Positions 1-64,000 of a DNA stretch of 64,000 nt are shown here, piece after piece. The notes below the pieces were generated by a model. It made no database searches, was not told the DNA's origin, and was given only the letters and a program-made list of their open reading frames with translations. The stretch comes from Bacteroidetes bacterium 2013_40CM_41_45 (GTDB taxonomy: Bacteria > Bacteroidota > Bacteroidia > AKYH767-A > 2013-40CM-41-45). The translations under genes were made by a program, and so were the position numbers. Location of the stretch: contig NGFH01000009.1 of assembly GCA_002215675.1 (NCBI GenBank), forward strand, positions 609,501 to 673,500, written 5' to 3'. Position 1 is the stretch's first letter, and every line of letters starts with the position of its first letter.

Positions 1-2017
1 ATGCATTTTAGCAGTTCTGCTGCATATAGCCGGAGCAATCACCATACCCTATTCACCAGTTGCTATTGCCAATTTCTTTGCCGCCCTGTTGGTATTCACC
101 ATGTGCATACTTCTTTTTCAGAAGGCAACCGTTAAGCGCGAAGAGTTTCTTTCTTATACCGGCGCGTTGCTTGAAGCAGCGCCTGATGCAGTGATTGTAA
201 TAAATGACCAGGGACAAATTCTCAAGTGGAATGATAAAGCCGAAATCCTCTTTGGATGGAAGGAACACGAAGTAGCGGGCCGGTTGCTGAGTTCTGTCAT
301 CATTCCTCTTCGCTACCGTGAAGCACACAAAAAAGGGTTGAAGCGTTTTCTTGAAACGGGAGAAGGGCCTGTATTGAACAAGACTATAGAGATAAAAGGG
401 TTGAATAAAAGTAATAAGGAGCTTGATGTTGCCCTTAGCATATCACCGGTTATTGTAAAGGAAAAATATCAGTTCATTGGCTTTGTACGAGACATAACAG
501 AGCAAAAAAAAGCGGAAGAAAAAGTCAAGGAGAGTGAACACATGTTTTCAACGCTCTTTCACAGTAGCCCTGTTCTGAATGCTATTTCCGAAGCATCGAC
601 AGGAAAATATATTGAAGTCAACGATGCATTCGCACGTTTTTTTGATTTCACGAAAGAAGAAATGCTCGGAAAATCATCTATCGAATTAAATATACTTTCT
701 CGCCCCGAAGAACGGGAACTCATCATAAAAAAAATTCAACAGGATGGCTTTGTAAGAGATGCGGAAACACAAACGATTTCGAAAAACGGAAAAACCAGGT
801 GGGTGTCGACAAACATTGATATCATTAACCTGAATGGCAAAGATTGTTTTCTTACGGCTGCAATAGATATTACAGCAAGAAAAGAAGCCGAAGAAGAAAT
901 CAGGAAAATGAATATGGAACTGGAAAGAAGGGTGGAAGAAAAGCAAACATTGTATTCCTCCATTGTTAATTCTTCTGACGATGCCATCTTCAGTAGAACG
1001 CTGGATGGAATTATTACCAGCTGGAACCACGGGGCCGAAAAATCTTTCGGGTATTCAGCAAAGGAAATTACCGGCAAGCATATTTCCATTCTCATTCCGC
1101 CCCAGCTTATGAATGAAGAAAATGAAATAATGGAAAAAATACGTAAAGGGGAAGGTGTTGACCACTATGAAACAGAGAGAATAAGGAAGGATGGTAAAAT
1201 TATTTATGTATCGCTAACCATATCTCCGCTTAGAGATTCGCTGGGAAATATTACGGGGGCTTCTAAAATTTCGCGCGATATAACTGAACGCAAGATAGCG
1301 GAAGAAGAAAAAATAAAATACACCCACGACCTTGAGCGCTCTAACAAAGAGCTCGAGCAATTCGCTTACATCGCCTCGCACGATTTACAGGAACCCCTCC
1401 GCATGGTGGGAAGCTATGTGCAGTTGCTTGAGAAAAGATACAAAGGCAAATTAGATGCAGACGCAGATGAGTTCATTCACTTTGCCATTGACGGTGCAAA
1501 CCGTATGAAGCAACTCATCAGCGACCTGCTGAATTATTCGCGCACAAGCCGCGAAACGCAAATTACAGAAGTGGATATTGCTAAAGTACTTGGCGATGTA
1601 AAAAAGAATCTTACCACAAGCATCATGGAAAGCAATGCTAAAATAAATCACAACGGCATGCCTGTAATAAAAGCAGATCGCACACAAATGATGCAGCTCT
1701 TTCAGAATCTTATCGCTAATGCCATCAAGTTCAGGAAAGAGGATGAAGCGCCCGTTATAAATGTTAAAGCTATTAACGAAAATGGGCATTGGTTTTTTTC
1801 AGTCAGCGACAACGGCATCGGAATAGAGAAAGAATATTCTGATAAAATATTCGTCATCTTCAAACGGCTGAATGATAAGGCAAAATATGGCGGAACCGGG
1901 ATTGGCCTTGCCATCGCAAAAAAAATTGTAGAACGGCACAGAGGTAAAATATGGTTCGAATCGGAATTAGGAAAGGGAACAACATTTTTTTTCACTCTTA
2001 AAAATTTACAGTCATGA
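1..2017 (+). CDS. PAS-domain sensor histidine kinase, 5' end outside window
   Basis: The frame is open from base 2, so the gene starts upstream and 671 residues are visible. Residues 1-40 hold the end of one membrane helix and a second one. Three PAS domains follow at about 50-165, 178-300 and 315-435. The phosphoacceptor is His460 in the ASHDLQEP motif, with an N box near 570, DNGIGI near 603 and GGTGIGLAIA near 630. All catalytic boxes are present, so an active membrane-anchored kinase is likely. A TTG at 89 is an internal codon, not a convincing start. The stop overlaps the next start (ATGA), which indicates translational coupling to the receiver that follows. The signal sensed by the PAS domains cannot be read from the sequence. 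Confidence 0.93.
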   Translation, partial: CILAVLLHIAGAITIPYSPVAIANFFAALLVFTMCILLFQKATVKREEFLSYTGALLEAAPDAVIVINDQGQILKWNDKAEILFGWKEHEVAGRLLSSVIIPLRYREAHKKGLKRFLETGEGPVLNKTIEIKGLNKSNKELDVALSISPVIVKEKYQFIGFVRDITEQKKAEEKVKESEHMFSTLFHSSPVLNAISEASTGKYIEVNDAFARFFDFTKEEMLGKSSIELNILSRPEERELIIKKIQQDGFVRDAETQTISKNGKTRWVSTNIDIINLNGKDCFLTAAIDITARKEAEEEIRKMNMELERRVEEKQTLYSSIVNSSDDAIFSRTLDGIITSWNHGAEKSFGYSAKEITGKHISILIPPQLMNEENEIMEKIRKGEGVDHYETERIRKDGKIIYVSLTISPLRDSLGNITGASKISRDITERKIAEEEKIKYTHDLERSNKELEQFAYIASHDLQEPLRMVGSYVQLLEKRYKGKLDADADEFIHFAIDGANRMKQLISDLLNYSRTSRETQITEVDIAKVLGDVKKNLTTSIMESNAKINHNGMPVIKADRTQMMQLFQNLIANAIKFRKEDEAPVINVKAINENGHWFFSVSDNGIGIEKEYSDKIFVIFKRLNDKAKYGGTGIGLAIAKKIVERHRGKIWFESELGKGTTFFFTLKNLQS

Positions 2018-2451
2018 GAAACATAGAAATTCTTCTTGTAGAAGACAACCCGGGTGACATACGACTCACCAAGGAAGCATTAAAAGAAAGTAAAATCACC
2101 AACAACTTGCATGTGGCCATTGATGGTGTTGAAGCCATCGATTTTCTCAAGAAGCGGGGAAGGTTTGCCAACTCCCCTACTCCGGATTTAATACTTCTCG
2201 ATTTAAACTTGCCCAGGAAAGGGGGCATAGAAGTGCTTGCTGAAATAAAAGCAAACGGGCAAATGAAAGTAATACCAACTGTGGTTCTCACCACTTCGCA
2301 GTCAGAGAAAGATATCCTTAAATCATACGAGCTGCATGTAAATTGTTTTGTAACGAAACCCGTAGAGTTCGATGCTTTTGCAACCGTTGTCAGAAGCATT
2401 GAGGATTTCTGGTTCACTATTGTCAAGCTACCGAAAATGGAACAACAATAA
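2014..2451 (+). CDS. Single-domain response regulator (CheY/Rcp1-like)
   Basis: This 145-residue protein is a lone receiver domain without an output module. Acidic residues E10 and D11, the phosphoacceptor D63 in LILLDLNLP and the conserved K115 in FVTKPVE are all present, so phosphorylation should work. The sequence resembles Rcp1-type receivers that pair with phytochrome-like kinases having HisKA domains of the SHDLQEPLR kind, as found just upstream. The start overlaps the kinase stop by 4 bp and the stop is directly followed by the ATG of the hybrid kinase, so the three genes form one operon. It is probably a phosphate shuttle or a protein-interaction regulator. Confidence 0.94.
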   Translation: MRNIEILLVEDNPGDIRLTKEALKESKITNNLHVAIDGVEAIDFLKKRGRFANSPTPDLILLDLNLPRKGGIEVLAEIKANGQMKVIPTVVLTTSQSEKDILKSYELHVNCFVTKPVEFDAFATVVRSIEDFWFTIVKLPKMEQQ

Positions 2452-4674
2452 ATGCATAGTCATATCAACATATTACTTGTAGAGGATAACCCGGGCGATG
2501 CTTTTCTTATACAGCAAATGCTCCGGGCATCCGATTTCAGCAGCGCTACACTGCTCACAGCTTCTACATTAAAAGAAGCGCTGAAGTACAGTGCCACAGA
2601 TATAGAAATACGGCTCATACTCCTGGACCTCGGCTTACCCGACAGCGATGGAATGGAAAGCGTACGCACTATACGTAAACATTTTCCTGACACTGCGCTC
2701 AATGTACTTACCGGCCTTGATGATAAGCAGACAGCAACCAATGCTCTACGCGAAGGCGTACAGAATTACCTGGTAAAAGGAGAAATTGACAGCGATGAAC
2801 TGGAAGAGGCAATCCGTTATTCCCTGGAAAGGCACAACTTCATTAACAAACTTAAAGGGGCCAATGAGTCCCTAACGCTATCGGAACAGAAATACAAACT
2901 GCTTTTTAAGGACAACCCCATGCCTATGTGGGTTATTGATTACAAAAACAATCTTGCGTTTATTGATGTCAACGAAGCCGCGTTACAACATTATGGATAT
3001 ACCCGTGAAGAATTTCTTTCCATGACATCCATAGACATCAGGCCTGAAGCTGAAAAGGGACGCTACATTCGGCTTCGCAGGGCTGCACAACAGGGCTCAA
3101 ATTATGCAGGCATCTGGAGACATATAAAAAAGGATGGGACCATTATTGACGTGGAAATAAAAACCCATGATATAATTATTGATAACCAGGAAGCACGCCT
3201 TGTTCTTGCCAATGATGTCACAGAAAAATTAAAAGCAGAAGACGCTCTTCGACTTGCTGAAACAAATTACCGCGAACTGTTTGATAAAGCAAACGATGCC
3301 ATTTATGTTCATGAGATGGAAACGGGAAGAGTATTGCAAGTAAATCACAGAGCAACGGAGTTAACAGGTTTTTCAAAAGAAGAACTTCTTAATACGGACC
3401 CGCATGAGTTTATGTCCGGTCATCCCGATTATACTTTCGAGCATGCCATAAATTATATTCAGAAAGCTGCCATGGGAGAACCGCAGCTTTTCGAATGGTT
3501 GGGAAAAAAGAAAGACGGAACGCTCTCCTGGTATGAAGTGAACTTAAAAAGAGCTGCCATAGCCGGGGAAGAAAAAATACTCGCCTTCTTCCATGAAATT
3601 AACGAGCGCAAAAAAGCTGAAGATAAAATAATTAAAAGTGAGGAACAATACAAAGACCTTGTTGAAAACATTACTGACCTTATTTGTACGCACGACCTGA
3701 ATGGGCGGATACTGTCTGCGAATAAAGCAGCGGAAAAAATTGTGGGCTTAAGCTTTGGCCCTGAAAACAATTGGAATATCAAAGATATCCTTTCTCCTGA
3801 TAGAAGAGCTGCCTTCGATGAGTATATTGCTACTATAAAAGAAAAAGGACACGCTGAGGGGCTAATGAAAGTGCAAACCAGCAAAGGTGAAATACGCATT
3901 TGGGAATACCTGAACACATTAAAAACAGACGGAGTTAAGGCCCCGATAATACGCGGTTATGCAAGAGATATTACCGAACGAAAAAAAGCAGAAGAAAAAA
4001 TAAGGGAATCGCATAAGGAGTTGCGGGAGTTAACTGCCCATCTGCAAACTATACGCGAAGAAGAACGGACTCACATTGCGCGTGAAGTGCATGACGTGCT
4101 GGGGCAGCAGATTACCGGGTTGAAAATGGATATGACCTGGCTTAAGAAAAAAATCACAGATAAAGACAAGAGCACAGAAAAACGATTTACCGAGATGCTT
4201 TCTCTTGCCGATGAAATGGTAAAAACCATACGCAAAATTGCAAGCGAGCTGCGCCCGGGAATCCTGGATGACCTCGGCCTTATTCCTGCTCTTGAATGGC
4301 AGAGCAACGAATTTGAAAAACGCACCGGGATAAAATGTCTTTTTACTTCGAACAATACATTGCCGGACATAGCTCAGACAAATGCCACAGGAATTTTTCG
4401 CATCTACCAGGAAACCCTTACCAACGTAGCACGCCATGCAAAAGCAACCAAAGTAGATGCAGCTGTAACTTTTGATGGCGGAGCTATTAAGCTGTCTATT
4501 GCAGATAATGGAAAAGGATTGAACACAGAAGAAATGAAATCAAAAAAAACTTTGGGAATTGTAGGCATGAAAGAACGAGCGGCAATGATGAAGGGCAATC
4601 TTACGGTACAAACACGCACCGAAGGTGGGACGGTTGTGACTTTATTGGTACCTGTTAATAAAACGGAAGCCTAA
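2452..4674 (+). CDS. Hybrid sensor kinase: REC-PAS-PAS-PAS-HisKA_3-HATPase
   Basis: The 740-residue soluble protein has an N-terminal receiver (about 1-125, phosphoacceptor D59), three PAS domains (about 143-265, 270-395 and 398-520) and a NarL-type HisKA_3 dimerisation domain with His547 in REVHDVLGQQ. A HATPase domain follows, with the motifs NVARHA, DNGKGL and GIVGMKERA. No membrane segment is visible. An N-terminal receiver on a kinase suggests that it takes phosphate from, or is tuned by, another kinase such as the one upstream. HisKA_3 kinases usually phosphorylate LuxR/NarL-type regulators, and one is encoded 18 bp downstream. ATG follows the previous stop without a gap. Confidence 0.95.
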   Translation: MHSHINILLVEDNPGDAFLIQQMLRASDFSSATLLTASTLKEALKYSATDIEIRLILLDLGLPDSDGMESVRTIRKHFPDTALNVLTGLDDKQTATNALREGVQNYLVKGEIDSDELEEAIRYSLERHNFINKLKGANESLTLSEQKYKLLFKDNPMPMWVIDYKNNLAFIDVNEAALQHYGYTREEFLSMTSIDIRPEAEKGRYIRLRRAAQQGSNYAGIWRHIKKDGTIIDVEIKTHDIIIDNQEARLVLANDVTEKLKAEDALRLAETNYRELFDKANDAIYVHEMETGRVLQVNHRATELTGFSKEELLNTDPHEFMSGHPDYTFEHAINYIQKAAMGEPQLFEWLGKKKDGTLSWYEVNLKRAAIAGEEKILAFFHEINERKKAEDKIIKSEEQYKDLVENITDLICTHDLNGRILSANKAAEKIVGLSFGPENNWNIKDILSPDRRAAFDEYIATIKEKGHAEGLMKVQTSKGEIRIWEYLNTLKTDGVKAPIIRGYARDITERKKAEEKIRESHKELRELTAHLQTIREEERTHIAREVHDVLGQQITGLKMDMTWLKKKITDKDKSTEKRFTEMLSLADEMVKTIRKIASELRPGILDDLGLIPALEWQSNEFEKRTGIKCLFTSNNTLPDIAQTNATGIFRIYQETLTNVARHAKATKVDAAVTFDGGAIKLSIADNGKGLNTEEMKSKKTLGIVGMKERAAMMKGNLTVQTRTEGGTVVTLLVPVNKTEA

Positions 4675-4692
4675 CTATAAAAACTTATTTGT

Positions 4693-5319
4693 ATGAAAAT
4701 CCTTATTGCAGACGACCATGCTATAGTCCGTAAAGGATTAAAGCAGATTTTGCTCGAAGAATTTTCTTCGGCAGAAATTCTTGAAGTGGAAAACGGAAAC
4801 CAACTGCTCAAAGAAATCCGCAAACAAAAATTCGATGTTGTTATAAGCGACCTCTCCATGCCCGGACTGGGAGGGCTTGATACACTCAAACAACTGAAAG
4901 AAGAATTTCCCAAGCAACCCGTCCTTATTCTAAGCATGCACCCCGAAGACCAGTATGCCATTCGCGTGCTGCGCGCCGGCGCATCCGGTTATCTTAACAA
5001 AGAAACCGCGGGCGATGAATTGGTGAAAGCCGTCCGCCAGATTACAAGCGGAAAGCGGTACATCTCACCTGCGGTGGCCGAAAAACTTGCGGAGAATCTT
5101 GATATTGATTCGAGCAAGCCGCTGCACGAAACACTTTCTGACCGCGAGTTCGAAGTGCTGAAACTTATTGCAGAGGGAAAAACTGTTTCAGACGTTGCCG
5201 AAATTCTTTCCCTGAGTGTCGCCACAATCAGCACGTACCGCACACGCCTTCTCGAAAAGCTCCACTTAAAGAACAATGCGGAATTGACGCGCTACGCGCT
5301 TGATAATAAAATGGTATAA
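4693..5319 (+). CDS. NarL/FixJ-type response regulator with LuxR HTH
   Basis: The protein has 208 residues. The N-terminal receiver (1-120) has D7, D8 and phosphoacceptor D53 (VVISDLSMPG). The C-terminal LuxR-type helix-turn-helix (about 145-205) begins at LSDREFEVLKLIAEGK and includes the VATISTYRTRLLEKL recognition region. It is the only DNA-binding output of this first signalling cluster and is very likely the partner of the HisKA_3 kinase encoded just before it. Candidate targets include its own operon and the alpha-oxoamine synthase gene downstream, but no binding site can be assigned from the sequence alone. Confidence 0.95.
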   Translation: MKILIADDHAIVRKGLKQILLEEFSSAEILEVENGNQLLKEIRKQKFDVVISDLSMPGLGGLDTLKQLKEEFPKQPVLILSMHPEDQYAIRVLRAGASGYLNKETAGDELVKAVRQITSGKRYISPAVAEKLAENLDIDSSKPLHETLSDREFEVLKLIAEGKTVSDVAEILSLSVATISTYRTRLLEKLHLKNNAELTRYALDNKMV

Positions 5320-5676
5320 GGAACTACCCTATTCTTTAATAGCCCTTTATACGGGCCATTTTAGGCCTTTCCATCGACTTTTTTAAGACATTATCCCATT
5401 TTCCCTGTTAAGGGGGGTAGTCCCCTTTTGGGGACTGTTTTGTACCCCAAAGGGGATTGCGCAGTAACATACTAACCCGAACATTTGCACTGAGATTGCG
5501 AGAAGTGTCTATGGGTGCGGCTGACATGTTTATTAGTTGCAATGCGATTAACAGAATGAAAGAATTTTTCCTGATTTTTTTTTGTAATACAAACTACGAC
5601 AAGTAAAAAGTATTTCAAACTATTTCACACCCTTGACCAGTCCGTTGTTTTGCATTCAAAATATTTTTAACCGGAA
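5320..5676. other. Intergenic region with GC-rich palindromes between regulator and alpha-oxoamine synthase
   Basis: This 357-bp gap has no credible reading frame. It contains a perfect hairpin (AGTCCCC TTTT GGGGACT, 5419-5436) and, 9 bp later, a second short palindrome (CCCC AAA GGGG, 5445-5455). Weak GGCC and GCCC/GGGC repeats lie at about 5344-5370. The rest is AT-rich and probably carries the promoter of the downstream gene, although I found no clear TAnnTTTG box. The first hairpin is followed by GTTTT and could be a terminator of the upstream operon. It lies 100 bp past the stop, so a regulatory site is equally possible. Confidence 0.6.
5419..5455. promoter_or_regulatory. Double palindrome, possible operator or terminator
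   Basis: Two adjacent palindromes are seen: a 7-bp stem with a TTTT loop (5419-5436) and CCCC-AAA-GGGG (5445-5455). Their cores, CCCCTTTTGGGG and CCCCAAAGGGG, are nearly reverse complements of each other. They lie between a LuxR-type regulator gene and the alpha-oxoamine synthase gene. Function is inferred only from position and symmetry. Confidence 0.4.
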
Positions 5677-7014
5677 ATGATAAACGCTTCGACCGACATT
5701 AGCGAATACAAAAGCAGGCACGAGCAGATGCTTGAGTCGGTCAACACCATTCTCAATAACTCAAGACGGCTCGGAGTTACTCACCTCGTCACCGAAGATG
5801 AACGTTTTGACGGCAGCCATATTCACATCGATGGCAAGGAACTCATTAATTTTGGCTCGTGCAGCTACCTGGGGCTTGAGCTTGACCAGCGACTGAAAGA
5901 TGCCGGCAAAGAAGCAATCGACAAATTCGGAATGCAATTTTCTTCTTCGCGCGCTTATGTTTCCATTGGGCTGTATAGCGAACTTGAAAATTTATTTGAA
6001 CAAATGTTCGGGCAGCCGGTAATACTTGCTTCCACGGTAACTCTTGGCCACATTGCGAACATTCCCGTTCTGGTTGGAGATGACGATGCCGTTATAATGG
6101 ATGTTCAGGCGCATGCTTCGGTTCAAACAGCTGTTGATTTGCTGAAAGTTCGTAAGGTGCACACAGAAATTATTCGCCACAACCGGCTCGATATTCTTGA
6201 AGATAAAATCAAAGAGCTTTCTTCAGGTCATAAAAAAATATGGTTCATGGCAGATGGTGTTTATTCCATGTATGGAGATTTACTCCCCGTCACAGAATTA
6301 GTTGGGCTGATGAACAAATATCCGCAGCTGCATCTTTATGTTGATGATGCGCACGGAATGAGCTGGACTGGCCCCAATGGAACGGGGTATGTTATGAGCC
6401 AGCTTAATAGTAGCTTTCCGGACAGGTTATTTCTTGTCTGCGGACTTGCTAAAAGTTTTGGTACTGCCGGCGGATTATTAATTTATCCCAACATTGAAAT
6501 AAGACAGCTGGTGAGAAACTGCGGGAAGACCATGATATTCTCCGGACCCATTCAGCCGCCTGTGCTTGGGGCATCGGTTGCATCAGCGCATATTCATTTG
6601 TCAGAAGAAATTTATGCGCTGCAGAATCAACTAAAAAAGAAAATAGGCTTCTTCAACAGCAAGGCGGCGGATTACGGGCTTCCTTTGGTTGCACCTTCCG
6701 GCTCACCGATTAAGTTCATTGGAGTAGGCAAACCCGAAACCGGTTATATGATGGTGCGAATGCTTATCAAGCTCGGGTTTTATGTAAACCTCTCTGTGTT
6801 CCCCAGCGTGCCTTACAAAAACACAGGAGTAAGAATTACGCTTACCAATCATCTTACCGAGGAAAATATCGACAACTTGTTGTACACGTTTGCACGCCAA
6901 CTTCCCGAAGCGCTGCGGCTTAGCAATTCTTCCATGGAAAATATTCATAAGGCATTTAAGCCCAAGGCGCCCGTTGTTAAAGAAAAAGAAACTCTTCAAA
7001 CGGTTGCTGCATAA
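5677..7014 (+). CDS. Alpha-oxoamine synthase family enzyme (AONS/SPT/CqsA-like, PLP-dependent)
   Basis: The 445-residue protein belongs to fold-type I PLP enzymes that condense an amino acid with an acyl thioester (8-amino-7-oxononanoate synthase, serine palmitoyltransferase, cysteate acyltransferase, CqsA/LqsA autoinducer synthases). Visible landmarks are NFGSCSYLGLE near residue 60, the cofactor-region DDAHGMSWTGPNGTG near 222, and the presumed Schiff-base lysine K259 in LAKSFGTAGG. No biotin genes are nearby, so biotin synthesis is not supported. Context is a two-component operon upstream and a convergent STAS-like gene 6 bp downstream. Substrates cannot be decided. Sphingolipid or sulfonolipid base synthesis and signal-molecule synthesis are all open. 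Confidence 0.85.
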   Translation: MINASTDISEYKSRHEQMLESVNTILNNSRRLGVTHLVTEDERFDGSHIHIDGKELINFGSCSYLGLELDQRLKDAGKEAIDKFGMQFSSSRAYVSIGLYSELENLFEQMFGQPVILASTVTLGHIANIPVLVGDDDAVIMDVQAHASVQTAVDLLKVRKVHTEIIRHNRLDILEDKIKELSSGHKKIWFMADGVYSMYGDLLPVTELVGLMNKYPQLHLYVDDAHGMSWTGPNGTGYVMSQLNSSFPDRLFLVCGLAKSFGTAGGLLIYPNIEIRQLVRNCGKTMIFSGPIQPPVLGASVASAHIHLSEEIYALQNQLKKKIGFFNSKAADYGLPLVAPSGSPIKFIGVGKPETGYMMVRMLIKLGFYVNLSVFPSVPYKNTGVRITLTNHLTEENIDNLLYTFARQLPEALRLSNSSMENIHKAFKPKAPVVKEKETLQTVAA

Positions 7015-7019
7015 AAAGC

Positions 7020-7439
7020 TTAAACCTGGGGCACTCCGTTTTTCACCCAGGCTTCTGCCTCTTCAAGCGAAATAAAATAACGCGTCTTCACATCTTCATC
7101 GTTGTATTTTGTCACGATGAGTTTAATGGCTTGTTCGTTAAACGAATTCCTGGTTACCACCAGCGCCTGGCAGCGGAAACCTGCAGCAAGTGCGCGCGGA
7201 TACCAGTCATCAACAATCCATTGGCGGTCTGCTTCCGAAATAATTTTCATCTCGCGGGCATCAGCAATTATGGTTGACGCCTGCTTCATCGACAAGGCAT
7301 TAATTATTTCATCCAGAATTTTCCTGAAGTCATCTCCGCTTACAAAAATTCCTTTCCATTTTGTCTGTATAACACCAAGCGTTTCATTATAAAAAATGTC
7401 GCATTCGTAGCTGGTGAAAAGAAGGGTAAGTTGTTCCAT
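7020..7439 (-). CDS. STAS/SpoIIAA-like small protein
   Basis: The 139-residue protein has no signal peptide or membrane segment. Its layout (TLGVIQTKWKGIFVSGDDFRKILDEIINAL, then STIIADAREMKIISEADRQWI) matches the beta-alpha pattern of the SpoIIAA-like/STAS proteins common in Bacteroidota, which often bear a C-terminal strand-helix unit like TRYFISLEEAEAWVKN seen here. The function of these proteins is unknown. They are sometimes encoded near signalling genes. The gene converges on the alpha-oxoamine synthase with only 5 bp between stops. Confidence 0.6.
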   Translation of the reverse strand: MEQLTLLFTSYECDIFYNETLGVIQTKWKGIFVSGDDFRKILDEIINALSMKQASTIIADAREMKIISEADRQWIVDDWYPRALAAGFRCQALVVTRNSFNEQAIKLIVTKYNDEDVKTRYFISLEEAEAWVKNGVPQV

Positions 7440-7494
7440 AAAATTTCTGTAGGTCTAATTTAGAAAAAATTAATTCAAGAGTTCTTTTATTCTC

Positions 7495-7848
7495 TTAATT
7501 TTTTTTACTCGCTTTGTACCTGATAACTTCTGCTTTCTCAATAGTTATCAGCCCGCCCGATTTTGATTCTTCAAATAAACGCTCAACCGTTTTTGTGAAC
7601 GTACGGATTTTTTCTTCCGTGTCCACAATCTCAACCACCATAGGAAGGTCAGAGGAAATTTCAAACAACTTTGTTGTATGAACCTTTGAGTTAGCGCCAA
7701 ACCCCATCATGCCTCTGGTAACGGTAGCTCCTGAAAGCCCTTGCTTCTTTGCCTCGTACACAATCGTTTCGTAAAGCGTTTTATTCCCCACTTTATCACT
7801 CTCCCCAATGAAGATGCGTAGAAGTTTTGCGTCAGGATCATTTTCCAT
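7495..7848 (-). CDS. DUF190 (PII-like) protein next to crcB
   Basis: The 117-residue protein matches the DUF190 family: AKLLRIFIGESDK at the N-terminus, LYETIVYEAKKQGLSGATVTRGMMGFG in the centre and a DLPMVVEIVDTEEKI strand before the C-terminal helix. DUF190 proteins have a PII-like ferredoxin fold and are very often encoded with CrcB fluoride channels, as here, where crcB ends 2 bp upstream in the same direction. A role in control or support of fluoride export is inferred from this association and is not proven. Confidence 0.88.
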   Translation of the reverse strand: MENDPDAKLLRIFIGESDKVGNKTLYETIVYEAKKQGLSGATVTRGMMGFGANSKVHTTKLFEISSDLPMVVEIVDTEEKIRTFTKTVERLFEESKSGGLITIEKAEVIRYKASKKN

Positions 7849-7850
7849 TA

Positions 7851-8222
7851 TTAAATAAGTTTGACAAGTGAATATCCCACATATGTTAAGAGCAATCCAA
7901 TTGCCACGCTTGCAACGATATAAAGTGAAGCGTACACGAATTGTCCATCGCGAAGCATGCTTATAGTTTCATTTGCAAAAGCCGAGAAGGTTGTAAACCC
8001 TCCTAACAATCCTGTGGCAAGAAATAATCTCCATTCCTGCGACATGCTGCTCCTGTCACTCAAGCCGAAAACAATTCCGATAATAAAGCAGCCGGTAAGG
8101 TTTACAACTAAAGTACCGAACGGAAAAGAAGAAAGAAATTTTGACTGTACCGATTGCGAAAGCAGGTAGCGAGAAATTCCCCCGATAAAACTTCCGGTTC
8201 CTATCGCCAGTATTATTTTCAT
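7851..8222 (-). CDS. crcB: Fluoride channel CrcB/Fluc
   Basis: The 123-residue integral membrane protein has four predicted helices and the family signatures GGISRYLLS near the N-terminus, FPFGTLVVNLTGCFIIG, and GLLGGFTTFSAFANE with the TTFSxF pattern that lines the fluoride pore. Length is typical of Fluc, which works as an antiparallel dimer letting F- leave the cytoplasm. It is co-transcribed with DUF190 (2-bp gap). Only 46 bp separate it from the gene before it, too little for a fluoride riboswitch, so control by a crcB-motif RNA at this position can be ruled out. Confidence 0.95.
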   Translation of the reverse strand: MKIILAIGTGSFIGGISRYLLSQSVQSKFLSSFPFGTLVVNLTGCFIIGIVFGLSDRSSMSQEWRLFLATGLLGGFTTFSAFANETISMLRDGQFVYASLYIVASVAIGLLLTYVGYSLVKLI

Positions 8223-8268
8223 ATCGTATAGCAGCCCCTTCAGTAATTCAATTTATGCGGAAAGTTAT

Positions 8269-8526
8269 TTAATCTTCCTGCATTTCTTTTGAATCATCTT
8301 TTTTCGGCTTTGGTGTGTCCAAAATATTTGGAGGCCGCACAACAGATTCTTTTTCCAGCTCATAAGGAAAATACGCACGCACAGACCGTTCGGCCGGCAA
8401 CCTGCATATAATTACGTTACGTTCCTTGTCAATGCTGACCACCATCAAAGTCAGCTCCTTTTGATTTAACGGAACAACACTGTCCCCGACTTTAAAATCG
8501 TCAACAGTGTATGGTTTTGAGGACAT
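8269..8526 (-). CDS. Small conserved protein, weakly YodC/DUF2158-like
   Basis: The 85-residue protein has an SH3-like beta pattern: DFKVGDSVVPLNQKELTLMVVSIDKERNVIICRLP. This resembles the small YodC/DUF2158 family (FKxGDxVxL...MxV) but lacks its usual GGPxMTV centre, so the match is weak. The C-terminus is charged and probably disordered (PKPKKDDSKEMQED). It lies 46 bp upstream of crcB on the same strand and may share a transcript. Function unknown. Confidence 0.65.
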   Translation of the reverse strand: MSSKPYTVDDFKVGDSVVPLNQKELTLMVVSIDKERNVIICRLPAERSVRAYFPYELEKESVVRPPNILDTPKPKKDDSKEMQED

Positions 8527-8737
8527 AAAATGGTTTTCATTTGTAAAATACTTAACGGCAAAATTAAGAAATTATTCTTTGACGAACGCTAAAAGTCATG
8601 CCCTTTAACAGTTCCAGGCCTTTGTCATGCAAAATACTACAGCTCTTCCTTTATTGCGACTACATTATTATTCATGTCGTTACTATTTTTCTAAGATGTA
8701 TGATTCCGGTTCTTTGCTCTTGCAGGCACCCTATAAT

Positions 8738-9601
8738 ATGCGTCCGTTAAATATAACAAAACAAATTGCCAACAAAGAATCTGCAGCGCTCGATAAATAT
8801 CTGCAGGAGATAAACCGCGTGGATTTAATCACCGCTGAGGAGGAGGTCCTGCTTGCACAAAAAATAAAAGAGGGAGATGAGAGAGCTATGGAAAAACTTA
8901 CCAAGGCAAATCTGCGCTTTGTAGTTTCCGTTGCCAAGCAATACCAAAACCAGGGTTTGCCGCTGGCCGACCTTATCAATGAAGGAAATATTGGCCTGGT
9001 AAAAGCAGCAAAAAAGTTTGATGGAACGCGCGGGTTTAAATTAATTTCTTATGCCGTATGGTGGATTCGTCAGTCCATTCAGAATGCCATTGACGAGCAT
9101 AGCCGCCTGGTTCGCCTGCCCTCAGCTAAATCGGATATGATTAAAAAAATCCGGAAGGCTTCTATGAAGCTGGAACAGAAATTTCAGCGTGAACCTTCAT
9201 ACGAAGAAGTCGAAATGCAAATTTCTCTTCCTGCAAAAACCATTGGCAACCTGATGAATAACCCGGCCAGGCAAGTATCTATAGATGCGCCGATAGCAGG
9301 GAGTGACAGCCTTACTCTTTCGGATGTGATAGAAGATAAAAACAGCAAAAATGCCGAGCAGGAACTTTTCAATGAATCACTAAAAAAAGAATTAGAAACT
9401 ATTCTTTCTGCGCTACCTTCTGACGAAGGAAATGTGTTGCGCCTTTTCTTTGGGTTGAATGGCAAACAACCTATGACCTTTGCAGAAATAAGTATTCAAT
9501 TGGGATACACACCCGAACAAATAGGGCCTATAAAAGAAAAAGCGCTACAAAGGTTAAAACATAATTCGCGCTGTAAATCATTAAAAGAGTACCTCGCGTA
9601 A
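8738..9601 (+). CDS. RpoD-like (group 2-type) RNA polymerase sigma factor
   Basis: The 287-residue protein has sigma-70 regions 1.2 to 4: LDKYLQEINRVDLITAEEE, the core-binding region NLRFVVSVAKQYQNQG, the -10-binding region GFKLISYAVWWIRQS, and region 4. The start is ATG 8738, because MRPLNITKQI corresponds to the normal start of Bacteroidota RpoD; 37 upstream in-frame codons from 8627 look unlike the family. Region 4.2 reads TPEQIGPIKEKALQRL, where housekeeping RpoD has TRERVRQIKEKAIRRL, so the residues that normally contact the -33/-35 DNA are replaced. It is therefore more likely a paralogous group 2 sigma factor than the main RpoD. Confidence 0.9.
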   Translation: MRPLNITKQIANKESAALDKYLQEINRVDLITAEEEVLLAQKIKEGDERAMEKLTKANLRFVVSVAKQYQNQGLPLADLINEGNIGLVKAAKKFDGTRGFKLISYAVWWIRQSIQNAIDEHSRLVRLPSAKSDMIKKIRKASMKLEQKFQREPSYEEVEMQISLPAKTIGNLMNNPARQVSIDAPIAGSDSLTLSDVIEDKNSKNAEQELFNESLKKELETILSALPSDEGNVLRLFFGLNGKQPMTFAEISIQLGYTPEQIGPIKEKALQRLKHNSRCKSLKEYLA

Positions 9602-9618
9602 ACGCAGGTAAATACAAA

Positions 9619-11646
9619 TTATCTTTTTAAAACGCGCCAGGTTCGTTTCTTTTGGTTCTGCGAAACAGAAACAAAATATATCCCCGAAGAAATTTTTGTA
9701 AGAGCATTTATAGAATACTCATACCCTACGTGCTCTATTTTTATATTATCTGCATAAAATAATTTTCCCTCTATATTGGTGAGAGAAATTGCCGCCGGTG
9801 AAATAGTGTTCTCAAAACGTATATTTAATTTTTCACTGAAAGGATTGGGATAAATAAAAATCTCATCAGCGCTTTCTTTAATGTTCACCATCTTAACACC
9901 GATGACTTTTGTGGTTCCGTCATAATCGGTTTGCGAAAGGCGGTAATAGTTATTACCAACAGCAGGGCTCATATCGCAATAGGAATAAGCATTTTTTGTT
10001 GTCCTGGTACCTGCTCCGTTAATCTTTGCAAGCTCGGTAAACTCAAGAGCATCGTTACTTCTTGACAAGGTAAAATAATTGTTATTAACCTCTGATGCTG
10101 TTGCCCACTCAAGCTGCACGGAGTGGCTGAATTCTTTGGCTGAGAAATCAATTAATGTAACAGGTAATACAGAGCTACCGATTGTAATAATGGAACTCAC
10201 AATTTGTTTTCTTCCGCATGCATCCGTAATCACACATTTAAGCACCCCTGTAGTGGGAGAGGCGACAATTGGCGAGGTAAAGTTGGTGGTATCTTTCGCA
10301 GCATTCGCAAAGCTTCCGCCTACGGTGGAAGTCCATGCGAATGTATAAGGCGGGGTTCCTGAATTTACATTCACCAATACCTGCGATGTTTCATTACCGA
10401 TTAACGAAGACGGAATAGTATAATTCAACACAACGACTTGCTTTAAACTTCCTGCCACCAATAAATAATTAAAAAATGCGCGCTGGGCTGCTACTTTTTC
10501 TGCTGTAGTTCCGTTTCCATCTATGTCGTGCCCGGCTTCATACATTACATATCCGTTGTTTGCGTTACCATATGCTCGTCCGTATACCATTAATGCCCCT
10601 TCGTTGGGTGAAGCTCCGTCCGAGGTGGTTACTAATCTTTTTGTTGTGCCTCTCCATGCTCCCGTTGTTTGCGGTATGTACCACTTTTCAGAACCTCCGT
10701 TTGTAGCTCCGTCCATCGTACCCATAAACTGCATTACGGGGTCAGTCGGATAATTATGTGTATACGGTGCAGTAGGATTACCTGCGTGCGTTTGTGTAAC
10801 ACCAGCGCCGCATTTACCACTGCTATAACATTGAAGCCCGTTGGTGGAGAGATAATCTAATTGCTGAAAAGGAGAAGACGTATTGGTAACGCCTTCCATC
10901 ACGCTTACAGCATGACACTCTGACCAGATAGATGACTTTTGAGCCGTTACAAAATTGTAGAGAGGAGAGTGAGTGCTCCATAGGGGGTCTCCATGCGGGT
11001 TTATCCAAATGTCGTGGCAGGAAGTAAGTTGTGTCGGGTCGCCTATATCATAAGAAGTTGCCGGTAGAGCTGCGTTAGTATAATAACCCGTGATAATATT
11101 TTGATTGTTCGACAGGTTATCAATCATAGCCTTTGGAAAATAGGTTAATGTAGCATACACAGGAACCGTAATAGCGCCTGCTGTATAAACTCCCTGCACC
11201 CCCTGGCCTTGCCAGTATGTGATGCGTGTCGTCACGCTAGACGTAATATCTTCAGCGCGAATTATAAATGTGCCGCCTTTATAATCAATTCCATTATACG
11301 TAAAATCCGCACCGTCTTTTACCTTGCTTGAATTAATAACCCATTTTACCGGCACGTTGTAATTATAAATAAGGTCATACAACATACCGTATGGCTTTAG
11401 GCCATTGGCATATGTTTGCGGGGTAATACCCATATTAATAATAAATGAGCCGCTCGATAAGGTCTCATCAGAAGTAGCGTATACCCCTGTGGGCGACATT
11501 AAATTAAAGTACCCGAAAAAGAGAATAAAGGCAACAACTGAAGCTGCGCTATAGATGAATCCTCTTTGACGCATAGCCTTTAGCAATCGCATCTTCAGCG
11601 TCATTCTCTGGCGATAAATAAGGCGAATCCTTGGTCTTTGATACAT
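9619..11646 (-). CDS. T9SS cargo protein with C-terminal type A sorting domain
   Basis: The 675-residue protein starts with an unusually long basic segment (MYQRPRIRLIYRQRM..., eight Arg and two Lys within 28 residues), then a hydrophobic helix (about 30-48). Residues 60-400 form a large extracellular region of unrecognised family with Cys residues (SCHDIWINPHGDP, SECHAVSVMEG) and an acidic HDIDGNGT motif. Residues 410-490 look like an immunoglobulin/PKD-type domain (VNVNSGTPPYTFAWTS). The C-terminus (590-675) is a type IX sorting domain with YPNPF and a final ISSGIYFVSVSQ...RRVLKR-like end. The protein should cross the outer membrane by T9SS. Its activity is unknown. Confidence 0.88.
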   Translation of the reverse strand: MYQRPRIRLIYRQRMTLKMRLLKAMRQRGFIYSAASVVAFILFFGYFNLMSPTGVYATSDETLSSGSFIINMGITPQTYANGLKPYGMLYDLIYNYNVPVKWVINSSKVKDGADFTYNGIDYKGGTFIIRAEDITSSVTTRITYWQGQGVQGVYTAGAITVPVYATLTYFPKAMIDNLSNNQNIITGYYTNAALPATSYDIGDPTQLTSCHDIWINPHGDPLWSTHSPLYNFVTAQKSSIWSECHAVSVMEGVTNTSSPFQQLDYLSTNGLQCYSSGKCGAGVTQTHAGNPTAPYTHNYPTDPVMQFMGTMDGATNGGSEKWYIPQTTGAWRGTTKRLVTTSDGASPNEGALMVYGRAYGNANNGYVMYEAGHDIDGNGTTAEKVAAQRAFFNYLLVAGSLKQVVVLNYTIPSSLIGNETSQVLVNVNSGTPPYTFAWTSTVGGSFANAAKDTTNFTSPIVASPTTGVLKCVITDACGRKQIVSSIITIGSSVLPVTLIDFSAKEFSHSVQLEWATASEVNNNYFTLSRSNDALEFTELAKINGAGTRTTKNAYSYCDMSPAVGNNYYRLSQTDYDGTTKVIGVKMVNIKESADEIFIYPNPFSEKLNIRFENTISPAAISLTNIEGKLFYADNIKIEHVGYEYSINALTKISSGIYFVSVSQNQKKRTWRVLKR

Positions 11647-11986
11647 GGGTAGTAAACATATTTGCAGCGCAATTATACTTTAGAAAATCTCGGCCCGTTT
11701 AGTCAAAATGAATTAAAATCTTACATCGGGCGATGGGGGTTTTTTGAAAGAAAAAATTACTTAAAAAAATAAACACAACTCGCGCTGTAAAGCATTAAAG
11801 AATTCCTTGTAAAATTTTAAGAGACTCTTCCGTTTTATCTTCTTTTAGTATTTCTCGCTCTTCTGAACAAAAGGAATTGCAACTATTTGCCGGGATTGTC
11901 ATACAAATCATGACATCATAATTCATATAAATACTATTGTCCCCGGGGTATCGTTTGCCGTTGATTTGCATCCAAGTAAATAATAA
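11647..11986. other. Divergent intergenic region between two T9SS cargo genes
   Basis: This 340-bp AT-rich spacer separates divergent genes and must hold both promoters. A perfect inverted repeat TGTCAT-N7-ATGACA lies at 11897-11915. Near 11953 TATCGTTTG is one base longer than a TAnnTTTG -7 box and could serve the + strand gene. No reading frame of note is present. Confidence 0.5.
11897..11915. promoter_or_regulatory. Inverted repeat TGTCAT-N7-ATGACA, possible operator
   Basis: Two perfect 6-bp half sites are separated by 7 bp (19 bp in all), 72 bp before the first ATG of the downstream gene. The size suits a dimeric helix-turn-helix regulator. The half site resembles that at 16205-16226 (ATGACG/CGTCAT), where the spacing is 10 bp. 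Role inferred from symmetry and position only. Confidence 0.35.
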
Positions 11987-13090
11987 ATGAACCTGATAAT
12001 AATCTTAAAACAAATGAACTCAATGAGAAGACAAATGTACAGGAGCAGCATGCGGCCCAGGATGGTGCTTCGCCCCCGCCTACGTATGAGATTAAAGCGT
12101 AAGTTAATAATAGGCGGATTCGCCCTGCTCCTGAATTCTGCTTTGGTGTTTGCTTATTTCTTTTTTATAAAAACGGATAAATCGAGTGCCAGCCAGATGC
12201 TGGATGGAAGTTCAGGCAATTGGAATGCAGCTTCCACCTGGACAGCAGGCAGAGTTCCTGCAAGTAATGATACGGTCACCATTACGGCAGGTAATACAGT
12301 AACTATACCTACTTCTACAGCGGTGTATACTAACATGAAAATTATTGTATACGGAACGCTTCACATCACCGCCGGAAAAAAACTTTTATTGTGTAACGGA
12401 ATGATTGATGTAATGGCAGGCGGATTTATCGTTGGAGATAATGGAGGAAGCATGGTTGATATATGCGCTGTCACCGCATGGGATGGTGCGATGCCCGGCG
12501 CAGGGCCTATGGAGATTGGCTCCACGGTGCTTCCGGTAACGCTCGCATATTTTAAAGCAGAGAGCGCAAACAACGGAACTATAAATCTATCCTGGCAAAC
12601 TGCCAGCGAGGTTAACTGCGATTATTTTTCCGTAGAACGCTCTATTAACGGCAGCGACTTTGAGAGCATATCTAAAATTAAAGGCGGGGGAAACAGTTCT
12701 ACTGCTTTGCAGTATTCTTATATTGACGACAACCCGCACAGCCCCGTTTCTTATTACCGCCTCAGGCAGGTTGACTTTGACGGAAAATCAGAAACGTTCA
12801 GGATTGTTTCAGTAAATCTAAATCCTGTGCACGAGCTGGTGGTTTATCCCAACCCGGTTTCTACAGGAGAATCAGCAACGATACAGATACCTGCAGAAAA
12901 TGAAAATACATTGCAGGTATCCGTTATGGATGCTCAGGGCAAAAAAATATTTTCACAGCTTATTGAAAAGGAAAACGCATCGGATAATATGATACGTTTT
13001 GTAACTGAAAAATTTCCTGCCACAGGCACATATTTTATTAGTGCTTCGGGGTTAACCAACAAATATCTTAAGAAAATAATTGTGCTGTAA
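11987..13090 (+). CDS. T9SS cargo protein with Arg/Met-rich N-terminus
   Basis: The 367-residue protein opens with a basic segment (about 44 residues) holding at least ten Arg and six Met, followed by one hydrophobic helix (IIGGFALLLNSALVFAYFFF). Residues 70-160 have the SGNWNAASTWTAGRVPASNDTV pattern typical of beta-helical G8/adhesin-like repeats in Bacteroidota. The C-terminal part has a fibronectin-like module (LSWQTASEVNCDYFSVERS) and a type A sorting domain (VVYPNPVSTGE, then TGTYFISASG). Several in-frame ATGs (11987, 12014, 12023) make the exact start uncertain. It shares layout with the divergent neighbour and is probably a surface protein. Confidence 0.85.
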   Translation: MNLIIILKQMNSMRRQMYRSSMRPRMVLRPRLRMRLKRKLIIGGFALLLNSALVFAYFFFIKTDKSSASQMLDGSSGNWNAASTWTAGRVPASNDTVTITAGNTVTIPTSTAVYTNMKIIVYGTLHITAGKKLLLCNGMIDVMAGGFIVGDNGGSMVDICAVTAWDGAMPGAGPMEIGSTVLPVTLAYFKAESANNGTINLSWQTASEVNCDYFSVERSINGSDFESISKIKGGGNSSTALQYSYIDDNPHSPVSYYRLRQVDFDGKSETFRIVSVNLNPVHELVVYPNPVSTGESATIQIPAENENTLQVSVMDAQGKKIFSQLIEKENASDNMIRFVTEKFPATGTYFISASGLTNKYLKKIIVL

Positions 13091-13111
13091 CAAGGCATAC
13101 TTATACTTTGC

Positions 13112-13137
13112 AAGCCCCCAGCTCTCGGGGGCTTTTT
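13112..13137 (+). terminator. Rho-independent terminator
   Basis: AAGCCCCC and GGGGGCTT form a perfect 8-bp stem with a 7-nt loop, followed by TTT, 21 bp after the stop of the T9SS cargo gene. This is a classical intrinsic terminator. Confidence 0.85.
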
Positions 13138-13154
13138 CATTTTATCGAGCCATG

Positions 13155-13205
13155 TCATAAAAGGCGCTCCCCCTTTGGGAAAAAATTTAGGATGGGGTGG
13201 ATGTT
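13155..13205. repeat. Degenerate REP-like element
   Basis: The stretch GGCGCTCCCCCTTTGGGA followed by GGATGGGGTGG has the CCCCC-TTT-GGG core and the flanking CCACCCC (minus strand) seen in the interspersed REP-like elements at 48993 and 49383. It looks like a decayed copy. Assignment rests on resemblance to those copies. Confidence 0.4.
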
Positions 13206-13207
13206 TT

Positions 13208-13283
13208 AGTAGCCACACATTTCTACCCGTACTTCTTTCCGTCCCGCTTTCGTGGCGCAAGGCGCCACTCAATCGGGGCTAGT
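13208..13283 (-). other. Structured intergenic element (nested palindromes)
   Basis: Nested inverted repeats are visible: an outer pair TAGCC (13210-13214) with GGCTA (13277-13281), a middle pair CCCG (13243-13246) with CGGG (13274-13277), and a perfect inner hairpin GTGGCGC-AAG-GCGCCAC (13252-13268). On the minus strand it reads TAGCCCCGATTGAGTGGC... and later AAAGCGGGA. From memory, elements of this kind recur between genes in Bacteroidota, but I cannot confirm it here. It may be a structured RNA or a mobile palindromic element. The rest of 13284-13468 shows nothing I can name. Confidence 0.45.
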
Positions 13284-13468
13284 TTAGCAGCGGCCGGAAG
13301 TCGAACTATCTAATATTGTCCCGTTGTTGTCCATGTAGTGCAAAGGTTATTTGCAGTTGGTTTCTGCAACAAAAGGATTTATCAAGGTAAATCTTTCATC
13401 TTGCTTTTAATCCAAAGACAACAAAGAACTGACAAACTCCGTACATAGAGACCTTTTTAAATTACTGA

Positions 13469-14083
13469 ATGAAAAAAATAAGAGTACGAAAGATTATTCT
13501 TTTCTCGCTGCTGGTAATTATTTTCACCGGGATATCTTTATTGTTCTGGTATAACGAATGGGTATACAGCTTACCTACCCCTGTTCCCAAGAATTATCGC
13601 AACATTGAAAAGGGAGATTACATTGACATTGACCAGGCACTAAAAGCAGAAAAAAACAAGCCCGTCTTTCTCCATTTTTTTAATCCTTCCTGTCCCTGCT
13701 CAAAATTTAATATCCCTCATTTCAAATCCTTAGTAAAACAATATGGCAGCAAAGCAACATTTGCCGTAGCGGTTGTAAGCAAGGATAATTACACTGAGAA
13801 AGAAATTCAAGATAAGTTTGATTTAACGATACCGGTCTTATTTGATAAATCTTTAGCAGCTTCATGCGGAGTGTATTCTACTCCGCAGGCAGTAATTCTT
13901 GATGGGGAGCATAAGCTTTATTTCAGGGGCAACTATAATAAGAGCCGCTATTGCACCGAGAAAAAAAGTAATTACGCCCAGATGGCTATGGATTCGCTGC
14001 TGGCAAATAATCCCGAACCAAAATTCAGCCAGGCAGCATTAAAGGCGTACGGATGCGAGCTGCCTTCTAACTGCAAAAAATAA
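13469..14083 (+). CDS. Membrane-anchored thioredoxin-fold protein
   Basis: The 204-residue protein has a basic N-terminus and one hydrophobic helix (about 9-28), then a thioredoxin-like domain at 55-180: PVFLHFFNPSCPCSKFN with a CPC motif instead of CxxC, a strand FAVAVVSKDN, and the cis-proline region VYSTPQAVILDGEHKLYFRG. It faces the periplasm. CPC in place of CxxC suggests an unusual redox centre or metal binding. The family resembles AhpC/TSA- and SCO-like reductases. Two more Cys lie near the C-terminus (GCELPSNCKK). It lies 32 bp before a histidine kinase gene and may belong to its operon. Confidence 0.8.
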   Translation: MKKIRVRKIILFSLLVIIFTGISLLFWYNEWVYSLPTPVPKNYRNIEKGDYIDIDQALKAEKNKPVFLHFFNPSCPCSKFNIPHFKSLVKQYGSKATFAVAVVSKDNYTEKEIQDKFDLTIPVLFDKSLAASCGVYSTPQAVILDGEHKLYFRGNYNKSRYCTEKKSNYAQMAMDSLLANNPEPKFSQAALKAYGCELPSNCKK

Positions 14084-14115
14084 AAATAGAAAAGCTAAAA
14101 AACACTCAGCAAAAA

Positions 14116-15402
14116 ATGGAACAAAAAAAACACCTGGAGCTGGTTCTTGATGAAATAAGACATAAATCCGACCGTCTGATGGACTATTTTCTCATCAGTT
14201 ATTTTATTGTGGGTTTACTGCTTGCCTTCTTTTACAGTACATGGCTTGTAGCTATTGGCGTGGGCGGATTGTCACTGATAGCATATTATTCCTCAAGACA
14301 TCTTTTACCTGAATCAAATCTTTATCAATATATAGTGAGTGTAGTATTTGGAATTTTTATGGCACAGTTTATTTACCAGATGCACGGACTGTTCGAGATG
14401 CACTTTATTGCTTTCATCAGCAGCGCCATGCTTATCGCTTATCAAAACTGGAAGCTCCAGATTCCTATCACATTGTTTGTAGTTATGCATCATGCCGCGT
14501 TTGGTTATCTCCAGTTTATCGGTTACGACAAAATATATTTTACCCAGCTCGATTACATGAGCCTGCAAACCTTTATCATACACGCCTTGCTTGCAGCAGT
14601 CGTATTTTTCATTTGCGGACTGTGGGGATACCGGTTTAGGAAAAACACGATTAGCCATATAGAACAATCATTTGAAATAGGACGTCTGCAAATAGCAGAA
14701 GCGCAGAAAGAAGAACTGCTGAAAGCCAATACTGAATTAGATAAATTCGTCTACAGCGTTTCACATGACCTGCGTGCCCCCCTCACCTCTATGCTCGGTA
14801 TAGTTGAAATCTCTGAGTCCATTACAGAGCAAAATATTATCCGCGAGCAATTAGGCATGGTAAAAGGAAACATCCGCAAATTAGACGGATTTATCCTCGA
14901 CATTCTTGCCTACTCCCGAAATTCAAGGCTGGAAGTGAAGAAAGAAGAAATACATTTTAATGAATTGCTCAACGATATAACGAATAATCTTAAATTCATT
15001 GGCAGCACCAATCGTACGGTTGATATCAGGTGCAGCGTGAGCAACGGAGTACTTTTTAAATCAGACAAAAGCCGCCTGAACGTAATTCTGAATAATTTAA
15101 TTTCAAACTCTATCCGATACCAGGATCCCGGTGCGGAAACCCCTTATGTGGACATCCGGGTAAATGTTTCTGCACATGCAGCCGAAATAGTAGTTAAAGA
15201 TAACGGCATCGGCATCAGCAAGGAACATCAGCCCAAAATTTTTGAAATGTTTTATCGCGTGTCAGAAAATTCCGTTGGCTCCGGGTTGGGATTATTTATC
15301 GTTAAGGAAAGCATTGAAAAGCTTAAAGGAAGCATTGCACTGCAATCCGAATTAGGGCAGGGAACCATATTTAATATTCACATTCCAAATAATTTAAACT
15401 AA
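14116..15402 (+). CDS. Multi-pass membrane sensor histidine kinase
   Basis: The 428-residue protein has about six membrane helices in residues 22-180, then a coiled linker and a HisKA/HATPase kinase core. The sensor includes HGLFEMHFIAFISSAMLIAYQNWK and FVVMHHAAFGYLQ, a pattern also found in membrane modules of some chemotaxis receptors. The phosphoacceptor is His217 in SVSHDLRAPLTS. DNGIGISKEHQPKIFEMFYR and GSGLGLFIVKE are the ATP-binding boxes. The core is nearly the same as in the kinase at 17537, so the two are paralogues. The receiver gene 11 bp downstream is the likely partner. Confidence 0.93.
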   Translation: MEQKKHLELVLDEIRHKSDRLMDYFLISYFIVGLLLAFFYSTWLVAIGVGGLSLIAYYSSRHLLPESNLYQYIVSVVFGIFMAQFIYQMHGLFEMHFIAFISSAMLIAYQNWKLQIPITLFVVMHHAAFGYLQFIGYDKIYFTQLDYMSLQTFIIHALLAAVVFFICGLWGYRFRKNTISHIEQSFEIGRLQIAEAQKEELLKANTELDKFVYSVSHDLRAPLTSMLGIVEISESITEQNIIREQLGMVKGNIRKLDGFILDILAYSRNSRLEVKKEEIHFNELLNDITNNLKFIGSTNRTVDIRCSVSNGVLFKSDKSRLNVILNNLISNSIRYQDPGAETPYVDIRVNVSAHAAEIVVKDNGIGISKEHQPKIFEMFYRVSENSVGSGLGLFIVKESIEKLKGSIALQSELGQGTIFNIHIPNNLN

Positions 15403-15413
15403 TCAAAGAAGAT

Positions 15414-15827
15414 ATGAGCAAGCTAAACGGAAAATACATTTATAAAAAGGTAATGGTCATTGACGACAGCGAAGCAGACCGCTATGTTGCATCGTATAAT
15501 ATCAAAAGACATTACTTTGCCGAGGAAGTAATTTTAAAAGATTCGGCAAAAAGTGCGTTGGAATACCTGAGGTCATCTGCCGAAATGCCCGGCAACCTGC
15601 CACATTATATTTTTCTCGATATCCGCATGCCCGATATTGACGGCTTTGCTTTTCTCGATGAATACGAAAAGCTTCCGGAAACTGTAAAAAAAACCTGCAT
15701 CATTATGATGCTTTCTTCATCACTGAATCCTGAAGACCATCAAAGAGCTGAGCAAAATAAATTCGTCACCCGGTTCCTTAATAAACCGCTCGATAAAGAG
15801 AAATTGGAAATCTTAACAATACAATAG
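15414..15827 (+). CDS. Single-domain response regulator
   Basis: The 137-residue lone receiver has VMVIDDSEADRY (acidic pair), phosphoacceptor Asp in YIFLDIRMPDIDGF near residue 66 and the conserved Lys in RFLNKPLDKE near 125. It starts 11 bp after the kinase stop and is closely similar to the receiver at 19307, which also follows a kinase of the same type. This suggests duplication of a kinase-receiver unit. No output domain is present, so it works through protein contact or as a phosphorelay step. Confidence 0.92.
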   Translation: MSKLNGKYIYKKVMVIDDSEADRYVASYNIKRHYFAEEVILKDSAKSALEYLRSSAEMPGNLPHYIFLDIRMPDIDGFAFLDEYEKLPETVKKTCIIMMLSSSLNPEDHQRAEQNKFVTRFLNKPLDKEKLEILTIQ

Positions 15828-15853
15828 CAATCACATAATATTTCCAGTGGTCT

Positions 15854-15882
15854 AAATGTTTCCCATCCTTAAACATTTTTTT
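15854..15882 (+). terminator. AT-rich intrinsic terminator
   Basis: AAATGTTT (15854-15861) and AAACATTT (15871-15878) form a perfect 8-bp stem with a 9-nt loop, followed by a T-run, 27 bp past the receiver stop. The stem has few GC pairs, so efficiency is uncertain. Confidence 0.55.
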
Positions 15883-16167
15883 AACTTTTTATCATTAATT
15901 CTTTCTAAAAAATACTGGGGTCTTTCCTAAATCGCATTAGGGTTTCCTTGGTTTTTTCTCCGCTAGTTTTTGCAAAACAATTACACTCTGAGATTCTTTT
16001 TTGAAATGCGTGCCTGACCTTTAAGAGGACTTTTTTCCTTTGCACCTCTCCCATCCGCTCTGAGCCCTTAAACAGCCGCTATTACAGGGGTTTTCAACCT
16101 TTTGTCTTTTAAAATGACTTCAAGGCTATCTTTTTTGAACTGCAATAAACCCAACATATTCAGGGAC

Positions 16168-16226
16168 TTGTAGTACTAATCACTACAAATACTTCTCGTC
16201 TGCGATGACGTTGTAATCCGCGTCAT
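16168..16226. promoter_or_regulatory. Two consecutive inverted repeats upstream of the pseudo-receiver
   Basis: TTGTAGT-N7-ACTACAA (16168-16188) is a perfect 7-bp inverted repeat. ATGACG-N10-CGTCAT (16205-16226) follows 16 bp later. Both lie 80-140 bp before the start at 16307. Their sizes suit dimeric regulators of the LuxR/NarL or other HTH type. No direct evidence of which protein binds. Confidence 0.4.
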
Positions 16227-16306
16227 TACTATTGTTCAAGGGGGCGCATCTTTGTTTGTTTGCACTATCAAATCGATAGAACAAAAACAAATCAACACGC
16301 AAAAAA

Positions 16307-16693
16307 ATGAACAAGAAACTCAACGTATTACTGGCTGATAACACTCCCACTCATACGCATGGCATACGCAGCCTTCTGAACCATTACAACGACTATGTAG
16401 CCGTTAAACATGTTACAGACGGCTGGGATATAGTTACCCAGACTCAAACCTCTCCCGACTTAGTAGTGCTCTACGATAACGTACCCACTCCAAATGGTAT
16501 AGAGCTACTGGTGGCAATAAAAATGAAGTATCCAAAAGCAAAAGTTATCCTCTTTACCCGCGACCCGGAACCCTATTACCGCAACATGTGCGAACTGCTG
16601 GGCGCTGATTATTACTACCATAGGTCACACTCCATATCAACGCTTCCCGAATCTATAAAAGCAATGATTCTGGGGTACCAGATAGCGGCTTAA
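16307..16693 (+). CDS. Degenerate (pseudo-) receiver domain protein
   Basis: The 128-residue protein aligns along its whole length with the receiver at 17155 (LLVAIKMKYPKAKVILFTRDPEPYYRNMCELLGADYYY against the equivalent stretch there). The catalytic residues are changed. The acidic pair is ADN. The position of the phosphoacceptor Asp is Tyr (VVLYDNVPTPNG, with the only nearby Asp shifted by one). The conserved Lys is Arg (HRSHS for DKTTE). Normal phosphorylation is therefore unlikely. Such pseudo-receivers usually act by binding. A strong hairpin terminator follows, so it is transcribed alone from its own promoter. Confidence 0.85.
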   Translation: MNKKLNVLLADNTPTHTHGIRSLLNHYNDYVAVKHVTDGWDIVTQTQTSPDLVVLYDNVPTPNGIELLVAIKMKYPKAKVILFTRDPEPYYRNMCELLGADYYYHRSHSISTLPESIKAMILGYQIAA

Positions 16694-16721
16694 AAACATT
16701 CTGACTTGATTGCACTGTGTC

Positions 16722-16776
16722 CCTCTCCTGCCCTTATAAAACAGAACTTAACAATAAGGGCACGGAGAGGTTTCTT
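16722..16776 (+). terminator. Strong hairpin terminator after pseudo-receiver
   Basis: CCTCTCC (16722-16728) pairs with GGAGAGG (16764-16770), and GCCCTTAT (16730-16737) with ATAAGGGC (16754-16761). This gives a 15-bp stem with a small internal bulge, followed by TTTCTT. It lies 29 bp after the stop at 16693. Confidence 0.7.
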
Positions 16777-16925
16777 AAAAAATCCCGGTCTATGTCATAC
16801 AAACCACTACAAGACTTCAATGCCTTAGCTGACGCGTCAAAGGAAGTCCCTACTATTTACTTCATTAAACAAAAGACGTTTGTTTGTTATAGAATAACTG
16901 ATACAATTTTAAGCTACAAAAAAAA

Positions 16926-17120
16926 ATGAGCAGCAGACCAGACCTGATTAAAGCAATTCTTCGCCTGGACCCAAAACGTTCAATGCAGGAACTTGAGGTA
17001 TTTACCGACACAGACCTTATTCTGCTCAAGGCAAAGGTGCTGTATGAATACGAGCGGCACAACATTAATCTTTTCCGGAAAGGATATTCTTTTCACAAAA
17101 GGGAAAAGAAAAAAAATTAA
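16926..17120 (+). CDS. Small basic hypothetical protein (64 aa)
   Basis: ATG 16926 opens a 64-residue frame (MSSRPDLIKAILRLDPKR...) predicted helical in the centre (MQELEVFTDTDLILLKAKVLYEYER) and strongly basic at the C-terminus (HKREKKKN). It stands between the pseudo-receiver terminator and the receiver at 17155 (34-bp gap), on the same strand and probably in the same transcript as the receiver-kinase-receiver genes. I do not recognise a family. Its helical, basic nature would fit a small adaptor, but that is a guess. It may also be spurious. Confidence 0.5.
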   Translation: MSSRPDLIKAILRLDPKRSMQELEVFTDTDLILLKAKVLYEYERHNINLFRKGYSFHKREKKKN

Positions 17121-17154
17121 CTAAAACTAAAAATATATTCTCTTTTTTTTATCC

Positions 17155-17556
17155 ATGATTTTGTTACCATTAATAACCGGAAAATTGAAAGTGCTTGTCG
17201 TTGACGACTCTCTTATCGTCAGCAACCGGCTCCGGAATTTATTATCAGAGCTTGAGTACGTTCAGTTTTCGGGGCATGCAGAAAATTACAATGATGCCGT
17301 GCTGTTCACCGATGCCTTGAAGCCGCATGTGATTTTGCTTGATGTAAACCTGGCAGTGAAAAGCGGCATTGATGTTCTGAAACATGTAAAACTATATTAT
17401 CCTTCCATTAAGATAGTTATGCTTACCAATCACTCCGATGCGTATTACAGGAAGCTATGCAGCGATTTGGGAGCAGATTATTTTCTTGACAAGACAACAG
17501 AATTTGAATCTCTAACCGACCTCCTCGAAAAAATATATGAAAATACCAAGTGGTAA
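17155..17556 (+). CDS. Single-domain response regulator
   Basis: The 133-residue lone receiver has intact sites: VLVVDDSLIVSNR (acidic pair), phosphoacceptor Asp in VILLDVNLAVKSG, Lys in FLDKTTEFE. It overlaps the start of the kinase gene at 17537 by 20 bp, so the two are translationally coupled and probably partners. It is the intact counterpart of the degenerate receiver at 16307, with which it shares the YYRKLC/YYRNMC and GADYF/GADYY stretches. No output domain. Confidence 0.92.
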   Translation: MILLPLITGKLKVLVVDDSLIVSNRLRNLLSELEYVQFSGHAENYNDAVLFTDALKPHVILLDVNLAVKSGIDVLKHVKLYYPSIKIVMLTNHSDAYYRKLCSDLGADYFLDKTTEFESLTDLLEKIYENTKW

Positions 17557-19294
17557 AAAGTTTTACGCTGCAGCCATGCCCTTAATTTTTATTGCAGTTG
17601 CTATGCCCGCTAAACTATTGCAAGTGCCCGGTGAAGCGTTGCGTTACAGGGATATCTTCATGGTATCGGCCATAATTTCCTTAATGGTATACCTGTTGGT
17701 TGAAAAGAGCAGGTACAGGAAAAATCATTTAGCGTTCGTTTCAAAAACCGGGAAAGAACAGGCTATTGGTATAAAGTTTTCATCAAACGCTGCAAAGTTT
17801 TTTCACAGTAAAGCAAAACACAAACAAGAGCTCATGGATACTGAAGAAAAGTATCGCCTTATTATCCAAAACTCTACCGATGTTATAACACTTATAGATA
17901 GCCAGGGAATCATTAAATACCAGTCGCCTGCGCTGGAAAAAATAACCGGTTTTGCTCCGTATGAACTGAGCGGTAAAAGCGTTATTGATTTTATTCATCC
18001 CGAAGATTCTGTCCGAGTATCGCAACAATTGTTAAACGGAATTTCGAGGGACGGAAAAACGAGCCCGTTGATTTCACACCGCATCCTTCACAAAAACGGT
18101 TCATGGGTTTGCATAGAATCTCACGGCACAAGTCACCTTGCCATGCCGGGAATCAATGGTATTATCATCAACTCGCGCGATGTTACCGAACGGGAAATTC
18201 AGAGAAAGCAGCTTGAAGATGCCAATGCACAGCTTAAAATATTATTCGAAAATGTTCACGAAGCTTTTTTCTCTGTCGATTTGGTTAACAACAAAATATT
18301 GCAGATTTCTCCTGCACATGGAAATATTTATGGCCGGGGGAAAAAAGAATTTTACGACAACATAAATCTTTGGAGCGAAGTCATCCATCCCGAAGACAAA
18401 TATCTTGTTCACGGAATGGATAAAAATATTGAGTCGGGCATTCCTTTTGCAACAGAGTACCGCATCATTAAAAAAGACGGGACCATCCGGTGGATAGAAA
18501 ACAAAATAACTCCAACGCTTAACAATGAAAAACGTCCGATACGAATTGATGGTGTGATTTCAGACATCACTGAACGCAAGGAAGCAGATGAGCAGATTAA
18601 AGAACAATTCCGCGCGCTGCAAAAAACCAACTACGAGCTGGACCGTTTTGTTTACAGTGTATCGCATGACCTGCGCGCTCCCCTCACCTCCATTATGGGA
18701 ATCATCAACCTTGCAGAACTTGAACACCAGACGGAACAGCAGAAGCGATACCTGGAAATGATCCAGTTCAGCATTAACCGCCTCGACTCATTTATTAAAC
18801 ATATTTTATCTTATTCAAAAAATGCCAAGTCAGAAATTACTTCCGAACCGATTGACTTCATCGAACTTCTTGCAGAAATCAGGGCAAACCTGAAATTTGT
18901 TAAGGGAACGGAGCGCATGAAAATCAAAGCACACATCAACCAGGCTATTCCCTTCCGCTCCGACCGCATGAGGTTGGCCATTATTTTTAATAATCTTTTT
19001 TCAAATGCAATTAAATACCAGGACATAAATAAAAATGATTCTTACATCTCTCTTGATATTGTTACTACGGAAAACGAGGCCCGAATTACTGTTGAAGATA
19101 ACGGAATCGGCATTGATAAAAAATATCTTAATAAAATTTTCAAAATGTTCTACCGCGTTTCGAGCATTGCTCCGGGGGCCGGGCTCGGATTATACATTGT
19201 AAAAGAAGCCACCCATAAGCTGGGTGGAGATATTAACGCAGATTCCGTTGTCGGTGAAAAAACTGTTTTCAAAATAACCATTCCGAATAAATAA
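17537..19294 (+). CDS. Membrane PAS-PAS sensor histidine kinase
   Basis: The 585-residue protein has two N-terminal membrane helices (about 8-55), two PAS domains (about 98-220 and 232-360, each ended by DVTERE/DITERKEA PAC motifs), HisKA with His377 in SVSHDLRAPLTSIMG, and a HATPase domain with DNGIGIDKKYLNKIFKMFYR and GAGLGLYIVKE. All boxes are intact. The kinase core is highly similar to that at 14116. Receivers flank it on both sides (17155 overlapping, 19307 twelve bp downstream), so one kinase may feed two receivers. Confidence 0.94.
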   Translation: MKIPSGKKFYAAAMPLIFIAVAMPAKLLQVPGEALRYRDIFMVSAIISLMVYLLVEKSRYRKNHLAFVSKTGKEQAIGIKFSSNAAKFFHSKAKHKQELMDTEEKYRLIIQNSTDVITLIDSQGIIKYQSPALEKITGFAPYELSGKSVIDFIHPEDSVRVSQQLLNGISRDGKTSPLISHRILHKNGSWVCIESHGTSHLAMPGINGIIINSRDVTEREIQRKQLEDANAQLKILFENVHEAFFSVDLVNNKILQISPAHGNIYGRGKKEFYDNINLWSEVIHPEDKYLVHGMDKNIESGIPFATEYRIIKKDGTIRWIENKITPTLNNEKRPIRIDGVISDITERKEADEQIKEQFRALQKTNYELDRFVYSVSHDLRAPLTSIMGIINLAELEHQTEQQKRYLEMIQFSINRLDSFIKHILSYSKNAKSEITSEPIDFIELLAEIRANLKFVKGTERMKIKAHINQAIPFRSDRMRLAIIFNNLFSNAIKYQDINKNDSYISLDIVTTENEARITVEDNGIGIDKKYLNKIFKMFYRVSSIAPGAGLGLYIVKEATHKLGGDINADSVVGEKTVFKITIPNK

Positions 19295-19306
19295 AGATTG
19301 CACAAC

Positions 19307-19765
19307 ATGAGTGAGCCCTTGCACTTTGAGCACAATATTTTTAGCAGCATACTGCTTGTTGACGATAATGAGATTGATAATTTCGTTTCGAGCAGCATTA
19401 TCAATAAGCTTGGAATCGCAAAACAAATTATCAGCAAAAATTCTGCTGAAGATGCCCTGGATTATCTTACCGCATGCTTGAAAAATAGTTCATCTCTGCC
19501 AGAAATTATTTTACTCGATATCCGCATGCCGTCTATGGACGGCTTCGATTTCCTTCGCGAATTTGAAAAGTTTCCACCCTCCGTGCATTCGGAGTGCAAC
19601 ATTTTCATTTTGTCATCTTCCATAGATTCAAGAGATATAGAGCGGGCAAAACAAAATCGGCATGTGTTGAGCTTTATAACTAAGCCCCTTACTTTCAATA
19701 ATATTGAAATTGCATTGTCAGTGTTACAAGACCTAAAGCCAAAATCATATTCAAGAACTGCCTAA
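19307..19765 (+). CDS. Single-domain response regulator
   Basis: The start is taken as ATG 19307 (152 residues), 12 bp after the kinase stop; an upstream TTG at 19298 is less likely. Receiver features are ILLVDDNEIDNFV, phosphoacceptor Asp in IILLDIRMPSMDGFDF and Lys in FITKPLTF. It is similar to the receiver at 15414, and both follow a kinase of the SVSHDLRAPLTS type, pointing to duplicated kinase-receiver pairs. No output domain. Confidence 0.91.
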   Translation: MSEPLHFEHNIFSSILLVDDNEIDNFVSSSIINKLGIAKQIISKNSAEDALDYLTACLKNSSSLPEIILLDIRMPSMDGFDFLREFEKFPPSVHSECNIFILSSSIDSRDIERAKQNRHVLSFITKPLTFNNIEIALSVLQDLKPKSYSRTA

Positions 19766-19831
19766 TAAAAAAATCAGTGAGAAATAATAATACTTAAAAC
19801 CTCTTATAAAATTATTCACTGAATAATATTT

Positions 19832-21199
19832 ATGACACGGACGAGTACTATAAACGGAAGAAAAAACTTTACGCTGAGATATTCCCTGTACGGAATGTTA
19901 TTTGGGTTCGTATTTCCGGTACTGGGCTTACTTGTTCACTTCAACGAGCACAACCTGGTTTTTTCGGCTAAAGAGATATTCAGGCAACTTATTTCCGAAC
20001 CATTATTAATCATCATCTGCTTTGCTCCGCCTGTTCTTATGGCTGCAGGTTATATTATTGGCATAGCTGCGGAAAGAATTTACAGGTATGCAAAAGAGGA
20101 AACCACAGCCAGTTTTCAGCGAATGATTGAATATGCCGGTGATATTTTTTATACTTCCGATGTGTATGGATATTTTAAGTATATTAATTCGCGTCTGCAA
20201 AAAGAACTTGGATATTCACCAGAGGAACTCATCGGGAAACATTATACCGAAATTGTTGCGCCGGCATGGAAAGAAAAAGTAGTTGCATTTTACACGAAGC
20301 AGTTCAAAGACAAAAGCCCTGAATCAATTTTTGAATTCCAGGTTCTTTGCAAAAACGGTCGGCCTTGTTGGATAGAACAGACGGTTACATTGCGGTTCCA
20401 GGATGAAAACATTACAGGATACAATGGCATAGTGAGAGACATTGAGGAGAGAAAAGAACAGGAAGTGCTCATCAGTGAACTTTACAGTAATCTTGAAAAT
20501 AAAGTTGCCGAAGTAGAAAAAGTAAACAAAGAGCTGGATGCATTCGCCTACACTGTATCGCATGACTTGCGCGCTCCTCTCAGGCATCAGATTATTGCTG
20601 CCGAAATGCTTAGAACAGACTACATAAACCTGCTGCCGGCAGATGCTTCTGAGCTTTGCGAGACGATTTCCAAGAGTGCAAAAAAAATGACCACTCTTAT
20701 CGAAGACCTGCTTCGTTTTTCAAAATTAGGTAAGCAGCCACTTCATCTTTCAACAAATAATATGAATCAAACGGTGGAGATAATTCTGCGAGAGCTTTCA
20801 GCAACATATGACAGCACTCGTGTAAGTATTAAAGTTGATGAAAAATTACCCGATGCTTTCAGCGATGCTTCTATGACCAGGCAGGTGTGGGCTAATTTTA
20901 TTTCCAATGCAATTAAATATTCCTCGAAAAAAGAAAACCCGGTAATAGAAATTGGCGGCCGCGTTAACGACAAAGAGACCATATATTTTGTAAAAGATAA
21001 CGGTGCTGGTTTTGACATGAAACATTATGATAAGCTCTTTGCCTCTTTTAGCAGGTTGCATGCCTCGCATGAGTTTAGCGGAAATGGCTTAGGGTTAAAC
21101 ATTGTAAAGCGAATTATAGAAAAGCATAAGGGCCGCGTTTGGGCAGAAGGAAAACTAAACGAAGGAGCTACTTTTTATTTTTCATTGCCGCTTAAATAA
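19832..21199 (+). CDS. Membrane PAS sensor histidine kinase
   Basis: The 455-residue protein has two membrane helices (about 17-38 and 55-80), one PAS domain (about 92-215, ending IVRDIEERKEQ), HisKA with His244 in TVSHDLRAPLRHQ and a HATPase domain with DNGAGFDMKHYDKLFASFSR and GNGLGLNIVKRIIEKHKG. The kinase core is of the phytochrome/Rcp-linked kind like the one at the left edge, not like its neighbours at 14116 and 17537. It starts 66 bp after the receiver gene and may be read from the same transcript. No receiver follows. Confidence 0.93.
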   Translation: MTRTSTINGRKNFTLRYSLYGMLFGFVFPVLGLLVHFNEHNLVFSAKEIFRQLISEPLLIIICFAPPVLMAAGYIIGIAAERIYRYAKEETTASFQRMIEYAGDIFYTSDVYGYFKYINSRLQKELGYSPEELIGKHYTEIVAPAWKEKVVAFYTKQFKDKSPESIFEFQVLCKNGRPCWIEQTVTLRFQDENITGYNGIVRDIEERKEQEVLISELYSNLENKVAEVEKVNKELDAFAYTVSHDLRAPLRHQIIAAEMLRTDYINLLPADASELCETISKSAKKMTTLIEDLLRFSKLGKQPLHLSTNNMNQTVEIILRELSATYDSTRVSIKVDEKLPDAFSDASMTRQVWANFISNAIKYSSKKENPVIEIGGRVNDKETIYFVKDNGAGFDMKHYDKLFASFSRLHASHEFSGNGLGLNIVKRIIEKHKGRVWAEGKLNEGATFYFSLPLK

Positions 21200-21219
21200 T
21201 TTTAAATGTGATGTTGACA

Positions 21220-21246
21220 ACGATTCTTTAAACTACTTAAAGTCGT
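21220..21246 (+). terminator. Possible terminator hairpin
   Basis: CTTTAA (21226-21231) with TTAAAG (21237-21242) and ACGA with TCGT outside them form a stem with a 2-nt bulge, 20 bp after the kinase stop. No clear T-run follows, so this is a weak call. Confidence 0.35.
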
Positions 21247-21293
21247 CTTCAAAAAATAGTTTTTGGCAAGTTTAATTTTTACCTTGCCTGCCT

Positions 21294-22265
21294 ATGAAGA
21301 GACTCTGGAAGCGATTAATCATTAACTTTCTGCGGGACAAGACGATTCCTGCGGAGCAGCAGGATTTTTCGCCGTACGAAATTGCCAAGGGCTCTCGAGA
21401 GTTAAGAATAAGCATCGTTAGTTTTATCAAAGATATTTTTTTGATGGCGCTGGGTGTTACGTGTGCTGCATTTGGCCTGGAGAGTTTTTTGCTCCCAAGC
21501 AGGTTTATTGATGGTGGTGTTACCGGTATTTCACTTTTGACCACTGAAGTCACCAGCGCACCGCTCTGGTTGTTGCTTCTAACACTCAATATTCCTTTTG
21601 TAATGCTCGGCTTCAAGATTGTAGGAAAGCAGTTTGCAATTAAATCGGCCATCTCCATTCTGGGTCTCGTAACCGTGCTTGCTGTAGTTCCTTTTCCCGA
21701 AATTACTCACGATAAATTGCTCGTTGCCGTCTTCGGAGGATTTTTCCTCGGTGCAGGAATAGGGCTTTCCATTCGTGGCGGCTCCGTGCTTGACGGAACT
21801 GAAATACTCGCGATTTTTCTTAGCCGGAAAATGCATACCACCATTGGTGATTTTATTATCATTTTCAACATCATCATATTTTCTTTTGCTGCATATCTTC
21901 TCTCTGTTGAGCAAGCATTGTATTCTATCATTACATATTTAGCAGCATCAAAAACACTTGACTTTGTTGTTGAAGGCATAGAGGAATATACAGGCGTTAC
22001 TATTATCTCAGCGCACAATGAGGAAATACGGCAAATGATTATTAATACTCTTGGCAGAGGTGTTACTATTTACCAGGGCAAAGGCGGCTACGGCAAAACC
22101 GGTGCAACCCGCAAAATGGATATTCTTTATACCGTCATTACTCGTCTCGAAGTCAGCAAGCTCAATACCGAAATCGAAAAGATAGACCCGAATGCGTTTG
22201 TGGTTACCAACAGCGTAAAAGATACCCGGGGAGGAATGATAAAACGCAGGCCGCTTAAACATTAA
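21294..22265 (+). CDS. YitT family membrane protein (DUF161/DUF2179)
   Basis: The 323-residue protein has about five hydrophobic helices (residues 45-235) with the family motifs GLESFLLPSRFIDGGVTGISLL, LNIPFVMLGFKIVGKQFA and RGGSVLDGTEILAIFLSRK, and a cytoplasmic DUF2179 domain at 245-315 (VTIISAHNEEIRQMII, GRGVTIYQGKGGYGKTG). The domain order is that of YitT proteins. Their function is not established; transport is suspected. The gene stands alone, 95 bp after the kinase gene. Confidence 0.92.
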   Translation: MKRLWKRLIINFLRDKTIPAEQQDFSPYEIAKGSRELRISIVSFIKDIFLMALGVTCAAFGLESFLLPSRFIDGGVTGISLLTTEVTSAPLWLLLLTLNIPFVMLGFKIVGKQFAIKSAISILGLVTVLAVVPFPEITHDKLLVAVFGGFFLGAGIGLSIRGGSVLDGTEILAIFLSRKMHTTIGDFIIIFNIIIFSFAAYLLSVEQALYSIITYLAASKTLDFVVEGIEEYTGVTIISAHNEEIRQMIINTLGRGVTIYQGKGGYGKTGATRKMDILYTVITRLEVSKLNTEIEKIDPNAFVVTNSVKDTRGGMIKRRPLKH

Positions 22266-22370
22266 TGGTTACAAGAATATCCATCACCATTAAAATAAAC
22301 TAAATATAATTTTCAATTTGTAATTTCGCTTTTCTAATCTCGTTGATTATTTACCGGTAAAATCTTTTCT

Positions 22371-25025
22371 ATGAAAAAACTTCTTAAGTGGATTGCCATC
22401 GTGGTTTTGGTGATTCTTATTGCAGCCATAGTGTTGCCTTTTATGTTTAAAGGAAAAATAATCCAGGCAATCAAGGACGGAGCCAATAAAAATATGAATG
22501 CAAAAATGGAATTCAGCGATGCAAGCTTATCGTTGCTTCGCAATTTTCCCAACCTTAGCTTGAAGATTGAAAATCTTAGCATCATCAACGTGGAACCTTT
22601 TGCCGGTGATACTCTTGTTTATGCCAAAGACCTTAATGTGGTTATTGATTTGATGAGCGTGATATCAGGAGATAAAATTTCCATCCGTAAAATAAGTGCC
22701 GGGAATCCTGTTATGAATTTCCTTGTCACACAGGAAGGAAAAGCCAATTGGGACATTGCTAAAAAGGAGAAGGAAGAACCCGGAAAACCATCTGAACCAT
22801 CACAGTTTAAAGTGAACCTGAAAAAATATTCCGTCTCTGACGGAAGCGTCCTTTATGATGATAAATCTCTCGGCTTCCGCCTTCAGATGACGGGAGTAAA
22901 TCACACCGGCAGCGGTGACTTCACCCAGGATTTATTCACGCTTTCAACAAAAACCCTCTCGGAAAAAACTTCTGTAAACTATGGGGGAGTAAATTACCTA
23001 AGCAATGCCAAAGCAGATATTGACGCTGACCTTGACATGGATATGAAAAACATGAAGTTTACTTTCAAAGACAATATAGCGCGCATCAATGAACTGGAGC
23101 TTTCGTTCAATGGATGGCTTGCCATGCCGGGTGATAATATTGACATGGATTTGAAATTTGCCGTAGCCAAAAGCGACTTCAAAAATTTTATCTCCATGAT
23201 TCCCGCTGTATATAAAGCAGGAACAAAAGATTTGAAATCGTCCGGAACGCTTGCCTTCGATGGTTTTGCAATGGGAACTTATTCTGAAAAAACCATTCCG
23301 GGTTTCGGCATCAACCTTAAAATTCAGAAGGGAATGTTTCAGTATCCATCACTTCCCGCCGCCGTGAATAATGTGAATGTTGATTTAAAAATTCTGAATC
23401 CCGATGGAGTGAAAGACCATACTGTTGTCAACCTCTCGAATCTGCATGCTGAAGTTGCCGGAGATGCTTTTGATGCGCGCCTGCTGCTGAAAACTCCGGT
23501 TAGCGACCCTGACATTGACGCCGCGATAAAAGGTAAAATCAATCTCGCCAATATGCAGAAAATTGTTCCGCTCGAAAAAGGAACAGAGTTGAACGGAATG
23601 ATTGCGGCAGATTTCTCTGCGAAAGGAAAATATTCCACTGCACAGAAAAAAAGCTACGAAGATTTTGATGCGCACGGTACTATCCAGGTCAGCGGCTTGA
23701 CCTATGCAAGCGAAGGAAAGCCGAAGACGACAATCAGCACCATGAATCTTACGTTCAATCCGAAGGAAGTGGCGCTGAATTCATTCTCGTCAAAAGTCGG
23801 GGCAAGTGATTTCAATGCCAGCGGTTCTTTGCAGAATTTTATTGCATACGCCCTGAAAGGCGAAACGCTGAAAGGAAATTTACAAATGAATTCTTCATTG
23901 ATTGACCTCAATGAATGGATGACCGGAACACCTGCGCAGCAAACTGCACAGAAGGACACTGCAAAGGCAGCAATGAGTGTAATTGAAATCCCCGGCAACG
24001 TTGATTTCGTTTTCAGCGCTGCAGTGAAAAAACTTTTATATGAGAATATGACGATGGAAAATGTGAAAGGAAGCCTGATTGTGAGAGATTCAGCCGTGAA
24101 CATGAAAGATGTTTACATGCAACTGCTGGAGGGAAGCATGGTGATGAACGGAAAATATGATACGAAGGAGCCAAAGAAACCCACGTTTATGTTTGACATG
24201 GCCATCAATGATTTTGATGTGCAGAAAACTGGAGCAACATTTGTCACCGTGCAAAAGATGGCGCCCATCGTGAAGAATTGCTCGGGAAAATTTTCTTCAA
24301 CCATGAAAGCAGAGGGATTATTCGACCAGCACATGAGTCCTGTGATGGAATCGCTGAACGGGTATGGCAACCTCAAAACATCAACGCTCACCGTTCAGAA
24401 TTTTCCTCCGCTTGTTAAAGTTGCCGATGCACTGAAGATGGAAAAACTGAAAAAGATGGATGTGCAGCCGGTGAATCTCACGTTCAAATTCGCCAAGGGC
24501 AGGGTGCATGTTGACCCGTTTGATGTTTCGTTGGGAGGATTCAAAAGCAAGGTGGGTGGCTCCAACGGTTTCGACCAGACCATTGACTATACCATTGCCA
24601 GCGAGATTCCGCGCGGTGCTTTCGGAGGCGCTGCAAGTTCGGTACTCACCAATCTTACTTCAAAAACAGGCGTGAGTGCCGGTGAAACAATCCCCGTTGA
24701 AATGAAAATTGGAGGAACGGTAAACAATCCAAGCGTGAGCACCGACCTGAATAAGCTGGCTGCAAAAGCAATGGACGATTTAAAAGCCAAAGCCAAAGAA
24801 GAGCTTGACAAGAAAAAGAAGGAACTCGAAGATAAAGCGAAAGCCGAAGCTGACCGTGTGAAGAAGCAGGCAGAAGACAAAGCTAAAACAGAAGCAGACC
24901 GGCTTAAGAAAGAAGCCGAAGCTAAAGCGAAAGTTGAATCTGACCGACTGAAAAAAGAAGCGGAAGACAAACTAAAGAACCAAGCCGGAGATAAGCTGAA
25001 GGATATTTTTAAGAAACCGAAATAG
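22371..25025 (+). CDS. AsmA-like protein with charged C-terminal repeat
   Basis: The 884-residue protein has an N-terminal membrane anchor (about 5-27) followed by a long periplasmic region of the AsmA type: FSDASLSLLRNFPNLSLKIENLSI near 45 and a C-terminal AsmA-like unit ending near 800. AsmA-family proteins are envelope proteins, related to bridge-like lipid transfer proteins. The last 75 residues are an alternating Lys/Glu/Ala helix with repeats of the form DKAKxEADRxKKxAE, probably a long single helix or coiled coil. A hairpin follows the stop and separates it from convergent gltA. Confidence 0.88.
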   Translation: MKKLLKWIAIVVLVILIAAIVLPFMFKGKIIQAIKDGANKNMNAKMEFSDASLSLLRNFPNLSLKIENLSIINVEPFAGDTLVYAKDLNVVIDLMSVISGDKISIRKISAGNPVMNFLVTQEGKANWDIAKKEKEEPGKPSEPSQFKVNLKKYSVSDGSVLYDDKSLGFRLQMTGVNHTGSGDFTQDLFTLSTKTLSEKTSVNYGGVNYLSNAKADIDADLDMDMKNMKFTFKDNIARINELELSFNGWLAMPGDNIDMDLKFAVAKSDFKNFISMIPAVYKAGTKDLKSSGTLAFDGFAMGTYSEKTIPGFGINLKIQKGMFQYPSLPAAVNNVNVDLKILNPDGVKDHTVVNLSNLHAEVAGDAFDARLLLKTPVSDPDIDAAIKGKINLANMQKIVPLEKGTELNGMIAADFSAKGKYSTAQKKSYEDFDAHGTIQVSGLTYASEGKPKTTISTMNLTFNPKEVALNSFSSKVGASDFNASGSLQNFIAYALKGETLKGNLQMNSSLIDLNEWMTGTPAQQTAQKDTAKAAMSVIEIPGNVDFVFSAAVKKLLYENMTMENVKGSLIVRDSAVNMKDVYMQLLEGSMVMNGKYDTKEPKKPTFMFDMAINDFDVQKTGATFVTVQKMAPIVKNCSGKFSSTMKAEGLFDQHMSPVMESLNGYGNLKTSTLTVQNFPPLVKVADALKMEKLKKMDVQPVNLTFKFAKGRVHVDPFDVSLGGFKSKVGGSNGFDQTIDYTIASEIPRGAFGGAASSVLTNLTSKTGVSAGETIPVEMKIGGTVNNPSVSTDLNKLAAKAMDDLKAKAKEELDKKKKELEDKAKAEADRVKKQAEDKAKTEADRLKKEAEAKAKVESDRLKKEAEDKLKNQAGDKLKDIFKKPK

Positions 25026-25051
25026 GTTACTAATAACGAATGGATACGAAT

Positions 25052-25096
25052 ATTACGAATGTAGTTTATAGATTCGTTATACGTAACATTCGTAAT
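25052..25096. terminator. Bidirectional hairpin between convergent genes
   Basis: ATTACGAATGT (25052-25062) and ACATTCGTAAT (25086-25096) are a perfect 11-bp inverted repeat in the 90-bp gap between convergent asmA-like and gltA genes. Further ACGAAT units at 25036 and 25046 make the left arm a small tandem array. It probably ends both transcripts. It may also belong to the short tandem repeats seen elsewhere in the window. Confidence 0.55.
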
Positions 25097-25115
25097 GATT
25101 AGTTAATTAGTAGCC

Positions 25116-26435
25116 TCACGCCATTGCTTTCTTCATAGTAAATCCTTTCATCCACTCGCTGGTAACAGAACCGGGACGTTCGAGAGGAACACCGAGTGCC
25201 CTGTCCCACAACAATGAAGAAAGAACTCCGAGCGAACGTGATACTCCGAAAAGCACCGTATAAAAATCATACTCAGTCATTCCATAATGAATAAGCAGCG
25301 AGCCTGAATGCGCATCCACATTAGGCCAGGGGTTTTTTATTTTTCCGGTCGACTCAAGAATGGGGGGCACCACTTCATATAGCATGCTGACAATTTTAAC
25401 GTTCTCATCATCGGGCATATACTTTTTTGCAAATTCCTGTTGCGCAATAAAGCGTGGGTCTGTCTTGCGAAGCACGGCATGGCCATAACCGGGAACCACT
25501 TTACCTTCTTTAAGTGTTTTTAAAATGTAGTTCGTCAATTGTTCTTTGGTGGGCACTCCCCCGCAGGCTTCTTTCAGCTCAAATATCCATCTAATAACTT
25601 CCTGGTTGGCAAGTCCATGTAAAGGGCCGGCTAATCCGTTCATTCCTGCAGAAAAAGAAAGGTATGCATCGCTCAAAGCAGAGCCCACAAGGTGCGTTGT
25701 ATGTGCTGAAACGTTTCCTCCCTCATGGTCTGCATGAATGGTCAGGTAGAGGCGCATAAGGCGCTTAAAGTCATCCTTATCAAAGCCAAGCATATGAGCG
25801 AAGTTGGCAGCCCAATCCAGCTTCGGGTCGGGTTCAATGTGCTCGCTGTTTTTGTAAGTGCGCCTGTATATGTAAGCAGCTACCCTGGGCAGCCGCGCAA
25901 TAAGATTCATGATGTCTTCGTACATCGGGTCCCAGTAATCTTTTTTATTGATTCCTTTCCTGTAAGCTGCGGCAAAAACCGATTCAGTCTGCAATGCCAT
26001 CACAGCAGCGCTGAACTGTGTCATGGGGTGTGTATTCTTTGGAAGCGCATCCAGCATATCAAATACATGCTTGGGAACATTGCTTCTGCGCGCCCATGCC
26101 GTGCTTACCATAACCACATCATCGTAAGTCGGTAATTCTCCTATCAGCATCAGGTAAAAAATTCCTTCAGGCAACGGTTCATTATCACCGGGCGCCTTGG
26201 GAAGTTTTTCGCGAAGTTCAGGAATGGAATACCCGCGAAAACGAATTCCTTCATCAGGGTCGAGCTTGGAAGTCTCGGTAACCATGCCAATCATCCCTTT
26301 CATTCCATGGTATACCTGCTCAATGGTGTATTGCGCAATCATCATGTTCCCGTGTTCTTTCAGAAATTCTTTCTGGTCTGCTGCCAGGGGGAGCGCAACA
26401 GCGGCAAATTTTTCTTTGAGTTTGTCAGCCTTCAC
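25116..26435 (-). CDS. gltA: Citrate synthase, mitochondrial-like type
   Basis: The 439-residue enzyme condenses oxaloacetate and acetyl-CoA at the entry of the TCA cycle. The three catalytic residues of the pig enzyme have clear counterparts: His in [11 protein letters not shown], His in [16 protein letters not shown] and Asp in [11 protein letters not shown]. The stretches [23 protein letters not shown] and [17 protein letters not shown] are much closer to mitochondrial citrate synthase than to E. coli GltA, and the allosteric NADH-binding N-terminal region of GltA is absent. The gene converges on the AsmA-like gene and lies 61 bp after a small membrane-protein gene. Confidence 0.96.
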
Positions 26436-26496
26436 AAATTGAGTACTTAAAATTGAATCCGTAAAAATAACAAGTTAGTTTGAATTTCATATAAAC

Positions 26497-26745
26497 TTAT
26501 CCTCCCTTGCCTTTCTTTTCTATGTAGTCAATCCGTTGCTTATCCTGTCCTCCGGGGCGAATCAACAGAACTACGCTTACTATAAATATCACGAAAAAGA
26601 GAATCAGCAGAAAGAACTCAAAATACTTTTTCATTTTTTTCTTTGAGAAGATAGATTTCCGTTTACGGTAACGGATTTTCTTTTTGATTTTTCCCGTGCG
26701 CGGTGATATGCTGTACTCAACTATTTCATCCTTGTTATCCATCAT
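26497..26745 (-). CDS. Small basic membrane protein, unknown function
   Basis: The 82-residue protein has a lysine/arginine-rich first half (KIKKKIRYRKRKSIFSKKKMKK), one hydrophobic helix (about 42-63, FFLLILFFVIFIVSVVLLI) and a charged tail (GGQDKQRIDYIEKKGKGG). The positive-inside rule puts the N-terminus in the cytoplasm. It lies 8 bp after enolase and 61 bp before citrate synthase on the same strand, so it may be co-transcribed with both central metabolism genes. I do not recognise a family. Confidence 0.7.
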   Translation of the reverse strand: MMDNKDEIVEYSISPRTGKIKKKIRYRKRKSIFSKKKMKKYFEFFLLILFFVIFIVSVVLLIRPGGQDKQRIDYIEKKGKGG

Positions 26746-26753
26746 TTTTTTAT

Positions 26754-28067
<1,314 letters not shown>

Positions 28068-28170
28068 TTATATGAATTGAAGAGCAAAAGTAATAATTAA
28101 AAAAATCAGGCAGAGCAGGTAATAACACGTTTTGGTAATTAAAAAACATAACCTTCCTCCTAATCATCCT

Positions 28171-28201
28171 TTTCGACCAACCTGTTTTCCCTTTCGACCA
28201 A
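28171..28201. promoter_or_regulatory. Direct repeat TTTCGACCAA x2, possible operator
   Basis: TTTCGACCAA is present at 28171-28180 and 28192-28201, start to start 21 bp, which is two helical turns. It lies in the eno/TonB receptor divergent spacer, 28 bp upstream of a -7 box. The spacing fits two subunits binding one face of the DNA. The regulator is unknown. Confidence 0.5.
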
Positions 28202-28228
28202 ATCATGTTTCACATATCATTTAAATAA

Positions 28229-28236
28229 TACATTTG
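28229..28236 (+). promoter_or_regulatory. -7 promoter box TACATTTG of TonB receptor gene
   Basis: TACATTTG fits the Bacteroidota consensus TAnnTTTG and ends 14 bp before the ATG at 28251. No good TTTG box is seen at -33, so activation through the direct repeat upstream is plausible. Confidence 0.5.
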
Positions 28237-28250
28237 TCCGCCCTTAAAAA

Positions 28251-30551
28251 ATGCGATTCAAAGTAATTTTCGTCTTCATTTTCTCTTTGCTGTGCGGCAG
28301 CGCATTTGCTCAAACAGGAGACATACGCGGCTTTGTATACTTCAGCGAAAATGCAGAGGCGGCTATTTATACCAGCGTTTATCTTAAAGGCACCACGTAC
28401 GGCTCCACAACAGACCTGAATGGTTTCTTTTCTATCTCGCGTGTTCCGCCGGGCAACTATTCGCTTATGGTAACTTTTGTGGGATACGATACGGTTAATG
28501 TTTCCATAACGATAAAAGAAGACGATATTATTACAAAAAAACTTTACCTTAAAAAATCGGTTATCCAGGTTCCTGAAATAGAAGTATCGGCAGAAAAAGA
28601 AGAAGCCAAAACCGATGTAAAGGTTTCTGTTACCCGTGTTACTCCCCGGGAGATAAAACAGGTTCCCGCTATTGGCGGTGAGCCCGACCTTGCCCAGTAC
28701 CTGCAAATAGTTCCCGGGGTTGTTTTTACCGGCGACCAGGGCGGACAGTTCTACATACGTGGCGGGTCTCCCGTGCAGAACAAAGTGCTGCTCGATGGTA
28801 TGGTTATTTACAATCCATTTCACTCTATAGGTTTGTTTTCTGTTTTTGACCAGGACATCATCCGCGGTGTTGACATTTATACAGGCGGTTTCAATGCTGA
28901 ATATGGCGGAAGAATTTCTTCGGTGATGGACATCACCACGCGAGACGGAAACAAAAAACGCTTTAGCGGAAAAGCAGGTATCAATACATTCACTTCAAAA
29001 TTAATTCTTGAAGGCCCCATCAGCAAGCTGGACGAAGAAAGCGGCGGAAGCTCTTCGTTTATTCTTTCTGGTAAAACATCGTACATGCAGCAAAGCTCCA
29101 AGGTGTTTTATAAATACATCAACGAAAATGGTTTGCCATACAACTTCAATGATTTGTACGGAAAAATTTCCATGAACAATACAAGCGGAAGCAAGCTTAA
29201 TCTTTTTGGTTTCCGCTTTGCCGACAACGTTGATTACAGCGATATCACAAAGCTCGATTGGATTTCCAATGGCTATGGAGCCAATTTTGTTTTGGTGCCT
29301 GCGGCTTCATCCGTTTTGCTCGAGGGAAATTTCGCTTATTCAGATTATAAAGTTACGCTCGATGAAGTATTAAAAAGACCGCGCTCAAGCCGTATCAAGG
29401 GTTTTAACGGAACACTGAGTTTCGATTATTTCCTCGGTAAGGATGAAGTTCAGTATGGCTTTGAAGTGCAGGGCTTTCGTACCGACTTTGATTTCTATAA
29501 TGTGCTTAACCGCGCCATCAGTCAAACTGAAAACACCTCGGAGATTGCCGGTTTTCTTCGCTGGAAAAAAATAGCAGGCAAATTTGTACTTGAACCGGGA
29601 TTCCGTTCCAGTTACTACGCTTCACTTTCTGAATTTTCTGCCGAGCCGCGGCTGGGAATTAAGTATAACCTAAGCGACAAGCTCCGTCTTAAAGCGGCAG
29701 CCGGCATCTATTCGCAGAACCTGCTTAGCGCTTCGTCAGACCGTGATGTAGTAAATCTTTTCTACGGCTTTCTTTCGGGCTCCGACAATCTGCCAAAGCA
29801 ATTCGATGGAAAAGATGTTACCTCTAAGCTGCAAGCTGCAAGACATGCAGTAGCAGGAATTGAGATGGACCTCCCGCATCATTTATCCCTCAACGTGGAA
29901 GCATACATCAAAGATTTTACGCAGCTTGAAAACCTGAACCGCGATAAACTTTACAATGACACGCCTGAAAACAGCAGTAAGCCTGATGAGCTGAAAAAAG
30001 ATTTTATCATCGAAACCGGAACAGCTAAAGGCATAGACTTTCTTTTGAAGTATGACTACAGGAAATTTTTCTTCTGGGCTGTGTACTCCCTGGGCTATGT
30101 AAATCGCTTTGATGGAATCCGCACCTATACTCCTCACTTCGACCGCAGGCATAATGTTAATCTTGTCGCGTCTTATGTATTTGGAAAAAAGTTGAACTGG
30201 CAAGCCAATGCCCGCTGGAATTTCGGCTCGGGTTTTCCATTTACACGCACGGCCGGCTTTTATGAACTGCTTACCTTTAATAATGGCCTTAACAGCGATT
30301 ACACCACTGCCAACGGCAGCCTGGGAACGCTTTATGGTGATTTGAATAAAGGACAACTCCCCACCTACCACCGCCTCGACTTTTCGCTGACAAGAACATT
30401 TGTTCTTTCAGACCGCAGTACAATGGAAGCCAATGTAAGCTTAATTAATACTTACGACCGCCAGAATATTTTTTACGTAGACCGGGTCACCAACAAACGC
30501 GTTGACCAGCTTCCCATACTTCCCAGTGCGGGACTCAATATCACATTCTGA
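28251..30551 (+). CDS. TonB-dependent receptor-like outer membrane protein
   Basis: The 766-residue protein has a signal peptide ending at FAQ (about 21), a carboxypeptidase-regulatory-like domain (24-105, GDIRGFVYFSEN...GTTYGSTTDLNGFFSISRVPPGNYSLMV), a plug domain (about 125-230, PDLAQYLQIVPGV, YIRGGSPVQNKVLLDGMVIYNP, GGFNAEYGGRISSVMD) and a beta-barrel to the C-terminus ending in Phe. No SusD-like gene is nearby, so it is not a typical glycan-uptake pair. The substrate is unknown. It has its own promoter and faces eno. Confidence 0.92.
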   Translation: MRFKVIFVFIFSLLCGSAFAQTGDIRGFVYFSENAEAAIYTSVYLKGTTYGSTTDLNGFFSISRVPPGNYSLMVTFVGYDTVNVSITIKEDDIITKKLYLKKSVIQVPEIEVSAEKEEAKTDVKVSVTRVTPREIKQVPAIGGEPDLAQYLQIVPGVVFTGDQGGQFYIRGGSPVQNKVLLDGMVIYNPFHSIGLFSVFDQDIIRGVDIYTGGFNAEYGGRISSVMDITTRDGNKKRFSGKAGINTFTSKLILEGPISKLDEESGGSSSFILSGKTSYMQQSSKVFYKYINENGLPYNFNDLYGKISMNNTSGSKLNLFGFRFADNVDYSDITKLDWISNGYGANFVLVPAASSVLLEGNFAYSDYKVTLDEVLKRPRSSRIKGFNGTLSFDYFLGKDEVQYGFEVQGFRTDFDFYNVLNRAISQTENTSEIAGFLRWKKIAGKFVLEPGFRSSYYASLSEFSAEPRLGIKYNLSDKLRLKAAAGIYSQNLLSASSDRDVVNLFYGFLSGSDNLPKQFDGKDVTSKLQAARHAVAGIEMDLPHHLSLNVEAYIKDFTQLENLNRDKLYNDTPENSSKPDELKKDFIIETGTAKGIDFLLKYDYRKFFFWAVYSLGYVNRFDGIRTYTPHFDRRHNVNLVASYVFGKKLNWQANARWNFGSGFPFTRTAGFYELLTFNNGLNSDYTTANGSLGTLYGDLNKGQLPTYHRLDFSLTRTFVLSDRSTMEANVSLINTYDRQNIFYVDRVTNKRVDQLPILPSAGLNITF

Positions 30552-30574
30552 GTTTCGCTGAGGTGAATTTTCCA

Positions 30575-30587
30575 GTGCCTCCGTGGT
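30575..30587. repeat. 13-bp interspersed repeat unit GTGCCTCCGTGGT
   Basis: This 13-mer lies in the 43-bp gap between two convergent TonB receptor genes. It is identical to the reverse complement of 53541-53553, which forms a hairpin there. An exact shared 13-mer at two gene ends suggests a dispersed repeat. Confidence 0.45.
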
Positions 30588-30594
30588 GATTTTT

Positions 30595-33057
30595 TTAAAA
30601 CTTCATAGTAATTCCCCCAAGAAAATTTCTTCCCGCCTGCGGGTAATAATAATTCTGCGAAATACTTTCTCCTCCATAAATGTAACTATACGTGTACCCA
30701 TTTGAAACATATTCTTCATCAAAAATATTGTTGACGAGCAACGTAAGAGAGAATTCTCTAAAGAGACGTGAACTAATTTTCCATCCCAGCCGCAAGTCGT
30801 TGACAAAGTAGGAGTCAATAATTTTACTTTCATCCGAGGTATTGTCGAGGAATTGCTTGCCTGCATATTTGCTTTGCAGTGAAACTGTAAAATTCTTTAC
30901 AGGAGAATAATTAAGCGCTGCGCCGGTAATTACTGCAGGAGAAAAAGCAATGTCTGTTTTACCGAATGTATTTTGTGCATAGGTGTACGTATCATAATCA
31001 AAAATATATTCTGTGTGAGCTTTGATTTTATTGTCGCTGAAAGTGGCGTTAACACTTGCATTTAATTTTTGTGAAAAAATAAACGCGGCCTCAGCTTCAA
31101 CTCCTCTCCGATAACTCTCATCAACATTTTTGCGCAGCGCTTCACCTACATCATTAATCTGTCCTGTCAATACAAGCTGGTCTTTGTAATTCATAAAATA
31201 AAAATTAATCCCGGCAGTAGCTTTATTCAATTTCAATTTATATCCGGCTTCTATATCGGTCATATACTCCGGCTTGCCACGCTGGCCCGGTTTGTAGTAA
31301 ACGAGGTCATTTCTCACGGGCTCCTTCCCTGCCCTCGCAACAAAACCATAAACCGTACTCTTGTTACTGATATCGAAGGTTACACCCGCTTTTGGATTAA
31401 AGAAACTCAAATCTATTTGCTGCTGGCGTTGCTCGATGTCATTGACCCAACCGACAAACTGATAGCTTATGCTTCGAATTTGCAGGTCAGCAAAGAGATG
31501 CGTACGCTCACCTGCATCATAGAAAAATTTTCCAAAGACATTCATATCTGCCTTTCTGCCGTCATCGTTTTTGGGCGAAGTGCTGTTTACATATACAAAG
31601 GGTGTTGTTGTTACCAGGTCAGGCAAATGTTGCGCCCAGGTAATTTCATTAAAGTGTTTTCCCGCGTATTGATTTAGCGCTCCGCCTAAAGTTAACTGCC
31701 ACCTCTTTTCAGTTTTATTAAATGAACCGACCGCTCCGTAAAAATCATTGTCGAGCCATTTTTGCCTGACAAGATTAGTAGACTTAATTGTATCCGAGCC
31801 GAGTATAACGTCAGGCAATTGGTAAAAATTTAAAAGACCTTCGCCATTTGCATCGTCAGCCGCTTTATATTCTTCATAGTAACCCTTACCCTTGGTGTAA
31901 TGTGCAGTCAGGTTTAAATCCCAGTTGTGCCGCAGTTGCTTCGAATAAATAAGTTGGTAATAATCCTGCTGGTAGTTGTCAGTCTCATTATCATAATAAT
32001 GAACCGTTCCGTTGTTATCAAAATACATTCCTGCGGGATTAAATGTCCTGTTGGTGTTCAATGAATCCTGGGGAACTCCGTACCACGCCTGGTATGTTTT
32101 TTCTTTTCCCGAAAGGATAATAAAACGCAGTGAACTTTTACTGCTGTAATATCCACCGCCCAGGTAAAATGATTTAAGATCAGAAGTGGCACGGTCAATA
32201 TATCCGTCAGATGCAATTTTGGAAAGACGCCCGTCAAAAGAAAATCCGGAGGGTTTACTCTCGTTATCATTCTTGAGCAAGCCGGTGCCAAAGCTCACTG
32301 TGTTCTTCCAGGTATTAAACGAACCATAGGAACTGTTTATAGAAGCGAATGGCTCAGAAGAAAATTTACTCGTCTGGATATTTACACTCGCACCGAAAGC
32401 TCCTGCACCGTTTGTAGATGTTCCTATTCCACGCTGAATTTGAATGTTCTCAATCGATGAAGCAAGGTCAGGTAGGTCAACCCAGTACATACCGTGCGCT
32501 TCAGCATCATTAACCGGAACCCCATTGAGCGTAACGCTCACGCGTGTGGCATCGCTCCCGCGAACCCGAATGCCGGTATAGCCAATTCCTGCTCCTGCAT
32601 CTGAGGTAACCACAACAGACGGAACAAGATTCACCAGGTAAGGCACATCCTGCCCCATGTTATTTTTTTCCAGGTCCTCTTTATTAACATTGGTGTATGC
32701 AACAGCTGAGTGTGTGGTTGCCCGCGTTGCAGAAACGGTTACTTCATCGGATAAATAAATTCTTCTTTTCATTTTAATCTCCAATGACGGAGCAGAGGGA
32801 ATCACCGCATCAACAAAAGTTTTCTCATAAGAAATGTGAGAAATGACAAGGTGATAATTTCCCGGTTTAATATCCTTCAACTCAAACTTTCCTTCATGGT
32901 CTGCAATAGCGGATGAAAAAGAATTTTCGATCTGGATAAAAGCACCCGGTATTTTGTCGCCTGAACTTTCATCCTGAACAGTTCCGATTAAAGAATACGT
33001 CTGGCAAAAAGCAAAAGAACATGCCAGCCAGAGCGGCACAACAAATAATTTTTTCAT
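30595..33057 (-). CDS. TonB-dependent receptor under TPP riboswitch, likely thiamine-compound uptake
   Basis: With the start at ATG 33057 the protein has 820 residues; 11 in-frame codons upstream are not needed and would delay the signal peptide MKKLFVVPLWLACSFAFCQ. A carboxypeptidase-regulatory-like domain (about 20-105), a plug (about 120-235, VPYLVNLVPSVVVTSDAGAGIGYTGIRVRGSD) and a barrel ending in MKF follow. A TPP riboswitch precedes it, so the natural reading is outer-membrane uptake of thiamine or its phosphates or precursors. TPP-controlled TonB receptors are known in Bacteroides. No inner-membrane thiamine transporter gene is adjacent. Confidence 0.93.
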   Translation of the reverse strand: MKKLFVVPLWLACSFAFCQTYSLIGTVQDESSGDKIPGAFIQIENSFSSAIADHEGKFELKDIKPGNYHLVISHISYEKTFVDAVIPSAPSLEIKMKRRIYLSDEVTVSATRATTHSAVAYTNVNKEDLEKNNMGQDVPYLVNLVPSVVVTSDAGAGIGYTGIRVRGSDATRVSVTLNGVPVNDAEAHGMYWVDLPDLASSIENIQIQRGIGTSTNGAGAFGASVNIQTSKFSSEPFASINSSYGSFNTWKNTVSFGTGLLKNDNESKPSGFSFDGRLSKIASDGYIDRATSDLKSFYLGGGYYSSKSSLRFIILSGKEKTYQAWYGVPQDSLNTNRTFNPAGMYFDNNGTVHYYDNETDNYQQDYYQLIYSKQLRHNWDLNLTAHYTKGKGYYEEYKAADDANGEGLLNFYQLPDVILGSDTIKSTNLVRQKWLDNDFYGAVGSFNKTEKRWQLTLGGALNQYAGKHFNEITWAQHLPDLVTTTPFVYVNSTSPKNDDGRKADMNVFGKFFYDAGERTHLFADLQIRSISYQFVGWVNDIEQRQQQIDLSFFNPKAGVTFDISNKSTVYGFVARAGKEPVRNDLVYYKPGQRGKPEYMTDIEAGYKLKLNKATAGINFYFMNYKDQLVLTGQINDVGEALRKNVDESYRRGVEAEAAFIFSQKLNASVNATFSDNKIKAHTEYIFDYDTYTYAQNTFGKTDIAFSPAVITGAALNYSPVKNFTVSLQSKYAGKQFLDNTSDESKIIDSYFVNDLRLGWKISSRLFREFSLTLLVNNIFDEEYVSNGYTYSYIYGGESISQNYYYPQAGRNFLGGITMKF

Positions 33058-33078
33058 AGGAATAAAATTTAACGGTTC

Positions 33079-33119
33079 AACAATGTGCACACATGGGGTC
33101 AGGATGCACGGATATTGTT
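33079..33119 (-). promoter_or_regulatory. Hairpin between TPP aptamer and start codon (expression platform candidate)
   Basis: AACAAT (33079-33084) with ATTGTT (33114-33119) and GTGCA (33085-33089) with TGCAC (33105-33109) can pair, 22 bp before the ATG and directly after the 3' strand of the aptamer. No T-run follows, so control of translation is more likely than intrinsic termination. Confidence 0.45.
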
Positions 33120-33121
33120 AA

Positions 33122-33204
33122 ACACTCCCTTCGCAGGCATTACCCTGAGCAGGTTCATTGGGTTTAATCTCAGCCCCCCGTTAACCGGAGGGCACCCCTT
33201 GCGG
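33122..33204 (-). ncRNA. TPP riboswitch (THI element)
   Basis: Read on the minus strand, the element has the conserved blocks of the thiamine pyrophosphate aptamer in order: AGGGGTGCC, GGCTGAGA, ACCC, GAACCTGCTCAGGGTAATGCC and GCGAAGGGA. Only the loop lengths vary. It lies 65 bp upstream of the TonB receptor start and should lower its expression when TPP is plentiful. Confidence 0.96.
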
Positions 33205-33205
33205 A

Positions 33206-33213
33206 CAAATATA
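33206..33213 (-). promoter_or_regulatory. -7 promoter box TATATTTG of TPP-controlled transcript
   Basis: On the minus strand TATATTTG fits TAnnTTTG and lies 1 bp before the aptamer, so transcription would start inside or just before its first helix. It shares the continuation TCCGC with the boxes at 28229 and 48184. Confidence 0.5.
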
Positions 33214-33282
33214 CAGAAATGATTTAAAAAGAGTTCATCTGTTATTTATTCAGTCTTGCCTACTTTTAGACAATAAAACATT

Positions 33283-33350
33283 GTTATAAGTTATACGTTA
33301 TATGTTATACAGGGCGCATGATTTTTTTCATATAACTTATAACATATAAC
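33283..33350. repeat. Head-to-head heptamer array (GTTATAn)4 / (nTATAAC)3
   Basis: Four heptamers GTTATAA, GTTATAC, GTTATAT, GTTATAC (33283-33310) are followed by a 20-bp spacer and three inverted heptamers ATATAAC, TTATAAC, ATATAAC (33330-33350). The arms can pair in two registers: 33283-33295 with 33331-33343, and 33297-33309 with 33338-33350, 13 bp each. The array ends 14 bp before the start codon of the next gene. A related array lies at 48116-48176. Confidence 0.75.
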
Positions 33351-33364
33351 TATTTCCACATCAC

Positions 33365-34624
33365 TTGAAAAAAATAATTTCTTTTCTTCTTCTTTCACTG
33401 GTTGCATCACGCGTTCATGCGGCTTATATATTAATTCCCATGGATGAGTCACAAAAGAATCATCTCAAGGCATATGGAATTGCATATTATGTTTTGCAGC
33501 AGGGTGCTGAGGTGCAGTGGCTTCTTAATTACCGCGGAGGCAGTTTTATGTTTAAAGATTTCCCGGTGCTGGAAAAAGAATGTACCGTTCGTGGAGTTTC
33601 GTATAGCGTGATTGCCGATGTGCAGGCGCAAACGATTCTGCAGGAAATAGCCGACCCCCAGGTAAACATGGACGCCATGAAGCTGGAGAAGGCTCCGAAA
33701 GTTTGCGTGTATTCCCCGAAAAATAAAATGCCATGGGATGATGCAGTAACACTGGCGCTCACCTACGCAGAAATTCCGTACGATGTGGTGTATGATGAAG
33801 AAGTTCTTGCGGGCAAGCTTCCGCTTTACGACTGGCTGCACCTTCACCACGAGGATTTTACCGGCCAGTACGGAAGGTTTTATTCGGCATATCGCAATGC
33901 TCCCTGGTATATAGAGGATGTGCAGTTGCAGGAAGCTATGGCGAAACGGCTCGGCTTTCAGAAAGTGTCGCAGATGAAACTTGCTGTGGCAAAAAAAATA
34001 CGTGACTTTACGGCGGGAGGCGGGTTTCTTTTTGCGATGTGTTCTGCTACCGATTCGTACGACATTGCCTTAGCAGCCGAAGGAGTTGACATTTGTGAAA
34101 GCATGTTTGACGGTGACCCTGCTGACCCGGACATGAACAAAAAAATGGATTACTCAAAATGTTTTGCCTTTAAAGATTTTAAGCTGATCACCAATCCGCT
34201 TGAGTACGAATTTTCTGACATTGATGACGAACCGCCGAGGCGTAACATCTCTAAAAATGATGATTACTTTACGCTGTTTGAATTCTCCGCTAAATGGGAC
34301 CCCGTGCCCACTATGCTTTGCCAGGACCACACCCAAGTTATAAAAGGTTTTATGGGGCAGACAACAGCGTTTATCAATTATACGGTGAAGCCGGAAGTGT
34401 TGGTGATGGGCGAATGCAAAGCAGCAGGAGAAGCACGCTACATTCACGGTGAATACGGTAAAGGAACCTGGACATTTTACGGAGGGCACGACCCTGAAGA
34501 TTACCAACACATGGTGGGTGACCCGCCAACCGATTTAGCGCTGCATCCAAATTCTCCCGGGTACCGGCTTATTCTCAACAATATTTTGTTTCCGGCTGCG
34601 AAGAAAAAGAAACAAAAAACTTAA
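33365..34624 (+). CDS. Conserved secreted Bacteroidota protein (often labelled asparagine synthetase B)
   Basis: Translation most likely starts at TTG 33365, which gives a proper signal peptide MKKIISFLLLSLVASRVHA; no ATG is placed well. The 419-residue protein is highly conserved in Bacteroidota (ILIPMDESQKNHLKAYGIAY, LHLHHEDFTGQYGRFY, FLFAMCSATDSYDIALAAEGVDI, YGGHDPEDYQH). It is commonly called asparagine synthetase B, but no glutaminase Cys2 domain or ATP-pyrophosphatase motif SGGxDS is visible, so I do not accept that name. The AMCSATDSYDIAL region and overall pattern suggest a glutamine amidotransferase-like/ThuA-like fold. Function unknown. The stop overlaps the convergent gene by 4 bp. 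Confidence 0.82.
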   Translation: MKKIISFLLLSLVASRVHAAYILIPMDESQKNHLKAYGIAYYVLQQGAEVQWLLNYRGGSFMFKDFPVLEKECTVRGVSYSVIADVQAQTILQEIADPQVNMDAMKLEKAPKVCVYSPKNKMPWDDAVTLALTYAEIPYDVVYDEEVLAGKLPLYDWLHLHHEDFTGQYGRFYSAYRNAPWYIEDVQLQEAMAKRLGFQKVSQMKLAVAKKIRDFTAGGGFLFAMCSATDSYDIALAAEGVDICESMFDGDPADPDMNKKMDYSKCFAFKDFKLITNPLEYEFSDIDDEPPRRNISKNDDYFTLFEFSAKWDPVPTMLCQDHTQVIKGFMGQTTAFINYTVKPEVLVMGECKAAGEARYIHGEYGKGTWTFYGGHDPEDYQHMVGDPPTDLALHPNSPGYRLILNNILFPAAKKKKQKT

Positions 34625-36474
34625 TCGTAAAATCTTAGCTGCAATCCGAAACGGATAGCACGTGGTGTAACAGGGTAATCGGGCCTGGAGAAATACGGTT
34701 CCGGGGAAATTCCGTTGAACACATTTTCCATCCTTACAAAAAAGCGCGATGATTTTATTTTAAATGTGATAAAGAAATCTGCCAGCGCAAATCCCGCCGT
34801 TTTTTCGTTGTCTTGCAAATAGAATTCCTGCAGCGCAGGCATGTAACGGTCTGCATAATAAGAAGACACATAGCGGACATCCATCCCTATTCTTCCAAAA
34901 AGCGCACTGTTAAAAAAGAATTTTTCGAAGCTCAGTGAGTGCCCCGTACTAAATTCAGGAATATGAATTACATTTTCATTATCCGCTTTTTGATACTCTA
35001 TTGTGTTTTCCAATATCCAATTGCGCCATCTAAAATTTGCCTGTAGTTTTAATTTAATGAAGCTGATTGTGCCATCAAGCTGACGGGGAACGGAAATCGA
35101 GTCGTAATAAATCATGTTTTTCTTTTCTGAATACGCGCCTGAGAAAAGAAATTTCTGATTCGTGGTTGCAATGCCTGCCTCGGCAGTTTGTGAAGCGACA
35201 GGAAAAAAATCATTGAACCAGATAAAGTGATTTGAATATCTTCTTATATCACTAATAGGGGGGTGCGTTAAATTTTTATAACCGTTAATGAAAAATTTCC
35301 ATCGGTCTTTAAAAAGAGTCCTGCTAAATGATAAAACCACATCAAAATCTTTTTCATAGTCTCCGAAATACCGGTGCATCTTTCCGGTTACGAAACTTCT
35401 CTTATTCTTCCACTCTATCGCTGCTCCACCGTAGTAATTTTCTCTCTGTCCCGAAGTGAAAAGTATTTCAGGGTCGCCATATTTGAAAATAAAATACTCA
35501 TGTCCTCCCAAAATCGAAAGTGACAATGAGCCCGAAGAATCAGCGCCATATAATTCCAGGAACAACTCATTATTCCACCTTTGATACCACGTTGAATCTG
35601 AAGTCATCGAATCTAAAAATGTATTCCTGTAAAAGCTATCAAGAGGATTATCAAAATATGCATTGCCTCTTGTTTCGTAACGCACTTTGTGGCCTACTGT
35701 AAGCTTACCCGTATCGGGCAGCAAGGCAGAATTAAACGTTTGCTTTAGCAAGGCAAAAGATTGTCTCAGCAAAAATTCCTTATCCGTCTGCTTGTTTTCT
35801 GCTGAAGTAAGATACGTGGGCTGCGCAACTGTATTTTCTTTGGGGTCAAAATCTTTTACTCCGCCATTTTCCTGCTGCTCCAGGTGATTCCGCAAGTAAT
35901 AAGCAAATAAATTATAGCGCTCATTCGGGGATTGATAATGAGTAAACACATCAAACGAGCTTTGATAAAACCGCTGATGATTGAAAAATCCATCTGCACC
36001 GGCTCTTCTGAAGTCGAGACCAACATTCCATCTTTTAAACAGGTTTTGAGTGTACACTACATTCAGCAGTTGCTCTTTTTTTCTTCCAAGTAAATACGTT
36101 ATCTCGGTGAACCGCCTGTTTAAGTTATAATAACGAATGGTGCGGCTAGAAAATTTGTAAGGGAACATTATATCATGAGAAAAATTTACAATATTATTTC
36201 GCACGGGAATTTTTTCTTCTTCCCTGAAAATATTTTTCTCCAGGGTAATATCATATAGGAACCCCCGCGTGCGATGAAAGGAAGACAGCGAACTATCTAT
36301 GTTTTCCTCCCGCGCTGTGTTGAGGTTGTCCGCCTCACTTTCCCTTATAAAGGAAATGTGCTGCGGCGGTAGTTTGGGAACCGGAGCTAATGTGTCCTGC
36401 GAAAAAACTGAGGGTGAACAAAAAAATAAAAGGAAAAAAAATCGCCAGCGGGTTACACAGATTTTTTTATTCAT
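34621..36474 (-). CDS. Putative porin (Porin_10-like beta-barrel)
   Basis: The 617-residue protein has a signal peptide (about 1-25, FFLLFFCSPSVFSQ), a short low-complexity stretch, and from about 85 to the end a beta-barrel pattern rich in aromatic residues, closing in FGLQLRFYD. Motifs such as FPYKFSSRTIRYYNLNRRFTEITYLLGRKKEQ and HDIMFPY are typical of the putative porin family of Bacteroidota. It should sit in the outer membrane. The substrate is unknown. Its stop codon overlaps the stop of the convergent gene (34621-34624). Confidence 0.86.
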   Translation of the reverse strand: MNKKICVTRWRFFFLLFFCSPSVFSQDTLAPVPKLPPQHISFIRESEADNLNTAREENIDSSLSSFHRTRGFLYDITLEKNIFREEEKIPVRNNIVNFSHDIMFPYKFSSRTIRYYNLNRRFTEITYLLGRKKEQLLNVVYTQNLFKRWNVGLDFRRAGADGFFNHQRFYQSSFDVFTHYQSPNERYNLFAYYLRNHLEQQENGGVKDFDPKENTVAQPTYLTSAENKQTDKEFLLRQSFALLKQTFNSALLPDTGKLTVGHKVRYETRGNAYFDNPLDSFYRNTFLDSMTSDSTWYQRWNNELFLELYGADSSGSLSLSILGGHEYFIFKYGDPEILFTSGQRENYYGGAAIEWKNKRSFVTGKMHRYFGDYEKDFDVVLSFSRTLFKDRWKFFINGYKNLTHPPISDIRRYSNHFIWFNDFFPVASQTAEAGIATTNQKFLFSGAYSEKKNMIYYDSISVPRQLDGTISFIKLKLQANFRWRNWILENTIEYQKADNENVIHIPEFSTGHSLSFEKFFFNSALFGRIGMDVRYVSSYYADRYMPALQEFYLQDNEKTAGFALADFFITFKIKSSRFFVRMENVFNGISPEPYFSRPDYPVTPRAIRFGLQLRFYD

Positions 36475-36524
36475 AATTAATCTGTGAGCTTGTAGCTACT
36501 ATATTTTATCCGGCACTTCATCTC

Positions 36525-38561
36525 TTACTTTAAATACTTATTCAGCCATTCAAAAAATACTCGCTGCCACATCACAGAATTCTGCGGCTTCGAAACCCAA
36601 TGTCCTTCATCAGGAAAATATAAAAACCGTGCGGGAATATTCTGAACCCTCGCTGCAGTAAATGCCTCCATGCCTTGCCCGAGCGGCACGCGAAAATCTT
36701 TTTCATTATGAATAATCAATATCGGAGTATCCCATTTCTTAATGAAAAGATGCGGTGAAAATTTTAGATAGCTTATCGGCTCCGGAATTTTCCAGTACGG
36801 CCCGCCAATATCAAAGTCAGGAAACCAGAGTTCTTCTGTAGTACCGTACATGCTTTCCAGGTCAAACACCCCGCAATGGGCAATAAATGTCTTGAAACGT
36901 TTGCTATGATTTCCGGCAAGCCAGTAGACTGAATACCCACCAAAGCTAGCACCGACAGCGCCAAGCTTATCTTGATTTATGTATGGTTCTTTCGAAACCG
37001 AATCAATCGCGCTTAACAAATCTCTCATGGCCTGTCCGCCCCAGTCGCCTGAAATCTCACGGTTCCATTCTTCGCCAAAAGACGGAAGCCCTCTTCTGTT
37101 GGGTGCAACAATAATGTATCCGTTTGCCGCCATCAATTGAAAATTCCACCGGTAAGAAAAAAACTGGCTTACCGTGCTTTGCGGCCCGCCCTGGCAATAA
37201 AGCAAGGCAGGGTACTTGAAGCCGGGAGTAAAATCGGGCGGATAAATCACCCATGTAAGAATTTCCTTTCCATCAGTTGCCTTTATCATTCGCTTCTCAA
37301 CCCTCGCAGATGAAATATTTTTCAAAATATTATCATTTACACTGCTGATTTTTCTTGAAGCGCCAGTTTTTTCATCTATAGAAAAAAGCTCTGTAGGAAG
37401 TGTTATGCTCATCATGGCAGTAACGATGACAGGATTTTTTCCATTCATTGCAACGGTGAAATCGGTGTGGTCGCCAACATCGTTTGTAATTTGCCGCAGA
37501 GAAGCTTTAGCGGCTGCGGTAAGGTCGTACGAAAAAAGCTGCTGCGTTGCATTGATGCCCGAAAGGAAATAAATCTTTTTTCCATCAGGACTCCACATTG
37601 CTTTTTCAACACTGTATTCAAAACCGGAAGTAATTTCCTTTTTTGTATTCGCAGCAAAATCCTGAAGAAAAATCCTGTTGCGGTCTGATTCATATCCAGG
37701 CGTCTTCATGCTTAGCCATATGAGTTGCTTTCCATCGGGAGAAAAGGCAGGATTCATATCATACCCCTGCATGCCTTCCGTAATATTCCTTGCCCTTCTT
37801 GCGGTAATATCATAAAGATAAACTTCGGAATTGGTGCTTACCGCGTATTCCTTTCCGGAAAGTTTTTTGCAGGAATAGGCAATCATCTTGCCGTCCGGGC
37901 TAAATGCAATCTGCTCGCTGCCTCCAAACGGTTTCATAGGAGAATCAAATTTTTCTCCGGGCATGATATCAAGAGATGCGCCCAAAGAATCACCATTAAA
38001 GGGTGCAACAAAAATGTGGCTGAAGCTTTCATCAGCCCATTGGTTCCAATGGCGCATCATAAGGTCATCATATACTTTTCCGGTGGCAAGCGGCAAGTCA
38101 GGATATTTTTCTTTCATATCCTGCATCACCTTCACATCCCTCGAAAACCAGAGCAGATTTCCCTGCGCGTTGAAGCCGTAATCATTAATGCCGTCATCAA
38201 TTTTTGAAATTTGTTTTTTGGATGAACCGTCCGCTTTCATGGTCCAAAGCTGGCTGCTTCCTGATTCGTCTGACACATAAATTATTTTATTCTGATTTAA
38301 CCACCGCGCCGAAGTTTCATCGCTGGCTGTTCCGGCAAGCTTCACCGCATTTGCACCTGTAGCATCTATTCTCCAGATATCTGTGTTCCCTTTGTTAGCA
38401 GTAAGGTCATACGTCTTTACACTGTAAAGCACATACTTGCCATCGGGAGAAAGCTGTGGTTCGCTTACTCTGCCCAGTTTCCACAAAAGCTCGGGAGTAT
38501 ATTTATTCTGAGAAAACGCAATACATGGCAGCAGGAAAAGGAAGAACAAAAATTTTTTCAT
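36525..38561 (-). CDS. S9 family peptidase (acylaminoacyl/DPP-like)
   Basis: The 678-residue protein has a signal peptide (1-17, ending AFSQ), a seven-bladed propeller domain (about 25-410, repeated LSPDGKYVLY, FSPDGKMIAY, WSPDGKKIYF units) and a C-terminal alpha/beta hydrolase. The catalytic triad is visible: Ser in GASFGGYSVYW, Asp in IHNEKDFRVP, His in DEGHWVSKP. Such enzymes cut short peptides, often removing N-terminal dipeptides or acylated residues, in the periplasm. The gene is single and divergent from the T9SS cargo gene. Confidence 0.94.
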   Translation of the reverse strand: MKKFLFFLFLLPCIAFSQNKYTPELLWKLGRVSEPQLSPDGKYVLYSVKTYDLTANKGNTDIWRIDATGANAVKLAGTASDETSARWLNQNKIIYVSDESGSSQLWTMKADGSSKKQISKIDDGINDYGFNAQGNLLWFSRDVKVMQDMKEKYPDLPLATGKVYDDLMMRHWNQWADESFSHIFVAPFNGDSLGASLDIMPGEKFDSPMKPFGGSEQIAFSPDGKMIAYSCKKLSGKEYAVSTNSEVYLYDITARRARNITEGMQGYDMNPAFSPDGKQLIWLSMKTPGYESDRNRIFLQDFAANTKKEITSGFEYSVEKAMWSPDGKKIYFLSGINATQQLFSYDLTAAAKASLRQITNDVGDHTDFTVAMNGKNPVIVTAMMSITLPTELFSIDEKTGASRKISSVNDNILKNISSARVEKRMIKATDGKEILTWVIYPPDFTPGFKYPALLYCQGGPQSTVSQFFSYRWNFQLMAANGYIIVAPNRRGLPSFGEEWNREISGDWGGQAMRDLLSAIDSVSKEPYINQDKLGAVGASFGGYSVYWLAGNHSKRFKTFIAHCGVFDLESMYGTTEELWFPDFDIGGPYWKIPEPISYLKFSPHLFIKKWDTPILIIHNEKDFRVPLGQGMEAFTAARVQNIPARFLYFPDEGHWVSKPQNSVMWQRVFFEWLNKYLK

Positions 38562-38633
38562 CGGAGTATGGATTTATTGAGCGGATAAAAATAATGAAAC
38601 GGATTTATCATCATAATTAACTTTATTTATTAT

Positions 38634-38641
38634 TATCTTTG
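38634..38641 (+). promoter_or_regulatory. -7 promoter box TATCTTTG
   Basis: TATCTTTG fits TAnnTTTG and ends 17 bp before the ATG at 38659. The -33 region has no clear TTTG. Call rests on consensus and position. Confidence 0.45.
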
Positions 38642-38658
38642 AAAGAAACGCATATTAA

Positions 38659-40056
38659 ATGAAAAAAATTATACTCTTATTTATCATTCTTTCTCCCGGA
38701 ATCAGGACACTTGCACAGCACCAAACCGACAAATGGTATTTTGGTGTCTTGGCAGGGGTAGATTTCACCCCCGCAATACCCGCAGCGCTTACCAATGGAG
38801 CATTAAACACATCAGAAGGATGCTCGTCTATTTCTGACAGCGCGGGAAATCTTTTATTTTATTCTGATGGCCAAACCGTATGGAACCGGATTCATGTGCC
38901 TATGCCCAACGGAACGGGGTTATTGGCCGGAGTCACTTGCACTCAAGCGGCACTAATCATTCCAAAACCCGGCAGCACCAATTTGTTTTATGAATTTACT
39001 CTTGACGACACAGGTGGACTGAATGGCCTGCGGTATTCGGTGATTGACATGACTCTTGACGGAGGAATGGGAGATGTGACGGCTGAAAAAAATATTTTTG
39101 TCAGGAATAATCTTACCGAAAAACTGACGGCAGTTGCCAAGGCCAACGGTACGGATTATTGGATTGCGGTTCATGAAAATGGTACAGATACATTTAATGT
39201 TTATTCTTTAACCCAGAGCGGGTTAGATACCAATGCTGTGGTAAGCCATGCCGGTATCATTCATTCAAATGCGCAGATTCAGAATACTTACGGGCAAATG
39301 AAATTTTCTCCCTGCGGGGAAAAGCTTGCCCTGGCAGCGGGATATTTAAATACTGTTGAAGTTTTTCATTTTGACATTGCGACCGGCATTGTTTCCTTGT
39401 TTGTAACCATTCCCATGACAGACCATGTTTACGGAATTGAATTTTCCCATGACGGAAACATGCTATACGCCAGCACATACGACCCGGGGCAAACACTTGT
39501 CCAGTTTGATTTAACCTCCGGAATTCCTGCAACTATTATTGCTTCGCAAACACATCTTTCAGTCACTCCCGATACGTATGGGCTTCAACTTGCGCGCAAT
39601 GAAAAAATATACGTTTGCAAATCATTCAACCAATGGCTTGGAGTAATTAACAACCCCGAGGTAGCAGGATTTGGATGCAATTATTCTGACAACGGCATAG
39701 ACCTGGACCCATTGTTTAATGGCGTGACTTCAGGACTTGGATTGCCGGGTTTTGTTCAGTCATGGCTTAGAGGTGAAACGGTTTGCGGCCCTACAGGGGT
39801 TGAAGCCATGCAGCATCAAGAGCTGTTGAATGTTTTTCCGAGCCCGGCTGACGTAGAATTATATGTTACCGGCCTGGCAGAAAATGGAATTATAATTATT
39901 TATAATTCACTTGGAAAAATTGTACAAACTGTGAACGTAGATACTGACCACGAAGCATTAAATATTTCAAAGTTGAATGCCGGTGTCTACTTCTACTCTA
40001 TTCAAAATTCAGAACATCAGAAAATTAAGAATGGCAGCTTTGCTGTTACGAGGTAA
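38659..40056 (+). CDS. Secreted beta-propeller-like protein with T9SS sorting domain
   Basis: The 465-residue protein has a signal peptide (1-19, ending TLAQ), a propeller-like region (about 22-370: KWYFGVLAGVDFT, EGCSSISDSAGNLLFYSDGQTVWN, QMKFSPCGEKLALAAG, GIEFSHDGNMLYAS) and a C-terminal type A sorting domain (about 385-465: LNVFPSPADVELYV, LNAGVYFYSIQN). Proteins with this WYFGxxAGxDF start are frequent among T9SS exports in Bacteroidota. It probably ends up on the cell surface or is released. The ligand is unknown. Confidence 0.88.
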   Translation: MKKIILLFIILSPGIRTLAQHQTDKWYFGVLAGVDFTPAIPAALTNGALNTSEGCSSISDSAGNLLFYSDGQTVWNRIHVPMPNGTGLLAGVTCTQAALIIPKPGSTNLFYEFTLDDTGGLNGLRYSVIDMTLDGGMGDVTAEKNIFVRNNLTEKLTAVAKANGTDYWIAVHENGTDTFNVYSLTQSGLDTNAVVSHAGIIHSNAQIQNTYGQMKFSPCGEKLALAAGYLNTVEVFHFDIATGIVSLFVTIPMTDHVYGIEFSHDGNMLYASTYDPGQTLVQFDLTSGIPATIIASQTHLSVTPDTYGLQLARNEKIYVCKSFNQWLGVINNPEVAGFGCNYSDNGIDLDPLFNGVTSGLGLPGFVQSWLRGETVCGPTGVEAMQHQELLNVFPSPADVELYVTGLAENGIIIIYNSLGKIVQTVNVDTDHEALNISKLNAGVYFYSIQNSEHQKIKNGSFAVTR

Positions 40057-40062
40057 ATAAAT

Positions 40063-40575
40063 TTACCTGCTGTTTTTCTGTGCACGCAGCATTTCCGGGA
40101 ATCCCTGCTTTTTCAAAAAAGCATTAAGCGCCATTGCAATTCTTTTTGCTTTTGTTTCATCGGTCTTCGCGCTTTCCACCCATTTGGAAAAATAGTTTTG
40201 GTGTGAGCGGGTAAGGGAATTGAAAAACTTAAATGCTTCGCTGTCATCTCTAAGGCATTCCATAAGTTCGGCGTTTAACTCGTATTTTGATTTATCGAAT
40301 TCAATTTCCACTTTCAGCATAGCGCCTGCTCTTTTGCCGATGGCTTTTCTCATGGCAACATTTAAAGGCATTATAAAATTTCCTGAGCCCATCGGCAGTA
40401 AGCTTTTACCCGAAAAGCTATAGCTGTCCAGCTTTCCTTTCGTCCGGAATCCTTTTTTGTTACCGGGGCATAATTTGCGTGCTATATCAGCAGAGATTTC
40501 GATATAGCTCCAGCCGGTCTTTTCGCCTTGCCTGGCAAACCTTTGAATAACAGTGGTGAATTGAACCCGTGCCAT
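40063..40575 (-). CDS. DUF1905 plus YdeI/OmpD-associated-like protein
   Basis: The 170-residue protein has an N-terminal DUF1905 domain (about 5-95: GWSYIEISADIARKL, GKLDSYSFSGKSLLPMGSGNFIMPLNVAMRKAIGK) followed by the YdeI/OmdA-like helical part (about 105-165: DDSEAFKFFNSLTRSHQNYFSKWVESAKTDETKAKRIAMAL). This pairing is a known small-protein family in Bacteroidota without a known activity. It converges on the T9SS cargo gene with a 6-bp gap. Confidence 0.87.
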   Translation of the reverse strand: MARVQFTTVIQRFARQGEKTGWSYIEISADIARKLCPGNKKGFRTKGKLDSYSFSGKSLLPMGSGNFIMPLNVAMRKAIGKRAGAMLKVEIEFDKSKYELNAELMECLRDDSEAFKFFNSLTRSHQNYFSKWVESAKTDETKAKRIAMALNAFLKKQGFPEMLRAQKNSR

Positions 40576-40625
40576 TTGGGGCTAAAATTACAGAGATGCG
40601 GCAATTATATGGTTACGTTTCGGTT

Positions 40626-40644
40626 ATGTTAACTAAATGTTAAC
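40626..40644. promoter_or_regulatory. PHO-box-like direct repeat ATGTTAAC x2 with 11-bp period
   Basis: ATGTTAAC occurs at 40626-40633 and 40637-40644. The 11-bp period and TTAAC core match the layout of sites bound by PhoB/PhoP-type OmpR-family regulators. It lies 56 bp before such a regulator gene and 38 bp before its -7 box, so autoregulation is likely. The same bases also form TGTTAAC-N5-GTTAACA. Confidence 0.55.
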
Positions 40645-40681
40645 AATGTAGCAAAACTGTTTTTTATCGTTTCCAATAGAA

Positions 40682-40689
40682 TATTTTTG
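40682..40689 (+). promoter_or_regulatory. -7 promoter box TATTTTTG
   Basis: TATTTTTG fits TAnnTTTG and ends 10 bp before the ATG at 40700, giving a very short leader. Confidence 0.5.
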
Positions 40690-40699
40690 TCCCCCGTAA

Positions 40700-41377
40700 A
40701 TGAGCACGCTGCAAACCAAAATCCTCCTGGTAGACGATGAACCCGATATTCTCGAGTTCATCTCGTACAACCTTAAAAAGGAAGGCTACCAGGTTTATAC
40801 TGCTGCCAGCGGAAAAGATGCTATCGCTATCGCCCGCAAGGAGCCGCTCAATCTCATTATCCTTGACGTAATGATGCCCGGCATTGACGGCATTGAAACG
40901 TGTCGTGAAATACGCCAGCTTCCCAACCAGAAAAATGCGCTCATCGCTTTTCTTACTGCGCGCAACGAAGACTATTCACAGATTGCCGGGTTCGAAGCCG
41001 GTGCCGATGATTACATTGCCAAACCTGTAAAGCCGAGAGTATTTCTTAGCCGCATTAAAGCGCTGCTTCGCAGACAAAGTAATACCCCTGAAACCTCGAT
41101 CGAGATGGGAGAATTATTGATAGACAACGAGCGTTTTGTGGTAGTGAAAAAAGGAGAGGAAATCAATCTTCCAAAAAAAGAATTTGAACTTGTTGCGCTG
41201 CTTGCTTCAAAACCCGGTAAGGTTTTTACACGCGATGAAATCCTGAACCGCATATGGGGCAATGACGTAATAGTTGGTGACCGCACCATTGATGTGCACA
41301 TTCGTAAAGTACGCGAAAAACTTGGCGAAGATTATATTCGCACTGTTAAAGGAGTGGGGTATAAATTTGAGCTTTGA
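40700..41377 (+). CDS. OmpR/PhoB-family response regulator (orphan)
   Basis: The 225-residue protein has a receiver (1-120; D12, D13, phosphoacceptor D56 in LIILDVMMPGIDG, Lys in YIAKPVKPR) and a C-terminal winged helix (about 130-225: EFELVALLASKPGKVFTRDEILNRIWGNDVIVGDRTIDVHIRKVREKLG). It closely resembles PhoB/PhoP-type regulators. No kinase gene is adjacent, as the next gene is convergent 7 bp away, so its partner lies elsewhere. A PHO-box-like repeat upstream suggests autoregulation. Confidence 0.94.
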   Translation: MSTLQTKILLVDDEPDILEFISYNLKKEGYQVYTAASGKDAIAIARKEPLNLIILDVMMPGIDGIETCREIRQLPNQKNALIAFLTARNEDYSQIAGFEAGADDYIAKPVKPRVFLSRIKALLRRQSNTPETSIEMGELLIDNERFVVVKKGEEINLPKKEFELVALLASKPGKVFTRDEILNRIWGNDVIVGDRTIDVHIRKVREKLGEDYIRTVKGVGYKFEL

Positions 41378-41384
41378 GGCTTTG

Positions 41385-42461
41385 TTATTTAGGCGCTTTC
41401 CTGAAAAGGTAATATGCTATTGCAGCAAAAATTATATTGGGAATCCAGACTGAAAGCAAAGGCGGGAACTCTCCCTTCGAGGCATACGTAGTGCCTATCT
41501 GCATAAACACAATGTAGGCAAAACTTAATGCAATGCCGACGCCTAAGTGAAAGCCAATGCCTCCGCGCACTTTGCGGCTGGCAAGTGAAACACCGATGCC
41601 GGTAAGAATAAATGTTGCGAACGGAAATGAAAACCTGCGGTATTTTTCCACCTGGTAAGCATCGATGGAACTGCTGCCCTGGAACTGTTGCTCTTTTATA
41701 AAACTGTTCAGCGCCTGGTTGTCCATCGCTTCTATTGCGTTAACACGCATACGAAAATCTGAAGGCACAAAATCAAAAACTGTATCCTTTCTCAGCCCTC
41801 GTTCGCTATGTTCGGCCATTCCATTAATGGTACGGATAAAATAATTTTCTATGGTCCATTTCCCGCTGGTGCTGTCCCATTGTATGCGGTCTGAATTGAG
41901 GAAATAAACTCTTTGCCCGTTTTTAATTTTTTCGAGTGAAAAACGAAAGCCAATGTTTTCACGCGCATTGTAACTCTCCATGTAAATGAGCGTGCCCGGG
42001 CTGATTTGACGATGAATGTTTCGCTCCTTTAATGTGAAGGGATTACGTATGTATGCGTTTTCAAATTCGAGCCGTGTTTTATTAGCATGCGGAATCACCC
42101 AGCCATTCAGGTAAAATGAAAGCAGTGCAAGAAATGCAGCAGCAATAAAATAAGGGCGTATCAAGCGGTTAAAGCTCATCCCTCCGTTCAGGATGGCAAC
42201 TATCTCCGTCTGGGAAGCCATGCGAGACGTAAAATAAATCACCGCAATAAAAACAAACATGGGACTGAAAAGATTAGCGAAGTACGGAATGAAGTTCAGG
42301 TAATAATCAAAGACCACAGCTTTCAGAGGCGCTTTCTTCTCAATGAAATCATCCATTTTTTCTGACATGTCAAAAATTACTGCAATAAGTATCATCAATC
42401 CCAGTGCATAAAAAAAAGTACCAAGGAATTTACGAATGATATATCTGTCAATAATCTTCAT
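41385..42461 (-). CDS. LptF/LptG family permease (YjgP/YjgQ)
   Basis: The 358-residue protein has the six-helix plan of LptF/LptG: three helices at the N-terminus (MKIIDRYIIRKFLGTFFYALGLMILIAVIFD, IPYFANLFSPMFVFIAVIYFTSRMASQTEIVAILNGGMSFNRLIRPYF), a periplasmic jellyroll domain (about 125-255) and three C-terminal helices. It forms the transmembrane channel of the ABC transporter that moves lipopolysaccharide to the outer membrane. Whether it is F or G cannot be told. It is 5 bp after the patatin-like gene and probably co-transcribed with it. Confidence 0.92.
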   Translation of the reverse strand: MKIIDRYIIRKFLGTFFYALGLMILIAVIFDMSEKMDDFIEKKAPLKAVVFDYYLNFIPYFANLFSPMFVFIAVIYFTSRMASQTEIVAILNGGMSFNRLIRPYFIAAAFLALLSFYLNGWVIPHANKTRLEFENAYIRNPFTLKERNIHRQISPGTLIYMESYNARENIGFRFSLEKIKNGQRVYFLNSDRIQWDSTSGKWTIENYFIRTINGMAEHSERGLRKDTVFDFVPSDFRMRVNAIEAMDNQALNSFIKEQQFQGSSSIDAYQVEKYRRFSFPFATFILTGIGVSLASRKVRGGIGFHLGVGIALSFAYIVFMQIGTTYASKGEFPPLLSVWIPNIIFAAIAYYLFRKAPK

Positions 42462-42466
42462 GGCAG

Positions 42467-44743
42467 CTATTTATTCTTCAGCAGTTCCTGCATTCTTTCA
42501 AAGCTTTTTTTGTTGACCGGGAGATGAACCGCCAGGCGGATAAAATTCTTTTCACTCGTAGTTAAATGCCAGCTCATGGATATTTCTTCCTCGTATGAAG
42601 GCAGCTCAATGGAAATCAAATCAAGCGGCGCATCGACAAATAATTTAAGATATTCTGCTTCTTCGTCTGTTTCATATTCCTGTATGGTAAGCAGGTTGCC
42701 GTAAAAATTTCCAATGGGAGAAACAAGATTTTCGAGTATAGTTCCCCGTGAACGGATTTCGCGGATGCGTTCTTTGCGCGTATCGCGCACTTGAAAAATA
42801 ATAACCCCTGAAGTATTTTTTTCAATCCACTTATGAAGCTCAAAGAGATAACGAAACGTTGTCTTCAATCCGAAATTATCTCTCATTCCTGCATCCATCA
42901 CCTGCACAGGAGGCTCTGTGGGCAGTGTTACAGCAGGTAGAATATAAGGGAAGGTTGCATTCATTCGGAGCACCGAAGTAAATCTTGACCGGCCTGCATC
43001 AAAATCTTTAAAGTAATATGAATACTCGATACAATCACTGAGTTTAGTGTAATTAAAATCTTGCTTATGCTGCTCTGCCAGAAGGTATGAAACGGGAAGA
43101 GGTGAAATAAATACCCGTTTACCATCGTTGACAATAGCAGGAGTAAAAATCATCATCGGTATCACGGCATTTTTCTCCTCTTCTAAATAATCAGAAATAG
43201 TTTTATCCAGGACATCGCCGGTGCTTTCGTTCAGATATTTTTCAAACGCATAGCCTCTGTCTTTATTATAGCGTTGCCCGTCGAGAGAAAATTTCTGCAT
43301 ATTGAAAAACAAATCGTTGATGACCAGCGAAACGGCCACCGGGTTCAGCAGGTCGGATGAAATATTTTCGATATACCTGTTATCATACAGCGTAGGAATC
43401 ATACCTAATTTTTCCTGGCGGGCAAGTTCCCTGTAGTACGCAGCGCCTATCATTCCGCCCGAAGCTCCCGTAATAAGGCGTGCATGTTCCGACATTTCGC
43501 CAGAAGTAATGCTGTCGGTAAACTGCAGAACTTTAAAAGTCCACATGGCAGCGCGCAACCCGCCACCACTAACGTTGATGAGAATAAGTTTCGGTTTAAC
43601 ATTACTGTTAGAAAATTTTTTCTTCCATTGTTCGAGCGAAGCAACTTCTGACAGAGAATCGGCACTAACTCTTAATTGGTCAGGAAAAAGGTTTGTTCCG
43701 AATGGCTTATAACTTTTTTTTATCTCCGGATATTGAAGTCCGTATATTTTATTCTGCCGCCCCGCAAAATCAAACTGCGAAAAATGATTGAGCAGTATGA
43801 ACAACACAATGAATGCCGTGGCAGCCCATTCTTTGACCCAGAAACGGAAAGCGCTGGTAAGCATAATGAACATGGAGAAGAGCAAAAAGATACTGGCGCC
43901 TGCCGGTATCTGGAACATTTTATACTCTCTGAATAAACCCAGCAATATGAACATGACGAACACAAATATTTCTACCAGCGCTGCATTCACGTGATTCTGG
44001 CGGATAACAGAATCAAACATCTGGCGCGAGTAATGCCCCGTATGCCTTACCAGCTTTACTTTAAAGGGTGTGCTCAGGTAAGTATCAACTCTCCACGGTA
44101 ATTTTCTTTTGAACTTGAATAGTTGACGGAGCGAAGTTATTTTTCCAACATGCTCTGCAAGCGGAACAGAAACATCGGTGTCTGCCGCCTTAACACCGTA
44201 CATGCGTACAATGTCGAGGTTGGTTCTGAAAAAATAAATTAACGTGACAGCTATGATGACCGACATTCCCATTATGAACCCCGCATATTGGAGCAGGATG
44301 GTTCCGGAAGTCTCAAATTCGCTGTGCCTCTGAAACTGCCAGAGTTCATAAAAATACACGAGGATAAACAGCGCAGGCACAATAAAATTATTGACCGTAT
44401 ACTTCATAAATGGCCGTGCCAGAGATGCGATAAAAGGAAACGTAGTAGCATTTGTGATGTAACTGGAAATGTTAAACACCATAATGAATGCTCCGCACAT
44501 CATGCCAATCACAAAAAAAGACCACCAGCCGACAGAGCCCGAATATTCGGGGTCGAGAAACAAATAATGAATGCCCATGCGGCTTGCTATATTGCCTGTA
44601 ACACAACCGAAAAGCACAACCCAATATGCAAGGAGCAATTGGTTTCTCTTCAGCAGAACAATAAAAAGCTGTAAGGGAAATGAAAAAACAAAACGGGTAA
44701 GAAAAAGTTTAGGAGTGGTTTTTCGTATAAGAAGGCGCGGCAT
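42467..44743 (-). CDS. Membrane-embedded patatin-like phospholipase
   Basis: The 758-residue protein combines about seven to eight membrane helices (residues 20-330) with a C-terminal patatin domain. The oxyanion loop is SGGGLRAAMW near 392, the nucleophile elbow GASGGMIGAAYY near 424 (Ser in GxSGG), and the catalytic Asp of the Ser-Asp dyad in VMDAGMRDN near 618. All three are intact, so lipid acyl hydrolase activity is expected. Patatins are usually soluble or lightly attached; the long membrane part is unusual. It shares an operon with an LptF/LptG-type permease, pointing to envelope lipids. Confidence 0.87.
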   Translation of the reverse strand: MPRLLIRKTTPKLFLTRFVFSFPLQLFIVLLKRNQLLLAYWVVLFGCVTGNIASRMGIHYLFLDPEYSGSVGWWSFFVIGMMCGAFIMVFNISSYITNATTFPFIASLARPFMKYTVNNFIVPALFILVYFYELWQFQRHSEFETSGTILLQYAGFIMGMSVIIAVTLIYFFRTNLDIVRMYGVKAADTDVSVPLAEHVGKITSLRQLFKFKRKLPWRVDTYLSTPFKVKLVRHTGHYSRQMFDSVIRQNHVNAALVEIFVFVMFILLGLFREYKMFQIPAGASIFLLFSMFIMLTSAFRFWVKEWAATAFIVLFILLNHFSQFDFAGRQNKIYGLQYPEIKKSYKPFGTNLFPDQLRVSADSLSEVASLEQWKKKFSNSNVKPKLILINVSGGGLRAAMWTFKVLQFTDSITSGEMSEHARLITGASGGMIGAAYYRELARQEKLGMIPTLYDNRYIENISSDLLNPVAVSLVINDLFFNMQKFSLDGQRYNKDRGYAFEKYLNESTGDVLDKTISDYLEEEKNAVIPMMIFTPAIVNDGKRVFISPLPVSYLLAEQHKQDFNYTKLSDCIEYSYYFKDFDAGRSRFTSVLRMNATFPYILPAVTLPTEPPVQVMDAGMRDNFGLKTTFRYLFELHKWIEKNTSGVIIFQVRDTRKERIREIRSRGTILENLVSPIGNFYGNLLTIQEYETDEEAEYLKLFVDAPLDLISIELPSYEEEISMSWHLTTSEKNFIRLAVHLPVNKKSFERMQELLKNK

Positions 44744-44749
44744 CAGTGA

Positions 44750-46408
44750 TCAGAGTGTTTGCATCCTTCTGTTTACGATGGATAATATTTTTGTTTCCGA
44801 TTTTACGGCTTCCTCTTCAATAGTTTTCCCTTGTTGAATGATAGAGCCGGCAAATTCTTTATCTATCAGTCCTGCAGCATTTATTTTCACATTCAAAAAT
44901 GCGCCCATTACCGCGCTTCGTGCACATAGCGCTCCCACTCCCGCATCACTCACAGAATTTGGGTTTCCTGTTTCCGCCATCGCTTCTATAATTTCCATAG
45001 ACTGATGCGCAAGCTGCATCACTTTAAATGGAACTTCGGTTGCATATTTTGTCGCCTCCTGAATAGCTCTTGTTCTCATCTTCTTTTCCTCATCGCTTGT
45101 TTTAGGCAACGAAAAGGCGTTCATGATTTTGTTGAAAGCATCCGTGTCTTCATCTACCAGTTTCAGCAGTTCATTTTTTATTTGCTGACCCTTATCGGCC
45201 CAACCTGAAAATTCTTCCCAACGGTCATCCCAACCTGGTTTATGCGAGGAGAGATTCGCTACCATGGTTCCGAGAGATATTCCAAGCGCACCGATGTAAG
45301 CAGAAATACTTCCACCGCCCGGAGCGGGGCTTTCACTCGCTGTTTCATCAGTAAAGTCGCTGAGCGACATTTCGAGAAGCTTCATTTTCGTTTTGTCTTT
45401 AAGTAGATATTCAATAATTTTTTCTTCCGGTTTAAATGGAGAAAGCTCATCCAACCCAAGCGATTTCACAGCAATGCGAATCAATTCCTTTTCAGATATT
45501 CCTATTGAGCGTTTTTGCTTTTTAAGAAAATATTTTCCTGCATCGAGCATCGCATTTAACGGAATCAAACCCACAAGTTCAGAACCTGTTACTCTAAGTC
45601 CGCGGTTTGATGCACTCTTCACACATTCATCAAACGCAATATGCATGGGAGTGATGGTAATATTCGTGAGGTTGATGCTTACCTGAGCTATTCCGTATTC
45701 CTTAATAAACCACCCGATTGCTTTCACCGCTTTCAATGCGCCCGGCTGAACCACTTCTTCGCCTTTTTCGTTTTTAATTTTTCTTCCTGCTTCGCGAATA
45801 TCAAATGCAACAGAGTTTGCTCTTCGCACCGATGTAGTATTGAGATTTACATTGTATGCAATCAGAAAATCACGAGCGCCAATTACCGTTGCGCCACGCT
45901 TAGCGTCAAATTCCTGCGGGCCGAAATCGGGTTTCCATTCCGGCTGTTTTATCTTCTTAAAAAACCCTTCATACTCCCCTGCCCGAATCACGGAAAGATT
46001 TTTTCTTGAAGGATTTTTTTGCGCGTACTCATACAAATAAACCGGAATCTTCAATTCCTTACCCACTCTCTCCGCAAGCTTTTGGGCGTACTTTGCTGTT
46101 TCTTCCATCGTAATACCGCTAATAGGAATCAACGGGCAAACATCGGTTGCGCCCATGCGCGGATGCTCGCCTTTGTGCTTGCTCATGTCAATAAGCTCTC
46201 CCGCCTTTTTAATCGCGTTGAACGCCGCCTCTATAACTGCATCCGGAGTTCCAACAAAAGTTACAACGGTCCTGTTGGTTGCCTTGCCCAGGTCAACATT
46301 CAGAAGCTTTACGCCTTCAACTTTTTCAATCTCATCCGTAATTTGCCTAATGATGCTTACATCATTTCCTTCAGAGAAGTTAGGAACACATTCTATGAGC
46401 TTAGACAT
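44750..46408 (-). CDS. ftcD: Bifunctional glutamate formimidoyltransferase / formimidoyl-THF cyclodeaminase
   Basis: The 552-residue protein fuses formiminotransferase (about 1-300: LIECVPNFSEGNDVSII, HPRMGATDVCPLIPI) with cyclodeaminase (about 345-552: SPAPGGGSISAYIGALGISLGTMVANLS, DEDTDAFNKIMNAF). It moves the formimino group of N-formiminoglutamate to tetrahydrofolate and deaminates it, ending histidine degradation. The layout is that of vertebrate FTCD. hutI lies upstream on the same strand with an S23 gene between them. The stop of S23 overlaps the first codons of ftcD by 16 bp. Confidence 0.96.
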   Translation of the reverse strand: MSKLIECVPNFSEGNDVSIIRQITDEIEKVEGVKLLNVDLGKATNRTVVTFVGTPDAVIEAAFNAIKKAGELIDMSKHKGEHPRMGATDVCPLIPISGITMEETAKYAQKLAERVGKELKIPVYLYEYAQKNPSRKNLSVIRAGEYEGFFKKIKQPEWKPDFGPQEFDAKRGATVIGARDFLIAYNVNLNTTSVRRANSVAFDIREAGRKIKNEKGEEVVQPGALKAVKAIGWFIKEYGIAQVSINLTNITITPMHIAFDECVKSASNRGLRVTGSELVGLIPLNAMLDAGKYFLKKQKRSIGISEKELIRIAVKSLGLDELSPFKPEEKIIEYLLKDKTKMKLLEMSLSDFTDETASESPAPGGGSISAYIGALGISLGTMVANLSSHKPGWDDRWEEFSGWADKGQQIKNELLKLVDEDTDAFNKIMNAFSLPKTSDEEKKMRTRAIQEATKYATEVPFKVMQLAHQSMEIIEAMAETGNPNSVSDAGVGALCARSAVMGAFLNVKINAAGLIDKEFAGSIIQQGKTIEEEAVKSETKILSIVNRRMQTL

Positions 46409-46803
46409 AATGGATAATTGACAATGGATAATGGATAATGGATAATTACTTGCTCAAGTTTAGCTTTGGTTGATTTAATTATTGCCGTCAACAATCTTAA
46501 TAATTCTTCACAATCTTTTAGTAAAATTATTGCCTCATCGACAATTACTTCGCTGTCTCTTAAAAGCCGAAGCCAATAGTGCGTTTCATTAGCTTCTTTA
46601 TTTGCAATGGAAAGTTTATGAATAAAATCTGCTTTACTTTCTGCCTGGTTTGCTTCTTCAACCATTGCACCGATAGATGTTCCGCTTCTTAAAACTTGTT
46701 TAGAAATTACAAATTCTTTTTTCTCAATAAGAAACTTATTGAAACGAAGAATCTTAATCGCAAACTGATAGCTCTTATTTTTCAATACATTCTCCTTTTC
46801 CAT
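46393..46803 (-). CDS. Four-helix-bundle S23 family protein inside the hut operon
   Basis: With ATG 46803 the protein has 136 residues (a TTG 6 bp upstream is less likely). The pattern is that of the S23/IVP four-helix bundle family: LRFNKFLIEKKEFVISKQVLRSGTSIGAMVEEANQAESKADFIHKLSIANKEANETHYWLRLL...LLTAIIKSTKAK. Members were first known from insertions in 23S rRNA genes and are scattered in Bacteroidota. Their function is unknown. Residues after about 118 (IIHYPLSIVNYPL) are encoded by a heptamer array, not by the family domain. Inverted heptamer arrays flank the gene on both sides. Confidence 0.85.
   Translation of the reverse strand: MEKENVLKNKSYQFAIKILRFNKFLIEKKEFVISKQVLRSGTSIGAMVEEANQAESKADFIHKLSIANKEANETHYWLRLLRDSEVIVDEAIILLKDCEELLRLLTAIIKSTKAKLEQVIIHYPLSIVNYPLCLSS
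46409..46443. repeat. Heptamer array (AATGGAT-type), left flank of S23 gene
   Basis: Five heptamers in register: AATGGAT, AATTGAC, then AATGGAT three times (46409-46443). The array encodes the C-terminal end of the S23 protein and starts one base after the ftcD start codon on the opposite reading. It is the inverted counterpart of the array at 46807-46834. Confidence 0.75.
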
Positions 46804-46806
46804 TGT

Positions 46807-46834
46807 CAACTATCAATTATCAATTATCAATTTC
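46807..46834. repeat. Heptamer array (CAATTAT-type), right flank of S23 gene
   Basis: CAACTAT, CAATTAT, CAATTAT and CAATTTC stand in 7-bp register (46807-46834), just upstream of the S23 start. The array encodes the last residues and stop of hutI. Read on the minus strand it is ATAATTG-ATAATTG-ATAGTTG-ACAATGG, matching the left array (ATAATTG-ACAATGG-ATAATGG), so the two are inverted. Confidence 0.75.
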
Positions 46835-48063
46835 CCATTAATTATTACTATATCAATCAAATCGTTTGCAAAGGAATAAGGAAGAAATGAATAATCGGGG
46901 ATTTCTTTTGTGATGAACACATTTGCTTTTTTCCCTGCTGTAATGCTTCCATGGGTTACTGATAAATCCATTGCATACGCAGAATTTATGGTTGCTGCGT
47001 TGATGGCTTCCTCCGGTGTCATTTTATATTGGACGCAGGCAATAGAGAGAACAAAGTTCATATTTCCGCTCGGAGAACTGCCCGGGTTATAATCGCTTGC
47101 AATTGCAACAGGCAGGCCCGCATTTAACATTTTTCGTACAGGCGGATGCGGCAATTGCAAAAACCATTGTGCCCCCGGCAGGATGGTAGGCATGGTGTCA
47201 GAATTTTTTAAAGCAGAAATATCTTCGTCATTTAAATACTCAAGATGATCTACAGAAATAGCCTCGCATTCAACCCCTGCTTTCACTCCACCCGAATTGC
47301 TCAACTGTTCTGCGTGGACTTTTCCTTTAAGCCCGAGTTTATTTGCGGCAGAAAGGATTTTTATTGTATCATCTGAAGTGAAATAATTTCTCTCACAAAA
47401 TACGTCACAATAGTCCGCCAGTTTTTCTTTTGCAATTGAAGGAAGCATTTCATTGATGATGGCATCAATATATTTTTCTTTTGTCGTTCCTGGTGGAACA
47501 GCGTGGGCCCCGAGAAAGGTTGCCTTGATAGCAAGCGGAGAATGCGGTTTCAGTTTCTGAATGACATGAAGCATTTTGATTTCATCTTTTACCGTCAGCC
47601 CGTAGCCGCTTTTTATTTCAACTGCTCCTGTTCCCTGTTTCATGATTTCGTTCAAGCGCCGGATAGCGCTTTCGATTAATTCTTCTTCCGAAGCACCCTG
47701 CAGTTTTTTTACGGAGTTAAGAATTCCTCCTCCGCGTTTTGCAATTTCCTCATACGTCAACCCATTGATACGGTCAACAAATTCCTGTTCACGGGAGCCG
47801 GCATAAACAATATGAGTGTGTGAATCGCACCAGCAAGGGAAAACAAGCTTGCCGGTTGCATCTATTTCCAATTTCGAATTTCGAATTTCAGATTTTGAAT
47901 TTAATTCTGACATCTTTCCAAATGCCGAAATATTTTCGCCTTCAATAAACAGGAAAGCGTTTTCAATGCAAGGCAGTATTTTCATTTCTGCACCCGAAAT
48001 TTTTCGCACAGAAGCACCTCGTACCTGTATAAGCTTTTTTATATTGGTTATCAGGATGCTCAT
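46813..48063 (-). CDS. hutI: Imidazolonepropionase
   Basis: The 416-residue amidohydrolase turns 4-imidazolone-5-propionate into N-formiminoglutamate, the substrate of the later ftcD pathway step. Metal-binding and family marks are CDSHTHIVYAG near 80, GAVEIKSGYGLT, LGAHAVPP, HAEQLSNSGGVKAG and ALASDYNPGS-like IASDYNPGSSPSGN. Length is normal. The final residues (LIIDN) and stop are encoded by the heptamer array that precedes the S23 gene, so the natural 3' end has been rewritten. hutH and hutU are not in the window. Confidence 0.96.
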   Translation of the reverse strand: MSILITNIKKLIQVRGASVRKISGAEMKILPCIENAFLFIEGENISAFGKMSELNSKSEIRNSKLEIDATGKLVFPCWCDSHTHIVYAGSREQEFVDRINGLTYEEIAKRGGGILNSVKKLQGASEEELIESAIRRLNEIMKQGTGAVEIKSGYGLTVKDEIKMLHVIQKLKPHSPLAIKATFLGAHAVPPGTTKEKYIDAIINEMLPSIAKEKLADYCDVFCERNYFTSDDTIKILSAANKLGLKGKVHAEQLSNSGGVKAGVECEAISVDHLEYLNDEDISALKNSDTMPTILPGAQWFLQLPHPPVRKMLNAGLPVAIASDYNPGSSPSGNMNFVLSIACVQYKMTPEEAINAATINSAYAMDLSVTHGSITAGKKANVFITKEIPDYSFLPYSFANDLIDIVIINGKLIIDN

Positions 48064-48115
48064 ATTTTTTCAACGCCCGAAAGTAGCAAATCAGTAAAGA
48101 TGGAAATCGTTATAG

Positions 48116-48176
48116 GTTATAAGTTATACGGCATTAAAAGTTTGTACTTTCTCATCGTATAACATATAACTATAAC
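48116..48176. repeat. Head-to-head heptamer hairpin (GTTATAn type) upstream of aroC
   Basis: GTTATAA-GTTATAC (48116-48129) is followed by a 27-bp spacer and GTATAAC-ATATAAC plus a partial TATAAC (48157-48176). The arms pair with one mismatch. Unit and layout match the array at 33283-33350. It ends 8 bp before the -7 box and 21 bp before the ATG of aroC. Confidence 0.7.
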
Positions 48177-48183
48177 TAATAAC

Positions 48184-48191
48184 TAAATTTG
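48184..48191 (+). promoter_or_regulatory. -7 promoter box TAAATTTG of aroC
   Basis: TAAATTTG fits TAnnTTTG and ends 6 bp before ATG 48198, followed by TCCGC. If used, the aroC transcript would be leaderless or nearly so. The heptamer hairpin then covers the -33 region. Confidence 0.45.
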
Positions 48192-48197
48192 TCCGCT

Positions 48198-49295
48198 ATG
48201 GCTGGAAATTCTTTCGGAACTATTTTTCGTTTGACCACTTTCGGTGAATCGCATGGCGAAGCCATGGGCGGTGTGATTGATGGCTGCCCTTCCGGTCTTG
48301 AAATTGATTTAGATTTTATTCAATTGGAGTTAGGGCGCAGGAAACCGGGACAATCGGGTATTGTTTCAGAGCGAATGGAAAGCGATAATGTGACTTTTCT
48401 GTCAGGAATTTTTGAGGGAAAAACAACAGGGACTCCAATCGGATTCATTATAAAAAATGAAAATCAGAGAGTACAGGATTACAAGCACGTGGAGGATATT
48501 TATCGTCCATCCCATGCAGACTTTGTGTACGACAAAAAATACGGAGTTAGAGATTATCGTGGAGGCGGAAGAGCATCGGCCAGGGAAACCGTGTGCCGCA
48601 TTGTTGGCGGGGCGATTGCAAAGCTTCTTTTAAAGAAATCAGGAATACAGATTTATGCCTACACTTCACAAGTAGGCGAAATTTCAGTGAGGAAAAATTA
48701 TTCTGAACTGGATTTGGCTAAGACAGATTCAAATATAGTAAGATGTCCTGATGCTGCCGTTGCAGAAAAAATGATTCAGAAAATTGAGGAAGTTCGAAAA
48801 GCAGGAGACACCATCGGTGGAGTAATTACTTGCGTTGCACAAAGCGTTCCTGCCGGGCTTGGCGAGCCGGTGTTTGATAAATTACACGCTGACCTGGGAA
48901 AAGCAATGCTGAGCATTAACGCTGTGAAAGGGTTTGAAATTGGCAGTGGGTTTGAGGGAGTGAAGATGCTGGGAAGCGAACATAATGATGGCCTCACCCC
49001 TAACCCCTCTCCTTTGGAGAGGGGAATACATCCGGTATTTAATTCAAATTTTTCAGGAGGTATTCAGGGAGGAATTTCCAATGGCGAGGATATTTATTTC
49101 CGGGTAGCGTTTAAGCCGGTATCAACTATAATGCAAGCACAGACAACCATTAATACAAAAGGAGAAGAAGTTGAATTCACCGGCAAAGGGCGTCACGACC
49201 CATGCGTGCTTCCGCGCGCTGTGCCAATTGTAGAAGCAATGACTGCATTAGTTTTAGCGGACCACTTGCTACGAAATAAAACGGCTGCAGTTTAG
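48198..49295 (+). CDS. aroC: Chorismate synthase with REP-like insertion
   Basis: The 365-residue enzyme makes chorismate from EPSP using reduced FMN. The start is ATG 48198 ([19 protein letters not shown]); a TTG three codons earlier is inside the promoter box. Signatures are [16 protein letters not shown], the [13 protein letters not shown]-type [29 protein letters not shown] and [17 protein letters not shown]. Between SEHNDG and the SGGIQGG signature the frame runs through a 34-bp palindromic repeat (48993-49026) encoding [11 protein letters not shown], a segment the family lacks. All signatures are intact, so the enzyme is probably active. Confidence 0.96.
48993..49026. repeat. REP-like palindromic element inserted in frame in aroC
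   Basis: CTCACCCCTAA is followed by a perfect 9-bp stem CCCCTCTCC-TTT-GGAGAGGGG (49004-49024) and AA. Encoded residues are [11 protein letters not shown]. Copies of related sequence lie at 49338-49406 and, decayed, at 13155-13205. The core is symmetrical and would form a hairpin in the mRNA. Confidence 0.85.
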
Positions 49296-49320
49296 AATCC
49301 ATCTCTAAATGTTCTTTTTG

Positions 49321-49406
49321 CTTTCGCGACCCTCTGACTCCCTAAAGGGAGAACCGCTTTCTCTTTTTCGGTGCGAAAGATTCCCCTTTAGGGGTAAGGG
49401 GTCAGC
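49321..49406. repeat. Paired inverted REP-like elements downstream of aroC
   Basis: CTTTCGC (49321-49327) pairs with GCGAAAG (49373-49379) and encloses CTCCCTAAAGGGAG (49338-49351). A further palindrome CCCCTTTAGGGG (49383-49394) and AAGGGGTCAG follow. CTGACTCCCTAAAGGGAGAA and the reverse complement of 49381-49405 are versions of one unit, CTGACCCCT...CCCTAAAGGGGAA, in opposite orientation. The unit resembles the element inside aroC. It may also act as terminator. Confidence 0.7.
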
Positions 49407-49456
49407 GTTGGGAAAAAAGATTAAAAAAACATTTTGAGATAACTTACAGTATCGAA

Positions 49457-50356
49457 ATGCTTGCCAGAAAAGTTCTGATGATTTCCCCGGATGATTTCGG
49501 ATTTAATCAAGATACCGCCATTGATAATTTTTTTCAGAAAAATTTTCCGTTAACCGAAAAAGAAATTAAAAGCGGGGCACAAGCTGAATTTCTCACCTTC
49601 AAAAATCTTTTAGAATCGGCAGGAATTGAGGTCATACGTTTTTCCCCTAAGTATTCTGTTCCGTGCCCTGATGCAGTGTTTCCAAATAACTGGTTTTCCA
49701 CGCACCCGACCGGAGAAGTTATTTTTTATCCCATGAAATCCACGTCAAGAAGAAGTGAACGGCATCCCGCAATCATAGAATACTTAACGAGTCATTATAA
49801 AAAAGTAATTGACTTTTCTGAAAACGAAAAGCATGATAAATTTCTGGAAGGAACGGGAAGTATTGTGATTAGCCATAAAAACAAAACAGCGTACGCATCA
49901 CTGTCGCAACGCACCAATGAATCATTGTTTTATGAATGGAGCAGTGGGATGGAACACAAGCCCATAGTTTTTCATGCAGAAGATGAAAACGGAAATCCTG
50001 TTTATCACACCAATGTACTGTTGTGTATAGGAGAAGGATTTGCAATTGTTTGCCTTGAGTCTTTAAAGAATGCTCATGAAAGAAAATTGGTTGTAGATTC
50101 TCTTACGGAAAACGGAAATTCACGTATCGAAATATCTCTTTCGCAAATGCATAATTTTTGTGCTAACGCCCTTGCATTACAAAATAATAAAGGAGAGCAG
50201 GTGTTTGTAATTTCATTGCGCGGATGGAAGGCTCTTAATAATAAGCAGCAGGAACAAATCCGTTTATTTTGCTCCCAAATCATAACTCCGGAGCTCAACG
50301 TAATCGAGACTTGCGGAGGTGGTGGTGCCAGGTGCATGTTAGCAGAGCTTTTTTAA
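49457..50356 (+). CDS. ctlX: Citrulline utilisation hydrolase CtlX-like (amidinotransferase fold)
   Basis: The 299-residue protein belongs to the guanidino-group-modifying pentein fold. Visible marks are PDAVFPNNWFSTHPTGEV near 75, the acidic EGTGSIVISH near 137, the catalytic His in VYHTNVLLCIGEGFAIV near 195, and the catalytic Cys close to the end in CGGGGARCMLAELF. This set is typical of CtlX (citrulline hydrolase) proteins in Bacteroidota. Arginine deiminase-like activity is the main alternative. The gene is alone on its transcript as far as can be seen. Confidence 0.86.
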   Translation: MLARKVLMISPDDFGFNQDTAIDNFFQKNFPLTEKEIKSGAQAEFLTFKNLLESAGIEVIRFSPKYSVPCPDAVFPNNWFSTHPTGEVIFYPMKSTSRRSERHPAIIEYLTSHYKKVIDFSENEKHDKFLEGTGSIVISHKNKTAYASLSQRTNESLFYEWSSGMEHKPIVFHAEDENGNPVYHTNVLLCIGEGFAIVCLESLKNAHERKLVVDSLTENGNSRIEISLSQMHNFCANALALQNNKGEQVFVISLRGWKALNNKQQEQIRLFCSQIITPELNVIETCGGGGARCMLAELF

Positions 50357-50427
50357 TCACTCGAAGAGACAGATTATTTGTATAAATTTGCTGCTGTTTT
50401 AAAAACCGAAACATTTAATTTCAATTC

Positions 50428-51780
50428 ATGGCTCAGGTGCAGTTAATTATGCCCAAAATGGGCGAAAGCGTTACTGAAGCAACCATTCTTAAATGGCTCA
50501 AGAACGTTGGCGACAAAGTGAAAGCCGATGAATCGGTTCTTGAAATTGCTACAGATAAAGTGGATTCAGAGATACCGTCACCTTCTGATGGTATTATCAC
50601 ACAGCGCATGTTTGAGGAAGGACAGGTAGTGCAGGTGGGAACAGTGATTGCCGTAATTAACACTGAGACGGAAGCTAAAGTGGAGCAGCCCTCTAAAGCT
50701 CCTGATAATGGTACACATACATCATCACAAATTCCTGCTAAAGAAGTTGCTGCTCCCGCTGAGCCAAAAAGCGTTCACGTTTCAGATGCACCGAGAAGTT
50801 CGGTCGGAGGAAGATTTTTTTCTCCTCTCGTAAGAAATATTGCAAAGCAGGAAGGCATTTCTACAGCTGAACTGGAAACTATTCCGGGTTCGGGCCTCAA
50901 TCAACGCCTTACTAAAAATGACCTGCTGAATCATCTTACAAAGAGAAGACAGCCGGCTTCTTCTCCACAGCCGCAACCGGCACCACCTGTTGTTCCCATT
51001 CCTCAACCATATCAACCACAAGAATTCAAGCAGCCCTCTCCGACTCCTGCTTACGTTCCTTCCCCGGGAGAAAATGTTGAGATTATAGAGATGGACCGTA
51101 TGCGCAAGCTGATTGCCGAGCATATGGTTATGTCGAAGCATACTTCCCCGCATGTGACTTCTTTTGTGGAAGCCGATGTTACCGGAATGGTTACGTGGCG
51201 GGAAAAAATGAAAAAGGAATTTGAAAAGCGCGAAAAGGAAAAGCTCACATATACTCCGTTGTTTATCGAAGCCATTGTAAGAGCTATCAGGGATTTTCCG
51301 ATGGTAAATGTTTCGGTTGATGGCACCAGAATCATCGTGAAGAAAGACATCAATATCGGCATGGCGGTGGCATTGCCTTCGGGTAACCTGATTGTTCCTG
51401 TAATCAGAAAAGCAGACCATCTGAATTTACTTGGCCTTACAAAGGCTGTGAATGATTTAGCGAACCGCGCGCGCATAAACCGTCTTATGCCCGATGAAAT
51501 CCAGGGTGGCACATTTACCGTCACCAATGTGGGCACGTTCGGAAACCTGATGGGAACGCCCATCATTAACCAGCCACAGGTGGCGATTATGGCTACCGGT
51601 TCTATCAAGAAAAAACCTGTGGTGATTGAAATGCCGCAAGGCGACACTATTGGAATACGCAGCATGATGTTCCTTTCACTTTCTTATGACCACCGCGTTG
51701 TTGACGGTGCTTTGGGAGGAAGTTTCCTCCGGAGAGTTGCCGATTACATCGAGCAATTTGATACAAGCCGTACCCTTTAG
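50428..51780 (+). CDS. Lipoyl-dependent acyltransferase E2 of a 2-oxoacid dehydrogenase complex
   Basis: The 450-residue protein has a lipoyl domain (1-78, lipoyl lysine K44 in EIATDKVDSEI), an Ala/Pro-rich linker, a peripheral subunit-binding domain (about 130-170: FSPLVRNIAKQEGISTAELETIPGSGL), a second Pro-rich linker, and the catalytic domain (about 215-450) with His422 in SYDHRVVDGALGG. It transfers acyl groups from E1 to CoA. The sequence resembles E2 of branched-chain 2-oxoacid or pyruvate complexes of Bacteroidota more than SucB, but the substrate is not certain. No E1 or E3 gene is in the window. Confidence 0.92.
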   Translation: MAQVQLIMPKMGESVTEATILKWLKNVGDKVKADESVLEIATDKVDSEIPSPSDGIITQRMFEEGQVVQVGTVIAVINTETEAKVEQPSKAPDNGTHTSSQIPAKEVAAPAEPKSVHVSDAPRSSVGGRFFSPLVRNIAKQEGISTAELETIPGSGLNQRLTKNDLLNHLTKRRQPASSPQPQPAPPVVPIPQPYQPQEFKQPSPTPAYVPSPGENVEIIEMDRMRKLIAEHMVMSKHTSPHVTSFVEADVTGMVTWREKMKKEFEKREKEKLTYTPLFIEAIVRAIRDFPMVNVSVDGTRIIVKKDINIGMAVALPSGNLIVPVIRKADHLNLLGLTKAVNDLANRARINRLMPDEIQGGTFTVTNVGTFGNLMGTPIINQPQVAIMATGSIKKKPVVIEMPQGDTIGIRSMMFLSLSYDHRVVDGALGGSFLRRVADYIEQFDTSRTL

Positions 51781-51860
51781 CAGTTATTAAGTTATTGAGA
51801 AATTAAGTTAATTAATCAAAAACTATTTTGCTACGGCAATAACCTGATTATACTTTGGAA

Positions 51861-53519
51861 ATGCTTTCATCGAATCACCTCAAAAAAATATTTTTATTTT
51901 TATTTTTCGTTAGTTATTGGAGCGGAGTTTACGCGCAAGCCGAAATGCCTCGTCCGCGCAAACCGAAGAAAGAACATACCCTTACTGCCGATGAAGCAAA
52001 AGTGGTAAAGAAAGATGCCGCAGAGTTTTTTGCCTATGGTGATTATGAAGGTGCGCTTAAAGCATACATCCCGCTTCAGAAGGCGGACCCAAACAATGCT
52101 GATTACAATTACCGCCTGGGTTATTGTTATATTGTTACAAATACTGACAAAACAAAAGCAGTTCCATATCTTGAATTTGCTGCGGGACAAAAGAACGTAA
52201 AGAACGAAGCATATTATTACCTGGGCCAGGCATACCAGTATGCAGAACGATGGGACGATGCCATAACGGCGTTTGAGAAATATAAATCTATCAGCAAATC
52301 AAAAGTTATACGCGACCTGCTTGATACCGACCGCCAGATAGAAATGTGCCGCAACGCAAAAGAGTTGGTGCAACATCCGGTGGCTGTTAAGTTTGTTAAT
52401 CCCGGAAAGATTATCAACTGTCCTTATCCCGACTACAACCCTTTTGTTTCTGCCGACCGTTCGCTCCTGGTTTACTCCTCACGCAGGAAAGGAAACGCTG
52501 GAGGATTTTTAGAGGAGCTTGGTTTTTACACAGCCGATGTGTACTGGTCTACATGGAGAGATACTGCCTGGAGCAAATCAAAGCCATGCGGTGCAGCGGT
52601 GAATGGCCCGCTTGATGAAGAAAGCATCGGCATGAATCCTGCCGGTGATGAGATATTTTTATTCTTTGATAACGAAATTGCCTATGCTGACATAATGTCG
52701 TCCAAAATAAAAGGGAAGACATGGCAGAAACCGGTTGCACTTGGCGGAGGCATAAATTCAAAATCATTTGAGACAGGTGCGTCTATATCTCCCGATGGAT
52801 TAACCTTGTATTTTGCCAGCGACAGGAAAGAAAAAGACAAGAGCTCGCAGGGTGGAAGCGATATTTATTTGTCAAGACGAAATGAAAAAGGAGAATGGGG
52901 ACCTGCAGAAAACTTGGGCAGCGTTATCAACACAAAATATGATGATGACGCACCGTTTATTTTTCCCAATGGCAAAACACTTTATTTCTCAAGCAAAGGC
53001 CATAACAGCATGGGAGGGTTTGATGTTTTTAAATCGGTTTGGAATGAAGAGACAAAACAATGGTCTGAACCGGAAAATATCGGGTACCCTGTTAATAATG
53101 CTGATGACAATTTGTATTACTCTCTCACAGGTAACGGCAAATATGCCTACGTAACGGCAGTACGTCCGGAAGGATTGGGCGACCAGGATATATATGAACT
53201 TGTCTTTGAAAAGACCGATGGATATGTTTTGTACAAAGCAAAAATGATAAATCAGCCAGGTGCTAAGGTTGAATACGGCAGCATTTCACTCACTCATAAA
53301 GACGGGAAGGGCGCTATCATAGACACCAAGCTTCAGTATATCGGAAGTTCGCTCCTGGTATCTCTGATGCCGGGAGAGTATGAACTTACCGTAAATGCCG
53401 ATGGGTTTTCGCCTTACAGAAAGCAAGTAGTGATACCGGAAAATTCTATTGAGAATGTAGTGGATGAAATCCGCCTGACTCCGCTTGTTAAGTCCACCAC
53501 CACTAGAAAAACCAGATGA
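51861..53519 (+). CDS. TPR and PD40-repeat envelope protein (PorE-like without OmpA domain)
   Basis: From ATG 51861 the protein has 552 residues (a TTG 6 bp earlier is less likely). It has a signal peptide ending VYAQ, tetratricopeptide repeats (about 45-175: AAEFFAYGDYEGALKAYIPLQKADPNNADYNYRLGYCY), a PD40/WD40-like propeller (about 195-440: ISPDGLTLYFASDRKEKDKSSQGGSDIYLS, IFPNGKTLYFSSKGHNSMGGFDVF) and a carboxypeptidase-regulatory-like C-terminal domain (about 450-545). The layout equals that of OmpA-family T9SS/gliding-associated proteins except that the C-terminal peptidoglycan-binding OmpA domain is missing. Confidence 0.87.
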   Translation: MLSSNHLKKIFLFLFFVSYWSGVYAQAEMPRPRKPKKEHTLTADEAKVVKKDAAEFFAYGDYEGALKAYIPLQKADPNNADYNYRLGYCYIVTNTDKTKAVPYLEFAAGQKNVKNEAYYYLGQAYQYAERWDDAITAFEKYKSISKSKVIRDLLDTDRQIEMCRNAKELVQHPVAVKFVNPGKIINCPYPDYNPFVSADRSLLVYSSRRKGNAGGFLEELGFYTADVYWSTWRDTAWSKSKPCGAAVNGPLDEESIGMNPAGDEIFLFFDNEIAYADIMSSKIKGKTWQKPVALGGGINSKSFETGASISPDGLTLYFASDRKEKDKSSQGGSDIYLSRRNEKGEWGPAENLGSVINTKYDDDAPFIFPNGKTLYFSSKGHNSMGGFDVFKSVWNEETKQWSEPENIGYPVNNADDNLYYSLTGNGKYAYVTAVRPEGLGDQDIYELVFEKTDGYVLYKAKMINQPGAKVEYGSISLTHKDGKGAIIDTKLQYIGSSLLVSLMPGEYELTVNADGFSPYRKQVVIPENSIENVVDEIRLTPLVKSTTTRKTR

Positions 53520-53540
53520 CCATCGCTCAAAATAAGGTTA

Positions 53541-53613
53541 ACCACGGAGGCACAGGGAAACCTGGAAGGGCTTAACCGAGGATATTAACCCTGTGTCCCC
53601 GTGCCTCTGTGGT
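53541..53613. repeat. Hairpin-forming interspersed repeat
   Basis: ACCACGGAGGCAC (53541-53553) pairs with GTGCCTCTGTGGT (53601-53613) with one G-T pair; CAGGG and CCCTG extend the stem. A-runs and T-runs follow. The left 13-mer is the exact reverse complement of 30575-30587. It could end transcription after the PD40 gene. Confidence 0.6.
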
Positions 53614-53655
53614 AAAAAATATTTTTATTAACCAGTGCAAAAATATCAGCTCGTC

Positions 53656-54441
53656 ATGCCCGTTGAAAATGAAAAATTAAAGCTCAAGCGCCCTCTGGTT
53701 TTTTTTGATTTAGAGACCACAGGAACTAATGTGGGCAGCGACCGCATTGTTGAAGTTTCATTTCTTAAATTGAATATAGACGGCAGCCGCGAGCTCAAAT
53801 CATGGAGAATAAATCCGGGTATTCCCATTCCACCTGGAGCAACCAAGATACACGGCATTACTGATGAGGCTGTAAAAGACGCTCCTAAGTTCTCAGAACT
53901 TGCAGGTGAGATCCGTAATTTTCTGGAACACTGCGACCTTGCCGGCTATAACGTCATTAAATTTGATTTGCCACTGCTTGCCGAAGAGTTTGCCCGTGCC
54001 GGCAGCGATTTTGATGCAGAGAGCCGTTCCATCATTGACGTCCAGAATATTTTTCACAAAATGGAACAGCGTACGCTTTCTGCCGCTTATAAATTTTATT
54101 GCGATAAGAATCTTATTAATGCGCACAGTGCTGAGGCAGATACAAATGCAACGTTTGAAGTATTTATGGCACAATTGGAACGGTATGAAACGCTTCCGAA
54201 GGATATTTCAGCGCTGCACAGTTTCAGTGCACAACACCGCAATGTTGACCTTGCAGGAAGAATTATATATAATGAAGTCGGAGTGGAGATATTCAACTTC
54301 GGAAGGTTTAAAGGAAAGCCGGTGGCAGAAGTGTTCCGTACCGAATTAGGTTATTACGATTGGATGATGAACGGTGATTTTCCAACCAACACTAAAACCG
54401 TTATTACACGTCTGCGGCTTAAAGAATTTAATAAGAAGTGA
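53656..54441 (+). CDS. DnaQ-like 3'-5' exonuclease with extra C-terminal domain
   Basis: With ATG 53656 the protein has 261 residues (GTG 53635 is an alternative). The DEDDh exonuclease motifs are complete: FFDLETTGTN (Exo I), GYNVIKFDLPLL (Exo II) and HSAEADTNATFEV (Exo III). They occupy about residues 12-185. The C-terminal part (about 205-260: FNFGRFKGKPVAEVFRTELGYYDWMMNGDFPTNTK) looks like the small DUF3820-type module. It is not the polymerase epsilon subunit by length alone; a role in repair or nucleic acid trimming is inferred. Confidence 0.9.
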   Translation: MPVENEKLKLKRPLVFFDLETTGTNVGSDRIVEVSFLKLNIDGSRELKSWRINPGIPIPPGATKIHGITDEAVKDAPKFSELAGEIRNFLEHCDLAGYNVIKFDLPLLAEEFARAGSDFDAESRSIIDVQNIFHKMEQRTLSAAYKFYCDKNLINAHSAEADTNATFEVFMAQLERYETLPKDISALHSFSAQHRNVDLAGRIIYNEVGVEIFNFGRFKGKPVAEVFRTELGYYDWMMNGDFPTNTKTVITRLRLKEFNKK

Positions 54442-54463
54442 AGGTGGCTGCCTGCTATTATTT

Positions 54464-54484
54464 GTTAGACGTTAGACGTTAGAC
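54464..54484. repeat. Heptamer array GTTAGAC x3
   Basis: Three perfect copies of GTTAGAC stand in tandem in the 66-bp gap before the FAH-family gene. Same 7-bp period as the arrays at 33283, 46409, 57739 and 61813, but a different unit. Confidence 0.7.
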
Positions 54485-54507
54485 GTATTCGTAATTCTCA
54501 AGTTCGC

Positions 54508-55116
54508 ATGAAATTTATTTGTGTCGGAAGAAATTATGCAGCTCATGCCAGGGAGATGGGCAATGCACCTCCCGAGGAGCCAGTCGTCTTCCTGAAGCCC
54601 GACACCGCCCTGCTGCGCAATAACTCGGTTTTTTTTCTTCCCTCTTTCACCGATAACATCCATTACGAATGCGAGCTGGTTTTCCGTATCTGCAAAGACG
54701 GTAAGAATATCGCAGAACGTTTTGCCTCGTCATACATCGATGCCGTTACCACCGGCATTGATTTTACGGCACGCTCACTTCAGAATAAATTAAAAGACAA
54801 AGGGCTGCCTTGGGAACTCTCAAAAGCGTTTGACGCATCGGCTGCCATCGGGGAATTTATTCCTTTACAGAATGACTCTTTAAATGATATTGCCTTTCAT
54901 CTTGAAAAAAACGGAACAACGGCTCAATCTTCCTCTTCGGCCAACATGATTTTCACTCCTCAAAAATTGATTGCTTTCGTATCGTCTTACATTACACTGC
55001 GCCAGGGCGATATGCTTTTCACCGGAACACCTGAAGGTGTGGCACAAATTGCGAAAGACGATGTGTTGGAGGGTTTTATCGGAACCCAGAAATTGCTTTC
55101 CATCAGGGTGAAGTGA
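54508..55116 (+). CDS. Fumarylacetoacetate hydrolase family protein
   Basis: The 202-residue protein is a compact FAH-fold enzyme: MKFICVGRNYAAHAREMG at the start, PVVFLKPDTALL, metal-ligand region HYECELVFRICKDGKNI, DFTARSLQNKLKDKGLPWELSKAFDASAAIGEF and the closing MLFTGTPEGVAQIAKDD. The family cleaves or decarboxylates 2-oxo acids with divalent metal; FahD-like acylpyruvase or oxaloacetate decarboxylase is the nearest type. It lies 15 bp before the DUF2905 gene and probably forms an operon with it. Confidence 0.92.
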   Translation: MKFICVGRNYAAHAREMGNAPPEEPVVFLKPDTALLRNNSVFFLPSFTDNIHYECELVFRICKDGKNIAERFASSYIDAVTTGIDFTARSLQNKLKDKGLPWELSKAFDASAAIGEFIPLQNDSLNDIAFHLEKNGTTAQSSSSANMIFTPQKLIAFVSSYITLRQGDMLFTGTPEGVAQIAKDDVLEGFIGTQKLLSIRVK

Positions 55117-55131
55117 AATTACTTTGTAACA

Positions 55132-55359
55132 ATGGAACAAATTGGCAAAACGGTAATAATTATCGGTGCCGTTATTATTCTTATTGGTGTGATTGTCCTG
55201 TTTTTCGGAAACCGCTTTTCATGGTTCGGGCATTTGCCGGGAGATATAAGAATAGAGAAGGAAAACTTTAAATTCTATGCTCCGCTGGCAAGCATGCTTC
55301 TCATAAGCATAGGCATTACAGCCCTTATTTGGCTGTTCAGAAAAATTTCAGGACACTAA
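55132..55359 (+). CDS. DUF2905 small membrane protein
   Basis: The 75-residue protein has two hydrophobic helices (about 5-25 and 50-70) joined by the conserved loop FGNRFSWFGHLPGDIRIEKENFKFYAPL, which is the DUF2905 signature. It is an inner membrane protein of unknown function, widespread and usually single. It sits between the FAH-family gene and a TolB-like lipoprotein gene. Confidence 0.92.
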   Translation: MEQIGKTVIIIGAVIILIGVIVLFFGNRFSWFGHLPGDIRIEKENFKFYAPLASMLLISIGITALIWLFRKISGH

Positions 55360-55399
55360 ATCAGTTTTTATTTTCTTTGCGGCTCACAATAAAATTCTG

Positions 55400-56503
55400 A
55401 TGAACCGCAACTCCTTCATTGTCACGATTATTCTTTTATCTAACTTTCTTTTTATCTCCTGCTCGCAGCAATCCAAAGAAACCACAACAGAACAGGCACA
55501 ACTGAAAGACACTACTCCTGCCCTTCTCTATCCCGGCGAAAAACATTTAAGCAACATGCGGCAGCTAACCTTTGGCGGAGACAATGCCGAAGCGTACTTC
55601 AGCAGTGATGGGAAAAAAATTGTGTTCCAGGCACGCAATAAAGCCGAAGGCCGATACTGTGACCAGATTTACTGGTCATCCCTTGCTGATTTTAAACCCA
55701 CACGCATCAGCAATGGAACCGGCCGAACTACCTGCGCTTATTTTCTCCCGGGCGATACGCTGGTGCTGTATGCATCTACGCATCTTGCCGATACTTCCTG
55801 CCCTGCCGATCCGCCCCGCAAAAAAGGCGACCCGTATATATGGCACATCTACAGCGGCTTTGATATTTTTATTTCCGATTTAAACGGTAACATTAAAAAG
55901 CGGCTTACTAACACACCCGGCTACGATGCCGAAGCAACCGTTTCACCAAAGGGCGATAAGATTGTTTTCACTTCCGTGCGCTCAGGTGATTTAGAATTAT
56001 ATACTATGAATATTGATGGCACGGGTGTTAAACAAATCACACACGAGCTTGGCTACGATGGCGGTGCATTCTTTTCTCCCGATGGAAACCAGCTTATCTT
56101 CAGAGCATCGCGCCCAAAAACAAAAGAGCAAAAAGAAACATACCGCAAGCTTTTAAAAGAAGACAAAGTTATGCCTACTGAAATGGAATTATTCATTTGC
56201 AATGCCGATGGCAGTAACCTGAAGCAACTTACAACACTTGGCAATGCCAACTGGGCTCCGTTCATCCGTGCTGGCGGAAACAAAGTTATTTTTTCCTCTA
56301 ATCACACCGCTGAACATGGTATCCCTTTTAATCTTTATACCATCAATACCGATGGAACAGGTCTGGAACAAATTACATTTGATGCTTTCTTCGATGCCTT
56401 TCCTGTTTTTTCTCCCGATGGAAAGAAGCTTATATTTTCTTCAGGAAGAAATGCGACACATTCGCATGATACCAACCTCTTTATTGCCGACTGGAAAGAT
56501 TGA
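55400..56503 (+). CDS. TolB-like propeller lipoprotein
   Basis: The 367-residue protein has a lipoprotein signal peptide (FLFISCSQQ, lipidated Cys at about 21) followed by a propeller built of PD40/TolB-type units: AYFSSDGKKIVFQARNK, ATVSPKGDKIVFTSVRSGDLELYTMNIDGTGVKQIT, AFFSPDGNQLIFRASR, VFSPDGKKLIFSSGRN. No peptidase or OmpA domain is attached. It should sit in the periplasm or on the surface, anchored to a membrane. Function probably involves protein contact. A small frame begins within its last codons. Confidence 0.88.
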   Translation: MNRNSFIVTIILLSNFLFISCSQQSKETTTEQAQLKDTTPALLYPGEKHLSNMRQLTFGGDNAEAYFSSDGKKIVFQARNKAEGRYCDQIYWSSLADFKPTRISNGTGRTTCAYFLPGDTLVLYASTHLADTSCPADPPRKKGDPYIWHIYSGFDIFISDLNGNIKKRLTNTPGYDAEATVSPKGDKIVFTSVRSGDLELYTMNIDGTGVKQITHELGYDGGAFFSPDGNQLIFRASRPKTKEQKETYRKLLKEDKVMPTEMELFICNADGSNLKQLTTLGNANWAPFIRAGGNKVIFSSNHTAEHGIPFNLYTINTDGTGLEQITFDAFFDAFPVFSPDGKKLIFSSGRNATHSHDTNLFIADWKD

Positions 56504-56640
56504 ACGCATTGAATTCGAGAAAAGAAAAAATAATATCATGGCTCAAGAGGCTGGGTGTTGCCGGTTTTTTATTTTTCCTTATTAAAGGACTGATATGGCT
56601 TGCCATAATCTTCGGCATCACTAAAGCTTCCTGCTTTTAA
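56500..56640 (+). CDS. Small membrane protein (43-46 aa)
   Basis: An in-frame reading from TTG 56500 or TTG 56509 to TAA 56640 gives a short protein with a basic start (NSRKEKIISWLKRLGVAG) and one hydrophobic helix (FLFFLIKGLIWLAIIFGI). The start overlaps the stop of the lipoprotein gene, which suggests translational coupling. Small membrane proteins with a KRLGxxGFLFFLIKGLxW pattern look familiar from Bacteroidota, but I cannot name a family. No ATG is available, which lowers confidence. Confidence 0.5.
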   Translation: MNALNSRKEKIISWLKRLGVAGFLFFLIKGLIWLAIIFGITKASCF

Positions 56641-56641
56641 T

Positions 56642-57403
56642 TTAAACTTCAATGCTTAATCCGTCATATGCGCAGCGGATGTGGTCAGGAAGTTCCTTAT
56701 TAACATCATCGTGCAGTCCGAGCTGGTGGCTGATGTGAATTAAGTACGCTTTTTTGGGCGAAAGCTTTTCAAGCATGGCAATGGCTTCCTCAAGATTGAA
56801 ATGCGAGATGTGCCTTTCCCTGCGCAACGCATTGAGTACAATCACTTCAGAGCCTGCAATTTTTTTTATCTCCTTTTCCGGAATCTTGTTTGCATCGGTA
56901 ATGTAGGTGAAGTTTCCCACCCGGAAACCAAGCACGGGCAGGTTCATATGAAAAACTTCGATAGGTATAAAACGTGTCCTGTTTATTTCAAAGGGTTCTG
57001 AAATAATAGTGTGAAATTTTATTTTAGGAATACCGGGGTAATCTTCTCCTGAAAATACATAGGCAAACTCTTTTCTTAATGCCTGCTGAACTCTTTCGGT
57101 AGCATACAGATTTACGGGTAAATCATTCACATAGTTAAAAGCGCGCACATCATCCATGCCGGCAGTATGGTCTTTGTGCTCATGTGTGTAAAGAATTGCA
57201 TCCAGTTTTTTTACATTTTCGCGTAACATCTGCTGCCTGAAATCGGGGCCGGTATCAATCACAAAAACATTACCTCCATCCTCAATCATAATAGAAGAGC
57301 GCAGGCGTTTGTCTTTAGGATTAGTAGATTGACAAACAGCACAAGGGCACGCAATCACAGGAACTCCCTGCGATGTGCCGGTACCTAAAAAAGTAACTTT
57401 CAA
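56642..57403 (-). CDS. MBL-fold metallo-hydrolase (PhnP-like)
   Basis: The 253-residue protein is a metallo-beta-lactamase fold enzyme: MKVTFLGTGTSQGVPVIACPCAVC (the CxCxxC strand-start feature of the PhnP/lipoate-octanoyl-like group), VFVIDTGPDFRQQ, the metal site THEHKDHTAGMDD and further ligands in YITDANKIP and HFNLEEA. Phosphodiesterase activity on small cyclic phosphates is known for PhnP; here no phosphonate genes are nearby. Its start overlaps the stop of the upstream small gene by 4 bp, so the two are coupled. Confidence 0.92.
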   Translation of the reverse strand: MKVTFLGTGTSQGVPVIACPCAVCQSTNPKDKRLRSSIMIEDGGNVFVIDTGPDFRQQMLRENVKKLDAILYTHEHKDHTAGMDDVRAFNYVNDLPVNLYATERVQQALRKEFAYVFSGEDYPGIPKIKFHTIISEPFEINRTRFIPIEVFHMNLPVLGFRVGNFTYITDANKIPEKEIKKIAGSEVIVLNALRRERHISHFNLEEAIAMLEKLSPKKAYLIHISHQLGLHDDVNKELPDHIRCAYDGLSIEV

Positions 57404-57672
57404 AGCTTGAGTTCGGTTTGTTTCAGGTGCTCGACCAACTGCTTGCTTTCCTTGTCAAGCAATGATTCATTAATCTCAATGTTGCGAAGAACATCGCACA
57501 GGAAATTTATTTTGGCCTCAATAGGTGCAAGCTTGTTGATAAGGATGACCCGCGATTCGCCTTTCAGGCAATACCCGGTTTTAAAATTACCTTTCTCATA
57601 CCTTATTTGGTAGGAATGGCTTTCGAGCAAATGCTGTACTTTATCCAGAAAACTTTGAGTGTATTTAATCAT
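57400..57672 (-). CDS. Small conserved protein of unknown function
   Basis: From ATG 57672 the protein has 90 residues (a TTG at 57681 is less likely). It has an N-terminal helix (YTQSFLDKVQHLLESHSYQIRYE), a beta hairpin around GYCLKGESRVILINKLAPIEAKINFL and a C-terminal helix. The ATGA overlap with the MBL-fold gene shows coupling. The same pair order appears familiar in Bacteroidota, but I know no function. Confidence 0.8.
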   Translation of the reverse strand: MIKYTQSFLDKVQHLLESHSYQIRYEKGNFKTGYCLKGESRVILINKLAPIEAKINFLCDVLRNIEINESLLDKESKQLVEHLKQTELKL

Positions 57673-57738
57673 ACGGCGCAAAGATAAATAGTTTAAAGTT
57701 TAGGGTTCAGAGTTAATCTTCAAATGTTGATGAATACT

Positions 57739-57766
57739 TAATAACTAATAGCGAATAACGGGTAAC
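57739..57766. repeat. Degenerate heptamer array (nnnTAAC type)
   Basis: TAATAAC, TAATAGC, GAATAAC and GGGTAAC stand in 7-bp register in the 145-bp divergent gap upstream of pntAA. Units are less alike than at the other sites, so chance is not excluded. Confidence 0.45.
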
Positions 57767-57817
57767 TTAGTTTGTCAGTTAGTAAAATATTTTTTCCTTT
57801 GCAGCCGCAAAAAAATC

Positions 57818-58954
57818 ATGGCATTAAGAATAGGCATAACGAAAGAAAGTAAGGAAGGGGAAAACCGCGTGGCAATGACTCCTGACGTTACCGGTCAGCT
57901 TGTAAAAGCAGGTTTTGAAATACTTGTAGAAAAAGGAGCAGGAGAAAATTCCTATTACAGCGATGACGCATACACAAAGGCAGGCGCCAAAATAAGCCCG
58001 GCGCGCAACGAAGTTTTTTCGACTTCCGATGTGATTCTCCAGGTTAATGCGCCTGCATTGAGCGACATCGCAGTGATGAAGCGTGATGCCGTTCTTATCT
58101 CTTTAATGTTTGCGCTTACTGAAGCCGCTTTGGTTGAAGCATGCGCAAAACAAGGTGTCAGCAGCTTTTCGATGGATGCTATTCCCCGTATATCACGCGC
58201 GCAAAAGATGGATGTACTAAGCTCACAAAGCAATCTTGCCGGTTACAAAACAGTTTTGCTTGCTGCCAACGCACTTGGAAAAATATTTCCGCTCATGATG
58301 ACCGCTGCCGGAACCATCAAGCCTGCCAAGGTTGTAATCATGGGTGCGGGTGTTGCAGGGCTACAAGCGATAGCTACAGCAAAACGTCTTGGCGCCATTG
58401 TAGAAGTATCTGACATCCGTCCTGAAACAAAAGAGCAAGTCCAGTCGCTCGGAGGAAAATTTATTGAAGTGAAAGCAGATGAATCGGTAAAGATGGAAGG
58501 CGGCTATGTAAAAAATGTCTCGGCTGAATTCCTGCAGAAACAAAAAGAAGTTCTGTACAAACATATAACTGATGCAGATGTTGTAATTACAACTGCACTT
58601 ATCCCCGGAAAGAAAGCGCCTGTCCTGGTTACTGAAGACATGGTGAAAAATATGCGCCACGGTTCTGTAATTGTCGACATGGCAGCAGGGCAAGGAGGTA
58701 ACTGCGAGCTGAGTGAAAAAGATAAAACGGTTACCAAACACGGAGTCATCATCATCGGTGAATCGAATCTCCCTTCATTGATGCCAATGAATGCAAGTGA
58801 TTTATATGCCAAGAATATTGCAACATTCCTTTTGCACCTTGCAACCAAGGACGGATTCAAGTGGGAAATGGAAGAAGAAATTACAAAGGGTTCGCTTATC
58901 ACTCACAAAGGCGAAGTGGTGTATGAACCGCTGAAGAAAACTGTCAATGCGTGA
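57818..58954 (+). CDS. pntAA: NAD(P) transhydrogenase alpha subunit, NAD-binding part
   Basis: The 378-residue protein is domain I of proton-translocating transhydrogenase and binds NAD(H): RIGITKESKEGENRVAMTPDVTGQLVKAGF at the start, SMDAIPRISRAQKMDVLSSQSNLAGYKTVLLAA, the Rossmann motif VVIMGAGVAGLQAIATAKRLGA and VIVDMAAGQGGNCE. It lacks the membrane domain, which is a separate gene here as in Rhodospirillum. With pntAB and pntB it couples hydride transfer from NADH to NADP+ to proton entry. The gene is the first of the operon. Confidence 0.96.
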   Translation: MALRIGITKESKEGENRVAMTPDVTGQLVKAGFEILVEKGAGENSYYSDDAYTKAGAKISPARNEVFSTSDVILQVNAPALSDIAVMKRDAVLISLMFALTEAALVEACAKQGVSSFSMDAIPRISRAQKMDVLSSQSNLAGYKTVLLAANALGKIFPLMMTAAGTIKPAKVVIMGAGVAGLQAIATAKRLGAIVEVSDIRPETKEQVQSLGGKFIEVKADESVKMEGGYVKNVSAEFLQKQKEVLYKHITDADVVITTALIPGKKAPVLVTEDMVKNMRHGSVIVDMAAGQGGNCELSEKDKTVTKHGVIIIGESNLPSLMPMNASDLYAKNIATFLLHLATKDGFKWEMEEEITKGSLITHKGEVVYEPLKKTVNA

Positions 58955-59000
58955 GCGCTGTAATCAATACGTCAACAAATCAATCATTCAATAATTCAGT

Positions 59001-59309
59001 ATGAACGAAGCGATAAATTTTATCGGGGAAAACATTCAGATGATTTACATTCTCATCCTTTCCATATTTGTGGGAGTGGAAGTTATCGGGCATGTGCCGT
59101 CTGTGTTGCATACTCCGCTTATGTCGGGTGCTAATGCAATTCACGGAGTGGTAATTATAGGGGCGATTATTGTTATGCTTGAAGCTGATTCAGGCGTTGC
59201 ATTAACGCTTGGTTTTTTTGCCGTGGTGCTTGGCACACTGAATGTAGTTGGCGGTTTTGTGGTTACCGACAGGATGCTTGAAATGTTTAAGAAGAAACCT
59301 AAAAAATAA
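59001..59309 (+). CDS. pntAB: NAD(P) transhydrogenase alpha subunit, membrane part
   Basis: The 102-residue protein is the membrane domain IIa: three to four helices with the conserved IFVGVEVIGHVPSVLHTPLMSGANAIHGVVIIGAI and TLGFFAVVLGTLNVVGGFVVTDRMLEMF. Length is typical of the split form. It stands 46 bp after pntAA and 69 bp before pntB, the latter gap holding a large palindrome. Confidence 0.96.
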   Translation: MNEAINFIGENIQMIYILILSIFVGVEVIGHVPSVLHTPLMSGANAIHGVVIIGAIIVMLEADSGVALTLGFFAVVLGTLNVVGGFVVTDRMLEMFKKKPKK

Positions 59310-59323
59310 TTTGAGAATTTGAA

Positions 59324-59347
59324 AATTTGAAAATTAATTTTCAAATT
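59324..59347. repeat. 24-bp perfect palindrome in the pntAB-pntB gap
   Basis: AATTTGAAAATT (59324-59335) is followed at once by its exact reverse complement (59336-59347). It is preceded by an 8-bp tandem (GAGAATTT, GAAAATTT) and followed by TCTTCAAA repeats, so the whole gap is repeat-built. It may lower pntB expression by a hairpin or be a mobile-looking array. Confidence 0.7.
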
Positions 59348-59378
59348 ACCTCATCTTCAAATCTTCAAATTTATAAAT

Positions 59379-60770
59379 ATGAACTCTGAATATATTCTTT
59401 ACATACTTTACCTAATTGCATCGGTGCTTTTTGTTATTGGGCTCAAGATGCTGAGCCATCCTGACACTGCGCGAAGCGGAAATCTCTGGGCTGCGCTGGG
59501 AATGTTTCTTGCCATTGTAGGAACTATCGTTCTGCATCATCACACCGAGCTTACTGTAACAAAAGTTGGCCTCATTATTGGCGGCATTACCTTGGGCACC
59601 ATTGTAGGATGGGTGGCTGCAAAAAAAGTAAAGATGACAGCCATGCCCGAGATGGTTTCCATGTTCAATGGTATGGGAGGGTTATGTGCTGCAGTGATTT
59701 CTTTAACAGAGTTCCCTCACCACATTGGAAATACAGCTTCTTTAAGCACTGTGATGGCTGGGCTGATTATCGGCAGCACTTCATTTGCCGGTAGTATGAT
59801 CGCCTTTGCGAAGCTGAACGGAACGATGAAAAAAAGTATCCGTCTTCCAAAATATAATATCCTTAATAATGGCTGGTTTCTTCTTACAGCAGCAGTTGCT
59901 GTTTATATTGTTGCTGCAGGAATAGACAACCCGGCAATAGTATACCTGGTATTTGCCATGGCGCTGACATATGGAATCCTTTTTGTAATTCCCATCGGAG
60001 GTGCCGATATGCCGGTAGTGATTTCGCTGCTTAACTCGTTTACTGGCGTTGCAGCGGCCATGGGCGGATTTCTTTACAACAACCAGGTAATGCTGACAGG
60101 AGGAATTCTTGTGGGCTCAGCCGGAACGCTGCTTACACTGGTAATGTGCAAAGCGATGAACCGCCCGCTGAGCAATGTAATCTTCGGTGCGTTTGGAGAA
60201 GGTGCAGCAGGTGATAGCGCGGGAAAGAGCGCTAAAGGAACGGTGAAAGATATTTCAGTGAGCGATGCTGCTGTGCTGATGAATTACTCAAAGAAGGTGA
60301 TTATAGTTCCTGGTTATGGTCTTGCTGTTGCACAGGCGCAACATGTAATTCATGAATTAGAAACAACTTTGGAAGACCATGGCGTGGAAGTTAAATATGC
60401 CATCCATCCTGTTGCGGGTCGTATGCCCGGTCATATGAACGTGCTGCTTGCCGAAAGTAATGTGGATTACAATAAGCTTGCGGAAATGGAAGAAGTGAAT
60501 CCTGAGTTTCCCAATACCGATGTGGTGCTGGTGGTTGGTGCTAATGATGTGGTGAATCCTGCTGCGCGAAACGATGCTTCCTCTCCTATTTACGGCATGC
60601 CGATTTTGGATGTTGATAATGCACATCACATCATCATAAACAAGCGAAGCATGAATGCCGGCTATGCAGGTATAGATAATGAGCTATTCTATAATCCGAA
60701 GACAAGCATGCTCTTTGGAGATGCTAAAGATGTGCTTACCAAACTTGTAGGAGAACTGAAGGCAATGTAG
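59379..60770 (+). CDS. pntB: NAD(P) transhydrogenase beta subunit
   Basis: The 463-residue protein holds membrane domain IIb (about eight helices, 1-250) with MPEMVSMFNGMGGLCAAVISL and GADMPVVISLLNSFTGVAAAMGGFLYNNQVMLTGGILVGSAG, and the NADP(H)-binding domain III (about 285-463) with VPGYGLAVAQAQHVIHEL, AIHPVAGRMPGHMNVLLAE, VLVVGANDVVNPAAR and GYAGIDNELFYN. All family marks are intact. It completes the pnt operon. Confidence 0.97.
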   Translation: MNSEYILYILYLIASVLFVIGLKMLSHPDTARSGNLWAALGMFLAIVGTIVLHHHTELTVTKVGLIIGGITLGTIVGWVAAKKVKMTAMPEMVSMFNGMGGLCAAVISLTEFPHHIGNTASLSTVMAGLIIGSTSFAGSMIAFAKLNGTMKKSIRLPKYNILNNGWFLLTAAVAVYIVAAGIDNPAIVYLVFAMALTYGILFVIPIGGADMPVVISLLNSFTGVAAAMGGFLYNNQVMLTGGILVGSAGTLLTLVMCKAMNRPLSNVIFGAFGEGAAGDSAGKSAKGTVKDISVSDAAVLMNYSKKVIIVPGYGLAVAQAQHVIHELETTLEDHGVEVKYAIHPVAGRMPGHMNVLLAESNVDYNKLAEMEEVNPEFPNTDVVLVVGANDVVNPAARNDASSPIYGMPILDVDNAHHIIINKRSMNAGYAGIDNELFYNPKTSMLFGDAKDVLTKLVGELKAM

Positions 60771-60796
60771 GTTCCGCCCCGTCTCCCTGATTCATT

Positions 60797-61801
60797 TTAA
60801 ATTTTCTGCTCCCACTCCCACGCTGACAAAAGCATTTGCTCCAGCGGTTCAGTTGCCTTCCAGTTTAAGACAGCATTGGATAGCTTATTGTCAGAATACA
60901 CTTTACTTACATCACCTTCTCTTCTTGTTCCTATTCTGTAGTTAAGTTTTTTGCCTGTTACTTTTTCAAAGCAGCTTATCACTTCTAAGACAGAGTAACC
61001 TCTTCCTGTTCCAAGATTAAAAACTTCAAAGCGCTCCTTGTTTTTTTTCTCTCTCAAGCGCTCTAAGGCACTGATGTGAGCGACTGCTATATCTTTAACA
61101 TGAATATAATCGCGTATGCAGGTGCCGTCAGGTGTATCATAATCATTTCCGAACACTACCATCTCCTTCCGCTTGCCTGCTGCAGTACGTGTGATTACCG
61201 GGACAAGATTATTTGGCTCACTAAGAGGCAATTCTCCAATCAAAACTGAGGGATGCGCACCCGATGGATTAAAATATCGTAGCGAAATTGTACTAAGTGC
61301 CCCGGTCACAGCTATGTCGCTAAGAATTCTCTCACAGATTTGTTTGGTGGCTCCATAAGGAGACTGCGCCTTTTTTACCGGATGCTTTTCATCTACCGGA
61401 ACATAATCCGGCTCACCATAAACTGCGCATGAAGAAGAAAAAATAAAATCCTTAACCGAAAACTCGCCGGCGTATTGGCAAAGATTTATGAGCGAAGTAA
61501 TATTATTATGATAATACTTAAGCGGCTGCTCAACAGATTCGCCTACAGCTTTAAGTGCAGCAAAGTGAACGATAGCATCAATTCTGTTCCTGACAAAAAA
61601 ATCTTTTACTGAGGCGGCATTGCATAAATCAATTTTACTGAAATGTGGTTTGATCCCGGTGATTGCTTCAATAGCATCGATAACTCCTAAGTGAGAGTTG
61701 CAGAGATTGTCGACAATGAAAACATCATAACCCTTTTGCTGAAGTTCAACAACCGTATGAGAGCCAATATAGCCGGTTCCCCCTGTAACTAAAACGTTCA
61801 T
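60797..61801 (-). CDS. galE: UDP-glucose 4-epimerase
   Basis: The 334-residue short-chain dehydrogenase has the NAD-binding VTGGTGYIGSHTVVELQ, the substrate-site SSSCAVYGEPDYVPVDE and the YxxxK pair in SPYGATKQICERIL. RYFNPSGAHPSVLIGE and the VFNLGTGRGYSVLEVI stretch are typical of GalE. It interconverts UDP-glucose and UDP-galactose (or the N-acetyl forms). It lies in the direction of, and 70 bp after, a UDP-sugar dehydrogenase gene, so both probably belong to a surface polysaccharide locus continuing past the window end. Confidence 0.95.
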   Translation of the reverse strand: MNVLVTGGTGYIGSHTVVELQQKGYDVFIVDNLCNSHLGVIDAIEAITGIKPHFSKIDLCNAASVKDFFVRNRIDAIVHFAALKAVGESVEQPLKYYHNNITSLINLCQYAGEFSVKDFIFSSSCAVYGEPDYVPVDEKHPVKKAQSPYGATKQICERILSDIAVTGALSTISLRYFNPSGAHPSVLIGELPLSEPNNLVPVITRTAAGKRKEMVVFGNDYDTPDGTCIRDYIHVKDIAVAHISALERLREKKNKERFEVFNLGTGRGYSVLEVISCFEKVTGKKLNYRIGTRREGDVSKVYSDNKLSNAVLNWKATEPLEQMLLSAWEWEQKI

Positions 61802-61812
61802 GACCGTTAACT

Positions 61813-61868
61813 AATGACCAATGACTAATGACCAATGACTAATGACCAATGACCAATGACCAATGACC
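61813..61868. repeat. Heptamer array AATGACY x8
   Basis: Eight perfect heptamers (AATGACC six times, AATGACT twice) stand in tandem and fill nearly all of the gap between galE and the UDP-sugar dehydrogenase gene. Too short and with no spacers, so not a CRISPR. Copy number is expected to vary between strains. Confidence 0.9.
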
Positions 61869-61871
61869 AAT

Positions 61872-63161
61872 CTACAAGCTCCAGTACGCAAGCTCCTTGA
61901 TTTTATTTCTGAATACTCCCTTCACATCAACAAAAAGTGAATCACCATTGCAAAGCGATTGAAAATATTTTTCATCGTAGTCTATGAATTCCTTGTGACA
62001 GACGGCGACAATCACGGCATCATAATCATTCCCGGCCTTAGCAGACATTTCAAAACCATATTCGTTCTGGATTTCTATTGCATCTGCATGCGGGTCCACT
62101 ACATCAACGGCAAGTCCATACGATGCAAGCTCTTTAACCAGGTCGGCAACTTTTGAATTGCGTATATCAGAAACATTCTCCTTGAAAGTAACTCCAAGCA
62201 CAAGCACTTTTGATTTTGAAACATCTTTGCCTGCCGCTATAATTTTTTTTGCCACCTGCTTGGCAATATAAAATCCCATGCTGTCGTTCACATACCGGCC
62301 GGAGTTGATTACCTGCGCATGGTATCCTAACGATTGCGCTTTGTACGTGAGATAGTACGGGTCAACACCAATGCAATGTCCGCCAACAAGTCCCGGCATC
62401 ATCCTTATAAAATTCCACTTTGTCCCTGCTGCGTCTAAAACATCGTATGTGTTTATCCCCATCTTGTTAAAGATAATGGAAAGCTCATTCATCAACGCAA
62501 TGTTTACATCACGCTGGGTGTTCTCAATAATTTTTGCTGCCTCTGCAACTTTTATGGATTGAGCCTTGTGAATGCCTGCCTTTACTATTATGGAATATAC
62601 TTTTGAAATGGTTTCAAGCGCTTCTTCATCGCAGCCCGAAACTACTTTCAGAATTTTAGTGATGGTGTGCTCTTTATCTCCGGGGTTAATCCGCTCGGGA
62701 GAAAAACCAACTTTAAAATCTTCCCCACATTTCAATCCTGAAAGTTCTTCGAGCAGCGGAATGCAATCTTCCTCGGTGCAGCCCGGGTAAACGGTTGACT
62801 CATACACAATGTAATCGCCTTTCTTCAGCGCTTTCCCAATAGTCTGCGTGGCAGAAAGGAGTGGTTTTAAATCCGGAAGGTTGTGTGCGTCTATCGGAGT
62901 GGGAACGGTAACGATATAAAAGGATGCCTCTTTAAGGTCAGCGGGATTAGCAGTGTATGTAATATTTCGCCCCGTGAATTCTTTTGAATCCAGTTCGTTG
63001 CTCGGGTCAATTCCTTTTTTCATTTTCTCAATCCGTTCTGCATTAATGTCGAATCCAATAACATTAATATGCCTGGCAAATTCAAGAGCTATCGGAAGCC
63101 CCACATAGCCAAGCCCAATGACGGAGAGTTTTTTTTGCTTATTAATAAGTTCTTGATACAT
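61872..63161 (-). CDS. Nucleotide sugar 6-dehydrogenase (TviB/WbpA/WbpO-like)
   Basis: The 429-residue protein has the NAD motif SVIGLGYVGLPIALEFA, VTVPTPIDAHNLPDLKPL, YESTVYPGCTEEDCIPLLE, the catalytic Cys in GLVGGHCIGVDPYYL and the C-terminal domain KVLVLGVTFKENVSDIRNSKV. This variant (TEEDCIPLLE, GGHCIGVDPYYLTYKAQ) fits the enzymes that oxidise UDP-GlcNAc or UDP-GalNAc to uronic acids. An oxidoreductase gene of the WbpB type lies 33 bp upstream, which agrees with synthesis of amino-uronic sugars for capsule or O-antigen. The exact sugar is not known. Confidence 0.92.
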   Translation of the reverse strand: MYQELINKQKKLSVIGLGYVGLPIALEFARHINVIGFDINAERIEKMKKGIDPSNELDSKEFTGRNITYTANPADLKEASFYIVTVPTPIDAHNLPDLKPLLSATQTIGKALKKGDYIVYESTVYPGCTEEDCIPLLEELSGLKCGEDFKVGFSPERINPGDKEHTITKILKVVSGCDEEALETISKVYSIIVKAGIHKAQSIKVAEAAKIIENTQRDVNIALMNELSIIFNKMGINTYDVLDAAGTKWNFIRMMPGLVGGHCIGVDPYYLTYKAQSLGYHAQVINSGRYVNDSMGFYIAKQVAKKIIAAGKDVSKSKVLVLGVTFKENVSDIRNSKVADLVKELASYGLAVDVVDPHADAIEIQNEYGFEMSAKAGNDYDAVIVAVCHKEFIDYDEKYFQSLCNGDSLFVDVKGVFRNKIKELAYWSL

Positions 63162-63194
63162 TCTAATGTTTGTCGTTTGCTGTTTGTTGTTCTG

Positions 63195-64000
63195 TTAGCT
63201 TTTTCTGTCTTCATTTCTTAACGAATAAATTCTTTCAATAATTTCCACCACTTTCATTCCTTCCAGCGCGCTGGTAGTCATGGACGCGTTTCCTTTTAAC
63301 GTATCAATTACGTTGCTGATTATAAAATGATGGTTGTTTGCCGAACCCTTATATGCACCGTAATCGTTGGCGGGAGCAGTCGGCAAAAGCTCAGGCATTT
63401 TGTAATCCTTAATATGACAATACTCAACTTTATCCATGTACTGCCCTCCTACTTTCAAGCTTCCCTTGCTGCCGATAACAGTGATACTGCTCTCAAGATT
63501 TTTATCCCATGCAGAAGTGGAATAATTAATTGTTCCCATTCCGCCGTTCATGAAACGAAAATTAACCAGCCCGCTGTCTTCAAACTCCGTAAGGTTTTTA
63601 TGGTTGAAGTCGGCAAACTTTGCCTGTACATCTCTGATATCTCCAAACAACCAATAAAGCAAATCAATCCAGTGAGAAAACTGTGTGAATAATGTTCCTC
63701 CATCAAGCGCTTGGGTTCCCTTCCAGGTTTTTCCTGCATAATATCTTTCATCACGATTCCAATAGCAATTCAGCTGAACAATATAAATATCACCAATAAT
63801 TTTTTTCTCCACAACTTCTTTTAGCCAGACAGCGGGCGGCGAATAGCGATTCTGCATCACACAAAACACCTGCTTGTGAGCCTGCATCGCTTTATGTATC
63901 AGCAATTCACAATCCTCTTTCTTCAACGCCATCGGTTTTTCAATCACAACATGCTTGCCCGCAGAAAGAGATTGCAGCGTGTGCTCTGCATGCAATCCAT
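63195..64000 (-). CDS. Gfo/Idh/MocA family oxidoreductase (WbpB-like), 5' end outside window
   Basis: The gene runs off the right edge; about 268 residues of its C-terminal part are visible. It has AGKHVVIEKPMALKKEDCE with the EKP motif of the NAD-dependent family, and QNRYSPPAVWLKEVV, DGGTLFTQFSHWIDLLYWLFGD with the conserved His region. The N-terminal Rossmann fold is mostly missing. With the UDP-sugar 6-dehydrogenase it resembles the WbpA-WbpB pair that makes 3-oxo and later 3-amino uronic acid nucleotides. The TTG at 63995 is internal, not a start. Confidence 0.9.
   Translation of the reverse strand, partial: GLHAEHTLQSLSAGKHVVIEKPMALKKEDCELLIHKAMQAHKQVFCVMQNRYSPPAVWLKEVVEKKIIGDIYIVQLNCYWNRDERYYAGKTWKGTQALDGGTLFTQFSHWIDLLYWLFGDIRDVQAKFADFNHKNLTEFEDSGLVNFRFMNGGMGTINYSTSAWDKNLESSITVIGSKGSLKVGGQYMDKVEYCHIKDYKMPELLPTAPANDYGAYKGSANNHHFIISNVIDTLKGNASMTTSALEGMKVVEIIERIYSLRNEDRKS

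Follow-up and report, generated by a model that had tools for sequence, protein, structure and literature searches.

The window, as the whole 64-kb stretch of DNA analysed is called here, contains a two-component cluster in which a short gene at 16307-16693 sits among intact kinases and receivers, with three histidine kinases close by. Genes and their products are referred to by their first position. The features of this locus are as follows.

14116..15402, + strand: histidine kinase, candidate interaction partner; its kinase core is 47% identical to that of 17537
15414..15827, + strand: intact stand-alone receiver, upstream of the pseudo-receiver (profile match, catalytic set present)
15828..16306, + strand: upstream intergenic region of 479 bases, GC 0.365, presumed to hold 16307's own promoter
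16307..16693, + strand: stand-alone pseudo-receiver of 128 aa (Pfam, alignments, AlphaFold2; D11, N12, Y56, T84, Y103, R106)
16722..16770, + strand: hairpin, possible terminator (folding z -4.27; the terminator scan gave no call)
17155..17556, + strand: intact stand-alone receiver, paralogue of 16307 from the same family (alignments; orthologues at 40-50% in related genera)
17537..19294, + strand: PAS-HisKA histidine kinase, candidate interaction partner, overlapping the 17155 gene (profile match)
19298..19765, + strand: intact stand-alone receiver, 43% identical to 15414 (profile match, alignment, catalytic set)
19832..21199, + strand: PAS-HisKA histidine kinase with syntenic orthologues at 44% in relatives (profile match)

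The neighbouring receivers 15414, 17155 and 19298 have the full catalytic set, in agreement with the initial annotation, which had placed 16307 between working receivers. The kinase-receiver pairs 14116-15827 and 17537-19765 resemble each other (47% identity for the kinase cores and 43% for the receivers), which suggests that the pair was duplicated locally. In relatives (L039-L044), the gene order is PAS kinase, NarL-type regulator and stand-alone receiver, and some add a second receiver and kinase. In the window, other genes separate the part with the kinase and NarL genes (2452-5319) from the part with the receivers (17155-21199), at a distance of about 12 kb. The 64-aa open reading frame at 16926-17120, between 16307 and 17155, had no Pfam or NCBIfam match. 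Its sole relative among 61 genomes, at 35%, is a paralogue from this genome (L180), and the two appear to form a small family specific to the lineage. The proteins encoded at 9619-11646 and 11987-13090 have Arg-rich N termini and C-terminal regions that, by eye, bring to mind the sorting domains of type IX secretion.

The 16307 gene was initially annotated as having a long upstream region of its own, and the gap is indeed 479 bases long. No Bacteroidota-type promoter pattern was found within the 64-kb window. Downstream of the gene, what had been described as a 15-bp terminator hairpin proved to be a real hairpin, with a 16-pair stem interrupted by one bulge, a 16-nt loop and a following UUUCUU (-31 kcal/mol for the stretch). 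Its designation as a terminator held up less well, since the terminator scan did not call the structure at about 16722-16770, which lacks a proper U tract. A transcription unit of its own for 16307 would be in keeping with both the upstream region and the hairpin.

The frame at 16307-16693 is unbroken over 128 codons, with a single ATG start at its head. The encoded protein matched the Pfam profile Response_reg (PF00072) over residues 7-115 with 40.5 bits (curated cut-off 30.2, E 3.5e-10). The AlphaFold2 model, for which the input alignment held 28 sequences, had the (beta-alpha)5 fold with a pLDDT of 85 and a pTM of 0.81, and its top structural matches in the PDB were ordinary response-regulator receivers (Z 17-19). 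A sulfotransferase identity was considered and rejected; the Pfam side matches were weak and overlapped the receiver match, and the modelled fold is that of a receiver. The nearest protein in the genome is the intact receiver 17155, with which 16307 aligned end to end, as previously claimed (28% identity, E 1e-14).

The five catalytic positions were assigned by alignment to D11, N12, Y56, T84 and R106. Three of these are altered, namely the phosphoacceptor, the Lys and the second residue of the acidic pair. The alignments place Tyr56, D11-N12 and Arg106 in the phospho-Asp, acidic-pair and Lys columns, which bears out the Tyr, DN and Arg reported in the initial annotation. The set needed for a working receiver (two acidic residues, the phospho-Asp, a Thr or Ser, and the Lys) is incomplete in this protein, and with Tyr56 at the phosphoacceptor position it fits the definition of an aspartate-less receiver in PMC4395418, namely the absence of an Asp there. 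The pair of Y-T coupling, Thr84 and Tyr103, is retained. Because the phosphoacceptor Asp, the Mg2+-binding Asp and the Lys are gone, His-to-Asp phosphotransfer to 16307 is very unlikely (PMC12632262, PMC4395418). The gene product is almost certainly a pseudo-receiver.

Both 16307 and 17155 belong to a stand-alone receiver family with the signature YR..C..(L/A)GADYFxDKS, which occurs in many phyla and is well represented in Bacteroidota. Of this signature, 16307 has Y91, R92, C95, G99, A100, D101, Y102 and S107, with DK changed to HR. A family HMM built without 16307 and without 17155 scored 17155 highest in the genome (147.2 bits) and 16307 second (86.1 bits), with every other receiver of the genome at 78 bits or below, and the profile of the NarL-type receivers of the genome gave 43.9 bits for 16307. 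In the large tree, 16307 fell inside the family with a support of 97/98, on the longest of all end branches (2.88; median 0.65). In the AU test, the arrangement of 16307 and 17155 as sisters had a P value of 0.05, and a grouping of 16307 with the NarL-type outgroups was not rejected (P = 0.6). From its sequence, 16307 appears to be a divergent, lineage-specific member of the single-domain receiver family of 17155, the exact branching of which was not settled by the tree tests.

Among 77 other family members, the phospho-Asp is present in 75, with Asn in one and Glu in one, and the Lys and the Asp preceding it are present in all 77. The changed residues N12, Y56, D57, R85, H105 and R106 of 16307 sit at positions that are 90 to 100% conserved in these members or, at D+1, always hydrophobic. 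A pattern scan of 84,980 species genomes with the family alignment returned 237 relatives, and none of the best 80 has Tyr at the site. When the 58 receiver domains listed by the genome search were aligned, 16307 was the sole one with a residue other than Asp in the phosphoacceptor column, and one other domain was without the Lys. The family members at L121:7084-7425 and L110:5125-5337 have Glu and Asn, respectively, in place of the phospho-Asp and retain the Lys.

An Asp residue, Asp57, directly follows Tyr56 and might have taken over as the phosphoacceptor. This is most improbable. Asp57 is not simply a displaced phosphoacceptor, because Pro60 (D+4) and Gly64 (D+8) set the register and all 77 relatives have a hydrophobic residue at D+1; the Lys and the second acidic residue have gone as well. 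It is also highly unlikely that a bacterial tyrosine kinase regulates 16307 by phosphorylating Tyr56 in place of His-Asp transfer. Phosphorylation of Ser, Thr or Tyr at this position of aspartate-less receivers was raised in PMC4395418, and the genome encodes two BY-kinase-type (eps_fam) proteins above the family cut-off, but nothing ties these kinases to the 16307 locus, and the AlphaFold2 model has Tyr56 at the end of strand beta3.

No orthologue of 16307 was found in 11 genomes of the taxonomic family, in 42 genomes of the order, where a 17155 query recovered the gene in the window and no copy elsewhere, or in 395 genomes of the class, where the closest match had at most 32% identity. The class-wide matches whose site was read have Asp or Glu there. 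Nor did an orthologue emerge from 84,980 species genomes in two pattern scans, which rely on short conserved peptides that a divergent orthologue could escape, or from a single-sequence search of plasmids and viral contigs. 16307 is known from just one genome. Orthologues of 17155, at 40 to 50% identity, occur in four related genera (five genomes) and stand in conserved order with a NarL-type regulator whose best match in the window is 4693. In two of these genomes, the conserved order also takes in another stand-alone receiver and a kinase that matches 19832. A sixth genome has a truncated match at greater distance. Since all nearer homologues are canonical, the loss of the site in 16307 is lineage-specific, and the long branch indicates that it is not recent.

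The segments of 16307 were scored alongside those of family members treated alike. The four active-site loops had z values of -2.2, -4.3, -2.8 and -7.5. Segments beta1, beta3, alpha3, beta4 and alpha4 fell within the range of the family; alpha1 and alpha2 stood at the 3rd percentile, and beta5 scored below the range. Hydrophobic residues occupy 33 of the 35 core columns of the family. When the 17155 gene was evolved neutrally in simulation, none of 3000 runs reached this value at 40% or at 30% identity; at 50% identity 0.5% did, and 0.03% did so without a stop codon. The simulation had no indels, which would make an unbroken frame still rarer. On a looser measure, 75% of the positions that are hydrophobic in 17155 remain so in 16307, which is the family median and gives weaker support against decay; the measure relied on was the family core columns and not all hydrophobic positions of 17155. 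The codon use of 16307 is coding-like and close to that of 17155, and only 0.35% of random synonymous versions scored as high.

These results bear on whether 16307 is a dispensable duplicate drifting toward a pseudogene. Many conserved residues are gone from the protein, which has the longest end branch and occurs in a single genome, as drift would predict. On the other hand, the frame is unbroken, the core is retained far above the neutral expectation, the losses cluster in the active-site loops rather than being spread, and codon use is that of a coding gene, making drift quite unlikely. A decaying copy would not be expected to show change gathered in the active-site loops beside a core kept at 33 of 35 positions and family-like helices alpha3 and alpha4. 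The earlier statement that this is no decaying pseudogene was upheld by the frame, unbroken despite very large divergence, by the core and by the clustering of change in the active-site loops. The accompanying remark that the rest of the protein is well kept applies to the fold and the core but not to the protein as a whole, at only about 28% identity. Together, the comparisons show a phosphotransfer site that was dismantled and a predicted fold and core that were maintained.

Alpha1 is the usual kinase-docking face of receivers. A protein that docks on histidine kinases through this face could act as a decoy, blocking phosphotransfer to the intact receivers. The three kinases near 16307 would fit such a role, and binding competitors of this kind have been proposed (PMC12632262). 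However, alpha1 of 16307 scores at the 3rd percentile among family members, with His at the conserved hydrophobic position 16 and Gly in place of the common Arg19, and the decoy role is unlikely. A role at a partner or effector face is favoured over it because alpha1 has drifted and alpha3 and alpha4 have not. In a further alternative, the remodelled pocket, the gamma-turn region and alpha2 would bind a small molecule that replaces phosphate and Mg2+. The most altered parts of 16307 include the active-site loops and alpha2, and alpha2, the gamma turn and alpha3 are often used by ligand-binding pseudo-receivers (PMC12632262), but no ligand motif was recognised and relaxed constraint accounts for the same pattern, so that ligand sensing is rather improbable.

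The preferred reading, with a probability of roughly 40%, is that 16307 is a phosphorylation-independent partner or competitor of its intact paralogue or of the partners or targets of that paralogue. The local histidine kinases would be unable to phosphorylate 16307, which would work as a binding module independent of phosphorylation. Its preserved alpha3-beta4-alpha4(-beta5) side would engage 17155 or the partners of 17155, with 16307 acting as a hetero-partner or competitor, and its activity would be set by the amount made from its own transcription unit. The initial annotation had put forward a decoy or dimer partner for the intact paralogue, and 16307 may act as one. Alpha3 and alpha4 may be preserved for folding alone, and a common partner for 16307 and 17155 would not be guaranteed at an overall identity of only 28%. 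In more general terms, 16307 might be an output-less pseudo-enzyme that arose in a multi-kinase cluster and regulates a functional receiver or kinase module by serving as its dedicated protein partner, although this is somewhat doubtful.

16307 is best filed under the already known pseudo-receivers, or aspartate-less receivers, which are Pfam receivers that lack conserved active-site residues (PMC4395418, PMC12632262). Surveys put pseudo-receivers at about 4 to 13% of annotated receivers (PMC12632262). Many of them, like 16307, keep DD1 and the Thr and Tyr of Y-T coupling. What sets 16307 apart is that the Lys is changed too, the output domain is absent and the Asp position is occupied by Tyr; Phe or Tyr at this position is rare, with 23 sequences in one survey (PMC4395418). 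The FrzS receiver of Myxococcus xanthus is, like 16307, a non-orphan pseudo-receiver without the Asp, and its alpha3-beta4-alpha4 region is the binding surface (PMC12632262). The corresponding surface of 16307 is preserved at the sequence level only, and FrzS has Ala at the site and further parts beyond the receiver, whereas 16307 is a receiver alone. CmrT of Clostridioides difficile and WhiI of Streptomyces, the latter a hetero-partner of BldM (PMC12632262), resemble 16307 as atypical regulators that occur among, or pair with, other regulators, but both are transcription factors and 16307 has no DNA-binding domain. The intact YR..C..GADYFxDKS receivers, such as 17155, share architecture, signature and family with 16307 and, unlike it, keep the D, D, D, T and K residues.

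16307 is a single-genome case of a kind that is already known. How pseudo-receivers are switched on and off in bacteria is an open question (PMC12632262), and those characterised are mostly orphans. As a receiver-only protein beside intact paralogues and kinases, 16307 offers a small, testable case for asking whether a live phosphorelay is regulated by a dead receiver.
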